A stretch of DNA of 64,000 bases. Source: Arabidopsis thaliana. Taxonomy: Eukaryota > Streptophyta > Magnoliopsida > Brassicales > Brassicaceae. The DNA is taken from NCBI RefSeq assembly GCF_000001735.4, contig NC_003071.7:7247151-7311150 (forward strand). Reading direction: 5' to 3'. The first letter of the stretch is position 1; each line of letters opens with the position of its first letter. Both the position numbers and the translations under genes were made by a program. This document shows positions 1-64,000 of this stretch, one piece after another. Under the pieces are notes generated by a model. That model did not search any database and was not told the DNA's origin. It was given only the letters and a program-made list of their open reading frames with translations.

Positions 1-1143
1 GTAAGCCCAAAAGAGGGTGATGTGTAAATTGAAGTCCAAGTCTTGTACAATGCAGCAATACAAGAGAGAGAGTTCTTCTTGTGGTTGTGTGTCAAGTGTG
101 TGTGATTTTTTCTGTGATCTTGTAACACATTCGTTTTTACTTTCTTAGTGAGATAGAAAGAGTTTTTTGATATGTTTCTCCTTTGATTAATAGGGAATGT
201 AAAGAAGTACAAACGGCAAATATATATCACTAAGAATAGAAAAGGGAAACCCTTAAAACTACAGTTACTTGGCATAATAGATTCATTCATTAGCCATGAT
301 CAGTCACACCCCACGCGACTCACAATGGGATAATCTGAGTTACAAGAACAGAGTTCCGCACCACATGTCTTCCACCACAAACCAAGTAACAGATCCAAAA
401 AAATTTTCAGCAAAAAAATGCTTTTAAAAATCCTTGTAAATTTTTTAAAAACTCTTTTAAAAAACATTGTAAATTTTTTTAAAAGTTTTGGTAGTTGTTA
501 TAAACCCTTGTAAATCATTTTAAAACCTATTAAAATCTTTCTAGAGTCTTTAAAAACATATGTAAATACTTTAAAACCTCTTTTTAAACCTTTGTAAATC
601 ATTTTAAAACCTTTTACAATAGGTTTACAAGATTTACAAGAGTTTTTAAGAGTTTTAAAAGGATTTACAAAGATTTTCAATTATTTCTTTTTCTTTTTAT
701 TATAAGGGAATCTTAAAAGAGACCACCATTGCTCATGCTCTTAGTTTTAGATTTTATGGTGCTATATACTTGAATAGTTTATGAAAATTGGTTACCTTTT
801 GTAATTCACCGATTATTTTTAAAATTTATTTGTCTGTTTTTTGTTTGCTCCGTAACTTATACGGCAAATTCGAAAATAGTTTAAATATTCAACACTGATA
901 GTACTAAAAAAATAATATTTTGGTATATAAACGAGACGAGTCCAATTTAGTTTTAGTATATTTATATATCTAAATATAATTTGAAGATATTTGTATTTCT
1001 TTAAGCAAAAGAAAACAGACTTGTTCATTTTCCAACTTCGGTTTAGAAAAAAAAAAGGAGACGTCGTCGTCTTCTAGCTTCTGATTAAGTCTGATAAATT
1101 ATGCCCCTAAATCTGTAATTCTCCAAGGATTCGGATTCGATCG
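1..1143. other. left flank: UTR-like sequence, repeat, ISCA leader
   Basis: No coding region is supported here. The first 180 bases are CT/GA-rich and look like transcribed untranslated sequence of a gene outside the window, but strand and identity cannot be set. Bases 424-678 are a foldback repeat, listed separately. The last 100 bases or so before 1144 are the probable 5' leader of the ISCA gene. Confidence 0.4.
424..678. mobile_element. small foldback (MITE-like) element
   Basis: The left end (aaaatccttgtaaat...) and the reverse complement of the right end (aaaatctttgtaaat...) match over roughly 35 bp with a few differences, so the segment has terminal inverted repeats. The interior repeats the motif ttgtaaatcattttaaaacc and has no coding capacity. 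No clean target-site duplication was found, and family is not assigned. Confidence 0.5.
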
Positions 1144-2863
1144 ATGAAAGCTTCTCAAATTTTGGCGGCTGCAGCGGCGAGGGTTGGACCGGCGTTAAGG
1201 AAGCAAGTATTAACCTTAACGGACGAAGCTGCTTCTAGGGTTCATCATCTCTTGCAACAGCGTCAAAAACCTTTTCTCCGATTAGGCGTTAAGGCTCGTG
1301 GCTGCAACGGCTTGTCGTACACTCTCAATTACGCCGGTAAAACTTCTGGGAACGGTTTCAATTTCACCGCCTTTATTGTTGTTTCTCTGGTTTTTTTGGG
1401 TGGAATCAAGTTTCAATTTTTATTTTAGGTTTTTGGGTTGAGTTTTGAATTTTGATCTTGTGCTGCGTTTTGTTCCTATGCCTCTATTTGATAGCTATAG
1501 GAGGAGGAGATATATAGTGTGTTCAAATTGAGATTTTGAGTTAGACTTTGGTAAAATTGAGATTGGGGAATGTTTATGATGTGTGTTTAATAGTGATGAA
1601 TTTGGTTTTTGGGTCATTGATGATTGTTATGTATCTAGTTACAGAAGTTTATGAGTCATATACAGGGACAATATAGCTGAATGCATACGTTCTCTTGAGT
1701 ATCTAGATCTTCGCCACAGTTTCGTCGATGAGAAAACCGTATGCGTTGCTATGTCCCAAGTGCTATCTAGTTTACAGTGAAACTTTCAATGGATGTTACC
1801 AAGTTTCAATTGTGAATTTAGGGCATTGATTTTTTGTGAGTTTTAATCTTGTGCTGTGTTTTGTTAGTTTTCCTCTATTTGAGAGCCATAGCATAATGAG
1901 ATATTGATACAAGAGGTAAATTTGAGATTTGGGAATGCTTATGATGTGTGTTCAATCATGATGAATTTGATTTTCTTGGCTCATCAATGATTGCCATGTA
2001 TTAAGTACTACTATCTAGTTATAGAGTCAATGATTATGTGGATGTTTCTTGTCTTATGAGACAAATTCACGGTTTAAATGCATAGTTTCCCTTAAATTGC
2101 GAGCTCTTCGTCTCATAGACGAAAAAGTCATATGCATTGCCATGTTCCAAGTGCTATCTACTTTAGAGTAAACAAATTGATGAATGTTTGTTGGCCTCTA
2201 AGTGTGTAGATATTTGGCTCAGGTTTGGTAGACACATATCATTTTTTGTTCTCAAACTTGATTGTTAGATTTGGTAGATCTGTAACATTTTTTTGTTCTC
2301 AAACTCGATAGTTAGGTTTGGTAGATACGTTCGTGTTTTCAAACTTTTTGGTAGTCAGGTTTACATTCAATTTTGTTTATATCTGTATAACTGAATGTGA
2401 AAAAGTGTACACTAGTATTAATGTTTCTCTATCTGCCCATTAGCTAATGCGTAGTTTCTCATTACAATCTCTAAAAATTGTCGTTATGCTATGTTACATA
2501 TTGTTAATTGTGTGTCTTGAGCCATTGTTTAACATACATTTCTCTGCGTATATTTGTTTCAGATGAGAAAGGTAAATTTGACGAGTTGGTAGAAGAGAAA
2601 GGTGTGAGGATCCTTGTTGAACCAAAGGCCTTAATGCATGTGATTGGAACAAAGATGGATTTTGTAGATGATAAACTCAGGTTTGGACCTCTGTCACATT
2701 TCAAACGCAAAGTCACTTGTCGATTTCTAAAACCATATTAACCTTTTCTTTTCATTGCAGATCAGAGTTTGTGTTTATCAATCCTAACTCACAAGGACAA
2801 TGCGGGTGTGGTGAATCGTTTATGACAACATCTACCTCTAGTGCTAAGCAGAGTGCTAGTTAA
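1144..2863 (+). CDS. A-type iron-sulfur cluster assembly protein (ISCA/HesB family)
   Basis: Three exons, 1144-1336, 2563-2680 and 2761-2863, give a 137-residue protein. All junctions are GT..AG and keep frame. The product has the HesB/IscA fold signature: a first cysteine in ARGCNGLSY near residue 57 and the C-terminal pair in QCGCGESF near residue 120. These three cysteines bind iron or an Fe-S cluster in the family. The Ala/Arg-rich N-terminus ([20 protein letters not shown]) resembles a mitochondrial targeting sequence, so a role in late mitochondrial Fe-S assembly is inferred. The length is normal for a plant ISCA. From memory this is At2g16710. Intron 1 is unusually long (1226 bp) and carries internal duplications, listed separately. 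Confidence 0.95.
1440..2160. repeat. direct duplication inside ISCA intron 1
   Basis: Two diverged copies of about 310-340 bp lie head to tail with an offset of about 392 bp. Copy A (about 1440-1770) and copy B (about 1832-2160) share gatcttgtgctg(c/t)gttttgtt near their starts and ccaagtgctatcta near their ends. Both are wholly intronic. Confidence 0.75.
2222..2350 (+). repeat. three tandem 46-47 bp units in ISCA intron 1
   Basis: Units start at 2222, 2268 and 2315 with g(g/a)tttggtaga and run through ttgttctcaaact. The third unit is shorter and more diverged. Confidence 0.75.
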
Positions 2864-3400
2864 CACACAGTGATGCGTTTACATTTGTGATTACACTCAT
2901 ATATTATACTGTTACTGGAATTGGCGTTAATGAGAAACAAATACTTTTTAATAAGAATTGAGTTTTATGTTTGTGCGCTACTTTCAGGCATTAGATTGGT
3001 CACTTTATTGCATATACACATTAGAAGCTCATGTTGTTGCTTAGAGATATTTCTGAAGCTATGTATTTAGTGGAACGGATAATCTTGAGATTAATTAATG
3101 TATTCCTTATCCCCAAAGTTATAAAATGTTGGATTACATAAACTATTTTTTATGGTTACTACTTTAGACCTTAAGGGATAGAATTTGTTTCTCTTGTATG
3201 TGTCTAAGTCTATTGTTGGCAAACTTGTTAGAGGATTTCCAATGGTGCTTTAAATCCTATATTTTGGGTAAAATCATCTCCAATGATACTCTACGCTTGC
3301 TCCACATGAGTAGAGCAACACTATTCATTTTCTCTGTTTTTGGGGCACATTTCTTTTATTTACAAAATATTTCTTCAAATGGCCTCTCTATAGGAATTGG

Positions 3401-3577
3401 TTAACACAAATCCATGAGATTGCTGATGCATTTGAATCTTGTACATTCCGTCATATTGCCACAAACGCAAATCTGATCGCTCGATCCATTTCTCGGAGTG
3501 TGATTGAAGACAGAAGGTTTCAGTTTTACATAGCACTTGGAGCGAGAGCCTTCATGGCTTCACAATCAAGTGTTTGA
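3401..3577 (+). pseudogene. C-terminal remnant of a retroelement-type RNase H domain
   Basis: An open frame of 58 codons to a TGA reads ...FESCTFRHIATNANLIARSI followed by SRSVIEDRRFQ. This resembles the C-terminal half of the RNase H domain of plant LINE-derived proteins (pattern FRHIxRxxNxxADxxA). The usual Asp near the end of that motif is Arg here. Only about 59 residues remain and no start or upstream catalytic part is seen. A non-LTR origin is likely but not proven. Confidence 0.45.
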
Positions 3578-3754
3578 GAAGAGTAAAGTTTAAATTTCAT
3601 TTTGTATATCTCGTTGTTTCACTGTTATTTTGTTTCTGTTTCTGTTTTAATTTGGCTTTTGGATTTAACTTCGTACTTTATTACTTTTTCTCTTTAATAA
3701 TTATCAGATGACAAAAAAAATTCAATATATTAATATTTTATACCTAAACAAAAT

Positions 3755-3808
3755 TATATAATTACATTTTTTGACGACAAAAAAAAGGAATATATAATTA
3801 CATTTTTT
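3755..3808 (+). repeat. 18-bp direct repeats flanking a short poly-A insertion
   Basis: The sequence tatataattacatttttt occurs at 3755-3772 and 3791-3808. Between the copies are 18 bases, gacgaca, A8 and ggaa. The layout is like a very short retroposed insertion with target-site duplication. Confidence 0.6.
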
Positions 3809-5781
3809 ACTTACATAAATTTCAATATATTATCATTTTATATCTAAACAACATTATATTAATTAGTGTTTTTACTTACATAAATTTATATTCAAAATCA
3901 TAGCTACTAAACTAAGTAAAATTTTATAATATAACAATAACATATATCAAATTAGAAAATATAATGACACCACAAATGATAAACTAAATACATAATTAGC
4001 ACTAAAAATTATAAATATATATTTAAAACAAAATGTGTCGGATAAGCTCGAAGAGAGGCTCCCCTTTTGAAGGCTGAAATAGCAGATGATGAAACTACTG
4101 GATTTCAAAAATTTCTTGATAGATATATACAAAAACTCATTTCTCACTTCGAAAAGTATTAATTGATTATTTGTGGGAGACATGCACTAATAATGCTGCT
4201 TAAATACATATGTAACTAGATTTTAACATGCGGTACACCGCGAGACTATTTATTTTATTAAGAAAAAACTTAAATACATTTGTAGATAATAATTCAATGT
4301 TCTATGTTATGTTGTTGATATTTTTAAAAAAATGGCTTAGCCCAGTTAAAAATGTAGAAATGGTATTCAGTAGAAGTATTGGGTTCGAGTTCGGTGCTAG
4401 TAGTTTTTTAAACAAAAACGACACCGTTTATTAACTTAATGGCATGGATATTTTGGCAAAGTTAACAAAATTTGACGATTAAATTGACTATTTTGGCAAA
4501 GTTAACAAACGTTGATGTCCAAGATAATTTAACCTTGAGATAATATTGGACATATTTTCACTTATCTCAATGTCTAGTTGAAGGAGATGAGTTAATCATG
4601 CAAGTAGATCAATAACAAATACTAGGTACAATTCACAAGATATATAAATACTCGTCAGCATTGGTCTTGTTCGTTTGCCTGTTGCTGGCGACTGAAACCA
4701 ACGACATTTAGCAAAAGTTGTTCGTTTGCATATCGCTGGTTCAGCGATCAAAAGCATCGACCGTAATTTTCAGTTTCTATATAATATATTTAGTAGAAAC
4801 TTTTTAGTCGTTTTCTTAATTAGTAAAAAAAAAACTTAGTATTTTTAGTAGAGAAGTTTTTTAATTTTTAGGTTATATAATATATTTTTGTTTTATATTC
4901 AAATTCAATGTGCATTTAAAACTGTGGTAATAATATAGAATTTTTTGAATGATTTAATTAGAGAAATTCTGGAATGATTAATATAGTTTTAATAGAGAAA
5001 TTTGAAATTATCTATATTGGACAACTATACATATTAGAAGAAATCTAGGTGTGTTTGGTTAGTGGTTATGTGCATTTCTGTTTAACTAACTTGGGCTTAA
5101 ACACTATTTTCGTTTTAATATGGTCTGGACTGATAAATATTGTTTGTTTTAGGGTAGAGGCGGTAGAGCACTTCATTTTTTATTTCATATGGCCAAGATA
5201 TTTAAGTAAATAAATTTACATATAAAGAAATTTTTTTATTTATAAGAAAAACAGAGTCACCCTTAGCTTGGGTCTGCCCTGCATATAACCAACAATCTTT
5301 CAAAGACATGACGTTAAACGTGGATCTATATAAGAGCAAAAACATTCATAAACAAAAGTCTGATGTCACAACAAATCAGATTATTCGATTGACATTATTT
5401 GAAAAATTTGAAGTTTCTTGACGTTATATTTATCTCGGATTACAATGTGAATTTGACCTATGAAATATCAACATACAAGAAGAATCTGTAGACTAATAAC
5501 TTGACGATCCTGAAAACTCCATATAAATTAAAGAAATTAGAGATTTTTATTTCCGAATTCGAGGATCCATCGAGATATATATGGAGTTTTTTTCGTAACA
5601 AAAGGTATACATTCTAAATCCATCGAGATAGTTATAGAGACAATAATTGCGATATCAATCTTTTATTCAATAGGTATCTATTTCAATAACAGAAAATAGG
5701 AAATTGTAATTATAACAAAGATAAAGAAATTATAATTCCTTTTAGTAACAAAAGGTTTATGTGCCCACTTTTAAGAACACG

Positions 5782-6172
5782 TTACCATGGATACTCTAAT
5801 TTTGGTACGTCTTTACCGTGTGTAAAGTAAATTCCATCTTCTCTGACATCCCAATAATTTGTCTTATCATGATCAAATGAGCCACTAGCACCTTGAAATG
5901 CCCTAATCCTTACAAGTTTATATTGTAACTCCCTTATGTCACAATCCATTTTGTTTGTGGTTACAAATTCACCATGAAACCAATGATCATAGATTTCTCC
6001 AGGTTCTATAAAAGCTACGAATAGTTGTTTGTTGTTCAATTTACAAAAGACATTGACTTGCTTTCCCTCAACAGAATTCTTAAATTGTACTAAATTTTTC
6101 CCCCAAATCTTCGCATCACCCAACCCTACACACAAAAGCATGAAAAACAAAAAAAAACGAGATGTTATTCAT
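5782..6172 (-). pseudogene. plant self-incompatibility protein S1 family (S-protein homologue), frame-disrupted
   Basis: The mature-type domain reads on the minus strand from about 6117 to the stop at 5782-5784. It shows the SPH pattern: NVFCKLNN, the GEIYDHWFHGEF core, MDCDIRE, and a C-terminal YFTHGKDVP. SPH proteins are small secreted proteins with two conserved cysteines. The nearest good start is ATG at 6172. It opens MNNISFFF but is out of phase with the domain, because the distance to the stop is one base over a multiple of three. The shift falls at a T9 run (6149-6157). An in-phase reading would give a hydrophobic signal peptide running into GLGDAKIW. A second ATG at 6141 is in frame but leaves only a short MLLCVGLGDA leader. 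A possible acceptor (tgtgtgtag) precedes GGTTGGGTG, so an upstream exon is the alternative. Called a pseudogene with reserve. Confidence 0.6.
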
Positions 6173-6309
6173 CTTTTCAATTAACCGTAGTGGTTGTTTA
6201 GAGGGGTGATATCTATCTAGAAGATAAAATATTTAACTTATACAAAGGTGTTGAGACGTATGTGTATATATAGTGTTGAGATATATATCACTACAATAGA
6301 AACAGGGTT

Positions 6310-6516
6310 TAAGTGTTTAACGTAAGTAATAAATAAGGTTGACGTCAGTTTAAAATTGACTCAAAAAAATAAATAAAATTTTTGTTATGTATGTTACGGA
6401 ATATATGTAGTATTAAGTGTTTAACGTCAGTAATAAATAGGGTGGACGTTAGTTTAAAATTGACTCAAAAAAATAAATAAGAATTTTGTGATGTATGTTA
6501 CGGAATATATATATGA
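6310..6516. repeat. tandem duplication of about 104 bp upstream of the S1-family gene
   Basis: The unit starts taagtgtttaacgt(a/c)agtaat and ends atgttacggaatatat. The two copies begin at about 6310 and 6414 and are roughly 90% alike by eye. They lie just 5' of the minus-strand S1-family gene, in its probable promoter. Confidence 0.8.
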
Positions 6517-7862
6517 AGTGTACCTTTTATTACATGACCTTGCGCTTTTACTAACATTTAAACTCTATTACGATTTAAGTTTCTTATAAATCTGTGAGAA
6601 GATCATTACGACAATCAAATAGATAATGTTGTCATTTCATAATATATAACCATCAAATAGATTATAGACGTATCGGATCTTCGAAAAAATGCGCACTCAT
6701 CAAATTTGGAATGTTAAAAATTAATAAATATAAAGTGGATTAAAATTTGGTGTAAACGCATGTGATGACTCTTCTTTAAAGCATCTTATCCGTTACACGT
6801 TACTCTTTAGTCTCTACTTATTCAAACATAGAAAATGCATTCTAGTTACTTAAATTATCATTGACTAAAACAAAATCTTGTCAACAACATCTATCATGCA
6901 AGTTTAATTTCGTGATGCAACAACGATATTAACACAAATTTATTCTATTATTGTTCGCAAACATTTAACTATTATTATAAATTCGATGAAGGAAAAAAAT
7001 TGTTTCTATATAATTCATTCACACTCAAGTTCATATATTAAGGTTCTGAATGGATATGCATGGTCTTGACAGAATCATATCAAAGTTCTATATATACATA
7101 TATTTTAATATTATTCCGCCTGAAATGTATCCAAATTTGCTTTGCACCGCACGTTTTCATTCGGACTCTAACTTGATTAGCTAGGTCATGTTTTTGAGTC
7201 AAATTTCTTATTATGCCCGAGAAGATTTTAAACACTTCTTATTTGCCATCCATCTTTATAATTATATATGGGTTATATATCACTAATGCACATATCTCCC
7301 TTCATGTGTTTCATAGCGATAAATAGACCCTCCTGTCTAAAATTGACATTTCCCACAATCATTAGTCAACCTGCAGTTCGTGTGATCTAAATTGACCTGT
7401 CGGGTCCTTGATATTGTGTAACCTAGTGTATCTACGTGAGACACTCTGATTTTTACATATTTTTCATGTGATATTAGTAGATCTATTTAGTTTGAAGAAG
7501 TCCTATGTACCCTACTGAAATAATGTAAATTATTTTGTATAAGATTTATTATAAACTTTTATTTGCTAAAATCCTACGGAAGTCTTTAAAATATATAGTA
7601 ATGACTTGAAACATGTACCATCCAACCACTTCTCATCCTCACACAACTTATCATCACCTACTTCAAAAATCTCAAGTTTCTAGAAGTAAGCATAGTGAAA
7701 ATAAATAAATAGTAAGAATTTAATTAATAGGATAGTCCCCTAATCTCTATAGAAAATTAAGCATTTTTGTCATTTAAAATGTTCACTATATGGCCAACCA
7801 CGATCAAAATCAAGTAAAAGGATATTAATTCTCGTTGTGAATTTTATTATAAATTATGAATG

Positions 7863-7893
<31 letters not shown>

Positions 7894-8518
7894 TGTGCAA
7901 AGAATTTTCTTTTGATATGAAACAAGAAATGCTTTTTCGGGTAAACCTTTCTCTTAAAGTAATTAAATTGTTATAACCTTGACTGGTTTCCTCATATTAT
8001 TGGTCAATTAAAGATATATTTTACACCATACACTAATTTCTCTTTTACGTAACACATGGATGGTTAAAAAATTTAAGAATTGGTCAGAAGCTTGATGAAG
8101 CAAACCGGATCAAAAAATGATTGAAAAAAGAATTTGACATGACTACAAGACCTATTAACTGTTAGATACAAACGAAATCATTTTTCATTTTTCAAATGAA
8201 TAAGGGTATAGACGTTAAATCCTATCGTATATTATAACTAGATTTAGGAATTTATAAGTTCTAAATCCTATCGTAGGTCGGAGAGCTAATTAGTCTACAT
8301 GATGCCTGATGGCAAATTCACGTGTGGATCTCTATCAAAATGCTCATCGATCTCATAGGAACACAAGGTCTTGCGGTAATCTGATTGAAAATTTCAAGTT
8401 AATATACAAATGTTGTGGAAAAAAGGAAAACAAAGATGAAAAAAAAATAGAAAGAAGCAAAATTAAGAATCTAACATTCATTATCACACCTACAAATTAA
8501 GAATCTAATACTATTCAT
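6517..8518. other. AT-rich spacer 3' of MYB7
   Basis: No gene is supported. A T26 homopolymer lies at 7864-7889. The 62-codon frame at 8309-8500 (+) is Lys/Asn-rich low complexity just past the MYB7 stop and is not credible as a gene. Confidence 0.5.
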
Positions 8519-9400
8519 TTATTTCATTTCCAAGCTTCGAAAATCCAAAATTCTTGTCTTCAAACCCAAGAAGTCATAACCAACGTTACTACTACTAATA
8601 TCAATAGAAGAATAGCTAATGCTGCTACTATTCTCTGTTTGACATTTCACAGTTTCACTACTACACTCCATGTCGTTTTCCATGTAAAAACGGGACGCAG
8701 TGCAAGTAGATATTTCTCTCTGGTTTTGCCATGGTGGACTGATCCTAAGCTCAAGATTCAAATCTGGGCCTATTTTTTCTTCAACAACAACTCTCTCTTC
8801 TTTGCAAACTAACCCATTTCGAATATACTTATTTTGCTTCTGGTCCCCAGACTTGTCTGTTTCCTCAAACTTTGTCACAAAAGAAACATCTTTTACAATT
8901 TGGTCCTTTGTTTTCTTCAAATCAGAAATTTTTGCCTCGTTGATCCCTCTATGAGTGGCTGGATCAATCCCTTTGCTCAAAAGCTTCCTCTTTATATGTG
9001 TGTTCCAGTAGTTCTTGATCTCGTTATCTGTTCTTCCAGGTAATCTCGCCGCAATCAAAGACCACCTAATAAAAAAACAGAGGATAAGTTTCAAGAAACA
9101 GAGCATAAGCTATATAAAACAGAGCATAGGGGCTTACTTGTTGCCTAGGAGGCTATGAAGCTTGATGATAAGTTCATCTTCATCATGTGTAAAGTTTCCT
9201 CTTTTGAGATCAGGTCGGAGATAGTTAATCCACCGAAGACGGCAGCTTTTACCGCAGCGAAGGAGACCAGCGGCTCTAGGAAGAGATCGCCAACAACCTT
9301 CACCGTGAGACTTGATGTAAGAGACTAGTCTCTCATCTTCTTCTTTAGTCCAAGCACCTTTGTTCATGTGTTCTTTCTCGCAGCAAGGAGATCTTCCCAT
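8519..9400 (-). CDS. MYB7: R2R3-MYB transcriptional repressor MYB7
   Basis: Two exons, 9138-9400 and 8519-9065, give 269 residues. The R2 and R3 MYB repeats fill about residues 9-116 ([15 protein letters not shown]..., then [20 protein letters not shown]). R3 contains the bHLH-binding pattern DELxxKxxxLxxxxxxLxxR, so partnership with R/B-like bHLH proteins is expected. After the DNA-binding domain come the subgroup-4 marks: GIDPATHR (C1 motif), an EAR-type repression motif [10 protein letters not shown], and the C-terminal GYDFLGL motif. Subgroup 4 members (MYB4, MYB32, MYB7) repress phenylpropanoid and flavonoid genes. MYB7 is also reported to repress ABI5. The intron sits after LLGNK, as in MYB4. 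The start is the only ATG that gives MGRSPCCEK, the family consensus. From memory At2g16720. Confidence 0.97.
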
Positions 9401-9785
9401 GACTCTCTTCTTCTGATGATGATGATGCTTTTGATTCTGTTGTTGAGGGTTTTATGGAGAGAGAAGGGGAGAGAGGTGTTGGAGGTGGAAGGTGAGCCTA
9501 ATTGCTTCTAGAAGAGAGTTGGTAGGACACGTTTGAAGGAGTGGCTGGTGGGGCTCTTGATTTTTGTTTAATCTTTTATTCTACATCAAACTATAACTGC
9601 CACATTCATATTATTTATTCAATATTTTATACCTTTCTCTTCTTGATTTTCCTTTGATGTTTTAGATCTCATAACCATTATTATTCACAATTTTTGTTTT
9701 CCTTTCAACCATCAAATCTTAACATATGAAATGCTACAAAATTGCGGTTTAACAAAACACTAGCTTTGATCGTTTTAATAATAAC

Positions 9786-10131
9786 CAGACCCGGCCCAAC
9801 ATAAATTTGAGTCTTAGGGTAAATGTTTGCTTTTTTTTGGACCTTTTGTTAGGTAAAACTTTTTTTGGGCATCTTTTGCAATTATTTTGAAGTATATCTT
9901 GAGTGTTTTAACATTTTACAAAAATATTGGCTCTTTGGTATATAAAAGTCATTTAGAAATAAAATCAGGGCCTTTTAATATATATTTTAAAGAAATTTGG
10001 GGATTTTATCAATTATATTTTGACAACTTTTTTTTCCAAAAAATAAAAAACTTTTTCTTATGTAAATTTTTTTAAATAGGCATAAGGTTTGGACCGTCGC
10101 ACTTTCGCTCCACCCTAATGAGTCGAGCCTG
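9786..10131. mobile_element. non-autonomous hAT-like element
   Basis: The left end cagacccggccc and the reverse complement of the right end caggctcgactc are similar, giving imperfect 12-bp terminal inverted repeats of hAT style. The interior (gggcatcttttgc..., tttggaccgtcgc...) is non-coding. The flanking 8-mers do not match, so the target duplication is lost or the borders are off by a few bases. Confidence 0.45.
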
Positions 10132-10881
10132 ATTATAATAAATAAAAGCTTTATCATATATATTACTCTCAGAGTCTTAATGGAAACATGCAGTTCAACT
10201 GCGGATAAAGTGCGGTGCAGTTCAAATAATAACAAATATATATATATATATATGCAGAGAATTTTATTAATGTGCGATTCGGTCACCATTCGAATTTTTT
10301 TCGTGACTCATACCCCTATTTTATACTGTTTTTAACTATTATTGAATTACTTATGATTTTTTACTCGTTCAAAAACTTGTACAGGTTTGTATTAATAATC
10401 GGATCCATTATACTTTTTCCTCCAAATATAGAAGTGAGCCGCTTTATTGTCAACTTTGAAATCTCCTACTACCATTTTTTTTTATTACCAAAAGTAGCTT
10501 TTTATTATTTCTTATCGTTATTATAAAAGTAAATATTTATCATCTTATGTTATATTCCGGATCTATAAGTACCGATAGTTTATTTTGACAGAAGAAAAAT
10601 AGTGGATATATTGTAGGTTTGAATTTGCGGGATTAACATAATTTTATTTAGATACGATTCATATGAAAATGTTATTACTTGGAAGATCGACGAGAACAAA
10701 TTATATTTAAAAAAAAAAAAAAAAAAAAATATTTATGAATCTTCTACTCATGCATCTTTCAAGAACTTGGGTTGCTTTGCGGTTGACTTGTCTTCTGTCC
10801 ACAGAACCTTTAAATTCGTCGTGAAAGTGTAGCATATGGTGCTGAACATAATGTTTTTCTAGCCAAAAAAAACACAATTTA
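10132..10881. other. AT-rich spacer
   Basis: Contains a TA microsatellite near 10240 and an A21 run at about 10709-10729. No gene is seen; the 84-codon frame at 10272-10526 shows no recognisable domain. Confidence 0.4.
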
Positions 10882-11379
10882 TTGGATCCGATTGGTAACC
10901 TATAAGAAAATACAAAGAGTAAAAATGAACATGATTAAAAAAGAATAAATAGAAAAAGAAAAAATTATAAAATAAAAATAAAAAGGAATGAGTGTAAAAG
11001 AAAAATAGAATAAATGTTATTGTAAATGATAACCCAAACATAAAATAAATAGTATAAAAATGAAAAAATAAATAAAATATTTTCTAAATTAAATATTAAA
11101 TAAACATGGACGTTAAGAAAAAATATCAAACAAACGTGGAGGTTAAAAATTTAATTTTTAATTAATATATATTTAATTTTTTTTTCTGTTTATTCCTCAT
11201 CAAATTTGGGAAAGAACAATTTTCTTCTACGATTCCTCAAAAAATAAGGAACGATTAAGAATAATGTGAGGTCCACATATAATAATTTGGAGAAAAAAAT
11301 TACTGTTAAATGGTAAAAAAAAAGAAACATGTTGTTCCTGTCTATTGTTTTTGTAAAAATTGGTCACCAATCGGACCCA
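10882..11379. mobile_element. Tourist-like (PIF/Harbinger) MITE
   Basis: A 498-bp segment is bounded by inverted repeats: left ttggatccgattggtaacc, right (reverse complement) tgggtccgattggtgacc. It is flanked by TTA at 10879-10881 and 11380-11382. A 3-bp TTA/TAA target duplication with this TIR style is the hallmark of PIF/Harbinger elements. The interior is very A-rich on the plus strand and has no transposase, so it is non-autonomous. Confidence 0.75.
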
Positions 11380-11682
11380 TTAAAACTGAAAATGCATAGA
11401 AAAAAAAAAGAAAAAAAAAAAGTATTCCTAAATAATCAAAATTTTCACAATTGACTCAACCAAAGTGATAATAACGAGATGACAAGCTTCAATTTATTTA
11501 TTTTGGTAAAATGCTTCAATTTATGTAATTGGTATTATCCTACATATTTTAAAGAAAATTGGCAAAATCTCATATTCCATTCCAAATTAAATAATCAAAA
11601 ATTTCGTAAAGTTCACACCCTAGTCAAAATCTATTAACACCAACCATTGCACCGTTGAATTTTATTTTCTAACAATTGCAAC

Positions 11683-11720
11683 CACGTGTCACCGATTTTT
11701 ATCCTCAATATATATAAAAA
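11683..11720 (+). promoter_or_regulatory. G-box and TATA-like promoter signature
   Basis: A perfect CACGTG G-box (11683-11688) lies about 25 bases 5' of a TATA-like run tatataaaaa (11711-11720). Spacing and order fit a plus-strand promoter driving the small ORF at 11782. This could be chance in AT-rich DNA. Confidence 0.35.
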
Positions 11721-11781
11721 CACGAATACAAACAGATAAATACACACACAATAAAAAGATAGTAGGTGTTCTAGAATATCA

Positions 11782-11904
11782 ATGTTATACCAAACTCATA
11801 TATCACTATCATCTTGTTGGGACAAGCCCTATGTGCCCCCATACGTGACGCCTTGTGGAGGAATAGTCCAACTTCGTTTAATACAAAATTATTTATTATC
11901 ATAA
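11782..11904 (+). CDS. candidate 40-residue small ORF, function unknown
   Basis: ATG at 11782 opens a 40-codon frame ending TAA at 11904. The product contains SSCWDKPYVPPYVTPCGG, with two Cys and a Pro/Tyr-rich centre, unlike the low-complexity Asn/Lys/Ile frames that chance gives in this spacer. The GC content of the central 60 bases is visibly higher than the surroundings. It follows a G-box and TATA-like pair by about 60 bases. No signal peptide and no family is recognised. It may instead be non-coding RNA or chance. Confidence 0.25.
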   Translation: MLYQTHISLSSCWDKPYVPPYVTPCGGIVQLRLIQNYLLS

Positions 11905-14835
11905 CTCCAACTCTTCTTTTTCATTTTTCTAAATTCTAAATGATTGATTGATGGGTTCAAAAATGTATGTTGGATGAAAAGGTTATGTTTATTTAATTTA
12001 GTTGGTTGCGTTTTTTAGATTGCTTGTTCTAATATTGTTATACTTATTTAATGAATTAGTTAGGACAAGACTTAATTGATAAGTTAAATTAAGCCCTTCA
12101 ATATTATATAAACTGCTAGTCCCTTTGAACCTAAAAGATAAACCTATAGTTTATCATATGATATACGTAATACGTCCGCATATTTAAACTAATGTCAGTT
12201 TTTAAATATTAAGCTCAAGTTCGGTTTGTAATTGACGGTACGATTTTTTAATAAACAATATTCACCTATTGTTGCTTGAAATGTGGTGGTATTAATTTAA
12301 AATATTAGAAATAGTCTGATCTTGATCGATGAAAAAAGTAGCTCGATGAAGCATATCCATGGAAATACTCGAACAAGAGATCTTTCAAACCAAACATGCA
12401 TGGTAAAGAAAACCCCTAGAAAATCTTTACAATAAACCAAAAAAAATCCCCAAAAATGTCTCGTACATATTTTCCATATTTATAGTATCCAATATAATTA
12501 ATCTTCGAGAAACCAAAATCAGGATTTCTTGAAGAAATAATACATGATACAAAGACATATTGAACAAGAGAATAATCCAGTCAACAAGAAAATACTAGTA
12601 GACTTATACAACTTAGTTAACTATTTTTACATGCTAATATCATAAGTTCATAACATAATTTTAAAAATTACGTAAATATTTTCCACCAAAGACCAAAGGA
12701 TTACCGAGTATCTAAAGTCGTAAGTTCACGAGAAGTTTAGAAATTGAAATTGGTTAAAAAGAATATATGTCCATTATAATTAGGGAAATTTACATAAGAA
12801 ATAGACTAGTAAAAAAAAAAAGTGGTTTGAAATGAAAGAGAGAGGTCATGGCCCGACCTTATACCTTACAATGTACAAAGACACATTGCAACATACACCG
12901 ATCAATCAATATCCTAAAAGTTGTTCTAACTACTTTTTCAAATTACCATATTAACCTCCTCATTTTTATGTGTTTTTTGCGTGTGCATCAACTATTACAC
13001 AAAAATAAATGATCAAAACACTAATATTACGATTCCAGAAAGAATAAAACACATACTAATATTGAAATCTCATAACAAAAATAAAGACATTTTGCTAACG
13101 AGTGCAAAACACAAATATGAAGGAAACAAAACAATCAAAGAGTACAAAATACTCGAAATATTATCCTAAACATTCGAAAAAAACAAAAATAAAGAAAAAC
13201 GTATATAAAACCAAAAAAGTCTAAGGAAACTTTGTACCTAACAATACCAACCATGTCAAGTCCTCGATAGGGTTCGGTTTCAGGTGAGTCCCACTTGGTG
13301 TAAGGTGTGGTGGGTTCTTTTTCACCTATCTTATATCAATTAATGCTATTTGCTATGTGTATTAAAAGATCTCAATGTTACGTAGAGTACGAGGCAACCA
13401 TAGATCTCAAAATAGAGTTCCCAAAAGCCAAAATCAAATGGAACCTACCACACTGAACCGAACCGAAATAATTAACTAAACCACTTGAGATAAGTTCTAA
13501 GCCAAACCTAATCGAGGCAGTAATAAACCAAACTATACCGAAACCAAAGTAGAAGACATAGGGGCATACAATTCAAATAAACCAAATTACCAATCTCAAA
13601 ACCAGAAAAGTATTTACTTGTTGAAATGATATTTACTTTTTAGATATCTGAAAAACCAGAAATAAACCAAACCAATTCATATAGGTAAAATTCCAATCTC
13701 AAAACCAGAAAAAGTCTTAACTTAGTTGAAAAGATATTGGTTATAGATGTCCGAAAAAAACAGAAAACGAATAGCAACCGAACCAATCCAAACCAAAACT
13801 TATCTCTAAAGATATATCCGGTTTAGATCTGAATTATATGTACCGATCCTAGATACAAACTGACCGAACCAATACTACTGAAAGTACCGAACTACCGATC
13901 ACTGTTAGATGAGTTTATCCTTGTTGCCGAATATAAGAATTAATTCATGTTATCTTGATAAATGCATGCAAGACTGATGGGCTCATGCAACGTGACCAGC
14001 CCATCCAAGTTATGGTTTTGGTTTGAATGTGATATTACTAAATCATGGATTTGGTTTTGGGATTCATGTTTATCTTCTCTGGTGTTTCCTTATTTAAGTC
14101 ATAGATTAATCAAAGTTAAGGTAGATTTAACTAACGAAATAATTAAGGTAGATTTAACCGTTCGGGTTTAGATTTTACAATTAAACTAAGTTAAATATCG
14201 GTTTGAATTTATAAAGGAGGATTATGATTTAGATTTTAAAATTAAACGAGATTATATGTAGGTTAAGGTTTATAAAAGAGTGGCTAGGGTGTAGATTGTA
14301 CAATTAAATGAGTTTATTCCTAATCTACAAAGAATTTTGATGCCTTTAATAAAATTATAGAAAATAAATAAATGAAATATTCTAAACTATTGATGGAGAA
14401 TTTTCTATAATGTTGTTGATTAGTTTTTTTAGAATCTTATAAAGTTTCCCAAACAATCTCTTTACTTTGATGATACTTTTCATGACTTTATTTTGTAAAG
14501 AGAAATGTTGGTAAGTGATATTTTTAACATATTATATATATATTAATTATTTTATTGAGTTTTTTATTCAGATCAAATCATTTTTAGTGTAAATAAGTTT
14601 TTTTTAGGATTTTAGACTTATGAAACTAAAGTGAGCATTATAAAAACGAGATAGGCCAATATACACCTTAACTTTGATTAGAAACTTCACTATATACAAT
14701 CACGCGTATATATCTGTATGATAAACATTTTAGTTAATAAATTCAAAAATGGAACAAAAAATCAATGCATAATTTTAGTATCTACAAAAACATTAGGTAT
14801 AAAACCGTTCAGCGAAGCAAATAAAATATATATCC
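11905..14835. other. repeat-rich spacer 3' of BGAL13
   Basis: No gene is supported. About 13450-13910 is rich in (a)accgaacc motifs, common in decayed Arabidopsis transposons. Within it, stretches starting ccaatctcaaaaccagaaaa at about 13589 and 13690 form a 101-bp direct duplication. About 14155-14330 holds three degenerate tandem units of about 60 bp built on tagattttacaattaaac, with the third ending attaaatgagtttattcc. The 62-codon frame at 12981-13169 is Lys/Ile/Asn low complexity. Confidence 0.5.
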
Positions 14836-17800
14836 TTAGTTCTTCTTGTCACGGCCACACTTGACTTGTACCGCAAGCTTCTTCTCGACTTTGGGACATG
14901 AATCCTTTTTGTCTTGCTCGAACGTACTCTTGTTCACCGGAATCACACACTCTGCTTTACCCAAACAGTACTGAAAAAAGGAAAAAAAACCGAAATCAGT
15001 TTGTGTTACGTTTACCGCAAGTAACACTAGTTAGAAATATAAGCCAACTTTTTCTTTTTACCTTTTCAACGACTTTCTTAGAAACAGGAGCATTACAACT
15101 TCCAAGAGTGAAGTTGCCACAAGTCCCATTAGGATTCCCAAAGCTTGCGAATTCCACAGCGGAGATTTTCTTTGTGCCGGAACATTTGAGATTAGCCGTG
15201 AGATGCACGTCATCAGTGATGGCCTGAACTTGGTCATTCTTCCTGGTCCAGTGACGGACACTAGGAGTGTAGTTTTCTCCAATATAAGAACACACCGTAT
15301 CTCTATTGACGATGACAAAGTCGATAAGCTCTGGCTTCACATTTGGTTCTTCCTCAAATATAACCAGAAGATTTTTCTTGGGCTTCAAGAAAGACCTAGG
15401 GATGTGATACTCGATTTGCGTAGGCTGTCCTAAAGGCGATAGAAACGACATCCAATATCGACCAACACCTTCTCCGTTCACCCAAATCAAACCTTTCCCC
15501 ATTCCGTTCATCCTAATTGCTGCTGCACTTTGGCTCTCTGGTGCATCGAAGTATGTCTACAATATCTCAAACGTTGTTCATTAGATCACTATTCTTGTTG
15601 CTCAAGTTACTTCCAATTATTTTTTCTGAAAGGTTAAGTTTATTCACCTGGTACCATGTCATTCCCGGTTCTTTCCCTGAAGCTTTCTCCCATTTAACCT
15701 TCTTCAATCCTTCTTCGGCGTGGATACCAAGCCTTTCGCCTTCCATACCCACCTGCGGATTTGGAAAAATCAGATCAAAATAGTCATAACAAATTGAGAA
15801 AGTAAGATCTATAACAAACCTTGTTTCCCCATTTGTTTTCTTCAGTGAGATCAAGTGTTCCAGAGCCCAAACCTAAGATGGAAACACTACGTGGACCTGT
15901 GTATCTATGCTCCATATAAGATCCACTATCCTGTTGATACAAAAAGAATTCATATATCTCATCATCAAAATTGAAAACTATGCATGGCTTTGTTGTTATT
16001 AGTTCTTTTTAAGAACATCTATGTTTCTTACCGGAAATCCCGTCAAAACACCTAGCATGGTTAAGTGGTTCTCTCCTTCTTTTAGAGTAACTGGCTTCTG
16101 AAAGACGAAACTCTTCTCTTCATGGCTACCATGTCCGTTTCCTGAACAAGTTTCATTAATTAGGTCAAAGTTTTGTCAATTTTTCACATTACATAAAAAT
16201 GTTTTATCCCATGGATGGTTCCGATCTTACCAAGGTATTCTCCATTGAGCCATACATGCAACGCGTGGCCAAGACTAGCAATCCTCAGATTAGGCTTACC
16301 TCCTTTCTTCTTAGAGAGGTCATTGTCATCTATTTTAAAGCTGCATGGAATATTAACCAAAGAGATGTGTCCATATGATATTTTTTCTTCTTTGTTTTTC
16401 ATTTCATACATAAGATAGTCCAATTATATCCTTACTTACCTTGTTGTGTACCATCCGTAATCAGACTCATCTTTGGTCAAGCCGTAGAGTTCAACGGGTA
16501 TAAAAGAGTCACCCTTGATCTTACTTGGCACTGACTCGGTGAACACTTTGAAATCAAAGTTCTTATTCGCTTTTTTCGATTTCATGAAGTTTCTTGAAGT
16601 ATGATGAGAGATGATCTGACCAAAATAGTAAACCAAACAAAAAAAAAAACAATCAAGATTCATTTTTCTTCTTCGAGGAAAATGAAAGATTTGCTAGAAG
16701 ATTTTGTATTTATTATCACCTCCCCGGTGTTATAAACAACGGTTTTGCAGTCAGGGAGAATACTGATGGAGCGGTGCGGGATAAGATATTCCTTGCCTCT
16801 GAATTTGATTTTTTCTGCAGCTTCTGTGTTATTGTTAGCCAAAAATGCTGCACAAACTTTAGTTCCAGGCTGCTCGTAGTATCGAATCTGCGATAACAAA
16901 AATACATAAAAATCAAGAAACTGATTCTTTCTATGTACATTTTCTAAAGTTTAAACTTTTTGAACATTAATGATGCTATAGATGAAATTACCTCTGTTTC
17001 ATTGCTAGGCTTCTCGACTCGAGGCTGGCCCCAGAGAAGTGCCTTCTTGCACAAGTTAAGGGCGTTGTGAAGATGCTTTAGATGACCGTACTTAGGCTCC
17101 CTTTCCAGTCCTTTGTATTAAAAAAAGGGCAAATGAGAACATACATATTAATCTGTAACTCGATTTTATTCATTCACAACGATCATATGCTATATGTTTT
17201 GTTTTAGTTTTACCGAATTCATCAAGAGGTGCATCGTCGTAGTAACGAGTTGTCACATAATGTGCAGAGGTTCTTCCAAAGTTAGTACCTCCGTGATACT
17301 ATAAGAAAAACAAATATTTAACAACATTCTTGAAACGTTACATATAAATCTCTTTTTTATTCGGTATTCGATCACTTACCATATAGTAGTTAACATGGGT
17401 TCCATTCTTGGAGAAAAACCGGGCAACAGAATATGCTATATCTTCTACAGATCTTTGTGCTGGGGGATCGCCAAAAACGCGGAACCTAGAATCAAATTAT
17501 AAGTCATTGTCGTTTGTTTCATCAAGAACATACTAATTAAGGTGTTCAAGTGAAAAGCTCACTGAGTAGTCCAGTTCTCTGTCCATAAAGATGGCTTGTT
17601 GTCTTTGTTTGGACCAGGGAATGTATCACCGCAATGTCTTCCGTTACAAGCGTTGATCTGTATCAAAACAAATTAAGTTCTTGATTTAACCTTTTATGAT
17701 TATGTTTTTATAGTGAACGTGTTATAAAATATGACTTACCATAGGATCAGGAGCATCATTTTGCTTACACATAACCCATGGGATCCCCAAATCCATCGAG

Positions 17801-18955
17801 TGTACCAGTTTAGATGCCCACTTAATGTAGTTTAATCCATCTTCTTTATATGCTCGTTGAACCGCACTATACTCATTCTCAATCTGAATCCAAACGCCAA
17901 TTTTAAAAAAATCTTTCAAAACTTTTATGATTCATATCTTAAAAATGTGTTTGTTGTTTTTATTAATCTTTATCTTTTTGTCAATGTTACCTGTCCTAAT
18001 ATAATGGGGCCTCCTTGTGAAGCAAAAAGCTTCTCCTCCTTCATCATGTCAAGTACCACCTTAACATATCTCTCTGTATGTTCCTACAATCAATAGTTTT
18101 CTCCAAATTATTTAATTGTTCCAACATATCACACACATATCTTACATATGCATAGCCATATGTGAAAACTAATAATCATACCTTGAAAGGTTCATTATCG
18201 GTACGGAAGAAGATCCCGGGAACTTCCCTCAGCCAGTAAGGAAGTCCTCTGATGTTTCATTATAACCATAAGCATTAAACATGTCACATATGTAAAAGAA
18301 TTTTATCTCAATTTGGAGGAATCAGACAATGTAACAAATAAACATACCCATGAGTCCATTCAGCTTGAATAAAAGGTCCAAGCCTCAAGGTTACATACAA
18401 ACCATTCTTCTCAATTAATTTTATGAACTTCACCAAGTCGGCTCTACCCGAAAAATTGAACTGTCCCAACAACAAAATAAAAAACTCTTCAAAACAGTGA
18501 TTTAATCTTTTCTAAAGGTTTTTGTTTGTTAATATTTCAAATTACCTTTCCCTGCTCAGGCTCATGAACGTTCCAAAAAACGTATGTCTGAATCGTGTTC
18601 AAACCGCCTTGTTTCGCTCTCTTGATGATGTTTGGCCACATCTGAGCAAAACCCACATCACATATTCTCAAAAATGTAAGTAAAACAAAATTTAAAGATA
18701 AAACAACTTTAACTAACGAGTGTATGAATCATTTACTTCAGGAGTGCTACGAGGGTAATGTATGGAGCCAGAGTAAAGGAGTTCTCTATTTCCATTGATG
18801 ATCAAAGACGTTCCATCATAAGTTACTTCTTTCTTTTTATCGACCGATTTCGTCTTCTTCTCTTTGTCATCGCTTGAGAGAGCTCCAGAGAAGGAGAGGA
18901 GAATCACGAGAACGGCTAGTAAAAGCCATGAATGATCAGAAGAATGTATTTTCAT
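14836..18955 (-). CDS. BGAL13: beta-galactosidase 13 (GH35)
   Basis: Eighteen exons, 5' to 3': 18955-18737, 18641-18546, 18460-18348, 18248-18182, 18083-17991, 17883-17740, 17657-17563, 17485-17380, 17298-17214, 17110-16992, 16887-16720, 16615-16440, 16340-16231, 16141-16032, 15930-15820, 15752-15648, 15556-15062 and 14970-14836. The spliced product is 848 residues. A signal peptide ([16 protein letters not shown]) directs it to the cell wall/apoplast. The GH35 domain follows, with the acid/base Glu in [13 protein letters not shown] and the nucleophile Glu in [10 protein letters not shown]. The last 90 residues or so form a galactose-lectin (SUEL-type) domain ending VQVKCG. The enzyme removes terminal beta-D-galactose from cell-wall polymers. 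MKIHSS at 18955 was taken as the start because it precedes the signal peptide directly. An in-frame ATG at 19009 would add a Glu-run extension. From memory At2g16730. Confidence 0.96.
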
Positions 18956-18962
18956 TTGACTA

Positions 18963-18988
18963 TCTTCTTCTTCTTCTTCTTCTTCTTG
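18963..18988. repeat. GAA/TTC trinucleotide microsatellite in BGAL13 leader
   Basis: About eight TTC units (GAA on the coding strand) lie just upstream of the BGAL13 start. If translated from the ATG at 19009 they would encode a run of Glu. Confidence 0.8.
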
Positions 18989-20729
18989 AGGATTTTTAAA
19001 TTTAAACAAGAATCCACCTAAAGGGATATCTTCCTTGTCAGAGAAATAAAAACTTTAGAGAAAGAAAATGAAATAAGAGAATGTTTCGCAGAGAACATAA
19101 GGTTTCAGAGAAATTCACGTATTCTCAATTTGAGATTCCACATTTTGTTTGTAAATAAAACTTCCAATAACTCTCCCTTTTATTTCCTTATTTCCTCCTT
19201 TCATTTTGTTTTCGTTGAATTTTCTAATTTTAAGGTTTTTGGTTGAAGAGCCTAATTTGGCGGGTATACACACAATGACTTCTCTCAATCACCACCAAAA
19301 AGAAATGTGAGCCAATGCTTATGTTGAGAAGGTGCGTATTACACCAAAAAAAAATGGTTCATACGAAACCAATGATTTTATTTTATTTTATTATGTTCAT
19401 TATAAACACCACTTTTGGTTCTTCTTTAATTGTGGAAATGTGGATTAAATCCATGAGAGATCTAACAAAAATTTGTGTAACCTGTTATCTAGTTATTATT
19501 CTTTGTCTACAAGTTGAGTAAATTTTTTTGCTGTAATTTGGATTATCATCGTTTAAACCTTTAGCTTATTTCTAACTTTAAATATCATAACGGCAAAAAT
19601 TGTAAAAGCTTTGGTATGCTTCTTTTACGTAAAATACATAAATGTGTTGACCGTGTGGTTGAAGATTGAAAGCAAAGCAAACAACATTTGTTACAAAAAA
19701 AATGGCTATTTTTTTAAGTAATCAATTAATCGTCTTTTAAAAAATCGAGACCAACTATTGTTGAGAATTATTTTCCTCCCGTAATCACCATCATAAAATA
19801 TCGGTTGGGCAAATCACGTAGCATGCATGTACATTAACTTTGGACTAACAGCTGTGGAGTTTCTTCTTATAGCAATATTCAAAAGACCTAATAAGTCTGA
19901 AATAAACAGAGGCTTGAAGGTTATACTTAGATTGAAAGGCAATGATTTACATTTACATATATAGGTTGATCAATGACGATCTCTACGATATGTTGTGATA
20001 TAAATCTTTAAAATAAGGAAATAATATATGCATCACTGATTTGTGGAGTGTTCCTCACTCGACGCCACTCTGATTTGTAAATTTTTTATTGTAAAATTTT
20101 AAAGTATGTAAATAGGGCCTATAATTTTTTTTCCTAATGATACATGGGCCTATAATCTTAAGAAACTTTTGAAATGGGTCCTATAAGTTTTCAATAACTA
20201 TTTTACCTCATCAAATGTATGTTATGATTTATGATTATATTTGTTGAACATGATGCTCATCACCCATCACTTTGCTGGTCCAGTGAACGTGGACAATAAG
20301 ATTAAGAACAAAGGATATTGTAATAACCATTCTTTATGTTAAGTTATTCTGATTCTCAGACTTTATCAAATCCCATTATAGACCGTTCAATAGATATGGT
20401 ATATTACAGTAAGCATGTACGTAAGACCATCCACTTCAAGGCACGTCTCTCTTTCAGAATCAGAACAAAAGAATGGATCTTTCTCCATTACCTTTATGGG
20501 CAAAGCGGGCGGCTAAAAAGAGACTTTACAATGGTAAATCTTTACTTAAACAATGATAAATGCAATAGTGCAAGCATTCCTGTTTGCAAGAGAATCACAA
20601 ATCTTTGCTTACGGTTCACGCTTTAAAAACACAACTCTCATTCTCCTTCTCTTCACAAACCACTCATATTTTTTTTCACATACTTCTTTGTAGTGCTACT
20701 TTCCATTATATCAAACACTCAGCAACCTG
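18989..20729. other. shared divergent spacer, BGAL13 to UBC29
   Basis: Holds the divergent promoters of BGAL13 (-) and UBC29 (+). A repeat of gggcctataa / gggtcctataa lies at about 20112-20190. No additional gene is seen. Confidence 0.45.
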
Positions 20730-21587
<858 letters not shown>

Positions 21588-22534
21588 AGCTCACAATTCC
21601 TCTTTTTTTCCTTTTTATTTTGGTTTGGTCTTATTTGTAATAAAAAAAGAAGAAGAAGAAATTGTTATAATTTTAATACAAACATATATAATATATAAAG
21701 TAGAGTTTTCAAAGTTGTTAACTCATATGATTGATGAGATATCGACATGTATTAAATCTAATTTTGTTAATATATAAAAAATCTTCTAACCCTATCGGGA
21801 AAATAAAATATATACATAAATCACAAAAATTATTTATATAATCAAAAAATTTAATTATATTTTATATAATAAAATAATTCATATTATTAGCGAATTTGTT
21901 TTTTTTAAAGGACCGTTCAAATATGTTTTTTTGTGTATTTTGTCGAAATTTTTGTTATTTTTCTTTTTATTTTGTTAAAATAACTCTAAAATATAGATTT
22001 CAAACAACACATAAAATAGTGAGATGCATAGATAAAGGTTATAATGGGAAAACTCAATAGTATCAAAGATAAATGAGAATTAATTATAGTCATGTTTGTG
22101 TAAAAAATTTAGGACAAGTTACTAATATTTAAAGTTTAAGCCTAGTTATTTAGTAAACAACAAAAATAACTTACGTTATCTAACGATATTTTTGGAGAAT
22201 AGATAGATTGAAATAAGAGTTAGAACACTAAATATTGAAAACGTGTGTGGGTTACTATTTAAAATTTAAATATCATAAAGAATTAAAACACGAAGATGAA
22301 ATATGTAGAAATATTTTTTCAGCTCTTATCCATTAAAATGAAATATATAGAATTAAAATTCAGTATATTTTCATGAAATATATAGTTAAATTATTGCAAA
22401 ATAGAATGGATAAAATTAAATTTTGGTTTTAAAATATTTAGATAAAATGAAAAAGTGTACATTGCTATTAGAATTCAATTATTATTTGAAAAATTATATA
22501 TGTTTTTTATATTCGCCTATTTAAACGGGGTTTA

Positions 22535-22591
<57 letters not shown>

Positions 22592-24635
22592 CTTATAAAG
22601 AAATAATTAAAAGATAGAGAGGAATGGACGAGAAAGCAACATGACAGTTCTCTCTTATTAACTTTCACTCCTCTTCTTCTTATTAATACTGAGATCCACC
22701 AGAAAAGGGTTATTGCTATTGATTGATGAAGATGATCCATTGCTTTACGAGTACGATTATAACTTCTAAGCTTTTTTATATGGTTTCCCATAGATATTCT
22801 TAGCTTTAACTGACCAAGGTAGTTATATGTTGTAGTCGGAATAGCCATTAATATCTCAGGTGCATCGCAGCACTGTAAACGCCTTGCAAGCCTGGACAGG
22901 TGGACAGTCATGGTCTAGAAGAAGATCATGTTCATAGCTTTTTTGGAGACTTTGGCTTTTATAGAAATCAAGGAATAAGAAAGTATTTTAAAGTATAGAG
23001 GCTTTAGGTATTTTAAGTCATGCTAGAAGTGAACAATTGGCATGGGAGGCTGCTCAATTGAATCTTGTAGGAGAGATAAAGGAAAGAGAAGTACTTCCAA
23101 TGTTTTCTCCAATAATTTTGTGCCAGACGAGTTGTTTTTAGGAAGATGCAAAAGTAGTACTTTTAAGGCAAAATGTCACAGGAGGAGGAGTCTCTCACCG
23201 ATTCACTTGGAAATGGAAGCCTTATTATATGAGCCATGAATAATAATATCCTATCAAGACGGATAAATTATCAGCTTTTTGAAATACATTGTGTAGAACT
23301 TGTCTTAATAGTGGAATTCCTTGAGAATTAAACCATTTTCTCTAATCTTTTCGATGAATTTGCTTCGAGTTAAGTTTTTTATTTATTTTCAAAGCTAATT
23401 ATTTCTCGTTCTTGTAACTTCAAGTTGATTGTTTAGCCAAGACCTCATAAACCTTTACTTTCAGAAGTTTCTTATGTACACACTCTTTCTCCTAATTGGA
23501 TTACCAATCAAAAAGTGAATTTTTAACTAGTACAAGATTGAAAAAAGAAACATTTATATAATATCCGTTTAGATTGAAAGAATTTTTCTTTTGTTAATCT
23601 TTATCTCTTTTTTATATTTCGATATAAGCCGTTTCTCGGAAAATTAAAAATTCTAAGCCGTTTATATGGCCATAAGTAATGAGGCAGCTCTAAGCCCGAA
23701 ATAGCCGGTGGCCACACATATTCACTTGGGACTTGGCCCTTTTAAAACACCTAATTTCATGCCTTTTCCCGCTAAACTTGCCACTTTCTCCTAACCAACT
23801 CATTTCTTCATATAAAACCAACAACATCACACAAAAAGAGCCCTCATTTATTCACCTTTCTTTTCCCTTAAATATAATCTTTATAAAAAAAATTAAAAAT
23901 TAAAAAAAGGAAGTAAATTGAAAAAACAAAATTGGTCCCCTGTCTTCTTTTGTTCACTGGACCCTTTTCTTGGCTTCGCTAAATCATACTATCTCTATCT
24001 TCTCACCGACACTTTCTTCTTCTTTGATCATATCATATTTATCTTCACTACAAAAAAAACAAGTAAAATAAAGCCAATCTTCTTAAATATCTCCAGAAGA
24101 TCTATCAGCATTTACGTATTCAGGTCCTCCAATGTAAGTTTCTTTTTTACTTTCTTATTCTATTTGTGTCAATCTGGTTTCATTAGTCGTGGCAGCTGGG
24201 CAGGTACAAATGCTGATGGCACATGGCATCAAAACTATCAATTTATTTATGTCCTAAAGACAAAATTTAATGATAAAATACAAAGGATTTAGGTGATACT
24301 ATGTTGTCTCTTAATGCTCATCGTGTATCTCTTAAAAATCCAAAATCTTCTTATTTTCCTTATATTTAATTAAATGTGTCTTGAATTTTCAAGTGTGTCT
24401 CTCTCTCAATACTCTGGAGTTTTTGTTTGTTTGTATCTGATAGTTGTTACAACATCAATTTTCTGATTATTCTATCTTTCAACTTCCCTATAAAATAATT
24501 ATTTAGAGAACAACATAAAGTTTGTATTTTAAAAATATTTAATAGCCATTGATTACTTTTGTAATTGCGTTTTCTATTAGTTCTTCTCACAAAGAAAAAG
24601 GAAGAAAAAAAAGAAGTTGTGAGAGCAAAAAAAAA
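21588..24635. other. AT-rich spacer with microsatellite, then leader of the kinase gene
   Basis: A (TA)25 microsatellite lies at 22539-22588. The minus frame ending near 22507 (read from 22911) and the plus frame 23042-23239 have less biased composition than their surroundings but match no domain I know. About 23800-24635 is pyrimidine-rich and probably contains the transcription start and 5' UTR of the downstream kinase. No gene is asserted. Confidence 0.4.
22539..22588. repeat. (TA)n microsatellite
   Basis: Uninterrupted TA dinucleotide run of about 50 bp, likely highly polymorphic among accessions. Confidence 0.95.
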
Positions 24636-27296
24636 ATGGCAGTGGATAAAGTGATTGTGAAGCAGAGGAACATTATATTGGTTGGAATTCCAATTGATGA
24701 AAGTGGCGTAGAGGTTTTAAAATGGGCACTTGAAGAAGTTGCAAAACATGGAGATTGTGTTGTTGTTGTCCATGTTTGTTTTACTTATTGTAAGCTCTTC
24801 TTCTTCTCCTTCTTGTTTTGTTCTTTTGAAGTTACTAAATTTTGATTTATGGATCTTATTTTTGAGTTATGATTGATACAGACCGTGCCTTGAAAAGCAA
24901 GTCATCGCTGGATCGGTACTTAAAACCATACATTGAATTCTGCTCAACAAAGAAGGTATCTTTCGATCTTTTTGCCGCGTCGAAAGACACACTTTTTTAG
25001 CAATGTGTAACAGAGAATATTTGGTTTTTGAGAACAGATTGAGCTCAAAGGAGAAGTGTTAAAGGGAAATTCAGTTCTAGGGGTTTTAGTTAAAGAAGCA
25101 AAGAGATACAACGCCATGTCAGTTGTTGTTGGAGTTAAACAACAAAGTAAATTAAGGTGAGATCACAAAATCTTTAAGCAGAGACTTATATAATTTTCTT
25201 GATAATCTCTTACTGATTTTAGATATTTTTTCATTAGTCTAAAAATAGCTAAAGGCTGCGCAAAAGAGCTTCCTTCAACCACCGATATTTTGGCCATCCA
25301 CAGAGGGAATATAGTCTTTAGACGTTCCAACCATTACCAACTACCTCTTGGTTCGTTGGTTCTCTTTACAACCATAATCTTTGAATCTATATATATAACA
25401 TTCTTCAAACTCGAACCTGTTGACCAGAAATGGGTTTATTTCTTCTTGCAGCTCAAAAGATAAGTTCAAGACCAAGTTCTGAACTCTCTGAAGGATTTTC
25501 AGACAAAGATCTTGCGAAAACAACGGGTCAAGAGAAGAGAAAGATATCAGGAAGATCTCTATCTCTTCCATCGGTAGAGGTAGTAGACCAGACACCAGGT
25601 TGGCCATTACTAAGAACATCCACTTTAGCTACTCCAATGGTTCAACATCAGACTAGGAAAATATCAGTTGTCAATTGGGTCATGAGCTTGCCTGAAAGAT
25701 TTCCACATCATCCGAATCAGACTTGTCAACAGAGCTTTTGTGATAAACAACTTAAAGACATACTCAAGGACATAAACAGATGGTTTAGCTATGATGTTCT
25801 CAAGACAGCAACATCAGATTTCTCTTTAGGTATTAACTAACGTAACTACTCTGTTTTATCGTATTCATAGCCACTTTATCGGATTCTTTTTTTTTGGTTT
25901 ACAGAGAATCTGATCGGAAAAGGAGGATGTAATGAAGTTTACAAAGGGTTTCTTGAAGATGGTAAAGGCGTGGCAGTGAAGATCTTGAAACCATCTGTAA
26001 AAGAAGCAGTGAAGGAGTTTGTTCATGAAGTGAGCATAGTCTCTTCTTTGAGTCACTCAAACATCTCTCCTTTGATTGGTGTATGCGTTCATTACAACGA
26101 CCTAATCTCTGTTTACAATCTCTCTTCCAAAGGGAGTTTGGAGGAGACTCTTCAGGGTTAAGAAAATACTACTTTGTTCTCTTAAACATGATCTTGACAC
26201 ACAATTTCATAAAGAGTTCATTAATAGTTCAGTTTCTGTAGGTAAGCATGTCTTGAGATGGGAAGAGAGACTCAAGATAGCAATAGGGTTAGGGGAAGCT
26301 CTTGATTATCTACATAACCAATGTTCTAATCCTGTGATCCACAGAGATGTCAAATCTTCCAATGTTCTTCTCTCAGATGAGTTCGAACCTCAGGTATTAA
26401 AAAACTACTGAGAACTTGTAAATATATGTAAGAAATCATAAAGATGTGTGGACCTTTAACGGATTTTGTTTTGCGAGAATAGCTTTCGGATTTCGGTCTT
26501 TCGATGTGGGGATCGAAGTCTTGTCGATACACGATACAAAGAGATGTGGTGGGTACATTTGGATATCTAGCTCCTGAGTACTTTATGTATGGAAAAGTTA
26601 GCGATAAAGTCGATGTATATGCCTTTGGAGTAGTTTTGCTTGAACTCATTTCAGGAAGAACTTCTATTTCATCTGATAGCCCAAGAGGGCAAGAGAGTTT
26701 GGTCATGTGGGTAAGTGTTGGTTTTGTTTACTTGTAGCAGAAGCAATTATCATTGAAAACCTTAAAAAAAACAGATTACTTGCGTTGCAGGCAAAACCAA
26801 TGATCGAAAAAGGCAATGCAAAAGAGCTCTTGGATCCGAATATTGCTGGTACTTTCGACGAGGATCAGTTTCATAAGATGGTTCTTGCTGCTACACATTG
26901 TCTCACAAGAGCAGCCACTTATCGTCCCAATATCAAGGAGGTTAGTTACTCTAATTTTGGCAGACTTATAACCGAATTTTAAATGTTGGATCCTCTGTTC
27001 TACCTATGAATTATGCCAAGATCTCTAACCTTTTAGTCACATATCCAATATCATTTCTGTAGATATTGAAGCTGCTAAGAGGCGAAGATGATGTCTCGAA
27101 ATGGGTGAAGATAGAAGAAGATGACGAAGATGGTTTCGACGACGAGGTTTACCCAAATTCGAACACAGAATTACACTTGAGCCTCGCGATGGTTGACGTG
27201 GAGGATAATGACTCTGTGTCAAACAGTAGCTTGGAGAGAAGTAACAACAGCCTTTTTTCTTCTTCTTCTTCTTCCTCTCAGGAGCTTCAGTCTTAA
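24636..27296 (+). CDS. receptor-like cytoplasmic kinase (RLCK VI) with N-terminal USP-like domain
   Basis: Ten exons: 24636-24789, 24882-24955, 25038-25156, 25238-25350, 25452-25829, 25905-26156, 26242-26393, 26483-26710, 26791-26940 and 27063-27296. Product 617 residues. Residues 1-150 or so form a universal-stress-protein/adenine-nucleotide alpha-hydrolase-like fold ([19 protein letters not shown]). A Ser-rich linker follows. The kinase domain has a Gly loop [12 protein letters not shown], the ATP-anchoring Lys in VAVKILK, catalytic HRD in [13 protein letters not shown] in LSDFGLSMW and APE in YLAPEYF, so it should be active. There is no signal peptide or transmembrane helix, hence cytoplasmic. 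RLCK VI members include ROP-GTPase-binding kinases, but which ligand the USP-like part binds is unknown. The C-terminus is acidic and ends in a Ser run from a TCT microsatellite. From memory At2g16750. Confidence 0.93.
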
Positions 27297-27817
27297 TTAG
27301 GGTTTGTGCTTAGCTTGTCTCCAGTTCACTTGAGGACTACGTCATCTCTTACGGTGTCTGCACTCAATATGTCACACTATATATCACTTCTCTGCCTTGG
27401 CTTTTGCAACCATTGTTGGAGAAGTCTTTTTCCTCTTTCTCTTTTTGTATATATGAGAGGAGGAAAATAGAAAATAATTATTATAAGTTTTTAACGTGAT
27501 TGAATGTAATGACTAATTTTAAAAATCAGATAAGTTTCATGAATTAGTATTGCTAAAACACGGGTTTTTCCAAAACCGTATTTAATCATTTTATAGCAAG
27601 TTTCTCTTGTCAAATATAACATAAACCTTTGTCACTATCAAAACTAAAATTTAAATGTTTTTGCTTGGTCTAAGTTGGTAGAGGATGGTTTAATTAAAAG
27701 ACTCAGTAGACTCAATATCTCTTGTTTTGGTGGCAATGTTTTGTCAAACACCAAATACTAAGACATAAAAATTTATGAGTGATACTAAAGGACTTGCAAA
27801 AACCATGTATAGGCGAA
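27297..27817. other. spacer, kinase 3' UTR
   Basis: Probable 3' UTR of the kinase gene followed by AT-rich sequence. No other feature is seen. Confidence 0.5.
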
Positions 27818-28150
27818 TTACTGTTCACTAGTTTTTTGGTTAAGAATGACTTGGAACTTGCAGTTTGGTGAAGCTCTTGGAAGAGTCAAAAGACGTTGTA
27901 TATCGATGGGCACTTTGAGGTTATGTGAAGCACATATTTTGACCAGCTCAAGACACGGTAATGTAGCCAAAAAATGCTTCATTTGGTTCAGATCTTTGTC
28001 ACTATCTTTGTAACCTGATATCTCCAACACTTTCACTCGAGATGCTGATAGGCAAGACGATCTATCCGCTCTCGCGTTACGGGCCTTACGGAAAACACAT
28101 ACATCACCACAATTTCTTGTAATCAAACAAATTTTTATTTGGTTAAGCAT
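27818..28150 (-). pseudogene. orphan FBD-domain fragment of an F-box/LRR protein
   Basis: A minus frame of up to 110 codons contains SRVKVLEISGYKDSDKD followed by LNQMKHFLATLPCLELVKI. This is the FBD signature found at the C-terminus of plant F-box/RNI-like/FBD proteins, where it follows the LRRs. It ends ...FQVILNQKTSEQ and a TAA, like a natural FBD C-terminus. No F-box or LRR exons are found upstream towards 28580, where the next gene starts. It is best read as a 5'-truncated copy; expression as a short FBD-only protein is possible. Confidence 0.6.
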
Positions 28151-28588
28151 AAGTCATTCCATTCAAATTTCTTCAAAGGCTACTACTCATAAATTTCTTG
28201 ATTTATTCGAAATTTGCTATATATATTTTTATATATTTCAATTTAATGAAATTATTCCTTCCAGTTTTTTTTTTTTTTTAAATGGAACCCTTAAGCATTT
28301 TATAGAAATTCAAACCTAAAAAATCGGAACAATTGAACAAAAACATGCAAACAAACAAAAACGTTTGAATTGGAATTTAAAGCTCCCACTACTATATGTT
28401 AAAGTGGTTTAAAGTACACTTCCTGGGCCCAATAATACATTTAACGGGCCACCAAATACTAGTTTTCACTACGTGCGCATCACCAAATCTTTAACGTTCG
28501 CTCACCAACTTTTTTCCCCATAAGTTTTGGTCTTCGTCGTACCCAATTTATTTCTCTCTACCCGTTTTTTCTCTTATTTCAAAAAAAA

Positions 28589-29972
28589 ATGTCTCCCTCG
28601 TTTTGCTCCGGCCGATGCACCGCCGCGCTCTTCCTCGTTATCTCCGCCGTTCCAATAGCTTACCTCATCTCCTTAGAGCTAGCCGTTCCTTCTACACACG
28701 TCTTCTCTTACCAAAGCTCCGGCTTCTTCCGAGAGTGCGCCAAGTGGGACGATGTTGGTCGGAGATTCCTTGTCTCCTTCATGGACGGTGGCGGAGTCGG
28801 CGAGATTGTTCCTAAAGACTCCGACGACGTTCTTGAAGAAGTCACTTTGGTCAAAGACGTTGACCTCGCCGGTAACGCTTCCCTAGGAATCGCTATCGAC
28901 CACGTCAGAAACCGTCTCCTTGTCGCCGTCGCCGACTTGCTTGGAAATCGTTATAGTGCTTTAGCTGCTTATGATTTGTCCACGTGGCGTCGTCTCTTCC
29001 TCGCCGAACTTAGTGGTCAGAGTAAGATTCTTAACCGTCCGATTTCATCAACATTCAATTAGATCCGAAACCGAACCGAAACGAACCAAAATTCACTATC
29101 CTAAAAAGGAACTACATCTTTATCTATATGGTTTAAATGGATTTATTTTTCTAATTTAAGAAACAGAATCCGAATCCAAAACCAAACAGAAACAAATAAC
29201 CAGTCTAAACCGAACCGAAACCAAAACTGTACCAAAATAATCCATTGTAGACTAGGTCTTAGTAATAAACAAAAAAATGTTCAATTCGAATAGGTTTTGT
29301 GAAATTATTGGATAATGGTTTAACTCTATATGAATATATATGATCAATGTAGGTAAAGAGAAAACATTTGCAGACGATGTAGCTGTAGATGAACAAGGCA
29401 ATGCTTATGTGACTGATGCAAAAGCTAGTAAAATATGGAAAGTTGATGTTAATGGGAAGCTTGTGAACACTATTACAAGTCCTCTCTTTACACCACCTGG
29501 ATGGTACAATAACCTTGTTGCTCTTAACGGCATTGTTTATCACCCCGACGGCTTTCTTATCGTTATCCATACTTTCTCTGGTTACTTATACAAAATTGAC
29601 TTAACCAATGGGGATGTTAGTAATCAAGTTAGTGTCATTGATGTTTCTGGTGGTACATTGAGGTTTGGAGATGGGCTTGAGTTGTTGTCTCCAACCAAGA
29701 TTGTTGTTGCAGGTAAATCTTTAACATCTTTAGTATAGTTATGATTTTTAAGCCTATGTTAATGAATGTGAGTGTTTTCAGGTAGCTCGTCTACAAAACT
29801 GGTTGAGAGTTCAGATGGGTGGAGAACCGCTTCGGTGACGGGTTGGTTCAGCAGCGGTATGGTTCATCGGGTAGTCTCGTCGGCTACAGTGAAGGAAGGA
29901 AGAGTTTATTTAAACCATATTGTTGGATTTGGGTCTAAAAAGAAACACGTACTTGTAGAAGCTGTGTTTTAG
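28589..29972 (+). CDS. membrane-anchored six-bladed beta-propeller (SMP-30/phosphotriesterase-like) protein
   Basis: Three exons, 28589-29021, 29353-29712 and 29782-29972, give 327 residues. Residues 11-35 (ALFLVISAVPIAYLISLELAV) form a signal anchor or cleavable signal. The rest has repeated beta-propeller strands with typical turns: ADDVAVDEQGNAYVTDA, ASKIWKVDVNGK and YHPDGFLIVIHTFSGYLYKI. The family is annotated as calcium-dependent phosphotriesterase superfamily, but catalytic metal ligands cannot be verified by eye and the substrate is unknown. The end KKKHVLVEAVF is a family-like C-terminus. Intron 1 (29022-29352) carries (a)accgaacc repeat tracts like those at 13.4-13.9 kb. From memory At2g16760. 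Confidence 0.9.
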
Positions 29973-30749
29973 AGTCTTCTTAGTTATAAATCGCTTCTTA
30001 AATTGTGCTAATGATCTCGGTATGATTCTATTGAGATCTGATGTAAAACTTTTTTTATCATGTTTTATGTTGATTTTTCATTATGATCTTACGTGTTGAA
30101 ATTTAACATATATATATTGTGTACATAGATTAGTTGTAGATGGTATGTCGACGTTATCGAAAATTGAAAATTTGTTCAATTTTTAAAACAAGTTGGTGCT
30201 GCAACGCCCGACACACACACACAAAAAAAAAACTCATTAATCTTACTATAGTTTTTTGTATATGAAATCAAATCTTCAAATTAATGATTGTGTCCGGCAC
30301 GTTATTCTTAAAATCAATAGTTGCACTTAACAATCAAATTATATCGCTAGTTCATACTTCCGCATGTTTTTTGTTTAGTTAAATATGGAATACACACTTG
30401 TTTTTCTTATAACAAATATCGTGGAACTTTTGGAGCGGATTTGGGATGACGTCTTAGATTATATAGAAAATAGAAGTAGATTTTGACTGAATATCATCAA
30501 TGAAAGGAACAAAGAAAAATATTTAGGTTGATTTGATAGCTAATTAAACTAGATGTAGACTGATTTATATAACAATATTACAAAACAATGATCAACAATA
30601 AATAAATGTCTTTCTAAAAAAGTTTATGAATACCAACTAAACTGGTGGAACAAACCATTATTGTGATGTTGTAAATTTGTAATTGACTTTTTCGATAAAT
30701 TAATCGAAATTGACTAGACCGGTGAAAGCTAAACCGGTTCCATCTAATT

Positions 30750-30850
30750 AAAATGAGAAAAAAAAGTAGTGGTAGTAACTTCGTCTCGAACCATGCGCGG
30801 GATTAAAGAGAGCGAATTATACGACCACTATGGCAAGACGCATTTAATTG
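30750..30850 (-). repeat. possible tRNA-derived SINE head
   Basis: On the minus strand a Pol III A-box-like tagtggtcgt (near 30830) is followed about 35-45 bases on by a B-box-like ggttcgagac (30783-30792). Spacing and order resemble the tRNA-derived head of plant SINEs. No poly-A or T-rich tail with target duplication was found, so this is tentative. Confidence 0.3.
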
Positions 30851-32081
30851 AATAAATAATACTAGATTTGCGCAAAATAGTTGTTATACATTTTGAACAA
30901 AATATATAATATAAAAACCAAATAATATTTAGATCCGTGATGTACAGGTTGAATCTATAGAATTTTTTTAGAGGAAGTAAAAAAGAATCAAAATCTAAAG
31001 TTAAAATTAATACCTTAAATTTTTTGAAACCTTAGAGAGAGTCTTCTTCCCGTAAAAATATATATTTTACTTTATACTGAAAAAGTATAATATTTTCTAT
31101 GATTTTTTGGCAAAAAAACAAAGAAATTGTATCACGGAATCTGCAAAACAAACATATTGTTTAAAAAATATTTCTAAAATAGTTATTTAATTGATCGTAA
31201 TTAATATGTCCCCTCATGTCTTATCCGTTGATTTATTTTTAGTGACAATCCACAAAAATCGGCCATAATCTCTACTTGATAGTTTTTTCTTTCTATTTTG
31301 ATATTGAAAGGTTAGTCCTATGTTTGACTAATATTGAGGAATCTTCTTTGTTGATGTATTTTGTGCAAATTTTGAGGAACCAAAGAGAATTTCAATTCCA
31401 ATTTTGGGTGGATTCGAGCTATTTTATTGATTTATTTTTGGTTATATCTCGAAGGATGTTCTGACAATCAATAGATAATTTGAAGGCCAACACTGTTTTT
31501 GCATAAATATAGGATTCTTCATCTCAAAAATTAAAAAGATACATAAATAATCGGAACTCACCATATAATTGATCTGTTTTGGTTCTCGTCCTAGTTCTTC
31601 TTGTACTTCTCTTTCCAATTTCTTCTCTCCTTTCTTCTTTCCCATTTCTTCTCTTCTTTCTTCTTTCCCATGACTATGATTAGATTTTTTTTGGCCCTTT
31701 TTACCAGCAAGATGTTATCTTGTCCATGGAATTTTTAAAACTAGTTCAATTTTGATTAATTATTTTAAATTGACCCCATTATAAAGTAGAAATTAATCCT
31801 TGTAAAATTTAGTTTAAGAGCAAACAATTAGATATTATATAACTTTTTAGGCCAATTTAAATCAAAACAAATAAATATAAAATAAAAACATGTCTATTGA
31901 AATGATTTCAACCTCATAATTTTGTCCTCTTGTTAGTCTATCATTTTTTTATCATCCTTTTTTTTTTCATTCACCATTTTTCATTGAAAATTAAGTTAAA
32001 AATAAAGTTATAGGTTAAAAAATTAATATACATTTTAATTTTAAATACAATGTTTTGATGATTTTATCTAACTGATTATAT

Positions 32082-32132
32082 AAAAAAAATATTCAGCGTC
32101 TTCAAAAAAAAAAAGAAAAAAAAATTATTCAG
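32082..32132 (+). repeat. direct repeats flanking a short poly-A insertion
   Basis: aaaaaaaatattcag at 32082-32096 recurs as aaaaaaaaattattcag at 32116-32132. Between them is cgtcttc plus an A-run ending in G. The A-rich repeats make the exact borders uncertain. Confidence 0.4.
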
Positions 32133-32474
32133 TTAGAATATTGATTCAAAGAAATTTTTCAATGGGTATAAAAAATAGCAACGCAAATTACTTTGGTTGA
32201 AAAAAACTAAATTTAAAAATATAATTCGAGTTATAAATTGAGCTATAAACTCAAATAAAAGTTTTAATACGAAATTAAACAATAGAATCTTCTGCAATTC
32301 GAAATTCCTTTTGGTACGTCCATGTCTTCTTTCCGCCATGGAAATAATGCCATCTGTTAATCATCAATGTTCATTGCACCTCTTCATCTCTAGGGTTCCC
32401 ATTTCTAATTCTCTCTTAAACCCTTCTCGCCGTTTTCGCCCATAAGTTTCTCAATTCCCAAATTCGCAATCGTA

Positions 32475-32507
32475 ATGGCGATTCTCCTCAAGCTTTCGTC
32501 TTGCTGA
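32475..32507 (+). CDS. upstream ORF in bZIP23 leader
   Basis: ATG at 32475 encodes MAILLKLSSC and a TGA at 32505-32507. It sits 11 bases 5' of a likely leader-intron donor (gtacga at 32518) and about 200 bases before the main ATG. If in the mature leader it could lower translation of bZIP23. The coding call rests only on position. Confidence 0.35.
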   Translation: MAILLKLSSC

Positions 32508-32708
32508 TCCTTTAAAGGTACGATTTTTCTATTCAATTTAGTATCAGCCAATGATTAGTTATTGATAATTGGTTCTGAATCGCTTGGATTGTGTTTTCAC
32601 TCTGCAATTAGGTTGTTGTTTGGTTTTTGATCACAAAGTCTCATACTTTTTGGTTAAGATTCAATCAAAAGAGTCAAAGGTTACTTCTTTGTTACTGGGT
32701 TTTGAGTA

Positions 32709-33667
32709 ATGGACGACGGTGAGCTTGAGTTTTCGAATTCAAACATGGGTGGTGAATTACCTAGCTGTTCGATGGATTCGTTCTTCGATGAGCTTTTGAG
32801 AGATTCTCATGCTTGTACTCATACTCACACTTGTAATCCTCCGGGACCAGAGAACACACATACTCACACATGTCTCCATGTGCACACCAAGATTCTTCCT
32901 GACAAAGTTTCTACTGATGATACATCGGAATCTTCAGGGAAGAAGAGACCTTTAGGGAATAGAGAAGCGGTTAGAAAGTATAGGGAGAAGAAGAAGGCTA
33001 AAGCGGCTTCGTTGGAGGATGAGGTTATGAGGCTTAAGGCGGTTAATAATCAGCTGTTGAAGAGGTTGCAAGGTCAAGCTGCATTGGAAGCTGAGGTTAC
33101 TAGGCTCAAGTGTTTGCTTGTTGATATAAGAGGAAGAATTGATGGAGAGATTGGTGCGTTTCCTTATCAGAAACCTGCGGTTACAAACGTGCCTTACTCA
33201 TACATGATGCATCCTTGCAATATGCAATGTGATGTTGATAACTTGTACTGCCTTCAAAATGGGAATAATGGAGAAGGTGCATCGATGAATGAGCAAGGGC
33301 TAAATGGTTGTGAGTTTGATCAGCTAGAATGCTTGGCTAATCAGAATTTAGCTGGCAAGGAGATCCCTGTTTGTAGTAATGGAATTGGAACATTCACTGT
33401 CAATGGATCCGGCGTTAATAAGAGAAAAGGTGACATTCTAGTTCCTTTGGATCTCTTTCCTAGAGGCTGTCCTTAATAGCTATATCTTTATACAGTTTTC
33501 ATCGTAGTTACTTCCATATTGTCACTGTACTTATCCTGGAATTGTGTCATTTCTGAGGTTCCCTTGAACGTTTTTTGTTTAAACTTGTGGTTTGTGTATA
33601 TTTTGTTTATGAACTCAAGGTTTTTGATCTTGCAACAGGTGAGCCTCGAGCAGCGAAAGCAGTTTGA
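32709..33667 (+). CDS. bZIP23: group F bZIP zinc-deficiency response factor bZIP23
   Basis: Exons 32709-33429 and 33639-33667 give 249 residues ending GEPRAAKAV. The N-terminal third holds the Cys/His-rich zinc-sensor motif: SHACTHTHTC and ENTHTHTCLHVHTK, about residues 33-62. The basic region (NREAVRKYREKKKAKAASLE) and Leu zipper follow at about residues 83-140. With bZIP19 it binds ZDRE palindromes and activates ZIP transporter and nicotianamine synthase genes when zinc is low. Zinc binding to the Cys/His motif switches it off. If the last intron is retained, translation runs on to 33476 and ends in DILVPLDLFPRGCP (255 aa). The 5' leader probably contains an intron and a uORF. Its 3' end converges on MSI2. 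From memory At2g16770. Confidence 0.96.
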
Positions 33668-34464
33668 AGTATCATCAATCATGTGATACTATCAATCATT
33701 CACCCCATTTTCAAGTTGGTAGTTAATTTTCTTCCAATAAGTAGTAGAGTTCAACTGCATCACCAGCTTCCTTCAAGTCCATTTGTGCTATCATCAGGTT
33801 TTTAGTCTCTTTGCATTTCCTTGTTGAGCTCGTTGAAGCTAGAAATAAGACTTGTTAATATTCAAATCGAGTTTGCTATTTGGTTTTGTACTTTAGTAGC
33901 TTCTTTTTTTGTTGTGAAGTTCTTGTAGAAGAGATTGAATGTTGCATTTGGAAAAGTAAGTTATGGGAAGCCATCTCGACAATTAGTAACTTGGTTGTTT
34001 TCGACTTTTCGTTAGTCTGGTACAGTCTTGTGCTTCTGAAATCACTTATACGATGCATCAATTCTCGATTTGGTATGATATTTTCCTTGATGCTCTATGG
34101 AGTCTTGGGGAGTAGTACTATGCTAAAAAGAACCAAGACACGAACGATTCCTGAATATTGTTGCACGATCGTGTCTACATAGAATATGTTGCACGCTCAG
34201 TTTGACTGGATGACTACTAATTACTGCCAATGATGCTATCCCAAATTCCTTATTCAATGAATCTTTTGTCAGGCTTTGGAGTTCTAGAGTCGAATTTTGT
34301 GACACAGGAATGATAGGAAACCAACAAAATCCAACATGGTTACATTAACAAACAGAGATGATTCATGTTAATCCTAATACAGACGCAAAGCTTGTCTTTC
34401 AGAAACTGGCTAAAGCAAGATAAGACACTTTAAGTAATGGAGAGACCAAATCGTTTCTTAATTT
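33668..34464. other. convergent 3' ends of bZIP23 and MSI2
   Basis: Contains the two 3' UTRs. Non-repetitive, moderately AT-rich sequence. The 100-codon plus frame at 33880 shows no domain. Confidence 0.45.
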
Positions 34465-36433
<1,969 letters not shown>

Positions 36434-36942
36434 TATCTCTCTCGCCTCTCAATCTACTTCTCTCTCTCTCGCTGATCTTCGAGGGTTTTTCTGGTTGATT
36501 TTCCCGCCAAAAATACACAGAGCTGATCAAGGGCTGTGATGCTGTTTTACTTTTTCACAATTGAACGCTTTGCCGTTTTACTGTTTCGAAACAGCATGCA
36601 TGTGCTGTGGATGCTGGTTTTGAGTTTATGGGCCTGTAAAGCCCATTCTTAAATTACTTGCTCAAACTACATTTTTTTGTTCAGAAAATTAATTACCTAT
36701 AGTCCTCCTATACACCAACTAGGCAACTATGTTATAACTATGTTATAACTAAAAGTTTTGATTGCTGTGAGATATAACTTGCTATATGATGTGACATAGT
36801 ACACATAAACAATACCATTTTTATTATGAGAGTTCAATAAAACTTGAATACTCAGGAAGTAAGATTTTGCTTATTTATATATGTAGAATACAAAGATGAA
36901 TAGTAACAATACTATGTGCTGAGAATTTCACAAGTCTTTACC
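36434..36942. other. spacer, MSI2 promoter and gluconokinase 3' UTR
   Basis: A 5' CT-rich leader of MSI2 is visible next to 36433. gggcctgtaaagcccatt near 36630 resembles a telo-box-independent site II-type GGGCC/AGCCCA element, common in promoters of housekeeping plant genes. No other gene. Confidence 0.4.
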
Positions 36943-37751
36943 TCAAGGGTTCAAAGAATTTGCTACCATTTCAAGAATTGTATTGACTATAACTTCAGGG
37001 CTTAGAACCACACTGATTTTGAATATCTTTTCACATTCATCAGCTTGAAGCAGATCAAACTGAGACTGAAGAAGAGTAAGAGGCATGAAATGTTCTTCCT
37101 CGGAAGCTCTCTTCTGTAACCGAGCAGCAATCACCTCTGCATTACCTTCCAATAAAACAAACGTAACCTTGCAACTCGTATAGCTTCCCGGTTTGTAATC
37201 AGGATCAGAACCTCTCAAGATTTCTCTATACTGTTTTCTCAAAGAAGAACATGCGAGAACAACGGTTTCTCCATCGAGTAAACGTTTTCGCAAACTCTCT
37301 TGTATTTTTTCAAGCCATGGCATTCGGTCTTCATCTGAAAGAGCAATGCCTTGACGCATCTTATCTAGTTGAACAATTAGTGTTAACACATGAAATTTTC
37401 CCAACAGATTCGTCAAAAGTAATATCGATTCTGTTACCTCTGTTTGATAAAGAATGAAAATCATCAGCATCAAGAAAATCGCAAGATAGAGCTTTCCCCA
37501 ACATTTTACCTATGGTACTAACAAAGTGAAACAAAACAATAAACATCAATGATCTTTCTTCAAAGTAGAAGAGAATAGTACAAATGAGAAGAAGGAATAA
37601 AAACAGCTTACGATTTCCCTGCGCCACTTACGCCCATAATCGCAATGACTTTACCTGTCACTATGACAATGAGCAACAAAACTGATGAGATCATTTACAT
37701 TAATGGACCATAATAACAATATTGGAGCTTACCGTCATTTTTAGCCGACAT
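36943..37751 (-). CDS. gluconokinase (P-loop shikimate/gluconate kinase family)
   Basis: Four exons, 37751-37733, 37654-37612, 37517-37438 and 37364-36943, give 187 residues. The Walker A loop IMGVSGAGKST is split by an intron. DADDFHSLSN and KMRQGIALSDEDRMPWLEKI are typical gluconokinase substrate-binding segments. The lid and C-terminal part includes VVLACSSLRKQYREILR and ARLQKRASEEEHFMPLTLLQSQ, which matches the bacterial GntK consensus HFMPxxLLxSQ. It phosphorylates D-gluconate to 6-phosphogluconate for the oxidative pentose phosphate pathway. No clear targeting peptide is seen from this start, so a cytosolic place is likely. A longer 5' leader with an intron probably extends to about 38.1 kb. 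From memory At2g16790. Confidence 0.92.
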
Positions 37752-38673
37752 GCTTGATGAAACAGGTTTTGGTGATTCTTGAAGAAAACAATCTGTGATC
37801 AAGAAAAGTAAACATATCTATTAACTCTCAATCTTAGCTTATAATTCTTCAATATTTCCTAATTTCATCTGAGAGGAGTATATGACTCAAATTCAATAAG
37901 TAACGGTGGAAACGAAAGAAAAAAATCCCTAATTTTGAAATCAAGAACAAAACTGTACGGATCAATGTTTATTATACGTTTCAAAACTTACTAAGCAAAA
38001 TTTAGTTTTCTGTGAGAGACGACTTACTGAGATTCTTTTTGTGTTTCTTGACTCTCCACAACACCACCAATGGTGAAGCAATTGGATACGTTTTCTTGAT
38101 CAAAGACGAAATTCACAAAATTCGCTAGATTAGGTGAATTGGATTAGAATTGATAAAAATCTAATAAAATAATAATAAACTGATTAGGTGGTGAGACGTG
38201 ACTTTGCAAGAGAGGTAGGACCAAAGATGGAAAATGATTATAAAAATACACAATTATTGACAATTTTTTTTTTTTTTTTGAATGTAAATTGATAAATCTT
38301 TTTTTCATAAAAAAAATTTCAATTAAAAAATACAATTTCTCTTATACATGCATGTTTCTACACTATTCTCTACCTTCTTTCAATAAATAAAAAAGTAAAA
38401 ACTATACAACAAAAATATTCTTCACCAAAACTGAACATGAATAATAGTATTATATTTTAATACTTTTTTTTATATAAGATCAACATTTACTTTAGTTAAT
38501 TTCCATTCCTATAATTAACTAATATTTTATTGATTGATAAGGAAGCAACAAAATATATTTTTAGAAAAAAAAAGTTTTATCCTCACCGATTGAGAGCAAA
38601 GTCTCACTCTCTTCCTTAAGCTCTGAGAAACCTCCGATAAGCTTATCGGACAAAAAGAGAAGTAGACGCCGCC
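37752..38673. other. divergent spacer, gluconokinase and NicO transporter
   Basis: Probable gluconokinase 5' UTR up to about 38130, then AT-rich promoter sequence with a T17 run near 38262. No further gene seen. Confidence 0.4.
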
Positions 38674-40038
38674 ATGGATAGGCTTTTGCAACCTCCTTCT
38701 TCTCACTCAATTGCTCCCTCCAAATTCCAATCAAGACCATCTCCCTTATTACTCCACCGTCTCCACTCAACGAATCTTAGTACTTTTCCCTCCTCTCGCC
38801 GTCTCGAGTCACGCCGAATCAGCTCCATTTCCTGCTTCTTCCGTCAGAATCCATCGCCGGATACATCTCCAGGATTGAATCAGAGTAGTAATTTCTTGAT
38901 TGCTTCTTCTCAAACCGATGCGTCGAAACCTAATCCAGGATTTATCCAACGGATCGTGAGCAGTTTTGAGCAACGCAAGGTAATTCACAACTATGAATCT
39001 TCTCCATTTACGTCTCTGTGTATTGGTTATATAGGTTATGGTTTCAGTTACTAGATTTGGTGTTTCTGGAGAAGAGCGTCAATGCTTATAGGTTTCAATT
39101 GTTTCAAGAAACCATTGGATTGATTACTAGAAGTTTAGGGTTTCGTGATCGAGTATTGTGTACTTTACCTTGAGATTGTTCACTGTTCTGTATCTGATGT
39201 GTGCAAATTTGTGTGTTTCTTGTAGACCATATCGGCAGGAATGGTTATATTAGTCTCTGCTATAGCTGCGCTTTTGCTTAATCCCATTCTTGTGCCGCCT
39301 GCTTTCGCTAGCTTTCAAACGGCTACTAATTCTGGTGGAGCTGCTGTGGTTGGTGGAAAACTCCTCAGGACTGAAGTATTGACAAGTGCTTGGACTGGTT
39401 TCTTTGCTGGTTGCTTACACACGTTATCTGGACCTGATCACCTTGCTGCTTTGGCTCCACTTTCGATTGGACGGACGAGAATGGAGAGTGCTGCGGTTGG
39501 AGCTCTTTGGGGATGTGGTCATGACGCTGGTCAGCTCATCTTTGGTTTATTGTTTCTGCTTCTAAAAGATAGGCTCCACATTGAAGTTATAAGAACTTGG
39601 GGTACAAGAGTTGTTGGTTTGACTCTCCTTGTGATTGGTGCTATGGGAATCAAAGAAGCTTCTGAGATGCCGGAACCATGTGTTGTTACTTTGGAGAATG
39701 GGGAAACAGATGAGAAAAGCTTAAAGAAGAAAAAGATAGGGTTTGCGACATTTGCGACTGGGATTGTTCATGGCCTGCAACCGGATGCTCTGATGATGGT
39801 ATTGCCTGCATTGGCTCTTCCTTCTCGGATAGCCGGTGCTTCGTTTCTCATCATGTTCTTGATTGGGACGGTGATTGCGATGGGAAGCTACACAGTTTTT
39901 ATTGGGTCGTGTAGCGAAGCGTTGAAAGAGAAAGTTCCTAGGATCACTGAGAAACTAACGTGGGCATCTTCTCTTGTGGCCATTGGACTTGGATTGGCAA
40001 TTATTGTCAGCCAGTTCTTTGGATTCAGCCTGTATTGA
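38674..40038 (+). CDS. plastid-targeted NicO/high-affinity nickel-transport family membrane protein
   Basis: Two exons, 38674-38979 and 39226-40038, give 372 residues. The first 100 residues or so are Ser/Arg/Pro-rich with few acids, a typical chloroplast transit peptide. Six or more hydrophobic segments follow: MVILVSAIAALLLNPILVPP, LIFGLLFLLL, VVGLTLLVIGAMG, a pair around MMVLPALALP...FLIMFLIGTVIAMG, and SSLVAIGLGLAIIVSQFF. His-rich family motifs are present: CLHTLSGPDHLAALAP, WGCGHDAGQ and VHGLQPDALM. In bacterial NicO/UreH proteins these line the metal path. Metal specificity in plastids cannot be told from sequence, and a role other than nickel transport is possible. From memory At2g16800. 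Confidence 0.9.
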
Positions 40039-40420
40039 AGAAAACATCGTCAAGTCTTTGTAGCTCTCTCTGTAGGATAAGATTTTTTGCATGTACCAAC
40101 AAAATTTGTATCTTTGCTTCAGAATCTTTTTCTTCAATCAAATACAAGTTTGAGTTTGGCTCCCCCAATCTTTTTACCGAACTAATGAATGTTATATATA
40201 AAGTATGTTTTGTCATGTTCCTCTCTTAAGGGTTGATTTGCTCGATGGAATGATTTTTGATAAAAGAATGGTTAAATCTTTGTAAAGTAATGCATCACAA
40301 TTATTGCATACAAAATCAATAAATTATTACCTAAATAATCCGAAAATTTTCGATGCAATCCACTAAAGAAACAAATTATTTGATAGCTAACTCTAATTAT
40401 ATCGCTTGATACCCAAGTTT
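40039..40420. other. convergent 3' ends
   Basis: Short spacer between the NicO-type gene and the F-box gene. Only 3' UTR-like AT-rich sequence. Confidence 0.5.
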
Positions 40421-41639
40421 TCAAGTTTCCAGATACATGATGCTCTCACTTGGATCCATAAGCTCCATGTCCATATATCTGGTCCTTACAGGGTTACTAA
40501 ACCAACGATCTGGTATTCCTTTGACCTCAACCTTTTTCAAATCATTGATTTGCAGGTCATAGTAGAGAAAGTAAAAGGGAGAAGAAAACAACTTCTTTGG
40601 TACCAAGATGACCTTGCCTTTTATAGATGTACCTTTTGCTGCCCATATATTATCAGTGACGTCTAAATGCATCTGAGAGGGCTGCAAAACAAAAGTCTTC
40701 CTCGACCATTCCTTCTTCTTGGCATCTTCCACAACCCACAAATCCATCTTACCATTCACTCGGAGATCGGTGAAATCAAGAACAGCTACATTCTCACCAT
40801 ACTCTATTAACTACACCCTTCTCTTGTCTAGGTAGTGTGTCTCCAGCATTGCGTGGTACTTGCATCGTATTGAACTCTTCAGACCTAACGTCGAAACTAA
40901 CAAGCATACAAGTATGTGGATCAGTCCAAGCCAAAAAATACAAAACTCCATTCATATTCAAATCAAGATGTGAAGGAACATGATGAGGAAACTCATTTGC
41001 AACCCTTTTCCACGAACCCCCTGCTTCTAGTACGAAAATCCAAAGCTCTGACTTTAAATTTTGCAAATCATTGTCTGATGCATAACTAACTGTGCAGAGT
41101 AGTTTGTACCGATCATTAACAGGGTCATGGCAGATAAAATAGAGGATGTTATAAGGAGGTCCTGCTATGATATCAGATTCTTTTATGGTAGGTAAGATCA
41201 CAAGTTGTCTAGTGGTGGGGTTATAGATACGCGCCTTTAAATTTCTAGTGAAAAAAATGAAGCCACGAAGAATCCGCAAGAAGAAACCTCCCATCTTACG
41301 GATGGTTAGATCTTGGTCGAATACAAAGGAATACGGAGACGTGCTTGGAGCAGATGATAAGATGAGAGACTTAGAGTAGTTGTATCGATCCAATAGGCAC
41401 ATGTAAAGACTAGGTTGAGGTTGAGATGGGACGATGAGAAAACGGTTGCAAAAATATCTGGAGGACAAGAGAGATGACCAAAACTTTGAGACACACTTGA
41501 ATCTCATCACTGACTTCGGAGGTAATCTCGTCAGAATCTCGATCAGTAGATCCTGAGGGATATATCTTGCGACCCAAGTTTTCGGATCTTGCTTCGCTCT
41601 TCGTCTACTTCTACTTCTTGTTCTCGACCTCCTCTTCAT
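40421..41639 (-). pseudogene. F-box and associated interaction (FBA) domain gene, frameshifted near its 3' end
   Basis: From ATG 41639 the product starts MKRRSRTRSRSRRRAK and has an F-box (YIPQDLLIEILTRLPPKSV, then MRFKCVSKFWSSLLSS), which docks ASK1/Skp1 in SCF ubiquitin ligases. An FBA-type beta-propeller-like region follows (IYNPTTRQLVILP...YFICHDPVNDRYKLLCTV). The frame stops at 40794 after 281 codons. A second frame, open from about 40811, reads LIEYGENVAVLDFTDLRVNG and continues the FBA domain to a stop at 40421. The total span is one base over a multiple of three, so one indel near 40794-40811 splits the gene. A truncated protein with F-box plus most of the FBA could still be made. From memory At2g16810. 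Its C-terminal part looks like normal coding sequence, so the break seems recent. Confidence 0.75.
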
Positions 41640-42069
41640 TCTCTCCTTTTGTACCGTGGCAAGGAGAAAGGAAAATCCCATTATGTGGCACAACAACAAT
41701 CTCCACTTTGGAAGCACCCACAAACTTTATATCCTTGTTTCAGATGTTGAGACAAGACAGAGTTAGTCGGCCTAGACTCACACGGACAAGAGCAGAGAAG
41801 TAGCAAATTAGGGTTTGAAGAGTGATGACGGTCACGAGTCTTCCATCATGTTGCTATGTATATAGATCAACCCGACCCAAATTGTGAACCTAAGTAACTT
41901 TCGGGTTATCGGGTTAGCTGGTTGATCTGGTTCAACTGCGGATTAATAAACAAATGAATTCTTTCTTTTTCTTTTGATAAATTTATATATCATATATATT
42001 TTTTTCGGTATGATCTTAGATTTCATAGAACCTAGAATTTCACTTTCTAGGTTTTATATGTAAGACAAA
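41640..42069. other. F-box gene 5' flank
   Basis: Leader and promoter between the F-box gene and the first MULE. No other feature is seen. Confidence 0.4.
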
Positions 42070-42117
42070 AGAAATTTTCACATAAGTGGATGAAAAAAAA
42101 TTGTTCTCATGGTTTGT

Positions 42118-42154
42118 CAAAGTGAGATATGGTTTTCACCGTTTGTCTTTTCAG
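42118..42154 (+). repeat. MULE copy 1 terminal inverted repeat, left
   Basis: About 37 bp, roughly 80% identical to the reverse complement of 44451-44487 by eye. Confidence 0.75.
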
Positions 42155-44450
42155 TTGTTTTCAGACCAAAATACTCTTAATGGGAGCAACCAAACCACAC
42201 AGCACTTGATTTCGGTTTAGTTTCTGTAGTTCAATTTTGAAAAAAAAAAAAAAAACTGAAACAAAGAAATCGAAGAAGAAGAAAAAGAGAAAGAGACGGA
42301 GAAATTCGAGAGAGAAGTAGAAAGAAGTTCAAAATTCATTATCCACTCCTTCATATTTCGACATCTCTCCATTGAACTCCAAAATTGAGGAACAAATTTC
42401 TTGTTTTCAGAGATGAACAAAATGCAAAAAAAAAAACTCATAGATTCAAACACTTTAGCTTTTTAAACTAAAGATAGTATAGGTTTACAAGATTTATTTA
42501 TAAATAGTAATCAAAACGTAAAAAAAATGAGATTTTGAGAAAACTGATAAAGACGGCCGCAAAATTAGGTTTGCAGAAAAGGATACACAGGTTGAAGATG
42601 ACTGGAAAATTATAATTATACCCTTCATCGAATTTTTTCTGTGTACGTATATTCAATTTACAGTGTACGTACACAAAATTATTTATTGGAACGTATATGT
42701 GACGATTTCTAATAACTCAAACTATTTTATTACGTATTCTTATATCTCAATAATCTCAATACATACATAATAATTAAATAAAAATAGATGGTGAAATAAT
42801 GTACGTACATTTTTGTTGGTAAATTAATGTATGTACATGTGTAATAATATACGTACATTTTTGTTTGTGAATTAAATTATTAAGAAAAATTTATTTATAC
42901 AATATTAAACCAATATTGGCAGTGGCTAAGATAAGACATTGTTTGTTGTATGATTATTCTGTTCTTAAAAACACTTCCCAATCTATAGTATACGTACAGT
43001 GGTACAAACCATGTTTACACATATTTCTTGGAGTCACAGCTGGTGTACGGTCACCCGAGTGAGAAATGTTATCTCCGTCAGGTACACGCTGACTTGTGGA
43101 CGTACACTCTGCCAACAGAGGACTGAATTCCCCTGGTGTGAGAATGACGTTCTCCTCAACATTCCCTATTCCATGTTCTTCTACAATTACATCGTTTCAC
43201 TTGTTGTAATCATAATCTTCGCCACTACTTTCACTACCATCAATAGTAGGATCGAAGGCACTTCTCCCCATAGATCCATCGTCACCCTGATAATCATCAT
43301 ACCCATCACCATCTTCGTTGTCCCCCTCCTCTTCATCCTCATCTGTTTTATCGTCTTCAACGTCGTCTTACTCATCTACGACCTCATTATTTTCATCAAC
43401 ATTTGAAACACGGTCACTTTCAGCATCGTCACCATGAGTCCTAAAGACATTATTCATGAGTGTCTTGACGATTGTAATGAAAGAGACAAACAAGTTGAGA
43501 GAAGGATACCTACCACGAATCATAAAGAACGTATTCAACCCCACTTGACTGTCATTGTAGACAGGAGGGCGTTTAGTATCTATCATTACTAACATCTCTC
43601 CCGGCATCCTGTAACTAATTATGGGATTGATCTCTGTGGACTTCAAACTGAAAGCCTCGCTTAGTGTACGTACAAATTCCGTGTACGTCATGTTTTCCTT
43701 AACACGTACACAACGACCAAACATGTCTTCCTTTAGTTTAAATTTCCATTCTTCTTCTTTGCATCTCCACTCACCGACCATAATAAATACGGGAATATCC
43801 ATTACCCAACAACATCATAAATTCAGGAGAACCCCAGTAAATGCAATTGAAAACATGATTATATCTACAAAAACAAATAGAATTTCGAGATACACACTTA
43901 TAAACATAATTATTTACACATTTATCATTTTCAACCAACAAAATTAAAAATAAAATATTTTTGGGTTTTTCTATAAAAAAGCAAAATTAATTTCGAACAC
44001 AATGAAGATCATAGTGTGTTATAACAAAAAAAATCTTTAAAACTTCATTACTTACACGATAATGCTTATCTTGGCTCCAAACTTCGTAAATAAACAAGAT
44101 CAACACTTCTTGAATATCAATGTTTGTTCGCAATTAATGTTTGTTCCTGGGTTCATCTTTAACTCAACAATTATTATCAATAATTTTATAATATTATAAC
44201 ATGTAATGATGATTTTGCATTAATTATAACAAGAGTCACGTCTAAACTTTTTGGGCCATTAAATGTTGATGTCATTTCGTTTTTAATGGAAAAAATCTCC
44301 CTTCTAACTGTACAGCCACACTCCTCAACGTGAAACAAAAATAATTCCAACTAAACCGGAACAGTGTACCTAACTAAATCTGACTAACTAAACCGTACAT
44401 TCAACAGTTTCTCAGCTGTAGCAGCAAGGGCAAAATGGTCAAATTTTAGC

Positions 44451-44487
44451 TGAAAAGACAAAACGTGAAAACCACCTTTCACTTTGC
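44451..44487 (-). repeat. MULE copy 1 terminal inverted repeat, right
   Basis: Partner of the left repeat. It is followed outward by the segment ccacaccctttgaccatg (in reverse complement), shared with the left end of copy 2. Confidence 0.75.
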
Positions 44488-44763
44488 CAATCCTTGAAAA
44501 TAAAACATGGTCAAAGGGTGTGGCACAATTATGTGAACAAACAAAAACATAATTGAAAGTAAATAAATTCTCTTAATTTTTCCAAATTGTTTTTAGAAAG
44601 AAATCAAATTAGTTTTGGGAAAAAATTATATTTAAGCAAAAAGTTTTAAGAAACAAGGGATATTATGAGATTTTAATCATCGGGAGTATAAAAGGAATCG
44701 TTATCGTCACAAAAACCCTTAAAATCCTAAAACTATGGCGCGTTTGTCTCTTTGAACAGAGAG

Positions 44764-45366
44764 GATGAAGTTGAGAAGAAGAAGACCTAGAGAAAGAGCC
44801 ATGCAAGCTGCAATAGAAAATAGGGTCGAACATATGGAAGAAGAAGAAGAAGAAGTAGAGGTTAATAAAAGAAAAAGTTTAAAAGAAAGCACGATTGGAA
44901 AAATTGTGTTGCACCAGAAATTCCTCAGGATCTCCTGATCGAGATTCTGACAAAATTACCTCCAAAATCAGTGTTGAAATTCAAGTGTGTCTCTAAGTTT
45001 TGGTCATCTCACTTGTCCTCCACATATTTTTGCAGCCGTTTCCTTAAGCTCTCATCTCAACCTCGTCTTTACATGTCTTTATTGGATACCAACTACTACT
45101 CCAAGTCTCGGCTCCTATCCGCCGCTCCAAGCTCGTTGTCTTTGGCTACCATAGTATTCGACCAAGATGTGACCATCCGTAGGATGGGTGGCTACGACCC
45201 ACGTTTTCTTCATGGCTTTATTTGCTTCATGTATGAGTTAAACGTGCGGATCTATAACCGTAGCACCAGACAACTTTATATCATACCTGCTATTAAAGAA
45301 TCTGTCATCAGAGCTGAGGATGGCGACCTTAATATCGATCCTTATACACCATCCAATATTATATAG
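44764..45366 (+). pseudogene. truncated F-box gene copy, head-to-head with the first F-box gene
   Basis: ATG at 44764 starts MKLRRRRPRERAMQAA and an acidic EEEEEEVEV stretch. The F-box (IPQDLLIEILTKLPPKSV, LKFKCVSKFWSSHLSS) is in another frame, which is open from about 44935 onward; the shift lies in the A-rich part before it. The FBA start (VFDQDVTIRRMGG, VRIYNRSTRQLYIIPAIKES) parallels the upstream gene. It breaks off at 45364-45366, where aquaporin sequence begins, so the C-terminal half is missing. From memory this corresponds to an annotated pseudogene near At2g16820. Confidence 0.75.
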
Positions 45367-48300
45367 GCCTTCATGATGACTCCATACAAACGTCTCGGAG
45401 GCGGAGCTAACACCGTAGCTGATGGACAGCACCGGAACAGCTCTTGGTGCTGAGATTATTGGCATATTTGTCTTGGTTTACACTGTCTTCTCTGCCTCTG
45501 ACCCCAAAAGAAGCGCGCGTGACTCTCACGTTCCGGTTAGTAAAACATTTCAAATGGTTTTGTGTAATATCTTTTATGTTGAAATCTTCTGAATGTTATT
45601 TCATTGTTTCCAAAATGGGGCCGAGTAATTTCTAACAAAATTGAATTCTTTTGAATATTTTTCAGGATGGATTTGTGTAACAAAGTTGATATGTTCAAAC
45701 AATCTATTTTTGGGTATATATATATATATATATGTAAAGGGTAATTTGCAGGCCACACCCTTTGACCATGTTTTATTTTCAGGGATTGGCAAAGTCTGAT
45801 GTGGTTTTCACGTTTTGTCTTTTCAGCTAAAATTTGACCATTTTACCCTTGCTGTTACAGTTGAGAAACTATTGAATGTACAGTTTAGTTAGTCAGATTT
45901 AGTTAGGTACACTGTTCCGGTTTAGTTGGAAATATTTTTGTTTCACTTTGAGGAGCGCGGCTGTACAGTTAGAAGGGAGATTTTTTTCTTTAAAAACTAA
46001 ATGACATCAACATTTAATGGCCCAAAAAGTTTCGACCTGACTCTTGTCACAATTAATGCAAAATCATCATTACATATTATAATATTATAAAATTATTGAT
46101 AATAATTGTTGAGTTAAAGATGAACCCAGAAACAAACATTAATTGGGAACGTACATTGATGTTGAAGATGTGTTGATCTTGTTTATTTACGAAGTTTGGG
46201 GCCAAGACAAGCATTATCGTGTAAGTAATGAAGTTTTAAAGATTTGTTTTGTTATAATACACTATGATCTTCATTGTGTTCGAAATCAATTTTGTTTTTT
46301 ATAGAAAAATCCAGAATTTATTTATTTCTAATTTTGTTGGTTAAAAATGGTAAATGTGTAGATATTTATGTTTATAAGTGTGTATATCGAAATTCTATTT
46401 GTTTTTGTCGATATAATCATGTTTTCAGTTGCATTTATTGGGTTTCTCCTAAATTTATGATGCAGTTGGGTAATGGATAATCTCGTATTTACTATGGTCG
46501 GTGAGTGGAGATGCAAAGAAAAAAAATGGAAATTTGAACCAGAGGAAGACATGTTTGGTCGCTGTGTACATGTTAAGGAAAACATGACGTACACGGAATT
46601 TGTATGTACACTAAGCGAGACTTTCAGTTTGAAGTCCATAGAGATCAATCTCATAATTAGTTAATGGATACCGGGAGAGATGTTAGTGATGATAGATACT
46701 AAACGCCCTCCTGTCTACATTGACAGTCAAGTGAGGGTGGGATACGATTTTTTTTATTCGTGGTGGGTATCCTTCTCTCAATTTGTTTGTCTCTTTCATT
46801 ACAACCGTCAAGACACTCGGGAATAATGTCTCTAGGACTCATGGTGACGATGCTGAAAGTGACCGTGTGTGTGATAGTGTTTTAAATGTTGATGAAAATA
46901 ATGAGGCCGTAGATTAGCAAGACGACATTGAAGACGATAAAACAGATGAGGATGAAGTTGGGGGGACAACGAAGATGGTGATGGGTATGATGATTATCAG
47001 TGTGACGATGGATCTATGGGGGAAGTACCATCGATCCTACTATTGATGGTAGTGAAAGTAGTGGCAAAGATATGATTACAAGAAGTGGAGCGATGAAATT
47101 GTAGAAGAATATGGAATAGGGAATGTTGAGGAGAACGTCATTCTCACACAGCTGACTGTTCAACATCCAAGGGAATTCAGTCTTCTGTTGGCAGAGTGTA
47201 CGTACACAAGTCAACGTGTACCTGGCGGAGATAACATTTCTCACCCGGGTGACCGTACACCAGCTGTGACTCCAAGAAGTATGTGTCAACATGGTTTGTA
47301 CCAATGTACGTACACTATAGATTGGAGAGTGTTTTTAAGAACAGAAAAGTCATACAACAAACAATGTCTTATCTCGCAATCAAACAATCTTTTTGCTACA
47401 AGCAACCTAGGTCATATCCTACAAGATTGGTGATGGTATGCGTTGATGATACTTGTCCATGACATTTGACTGCTCATGTCGTCAAGAATTCAGAATGTTT
47501 CAAAATCACATCGTATGAACGTCTTAGAATATATCTCACCCACTGCCAATATTGGTTTAATATTGTATCAATTAAATTTTCTTAATAATTTAATTTACAA
47601 ACAAAGATGTACGTATATTATTACACATGTACATACATTAATTTACCAACAAAAATATACGTACATTATTACACATATACGTACATAACTTTCAATATGA
47701 GGAACAAATATTATTTCACCATCTATTTCTATTTAATTATTTTGTATGTATGGAGATTATTGAGATATAAGAATACGTAATAAAATAGCTTGAGTTATTA
47801 GAAATCGTACCATATACGTTCGACTAAATAATTTTGTGTACGTACACTGTAAATTGAATATACGTACACAGAAGAAATTTAATAAAGTGTATAATTGTAA
47901 TTTTCCAGTCATCTTCAACCTGTGTATCCTTTTCTGCAAACCTAATTTTGCGGCCATCTTTACTAGTTTTCTCAAAATCTCATTTTTTATACGTTTTAAT
48001 TACTATTTATATATAAATCTTGTAAACCTAGAATATCTTTAGTTTAAAAAGCTAAATTGTTTGAATCTCTGAGATTTGTTTTTTCAATTTTTGTTCATCT
48101 CTGAAAACAAGAAATTTCTTCCTCAATTTTGGAGTTCAATGGAGAGGTGCGAAATATGAAGAAGTGGATAATGAAGTTTGAACTTCTTTCTACTTCTCTT
48201 TCAAATCTCTCCATCTCTTTCTCTTCCTCTTTTTCTTCTTCTTCGGTTTCTTCGTTTCAGTTTTTTTTTTTTTTAAAAACTGAACCATAGAAACTAAATC

Positions 48301-48815
48301 AAAACTAACTGCTGTGGGGTTTGGTTGATCCCATTAAGAATATTTTGGACCAAAAACCATTCAAAAGACAAACGGTGAAGACCACATCTCACTTTGCAAA
48401 ATCATGAGAGCAATTCTTTTTTCAGCCTGTGAAAATTTCTTTTTTATAAATGGGTTTGTAGTTTCGAATAAAGTTGAATTCTTCTGAATATTTTTCTTAG
48501 GTTTCACATGGGTTTTTGTAATTTTTAACTGACTGTAAATATTTTTGAATTTTGAATTTTTTTCAGCATGGGTTTGTGTAATTTCTAACAAAGTTGAATT
48601 CTATTGAATATTTCGAATACTTTTCCATATGTTTCCACATCGTTTAGTGTAATTTCTATAAAAGTTTAAAATCTTTTGATTAATATTTCAATTTTTTTAG
48701 GTTTTTGCTCCGTACGTTACCTATTGGGTTTGCTGTGTTCATGGTCCATTTGGCTACTATCCCCATAACTGGAACTGGAATTAATCCAGCTAAAAGCTTT
48801 GGTATTGCTGTTATA
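45367..48815 (+). pseudogene. aquaporin PIP2;8-like pseudogene interrupted by a MULE
   Basis: 45367-45535 matches the second half of PIP2;8 exon 2 ([19 protein letters not shown]...), with a small deletion after GATGG that breaks the frame. The GT donor at 45536 is kept. Intron-2-like repeats follow (aatttctaacaaa(a/g)ttgaattctt). MULE copy 2 then interrupts them, and they resume at about 48445. Exon 3-like sequence starts after the acceptor at 48700 and covers the second NPA region ([13 protein letters not shown]) to about 48815, with an extra few bases after GCTCCGTA. Exon 1, the first half of exon 2 and exon 4 are absent. It is a partial duplicate of the intact gene 9-10 kb downstream. Confidence 0.85.
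45740..48440 (+). mobile_element. Mutator-like element (MULE), copy 2, inserted in the aquaporin pseudogene intron
   Basis: Left end gggtaatttgcaggccacacc at about 45740. Right end near 48440 (reverse complement gaaattttcaca...gcaaagtgagatgtgg). Plus-strand coding remnants parallel copy 1: MVGEWRCKEKKWKF, GRCVHVKENMTYTEFV at 46473-46664, then acidic and PGDRTPAVTPRSMCQHGLY parts. The piece 47375-47537, missing from copy 1, reads as the MURA segment VDDTCP.HLTAHVVKNSECF in broken form. The catalytic core is absent. It lies in inverted orientation to copy 1 and is about 90% alike by eye over the 3' 400 bases. It sits next to a short TA microsatellite (45716-45733). Confidence 0.8.
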
Positions 48816-48949
48816 AAATAAAAGACTTTATTTGTACTAAAATAAAGAGACACAACCACATTTTGAACTATCTTTAAAATTATAGAAAGACTCAGACTAT
48901 TTTTATTTATGCTGATTTAAGCATACTAACATAAACTAGCTATCAATGC

Positions 48950-49370
48950 AAGAGAGATACAATCTGGTGAAGTTTCCTCGTTTGGCATGGGACCCTCGAC
49001 TGGCGAACCCTCCCCCGGTGTAGATTGTGGTGGTTCCACGGTTTCTTTCAATTCAGCTGGACTGTCAATCTGTCATTAATCTCTGGTGGTTGCTGAGACG
49101 ACTCGTCTCGAGCTTCTGCCGTCGTCTCCTGCGCCTTTTCCGCCAACACCGTCTCAAGAGTAGCTAACGCCGGTTTCAAAGGAGGAAGCTTTTCATCGGC
49201 GTAGTAAACCCTAAGCCCAATCTCACTTGCACAAGATTAAACAAACTCTTCTTCTCCTAAGGATAATATATCAAAGCCTCTTCTCCTTTACCAACAAACT
49301 GATCGGACACAAGTCGGATCCTACGGAGAAAATTGTTCTTCCGCGTGTGACCAAAGTTCTTGTCATGGTA
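48950..49370 (-). pseudogene. antisense fragment of an unrecognised gene
   Basis: GC content is clearly higher than in the flanks and the minus strand reads like decayed protein: LRRIRLVSDQFVGKGEEAL near 49300, then in another frame YADEKLPPLKPALATLETV near 49200 and PPEINDRLTVQLN near 49070. Frames change between pieces and no start or stop context fits an intact gene. I do not recognise the family. It lies exactly between the aquaporin pseudogene and the copia fossil, so it may be a gene fragment moved with the rearrangement. Confidence 0.45.
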
Positions 49371-49371
49371 T

Positions 49372-50480
49372 ATTGAATTAAGCTTGAAGTTAACTTAAGC
49401 CTCAAGTCTTTAAAGAGATTAGGACTAGTAACTTTAGCAGTTATCTAAAGTTATATTTAGGAGTTATCTAAATAAGCGTTCTAGTAGGATTAGGATTTCT
49501 TTATGAGAGACTCTTATATAAGGAGATGCTAAGTTGTAGCATAACTTATGAGGTTAAGAGTTTGAGAGATTAAGAGAGTTTAGGTTTTGAGAGGTTTTTC
49601 TAAGCTAATAAAAGAGAGGTTTTATTTGATCTTTGAGTTCTTAATCTTCTTTTAACTATATTTGGTTTCAGAGTCTTGTAGTGTGTTTGTGAGATCATAA
49701 GAAGGAACGTGAACAAAGAAGATGTCCGAACTTACCGTCACAACGGGAAGACCGAAAGAAGGAGGAGGATCCTCATCAATCCAGTGCTCATGCTTACCTC
49801 GATAAACTACACATGTTGGGCTATAAAGATGAAGATTGCACTCAAGGTACACAAGGCATGGGAGATCATTGAGACAGTTGAAACTGATAGCGAGAAGAAT
49901 GAAATAGCTATGCACTTGCTTTTCCAATCAATACCCGAGGCGCTGGTCGTAAAAATTGGAGAGCTATATATGAGTTATGACAAAGAAGGTTTGGGAAGCA
50001 ATAAAAGCAAAGCATGTAGGAGCAAACAAAGTAAAAGAAGCGAGACTACAAAGCTTAATCATTAAGAATTCGATCGCCTCAAGATGAAAAACTCCGAGAC
50101 TATTGATGCCTTCTCAGAAAAACTCTCTGAGATAACGTCGAAGTCAGCTGCATTGGGGGGAAATATCAAAACTTATCAAGACGTTTCTGAAAAGCCTCCC
50201 GCGTAAAAGATATATCCACATCGTGGCATCTCTCGAGCAAATTTTAGATCTTAAAACCACAAGTTTTGAAGACATCGTCGGACGTCTTAAAGTTTATGAA
50301 GAACGTGTATGCGATAAAGAAGAAACTCAAGACAACCAAAAACAAACTAAGGTACACTAATACGAAAACAAATTATGGAAACCGGGACTACCATGGAGAT
50401 TTTTAAAACAGAGGACGCGGTGATGGGAAACGTTGCTATATTATTTGCAAACGATGTGAGATGGAAGATGAAACAATTAA
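49372..50480 (+). mobile_element. fossil Ty1/copia LTR-retrotransposon, 5' part only
   Basis: A probable 5' LTR (about 49372-49660) is followed by a primer-binding-site-like motif resembling tggtatcagagc (near 49662) and a copia-type gag region from about 49720. The element is broken, with several disruptions. No pol region or 3' LTR is seen in the window. It is an old copy. Confidence 0.6.
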
Positions 50481-50539
50481 ACGATTAATGTGGGAAGAAC
50501 CTCAATTGGAACCGATTGAACTTAGCACTACTACGGAAG

Positions 50540-50850
50540 TTTTGGACAGCCGAATTCAATCTATAAGATGCGGGATTCAATCTATCATATCCAACTATTC
50601 GGAGTGGAAGCGTTTATTTGGGAAATGAATAATATCCTTTCAAGAAGGATTGATTGTCACGTGTTTGAAACAGAATGTTCAGAGTTAGTCTCGATGGTTC
50701 GATCTGTCACATGAAGAATGGCCTGATTTTTCGAATCTGCTAGATGATTTTGGATTGCTACGACCCGTCTCTCTTTATCCTTCTTCTCGCACTCTTTTAT
50801 TTCTCGTTTATGTAATGTTCATGTGGACTATTTAGACGGTTATTCTAGAG
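50540..50850 (+). pseudogene. RNase H-like remnant (LINE-type)
   Basis: One frame reads GVEAFIWEMNNILSRRIDCH followed by VFETECSELVSMV, and a shifted frame continues EEWPDFSNLLDDF. This is the pattern of the C-terminal RNase H domain of plant LINE-related proteins (LEALxWAMxxx...FETDCxELVxM...EWPxF). The start, catalytic first motif and C-terminus are missing or out of frame. Confidence 0.5.
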
Positions 50851-52929
50851 TGTTATTTTTAAAAATTATTTTGGTAAACTCTATTCTTCCTAATTTGGCA
50901 ACCAATCATGAAATTATTTTTTAATTAACATGTGGTTGACAAATAAAAAACATAAAAGTGTTTAGATACTTAGAATTTATAATAAAATAAATTAGTTATC
51001 ACCAAATTTAGATATTTAGATATTTAGAATTTATAATAAAATAAATTATTTTATAGAAACTGAAAAACTAAACTAAAATAGAAATCATTTATTAAACAAT
51101 ATGACCAAAACAATTTCCATCTCTTTACTTGACATTTACACGTAAATTAATAGAAAAGTAAATATAAAAATGATAAGGATTTATAATTAATTATAAAACA
51201 GAATATAATTAATTATAAAATAGAAAAATATTCTATTTTATGTAATTAGATGATTACTTTAAAAAACTAAATCATGTTAGAAAAACAAAATTATGTTACC
51301 TTATATGATTTAATACATTGTAAAAAAAAAGTAATAATATGTGTTTGATTTAAATTTGAATATCAAGAGTTAGCAAGTTGTCAAAATATAGACAAACTCA
51401 ACAAATTTATACTGCTTCACTGATTCTCTATTTATATTACATACATACATCAAACATATTAGTGTTAACGAAATGAAAAATGAATTTCAAGTATACAATT
51501 TAATCCGTCCGGATCCTACCTAATTTTTGTTAAAAGGAAAGGGGAGATTGGAGAACAAAAGGCTTGAGAATAAATTGCAAACCATATATGATTCGGTTTA
51601 GACTCCATGCCTAGTAGGATTATGAGATTGTAATAAGATAATAACGTTGTAGAATTCATATTGGGAAGCCCTATATGATTCGGTTCACTGGTTGCGTTGC
51701 AAATATTCTACGAGGTGATTTGGTTTGAGACTTGAGAGAGTTATAGGCAATGAGGAATGAAGCCCAGGCCCTGTGATCTTTTTACTATCTTACTAAGCAA
51801 ATCTAAGCTAATTGTAAAACAAGAAAACATTTTAGAGAGAGAAATTCATAGATTTGAGATCCCATAAATAGAGATAATTGATGTTCATTTTGGTAATAAA
51901 CCCCAAAAAGAAAAGTCATAACGTTCCGTCAAAGAAACAAAAGTAAAGGCCTAGTAGTACGGCCCAAATACTTTTGGCGGGAGTTAGAAGAAAAATAAAA
52001 AGTCAAGCACGAAATGTGTTTGATGGAATGCCAAAGCGAGAGAGAGACAACAATGGTTCAAGAAGAACCTATGAAACTGAGAATCACCGAAGTTGTTGAC
52101 ATTGAAAGAAGGTGGTGAGCTGTCATTCTTTTTTTCCTTCTTCTTCTTCTCTTTCTCCTATTGACATTGTTGGAGGTCTCATTCTTCTTCATATTCTTCT
52201 TTGGCCTTCGATTCTTCTTCTTAGGCTTTGGTGGTTTTTCTTCTACTACATTAGCTTTGGAGTCTAAACACATAGGCATAATAATTTTTGAGTATATAAT
52301 TTGTTGATATGAATAGTTAAATTTTTGAATTTAAATAATATTTGTATTAACTAATTAATAAAATTATTTTATTATCGTTTTCTGAATTTTTAATTACAAT
52401 TTTCTTAAGATTTTGGGCATATAATCCAATTATTCCTTCGAACTCACAATTATGATTCATAACACATGTATAAGAGTTAATCAAAATTGTGATGTACAAC
52501 ACATGCACAATTCGAGTCATTAACTTTTGGCGTCAACTTGCTGCTTCTGTAAGTACAAAGCTTAATTGCTATACAAAAATAAATTGAGGAGAACAGATAA
52601 ATATCAAAGACATCTCGACCGAACCTAATCAATCCAACAAAATTCTACATACTCGATATCCAAATTTAGCAAGATCTATGCGATTCAAGTGTCTTGAGGC
52701 ATAAAAGCAATCACAGTGAATAATCGAATTTGAAGTCAGGATCAACAAACAAATACTAACAAACTAGATCTAGGCATACCTATATAGAGGCTGGGATCTT
52801 CGTTCTTCAATTCATGTTAAAGAATTTAATAGCCATCATCTTCCAAAAAAAGAGTAACTAGGGTAGAAAAAATAATCGAAAACATAATTCAAAATAAAAT
52901 ATAATTATGAATCTAGAATTTCAAGTCTA
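50851..52929. other. AT-rich spacer
   Basis: A direct repeat of atttagaatttataataaaataaatta lies at about 50972 and 51026. The minus frame 52058-52279 is a Lys/Arg-rich stretch (KPKKKNRRPKK, RRKRRRRRKKR) on a pyrimidine-rich tract. It could be a small basic protein but has no recognisable domain, so it is not called. Nothing else is seen. Confidence 0.4.
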
Positions 52930-53435
52930 TTTTAAAACCTCTATAAATTAATATTCGATAAATTAATAACCTCTATAAATTAATAAATTCTTCCTGTCCC
53001 GAGTTGGGACCAGTGTATAAATGTATACAAATCGATAAATTAATAAGATAATAATTTTTTTGAAAATCCTATGTAAATATATGGTCTCATCAATATTATG
53101 TAAAACTTAGTAAAATATGACTTTAGTATTATTTTTCTTCAATTTATATAATTTATATTAATTCTGTGTAAAATTTAATTCTAATTATTTTACTACGTAT
53201 AAAAAAGTTTTTTTTTTGTTTTAAACATAATAAAGGTTTTCTACTTGTAATTGATTTTTAGAAAAATTATTGAGTGTATAGAGAAACTACCTTTTAGATC
53301 AAATTTTTGTAAAAAATTACAAATTTGTAAAATATCTCCATAAATTAATAATTATTAATTTATCGATAAATTAATATCTCTCTAAATTAAAAAAAATTTT
53401 GGTCCTGACATTATTAATTTATAGAGGTTTTACTG
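52930..53435. mobile_element. Emigrant-type MITE (pogo-like, Tc1/mariner)
   Basis: The right end, in reverse complement, is cagtaaaacctctataaatt, the terminal repeat I know from the Arabidopsis Emigrant family. The left end has ttttaaaacctctataaatt, with the first bases altered. A TA dinucleotide flanks both ends (52928-52929 and 53436-53437), the expected target duplication. Length (506 bp) suits the family. The ctctataaattaat motif recurs inside near the left end. No transposase. Confidence 0.8.
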
Positions 53436-53437
53436 TA

Positions 53438-54400
53438 GTTACAAACTGCGCATGGTTTGTCAAATTCTAAAACATGCTTTGTTTATTTTGAAAATAAAAT
53501 AAAATGATACTAGATGAAACAAATATAATGAAAAGGATATTTACCAATTGATTATTCTTATATTTCCATATTTTTTTATTTTAGCTACTATTTTTGAAAA
53601 CTTCCATTAACTCTTTCACTAAGAGCTGTGATAGTACACAAAAAAAAAAGCTGTGATTCAAGTTTTTCTACTCATAAAATATGTCTTTGATTTTTTGTAG
53701 TAATTATAGGCCGTAGGCCAATCTTTCAATATCATACACGTAGGCACGGGCTAGTGCTGGCCCAAATTGGAGATGGTCTTAGTGGTTAGAAACGAATGTT
53801 TAAATTCTTAATTAACTTTTGTAAAACACCAGATAGTTTGTAATATACGACGAGATAGTTGAAACTTATGTCCAAAAAAGAAACAAAAGAAAGAGAGTAT
53901 GTTCATATAGTAATAGGGAAAAGAAAGAAATATAACCGTTGGTGATTAGTCATTTAGTTGGATGACAAATCTCTCTCACCTTCACATGGACCAACGGCTT
54001 CTATGTCCCACCAATTTGTACTCTCAATCTCCTTTACCTTATTTATTCATTACACCAAAGCTACGACACGACATGGCTTTTGTTTTATTTTCATTATATT
54101 TATGTTATTTAATGTTACAGTACATACAATATTTAGCTTTTATGTCATGCATTGGTTATTAGTATTTTGTATTACTAGTAAGATTGAAAACGGTTTTAAG
54201 AATGTAGGAGTGTGTTTCACAAAATTGAGAGTATTGCAATTACATGAGAGTGTTCAGACTTCAGAGTATTACAAACCTAACAAACCTGGATATTGTGATA
54301 TGACTGGCTTTTAGGTTTTGTAGGTCTCCCATTTGATTATAAACAAAATGTATTTATTACCTATATTCCAAAAGTACCCTTATGTTCCATGTTCTCTTCT
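53438..54400. other. PIP2;8 upstream region
   Basis: AT-rich. A short poly-A insertion between 8-bp repeats is at 53624-53656. The plus frame at 53958-54314 has no known domain and lies in the promoter side of PIP2;8, so it is not called. Confidence 0.4.
53624..53656 (+). repeat. 8-bp direct repeats flanking a short poly-A insertion
   Basis: agctgtga at 53624-53631 and 53649-53656, with tagtacac plus an A-run between. Confidence 0.45.
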
Positions 54401-54407
54401 TATAAAG
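54401..54407 (+). promoter_or_regulatory. TATA box of PIP2;8
   Basis: tataaag lies 90 bases before the ATG and is followed by a purine-rich leader (agagagagaaact...). Position suits a plant TATA box with a leader of about 60 bases. Confidence 0.6.
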
Positions 54408-54496
54408 CAACACACAAGATGCAAGAAATCTCCATAACTAGAGAGAGAAACTAATCTTTTTAGTGAGAGAGAAATCTTAGAGCTGAGCTAAGAAAA

Positions 54497-56030
54497 ATGT
54501 CAAAAGAAGTGAGTGAAGAAGGAAGACATGGCAAAGACTACGTGGATCCACCTCCAGCTCCACTTCTAGACATGGCTGAGCTTAAGCTCTGGTCTTTTTA
54601 CAGAGCTATCATCGCAGAGTTCATCGCCACTCTCCTCTTCCTCTATGTAACCGTAGCTACAGTCATTGGCCACAAGAACCAAACCGGTCCTTGTGGCGGT
54701 GTTGGTTTACTCGGCATTGCGTGGGCCTTTGGTGGCATGATCTTTGTCCTCGTCTATTGCACCGCCGGTATCTCCGGTAAATATTTCCACAAAAACCACA
54801 AAAATTTCCATAAACTTCAGTTTCAAGATCTTAATATGAAGTTGTTTAGCAATGATACATTTATAATTCAAAGATACATTTTTAGCAAGTTTTTGTTTGG
54901 TAAAATACCTTTTTAGCAAGTTGGTAAAATATTTCAACAAAACTTTATCCTAAAATTACTAAACCTTAATCTTCAACAACTTAATATGGAGTTGTTAACT
55001 TGCAGGAGGTCACATTAACCCAGCTGTGACATTTGGTCTGTTCTTGGCTCGTAAAGTGTCGCTCCCTAGAGCAGTTGCTTACATGGTGGCTCAGTGTCTT
55101 GGAGCCATTTGTGGAGTTGGACTCGTTAAGGCCTTTATGATGACTCCATATAAACGTCTCGGAGGCGGAGCTAACACCGTAGCTGATGGTTATAGCACCG
55201 GAACTGCTCTTGGTGCTGAGATTATTGGCACATTTGTCTTGGTTTACACTGTCTTCTCCGCCACTGACCCCAAAAGAAGTGCCCGTGACTCTCACGTCCC
55301 GGTTAGTAAAACTTTGCAAACCAGTTTTGTATAATTTATAATTATTCTAAAGCTGAATTTTTTACTGTTCTTTCATGGTTTCAAAATGTGATTGTGTAAT
55401 TTCTAAAAATAGTTATTCTTTTCTAAATTTTTCATAGATTTCATGATGGGTTTTTCTTTACTGTTTTTTCATGATTGAAATTTTTGAACATATTTCTAGG
55501 TATTTAGGTTTGTGTAGTTAATAAACTTGAATTTTTCTGAATATTTATCGTAGGGTTTGACATGGATTTTTGTAATTTTTAACAAGTTGAATTCTTTTGA
55601 ATTTTTTTTCTTATGATTTCACATGGGTTTGTTTAATTTCTGAAAAAGTCTTTTGAATATTTTTATTTTTATAGGTTTTGGCTCCGTTACCTATAGGGTT
55701 TGCTGTGTTCATGGTGCATTTGGCTACTATCCCCATAACTGGAACTGGGATTAATCCAGCCAGAAGCTTTGGTGCTGCTGTTATCTACAACAATGAGAAA
55801 GCTTGGGACGACCATGTAAATATAGTTCTCTCTCATTAACAATCAATTTACTTATTTTTTTGTTGAATAATTACTAATTAAGTTTTGGGTTAATGGATTT
55901 GAATTTTTAGTGGATCTTTTGGGTTGGACCATTCGTGGGAGCATTAGCAGCAGCAGCATACCATCAATATATCTTGAGAGCTGCAGCAATCAAAGCTTTG
56001 GCTTCATTCCGCAGCAACCCAACCAATTGA
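54497..56030 (+). CDS. PIP2;8: plasma-membrane aquaporin PIP2;8
   Basis: Four exons, 54497-54776, 55006-55301, 55675-55815 and 55911-56030, give 278 residues. The six-helix MIP fold is complete with both NPA loops ([11 protein letters not shown] and [13 protein letters not shown]). The short N-terminus begins [20 protein letters not shown], typical of PIP2 proteins; the DYVDPPP region marks the PIP trafficking end, and the C-terminus ends [11 protein letters not shown] with a phosphorylatable Ser (FRS). It conducts water across the plasma membrane. The exon layout is the PIP norm. Intron 2 is made of degenerate tandem repeats also found in the pseudogene copy at 45.4-48.8 kb. From memory At2g16850. 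Confidence 0.97.
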
Positions 56031-56988
56031 TGATTCATGAGACTTCTTAGAACAATTTGAGATCTTTTTTTTTGTGTGCTTAATGAGAGATATTTGTGTG
56101 TTTTAATTTGATGTAATCGGATTTATTCATTTTCATAGTTTAATTTGGTTTAATTCATCTTTGTCCGTTGCTTTCTTTCATGTAGGGCATCTTATGATTC
56201 ACTTTTATACTTTAGTACGAATTAAAACATTTGTTACAAGTTTATATGAACCCACATGCATGTTCGTATAAAACATTCCTTGGTGTTTTTGTCTTATGTT
56301 ACTTGATTCTTCTTATCCGGTGGTCGGATCATAAACCACTCACATATGACATATTGACACATGTTCCTTAGTTAGAATAATAATAGACTATAATAGCTAA
56401 AGCCTTGGGGCATGCAATAAGGATTGGAGTTTAGCAATAAGCATTATCACGTCTCGTCTTTTCAGAATTGTAGAGACAGAGAAGTGTGTGTGGTCCTTCT
56501 GATAAAGAGGTCAAAAATTTCGAAAAGGGCTCGAAAGCAGACGGAGATGAAGAGAAAAAGATAAAGGACCACCACACTAAAGGGTCCACACTCTTCACCA
56601 TAGACCACTTTACACATTAGTCTATCCATCTCGATAATAACCGGAATTCGTACCCAAACCTTAAATTTAAGCAGATTTCTTCAAAACATTTTCTTTTACC
56701 AAAGTTGTGTGTCCTCGAGTTTGGCTACATCAGCTGATTCTATTTTTGACAAAGAAACAAAGAGAAAAAGTAAAAAGCTAAAACTTTTTTCTTGTTACCG
56801 TTTGTTCTCTCTAGCGAGAGCTGGTACAGAAATTTTGTTTGAATTTCAAAGTGGGCTAAAGAAACGTTCATTCTACAATTTAGTTCTCTCAAGAAGGATA
56901 ATTTAAGGACAATTAATCAGACAACAGCATAGTTTACTTTCGAACCAGAAATCCATTCCCTTGTTTCCAACATGTGAGCTCAAGTAGC
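56031..56988. other. convergent 3' region of PIP2;8 and SYF2
   Basis: PIP2;8 3' UTR to about 56200, then spacer. No gene is supported; the plus frame at 56709 has no domain. Confidence 0.4.
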
Positions 56989-58809
56989 TTAGTCGGGTAA
57001 TGCAGTTCCTCGTTCCAAGTTGTTTTTGATCTCCAGCGTGTATTTCCCAAACGCACGCTCGATTTTCTTGTTGAAATGCTCGTTTCTGTCGTTGATGGAA
57101 TCGATATCCTTCTCTTCCCGGAACTTCCTCCTCCTGCTAAACTCTTGTCGCTTTTGCTCTCTGTCTAAGAGCTCTTTTGCCATCTTATCTATCTTATCTT
57201 GCGAAGTTTTTGGAGCCTGCAAAAGTTTAACAAAGGATTGAGCTTTTCTATGACTCTTTACTTTAGATTTGAGTCTCTCATTGACCAAAAACGACAAATC
57301 ACAAACCTTTCCATATTGCAAGCTTGAGGCCTCACGGTAAAACTCTGGATCAGCTGCTCTCATTCTGTTATACTCCTCCAGATCAACCTGAATGTTCTTT
57401 GTCCGTTTCTTGTATGCGTTGTATAACGTCTTCTGGTTAAAGACTGAAGATAAATACAACATTTCACACATTAGCCTCTCAATAATTGTGTAATCATCGA
57501 AGTGAAACATAACAAATGAGAAGAGACAAGAGTTTCAATTCAGTACGAATTTCACGTACCATCCCAACCCGCAGGCGTAGGTTCCTTTTCCCATTTTTTG
57601 TATTTTGATTCAGCTGCTTCTTGAGTATCGAGCATATAAGCCTGTGTCATATCTAAACCATTAGCATCAAGAAGTTTCCCAATCTTTTTCTTCCTCCCCT
57701 CCAACCATTTCTGTTTTGAGATTCCTTTTGTCTCTGTTGGTGCTTCCATTTTCTTCTTTTCACTCCCGACATCCGTCTGATTGGATTTTCTTGCTTCATT
57801 CTGAAACAAAAGCGTTATGGAAGAGTTACATATATAAAACGATCTTTGGATTCTTTAAAAGAATTACTAATGACTGTACAAAAAGACTTACCATCTTAAG
57901 TCTCAACTCAAACAACTTCTTTTGTCTCCCTGTAAGTTGAGTTACATCTACTTGAGGTTCTTGGTTATCCTCTTCCTCCTCTTCTTCTTCTGAACTATCT
58001 TCCTCTATTCTTTTATCATCGAGCGGCTCCCTCGTCTGCTCGTGAACTTTAGCTAATCCTTTTGGTACATGAAAAAGAAAAACAAGTCTCAGAATGGTAA
58101 TTCACACTCACTTCTTATCAGAACTACATGAACATTTCATAAGACATGATATCACAATGACAAGTAACATGTCTCTATCTGTTTCTGCACATAGTGGGTG
58201 GATCACAAAATTGAAACTAAGTTGCATTGAGACAACACCAGCTTTATGTGAAGATTTACTCATAACTCTAATAATAAACCTCAAACCGCTACGCTTACGC
58301 ATCAAAAATCATAAACCATAATCACGGGAAACAAATTCACACAGATGATACATACACCGCAAACTAGTATTCTACTTCTCTCTACTTCTCTACTGGCCTT
58401 TGCTTCAGCAATTTTCTCAAAGCAATAACTACTCCTTCACTCATTTTTAAATAGTGAGAATCACAGAATAGAAACTCAGTAGCATTGAAGCATCACTAGA
58501 AACTTAATGTGCAAATTCACTAACAGATCTCCTCTAAACGAATAACCTAGCAAGTAGCAAATAATCATTAAACCTCAAAACAGCTACTGCTACACATCAA
58601 AATTATAGACCTCCATGAGAATGGACACAGATGACAGAAACATCAAGAACAGCTAAGCCTCAAAAAATAGAAAAAGAACACAAACCAGTGTTCTGCTTCT
58701 CGAATCTGGCCTTTGCTTCAGCGATTTTCTTAAAGCAATACTCGACACACTCGTGATAAGGATTTGAAGCGTTTATACAATCCGGATGCACTCTTCTCTC
58801 ACTAACCAT
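56989..58809 (-). CDS. SYF2: SYF2-family pre-mRNA splicing factor (GCIP-interacting protein)
   Basis: Five exons, 58809-58686, 58058-57892, 57800-57560, 57443-57307 and 57216-56989, give 298 residues. The N-terminus holds HPDCINASNPYHECVEYCF, with regularly spaced Cys and His as seen in plant SYF2 proteins. A strongly acidic run ([17 protein letters not shown]) follows. The SYF2 domain proper is KKWEKEPTPAGWD, FNQKTLYNAYKKRTKNIQVD, and FSRRRKFREEKDIDSINDRN, to KKIERAFGKYTLEIKNNLER. The family acts in the Prp19/NTC-linked spliceosome. Intron 1 (58059-58685) contains a decayed copy of exon 1. From memory At2g16860; the gene symbol is by family. Confidence 0.92.
58240..58755. repeat. duplication in SYF2 intron 1 including a decayed exon 1 copy
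   Basis: ctggcctttgcttcagc at 58393 (intron) recurs at 58706 (exon 1), with attttct(c/t)aaagcaata following in both; the offset is 313 bp. Upstream parts also correspond (aaacctcaaa(a/c)c(a/c)gct... near 58278 and 58571). Confidence 0.75.
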
Positions 58810-60926
58810 ACTTCCAAGCGTTAAGAAACTGCAAAATAAACCAACAGAAACGCCAATAAAGTTATCCAACAGAAACGCCAATAAACTGCAAAATAAACTC
58901 TTCTCTCATTGAGATTTAAGAATAATAGCAAAAGAGGCACAAGAAGCACCAAATAACAACAAAGCTCACACATTACGATGATGTAAATAAAAATCTTAAC
59001 TGGGTTCAATGAAAAATCCCTAATTTGATGCAAATTTGTAGCTAAACTATATAACACTACAAGTTGATGCAAACAAGAACTTAACTGGATTCAATGAAAA
59101 TTTCCCTAATTTGATGCAAATTCACTTAAATATTAAACCTAATCTGTTCAAAGCCTAAAACAGGAGGTAGGAAATTGTAGATTCATGACCTCATAAATCG
59201 GAATCAATTTCGAGATTCTGTGTATTTGAAACACTATGTTAAATACGTAAGATTTTTCCCAAAACCTAAGAACAATGGAAACAAGTAAAATCATCTTCTC
59301 TTTGGTTTTCTATTCAAAAACCAAACGATTGAAATCGAAGAAACAATCTATAGAATAGAGAGAAGAAACACTCCAAACTGAAATCGAATCAAAAAAACCA
59401 ACCTGTGAAGAAACAATTCGGAGGAATCCGCAAGTACGAGAAGAACACCAGATATCTCGCGGACGATAATGATTTTTTTTTTCTCCGCTCAGTGGAGAAG
59501 AATAGAGGAGAAAAAATATTGGAAAATATTAATTATAGATGGGCCTCTTAAATTTGACTTGGGCCAACAAATTTTTTAAGGAATTTGACATTTGTTTTTG
59601 GTAAGTTTAAGGAATTTGACATTAATTCTAGCCAGAGTATACAATTTGATTTTTTTTTAAGAGAAAACAATTTTAAAAGTTAATTTTGTTTTTGGAAATT
59701 TATCTTCATAAAATTTTTCATATGAAAATATTTATTTGAAAATATATTTCGCTCTTGTTGAATAATTTCAAAATGTTTTTCTTACTAGAGTTACAAAATG
59801 TTATAATTCATAACAGGAAGAAAAAATTCAAAAATTTCATGTTTGCATAAGTAAAGTTATTTATTGTATGTAGTATTGGTATCTCTATATGGAAGGGGAA
59901 AAAATTAGTCTTAATTAATATGAATTCTTGTAGAAAATGCCTTTTTTTAAAAATTGTTACGAAAATGCCATTTTTACTTAAATCAATTAAAAATTTGTCA
60001 TTTTAAAACTTAGAAATTTACGTATTTTATACCAAATACTAAAACCGAATAATAAATAGAACCGACTAAACCCAAACATAACAAATACAACGTATGTTTA
60101 ATCATAATTGTGTTGCTTGAAAAAGGCCAAATCCGCAAACTATTCAAAAAATGCCAAAATCAACAAATACATAAAATGGCAAATTCATAATTGATTCTAA
60201 TTAATATGCTCAATATGTTTTCAATGGTGCTAGAAAAAAAACTAACATTTTTTGTATTTTTTATGATTACTTCATTCAAAATCCATATAATGGCATTCTC
60301 TCTCCTCTATTTTAAAAAAAAAATATATTTTCCAATCATTTTATTTTCAAATGTTAGTTTAATATTAGTTTCTATATAAACACATAAATATATTCACATG
60401 GTAAAATCAACATTGTTTATAAAAAATATAAAATTAGATCTAAAATATAATTTAATTCGAAATATATAAACCAAAATTCAGCTAAAAAGCGTAGATAAAA
60501 TCCTCATAACGGTTTAAGGAAGAAGACTAATAAGGAATATAACAGATTTGATAATCTATTAGCGTGTAAGGCTTACCAAAAAAAGCGGCGTTTAATCACT
60601 TGTTTGATTGCACCTTCTTCTTTAAAACTTAATCACTTTTTGGTTATATGTGTATGTCTAAGAAATAACTATGTAATCTTTGTATCAATTTTAATCAAAT
60701 AAAGCAAGATGTAAGACAATAGATATATATCGGAATCCTCGTTCCATAGAAAAGTGAAAGACATTATTATTTGAATACCATTTAACAAAAAATACGAAAG
60801 AAAAGTGAGATTACAATGTTTACCAAAAAAAAAAAAAAAAAAAAAAGTGAGATTACAAATAGAATGAGTTCGATTATATATAGGAGTTAGTTAGGACCCA
60901 TGCCAGATGGCCCACGCCACACAGGA
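58810..60926. other. SYF2 leader, spacer and NLR 3' end
   Basis: SYF2 leader region has two small direct duplications: ccaacagaaacgccaataaa at about 58840 and 58866, and an 85-bp offset pair with cttaactgg(g/a)ttcaatgaaaa at about 58995 and 59080. About 59930-60190 has repeats of aaaatgccattttt / gccaaa type that look like a decayed transposon end. A poly-A insertion between 16-bp repeats is listed separately. No gene is seen. Confidence 0.45.
60801..60858 (+). repeat. 16-bp direct repeats flanking a short poly-A insertion
   Basis: aaaagtgagattacaa occurs at 60801-60816 and 60843-60858. Between them are tgtttacc and a long A-run. This looks like an almost fully 5'-truncated retroposed copy with its target-site duplication. 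Confidence 0.7.
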
Positions 60927-63900
60927 TTAGCCCATGGTCACGTCATCATCTTTCCTAGTGCTGTATTCGTGAAGAACTCCTCCATCTATGGATTCTGTCG
61001 TTTCCTTACCCAACACAAGCTTTCCCATGTTCCTCACAATATTGGATAGATCAAAGCAGATGCAGAGCCAACTCCAACAATCTATAGGTTTCTCCTTTCC
61101 TTCAACATTGTCTGATGCCGAGTCCAAGCTCACTGTATGATCATTGTTGTTGTCCTCATCGACTTCAATAATCCTGTTATCCCTTGGCAAACCAAATTCC
61201 TCTTTTAGTAAATAACCAATCATTTTTTTCTGTTTCCTTTTATGTAAGCAAGCTTTCAAAATTTTGGCATGGGACCTGAGCCCCCTAGAGACGGTCTTCT
61301 TGCTGCTTCTCTCCGGTTCATTAGTCAAGATTCGTACACCACATTCGAGAATCTTGAAGTTATCAAATTGATTCGAGGCATCGATGCAGAATTCAAACAA
61401 TGCCTCGTTGCTGCTAACTTCAGACACGCTACCATGAAATATACACAAATGTTCGGTTTGAATTCTGGTCGATTCATTTGGGTGTTCTACGCAAATAACT
61501 TTATTGTAACTGCCTACGATACACCGTATATCAGTGTGTTCCCATGAGTGTTGTTGCTGGTTAGGTGAAATCACGACGCATGCTTTAAACTTGAAGGATG
61601 CAGAAGAAAGACGAATGTTCAAGGAATTATTACCGCTAGTTCTTTGGTTGAACTCATCAGGCATTACTCTTCCCGGTAAGCATGCATACCCGTCAAGAAA
61701 CTGAGTCGCGCATCGTTGGATGATTAGTCTCCTTGATTCTTCACCAAGTTTGAAGCAGTTGGTGAAATTGAGTCGCGCACTTGGAGTGTTTAAAGGGTAT
61801 GTTATTATCTCCAGTGATTCACAATCTAAAGCCACTAAGAGTCCGAGTGACATAGGGAGCTCAGGCAATGATGTGAGTTTTCTGCAGCCGGCTACATCAA
61901 GAGACTTTAGCCCATGAAAACCTTTGATGCAATCTGGAATCTTCTCAATATCAGTATAGCTTAGATCTAGCAGCTCTACCTTCTCTGGAAAATATGTTAA
62001 GCTCTTAAGATCTTCATTGTTTTTTATACAAAAATCCGAAAGAGAAGACCAATGCCTGATTGATGCAGGCACTTCTTCTACCGATGTGCCGATTAGAAGG
62101 AGTCTCTCAATGTTTGTAGAAAAATCTGGAAATGTTTTCAGTCGTGAGCATCCAGTCATGGTGATATGCTCAAGAGATGCCAAGTTGATGTGAGTTGGTA
62201 TGACTTCTAGACTTATGCAGTTAGCCATCACTAAGTTCTCTAGTTTATGAAGATTCCCAATAGACTTTGGAAGCTCTACCAAAGCCCTGCAATCACATAG
62301 TTCCAGTCTCTCCAGGTTTGTAGCATTTGAAAGATCTGGGAGTTCCTTCAAATGAACTGATCTTGACAAATCCATCTTCTTAAGATTTGTCAACAGCTGA
62401 ATGTCAAATCATAGAAGAGAGAAGGAACATCAGAACTTCAAATGAGAAACTTCTTATTTCATATGTTGCTATTTAACTACTGCTAAAATGAAAACACAGA
62501 ATACTATGGTAACTAACCTGAGTTCCTTCCCAGAGCTTTTCGAGCTGGCTATCTTTCATATTGAGTTCGACAAGATTTTCCAGGCAAAATCCAAGAGGAA
62601 GACTCTTGCTCGGATATGCTTCCCAATGTAGTAACCTTAGGCGAGGTGGAAACTTCATGTCCTCAGGTATATGCATTATATTATTCCCATCATGTCTTGT
62701 CTTGTAAACACTTAGGAATCGGAGATTAGACATTCTTCTAAGAGCTCTATTGCTTAAAATCACTTCGCTAATTCCTGATGTATCAAATGATATGCCAGAC
62801 ACAACTCCAGTACCCTAAATCATGTTTTGAATATAAAGAAACTGTTAGTAAAATAGGTAAGATTATTTTTAAAAGTGTAAAGGTTTCCTTAGAAATAACT
62901 TACTTTATCATTTTCAAGGACATAACAAATCTCTTGAGCATTAGTTAAGATCAAGCGTTTCCAAGGCTCTTGTCTGTTAATGGCTTGTCTGCCCACTTGT
63001 TGTAGCAACTTGTGCATTCTTATTTCCCCAGTGGTAGATATATATATGAGAGATTTGTTTACCAAGATTTTCAACCCGTGTGCGATATCCAAGTTATCGT
63101 CAGCAAGCATGGCTTTCACAAGATCAACATCTTTGCAGTTGAAGAAGACTGCAATGTGGAGAAACAGAGATTGCTCATTCTCATGTAAACTTTCGTAGCC
63201 AACTCTTAGTACGTCTTCGATATCTCTATCAATAATAGTGTCTAGCCTTCGTATCACAGATTTCCATTCGTCCTCCTTCTTCCCACGTAAAGATGAACCA
63301 ACCACACGTAGACCCAAAGGAAGGTTACCACAAAGCCATGTTACCTTTTGTGCAAGATAGTTAAAACCAGGACGTGGAGAGCTTTGTTTAAAAGCATATC
63401 CACATAAGATCTCCATAGCTTTTTCGTCAGAAGGAAAGCCCACATGGTACATATTATCGATACCATGCCGCTGCAAAATCTCTTTGTTTTCTGTTGTCAC
63501 AATAACCCTACTTCCAGGACCAAACCAAGTAGTGTCATTAGCCAAAGCCTCTAATTGCTTCACATCATTCACATCATCAAGAATGATAAGCACTTTCATG
63601 TCGCATAACCTCTCTTTTACCGCACCTAAATGGCTTATCCTCATACCATCTTGGTTCAAAATCTTTGAAAGAAGGTGTTCTTGTAAACGCAACTTCAAAC
63701 CATACTCATCAATACCAATGGGATAGCTTCCTCTAAGGTTATCAACAAAACAAGTAAGCTGAAACTTCTTAAAGAGTAGTAGACTATGCAAAGCTCTCGC
63801 AATAGTTGTCTTACCAATACCTGCAGGACCAAAGATTCCAACAATCTTAACTCCATCATAATCAAAGTCTAGCAAAACCTCCATCTCCTTCAAATGAGCT

Positions 63901-64000
63901 TCAATCCCAACCATGCCATCAAAATCACTAGACGGTGTCATATTCAGTTTTTCCGATACATCTCTTGCAATTTTCTCGATCATCTCCGCTTCATTGTCCC
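60927..64000 (-). CDS. TIR-NB-LRR disease resistance protein, NB-ARC and LRR exons (5' part outside window)
   Basis: Exons 64000(open)-62904, 62814-62518 and 62396-60927. The first visible exon is open through the window edge, so the TIR exon and the start lie outside. NB-ARC motifs in order: P-loop GPAGIGKTTIARAL, kinase-2 VLIILDDVNDVKQLEAL, RNBS-B GSRVIVTTENKEIL, GNLPLGLRVVGSSL, and MHD as IRMHKLLQQVGR. The Trp-type kinase-2 ending is absent; the LDDVN form is typical of the TIR class, as is the intron after NB-ARC. The second exon (GTGVVSGISFDTS...) is the linker and first LRR, and the third holds LRRs with LxxLxLxxC repeats (LERLELCDCRALVELPKSIG). A long C-terminal domain follows (ACVVISPNQQ...), as in many TNLs. 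It is an intracellular immune receptor. From memory At2g16870. Confidence 0.93.

Follow-up and report, generated by a model that had tools for sequence, protein, structure and literature searches.

An inverted pair of core-less Mutator-like elements around trapped gene fragments in Arabidopsis thaliana: hairpin potential from what are probably two chance insertions

Mu killer of maize is made up of partial transposase genes in inverted arrangement, together with terminal repeats, and could in principle form a hairpin (PMC3440606, PMC8224964). It arose from MuDR itself, with the TIRA ends lying outside and ~1.3-kb pieces of mudrA meeting in the middle of the locus; a read-through hairpin transcript is disputed, and short antisense transcripts were found (PMC3440606). 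In A. thaliana, the inverted repeats IR71 and IR2039 are rich in 21-nt small RNAs and highly methylated (PMC5910406). The Kaonashi (KI) MULEs carry a transposase together with a Ulp1/C48 gene (PMC6117577, PMC13317346) and have been termed non-TIR elements (PMC13317346).

We analyzed a window of 64,000 nt from A. thaliana (NC_003071.7, positions 7,247,151 to 7,311,150), in which an earlier note had described two Mutator-like copies in opposite orientation, judged by eye to be about 90% identical in the last 400 bases, as a possible natural silencing hairpin. Orientation and identity both proved right. Self-BLAST returned inverted arms at 42067-44524 and 45752-48443 (91% over 1627 columns, 88% over 817), and a repeat search of 40000-50500 yielded 22 inverted pairs, the longest being collinear pieces of the two arms. 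When the arms were aligned globally, as the note had suggested, they were 92.24% identical over 2447 aligned columns, with 91.5-94.5% in each 200-column bin except the outermost (84%). They have 446 21-mers in common, and 34 of their perfect runs reach 21 nt or more, the longest being 58 nt. The largest indel is a stretch of about 160 bp (~157 bp) missing from the left arm. Since the 5' (transposase-start) ends of both elements face the loop, promoters there would read outward, as the transposase does (Table 1).

Table 1. Features of the inverted pair and its surroundings, in positions of the window.
Feature	Position	Strand	Basis or remark
Adjacent F-box gene, open frame	40794..41726	-	Pfam
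Left non-autonomous Mutator-like element	42069..44524	-	Ends judged from the family's ends
N-terminal transposase remnant, left arm	43071..43814	-	tblastn; aa 1-258 of a relative's 994, 2 stops
Spacer (potential hairpin loop), 1.2 kb	44525..45738	.	AT2G16830 by gene order
F-box gene fragment	44869..45366	+	Pfam, E 1e-8; genome search
Aquaporin (PIP2;8-like) pseudogene, left part	45365..45741	+	MIP match, E 1.5e-6
Right non-autonomous Mutator-like element	45739..48441	+	Ends judged from the family's ends
N-terminal transposase remnant, right arm	46461..47516	+	tblastn; aa 1-258 and 385-447
Aquaporin (PIP2;8-like) pseudogene, right part	48449..48814	+	Alignment to PIP2;8

The loop was said to hold F-box and aquaporin pieces. 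The F-box piece is there, but the aquaporin piece lies only half inside, the remainder being to the right of the right arm. The F-box fragment is a local duplicate, inverted and 76% identical, of the adjoining F-box gene, whose 5' limit is ~340 bp from the left MULE, and the left aquaporin part is 84% identical to 55129-55434. With the flanks of the right element joined, both aquaporin parts align to PIP2;8 as a single stretch corresponding to a PIP2;8 intron, which places the right element inside the aquaporin pseudogene. Gene capture of the Pack-MULE kind was considered for these pieces and rejected: they lie outside the ends of both elements, their closest counterparts elsewhere are the flanking genes just named, and the right element interrupts the aquaporin piece.

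Both copies keep the N-terminal region of the transposase without its catalytic core, as the note had stated and tblastn bore out. The left arm additionally matches aa 383-398 at 42934-42981; the right-arm remnant contains several stops and frame breaks, a PF03108 match below threshold (E 0.027), and no MULE domain in the Pfam search. The core itself (the MULE domain, aa 579-671 of the longer relative L059) had no tblastn match in 40000-50000 and none in any of 17 family copies; the core-less state is a family trait. The arms are MULE-homologous at both ends with the core deleted (the 5' part ~80% identical to L059, the 3' end ~76%, L061), and both are non-autonomous Mutator-like elements.

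Longer relatives occur at about 20 places in the genome. The note had proposed a search for related autonomous MULEs. One of the longer relatives, L059, encodes MULE, SWIM and C48 domains (the last PF02902, E 3e-72) with a 994-aa MULE frame. Because both of its ends also match the family, the family can be explained as internal-deletion derivatives. Of the four relatives compared, L059 alone has a complete transposase frame; the core matches of L036 and L038 (loci taken to about 4.4 kb) contain frame breaks, and L060 has no transposase match beyond aa 504 and a matching C48 frame. A tblastn search with the C48 domain found nothing in 40000-50000 or among the 17 siblings.

The pair belongs to a dispersed family, of which the 17 copies analyzed lie on C1-C5. 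The ~157-bp deletion of the left arm is found in 8 of these 17 copies, which form one clade (support 100/99 to 100/100); the right arm belongs to an undeleted sub-family and a five-member clade (100/100). A tree with the two arms as sisters was rejected by the AU test on the 17 copies (p-AU 2e-9). The deletion is common to the whole clade of the left arm and, together with this rejection, it points to two insertions rather than an inverted duplication. These observations establish the structure of the pair, its family and the separate ancestry of its arms.

We scored 9-bp target-site duplications (TSDs) next to the 5' start in the same 17 copies. Nine have a perfect TSD, one of them (L054) offset by a few bases at the 3' side. 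The TSD of the right arm, beside a (TA)n run, is imperfect (6/9 at the canonical place, 7/9 when shifted), and none was found for the left arm, where the canonical 5' terminus (GGGTAATTTGC) is absent from the element; the insertion events of this pair are thus not cleanly documented. Terminal inverted repeats are weak: the left copy's ends are 81% identical to each other across 54 nt.

If the 17 copies were placed randomly, ~0.005 inverted pairs would be expected within 4 kb. The one pair observed is improbable on that basis, which speaks against chance insertion, but the family is one of many in the genome and insertion is not random.

Published chromatin data exist for this locus, which is a row of Table 1 in Dong et al. 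2012, a list of TEs polymorphic between Col and Ler (PMC4056368). We linked locus and genes by gene order and family, no coordinates being printed: the left element is AT2G16820, the spacer AT2G16830 and the right element AT2G16832. That paper gives the polymorphism from draft-genome alignment, with NA in the PCR column; it places the trapped gene in the Rep_Col group, which is silent across nearly all Col samples, and reports H3K27me3 on this gene in Ler only (PMC4056368). Taken as a class, the genes of this group are marked by H3K9me2 in Col and have 24-nt siRNAs raised at their flanks, and in F1 hybrids they behave in cis, without trans invasion (PMC4056368). These data fit a cis heterochromatin effect at the locus. 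In searches of an open-access library, mostly at the level of titles and abstract openings, this was the one paper found on the locus (PMC4056368), and no description of the inverted orientation of the pair was met with.

The reading that we regard as very probable is that two ordinary silenced MULEs arrived in separate insertions, facing opposite ways through chance alone, with local heterochromatin acting in cis. Two internally deleted, non-autonomous elements of one A. thaliana family would have been involved, the left one inserting between two divergent F-box duplicates and the right one in an intron of the PIP2;8-derived pseudogene. Both would be ordinary targets of RdDM and heterochromatin, and would serve as nucleation points from which the trapped F-box/aquaporin remnant acquires H3K9me2 and DNA methylation in cis, in place of the Polycomb state found on it in Ler. 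Hairpin potential would then be a by-product of inverted orientation, neither selected nor a silencer of the Mu killer kind.

Folded in silico, the left arm has 2310 of its 2458 bases paired to the right arm (MFE -3888.5); when the right arm is reversed as a control, 7 of 2458 are paired (MFE -1500.7). The prediction supports the formation of a long arm-to-arm stem by any transcript across the locus. The note had named arm identity too low for a hairpin as a finding that would count against its proposal; at 92.24% identity and with near-complete predicted pairing, the arms do not show this. The stem it foresaw is predicted; its analogy with Mu killer is not supported (see below). The loop would remain unpaired apart from self-structure and so should not be a source of dsRNA. 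Silencing of the F-box gene or of PIP2;8 by loop siRNAs, also raised in the note, was rejected: there are no perfect 21-mers between the loop and the F-box region 40000-42066, and 30 shared 21-mer positions with PIP2;8 (starting at 55152-55238), which would make PIP2;8 a formal but small target.

A predicted stem of this kind could be put to use at an endogenous inverted-repeat siRNA locus resembling IR71 or IR2039, where a read-through transcript would be diced as a long hairpin. Such loci do exist in A. thaliana (PMC5910406); the near-complete folding and the 21-mers and perfect runs common to both arms agree with this reading, and so do the 560-1622 perfect 21-mer positions that we counted in each of the 15 other sibling copies. 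Because transcription from the 5' ends of the elements themselves would run away from the loop, however, a hairpin transcript needs an external or a 3'-end promoter; candidates would be divergent transcription from the F-box gene or transcription inward from an outer 3' end. The group of the trapped gene is, moreover, silent in almost all Col samples (PMC4056368). We consider this reading unlikely; if it held, the locus may add 21-24-nt siRNAs against siblings, without a dedicated role. It is quite improbable that read-through from either of these sides gives a hairpin of ~2.4 kb and that siRNAs from it strengthen the silencing of the ~17-copy family in trans. If true, such a hairpin would be a natural, chance-built source of small RNAs, present only in accessions with both insertions, and family-wide methylation should differ between Col and Ler.

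A trans-silencer like Mu killer, whose hairpin would start and maintain silencing of active transposase-coding relatives elsewhere, we hold to be highly improbable. The pair does consist of inverted partial transposase genes with element ends, and when up to two mismatches are allowed, 18% (L059) to 25% (L036) of the 21-nt positions near the longer relatives' 5' ends match an arm. Perfect 21-mer positions, however, number only 12 in L059, 26 in L060, 29 in L038 and 84 in L036, and in the segments tested no non-sibling exceeds 86% identity over about 390 nt or more, with one piece of <190 nt reaching 87%. The relatives are dispersed, though an open transposase frame that includes a MULE domain was shown for L059 only. 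Two independent insertions, an orientation the reverse of that in Mu killer, and the loss of the core as a family trait also speak against the analogy.

A single-event origin is almost certainly wrong, for all the symmetry of a unit with 92% identical arms: a local inverted duplication of one MULE is rejected by the separate clades, the clade-wide deletion in one arm only and the AU test, and transposition of a composite MULE-spacer-MULE by the absence of a TSD at the outer flanks (3/9 matching), and a genome search with the spacer parts 44700-45364 and 45365-45660 found neither in another near-identical copy (next-best copies 76% for the F-box part and 84% for the aquaporin part).

As it stands, the locus argues against taking transposon pairs in inverted orientation for evolved silencers; here the phylogeny of the family and the direction in which each copy faces answer much of the question ahead of small-RNA work. 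Should the pair make hairpin siRNAs, it would show how a trigger like Mu killer can be assembled by chance from separate insertions. Silencing mutants of this species are well characterized, and a natural contrast of presence and absence would be available if the locus is polymorphic as published. Our account also offers a mechanistic reading for one row of the published Polycomb-to-heterochromatin list (PMC4056368).

Set beside the known systems, as described in the papers cited above, the pair resembles Mu killer in its inverted partial transposase genes with ends and its long predicted hairpin. Unlike Mu killer, which derives from the element it silences, the pair comes from two sub-families and is, in this genome, at most 86% identical (about 390 nt or more) to non-siblings, matching the longer relatives poorly at the level of perfect 21-mers. 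Its 5' ends lie inside, with the transposase reading outward from the loop, whereas the TIRA ends of Mu killer lie outside, and a 1.2-kb spacer stands where the mudrA pieces meet. Like IR71 and IR2039, to which we liken it by description, it is a long inverted repeat in the same species for which folding predicts possible dsRNA; its arms, unlike theirs, are 8% divergent with a ~160-bp indel. KI MULEs are resembled in the transposase and C48 protease of L059, the C48 frame of L060 and the 9-bp TSDs of the siblings; unlike KI elements, both arms here have no protease gene and no catalytic core, and short degenerate inverted ends are detectable where KI elements are termed non-TIR. The inverted orientation noted here is not discussed in the accessible text of Dong et al. 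(PMC4056368). The locus is, at the same time, like the polymorphic TEs that turn H3K27me3 genes to H3K9me2 in Col, and stands in the published list of them (PMC4056368).

The inverted pair of Mutator-like elements (MULEs) at this locus is real, and it has hairpin potential. The left and right arms are collinear and in inverted orientation, and their high identity, claimed by the earlier note, was borne out when we aligned them: 92.24% over 2447 columns, with 34 perfect runs of at least 21 nt (longest 58). Transitions account for 113 of the 190 mismatches, and 53 or 60 mismatches, depending on which strand is transcribed, would be G-U wobbles. In an RNA fold of 42067-48443 (+ strand only), 2310 of 2458 left-arm bases paired with the right arm (MFE -3888.5), compared with 7 of 2458 in a control with the right arm reversed (MFE -1500.7). 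Given this near-complete arm-to-arm folding relative to the control, any transcript spanning both arms is predicted to form a very stable hairpin. Both arms retain the transposase N-terminus (aa 1-258, numbered on the longer relative L059), and the right arm additionally retains part of the DNA-binding region. The catalytic core gave no match in either arm, as the earlier note had stated.

The window lies at C2:7,247,151-7,311,150, and the genome searched comprises 119.66 Mb in 7 contigs. Searched against the genome, segments of the right arm (451 nt) and the left arm (435 nt) gave at least 38 matches each; 40 of 98 candidates were scored when the whole right arm was the query, so copy counts are lower bounds. 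Of the 38, 17 are siblings, a set that includes both arms; they are spread over contigs C1 to C5, measure about 2.3-3.2 kb and have matching ends. The remaining 21 are longer or fragmentary copies. L059 contains an open transposase frame of 994 aa with MULE (PF10551) and SWIM matches, a sub-threshold PF03108 match, a C48 protease frame on the opposite strand, and a homologue of the sibling 3' end ~10.9 kb from its 5' end. L060 retains the C48 frame and a shorter transposase frame, matching only to aa 504, and L038 and L036 have catalytic-core matches with frame breaks (loci taken to about 4.4 kb). None of the 17 siblings matched the catalytic core or C48. With ends that nevertheless match those of L059, the siblings are best interpreted as products of internal deletion in MULEs with a Ulp1-type gene, and such parents resemble the MULEs called Kaonashi (PMC6117577, PMC13317346). 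L036 (C3:13544074) shares the most 21-mers among the longer relatives; its 3' end may be L058 (C3:13571836), 27.7 kb off, a separation that would suggest nested insertions within one old element.

Features of the locus in window positions, with gene names assigned by gene order
Feature	Position	Strand	Gene
F-box gene	40794-41726		
Left element (left arm, copy L049)	42069-44524	-	AT2G16820
Atypical 5' terminus of left element	44524-44556		
Loop	44525-45738		AT2G16830
Truncated inverted F-box duplicate	44869-45366		
Right element (right arm)	45739-48441	+	AT2G16832
Diverged repeats in PIP2;8-like introns (pseudogene and intact gene)	45597-45697; 48430-48669; about 55400-55660		
Open frame immediately to the right	49682-50065		

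Judged by their sequence relationships, the arms are two insertions and not one inversion. Compared with the right arm, the left has lost about 157 bp, a deletion carried by 8 of the 17 copies (L048-L055, including the left arm) and absent from the other 9. In a tree that leaves out fragments L056-L058 and the longer copies, the eight form a single clade (support 100/99 to 100/100); a separate five-copy clade (100/100) holds the right arm. Pairwise identity of the right arm is 96-97% with the other four copies of that clade and 92% with the left arm, whose nearest copy is 96% identical. Constraining the arms to pair cost 356 log-likelihood units (p-AU 2e-9), in a test set up after the unconstrained tree had been seen. 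A single inversion or duplication origin is rejected on the separate clades and this p-AU.

At a rate of about 7e-9 mutations per site and generation, the terminal branches of the arms (0.019-0.020) cap the age of each insertion at roughly 2.8 million years, less if methylation speeds mutation. The termini count against clean dating. A perfect 9-bp repeat adjoins the 5' start in 9 of 17 copies (in L054 displaced a few bases at the 3' side); in the right arm, where a TA run adjoins the canonical place, the TSD matches there at just 6 of 9 positions, and the left arm has no canonical 5' terminus and gave no TSD. In place of the conserved GGGTAATTTGC end, the left arm has sequence that by eye looks like the 3' end of the same element (TTCACATAA...); a short inverted repeat follows directly, and the arrangement may be a scar of repair or of an exchange of ends.

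The loop holds F-box and aquaporin pieces, as first noticed, but the aquaporin pseudogene is not confined to it and resumes right of the right arm. With the flanks joined, its parts align in one stretch on the aquaporin gene (76% over 561 columns), which places the right element within a pseudogene intron; the aquaporin duplicate is older than the right insertion. The best matches elsewhere are, for the aquaporin piece of the loop, the aquaporin gene on the right (84%) and, for the F-box fragment, the adjacent F-box gene, inverted (76%). Both pieces lie outside the element boundaries and look like local duplicates. The left MULE separates the 5' ends of the F-box gene and its truncated duplicate, which are oriented head to head, and thus probably occupies promoter sequence of the F-box gene. 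The several intron repeats are ~50-60 nt long, and the open frame beyond the locus may be a retrotransposon gag fragment, which it resembles. We take the intact aquaporin gene at about 55 kb to be PIP2;8, a name from the earlier note that fits. PIP2;8 is At2g16850 (PMC11174488).

The names AT2G16820, AT2G16830 and AT2G16832 occur in the same order in Table 1 of PMC4056368, with the family 'Mutator-like'. In that paper (PMC4056368, Dong et al. 2012), AT2G16830 is an H3K27me3 target specific to Ler and belongs to the Rep_Col group, whose genes are silent in nearly every Col sample; the Mutator-like elements on either side of it are listed as Col/Ler-polymorphic on a draft alignment (PCR 'NA'). 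As a class, Rep_Col genes frequently carry H3K9me2 in Col, and their flanks have higher siRNA counts; in F1 hybrids this mark remains allele-specific and heterochromatin does not invade in trans. The authors add that such invasion was not predictable from a TE insertion alone. This class behaviour, together with the AT2G16830 row, favours cis spreading from both elements. The most likely account of the inverted pair is that two members of a silenced, non-autonomous MULE family inserted here by chance, both of which would impose local heterochromatin spreading in cis.

The earlier note had instead likened the pair to Mu killer of maize, a hairpin silencing other elements in trans. The arms can fold as required, but this role is unlikely in view of their ancestry, their orientation and how they match potential targets. 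What most favours a trans effect is imperfect matching: in the relatives' 5' region, the share of positions that match the arms with at most two mismatches runs from 18% (L059) to 25% (L036). Perfect 21-mer positions shared with the arms number only 12 in L059, 26 in L060, 29 in L038 and 84 in L036, compared with 560-1622 in every one of the other 15 siblings; the main targets of any hairpin would thus be non-autonomous siblings. Small RNAs from the loop, suggested to touch the F-box family and PIP2;8, would have at most a small target in the latter (30 shared 21-mer positions); the loop and the F-box region share no 21-mers.

In Mu killer, the TIRA ends are outermost, the mudrA pieces are joined centrally, and read-through from a flanking gene has been proposed (PMC3440606, PMC8224964); PMC3440606 also reports antisense transcripts starting within Mu killer and disputes the read-through hairpin. 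A hairpin at our locus would require a promoter either in the outer 3' ends of the arms or outside them; on the left, the F-box frame ends ~340 bp away. Unlike in Mu killer, with its TIRA ends outside, the transposase starts here face the loop, so promoters at the 5' ends would read outward without crossing both arms.
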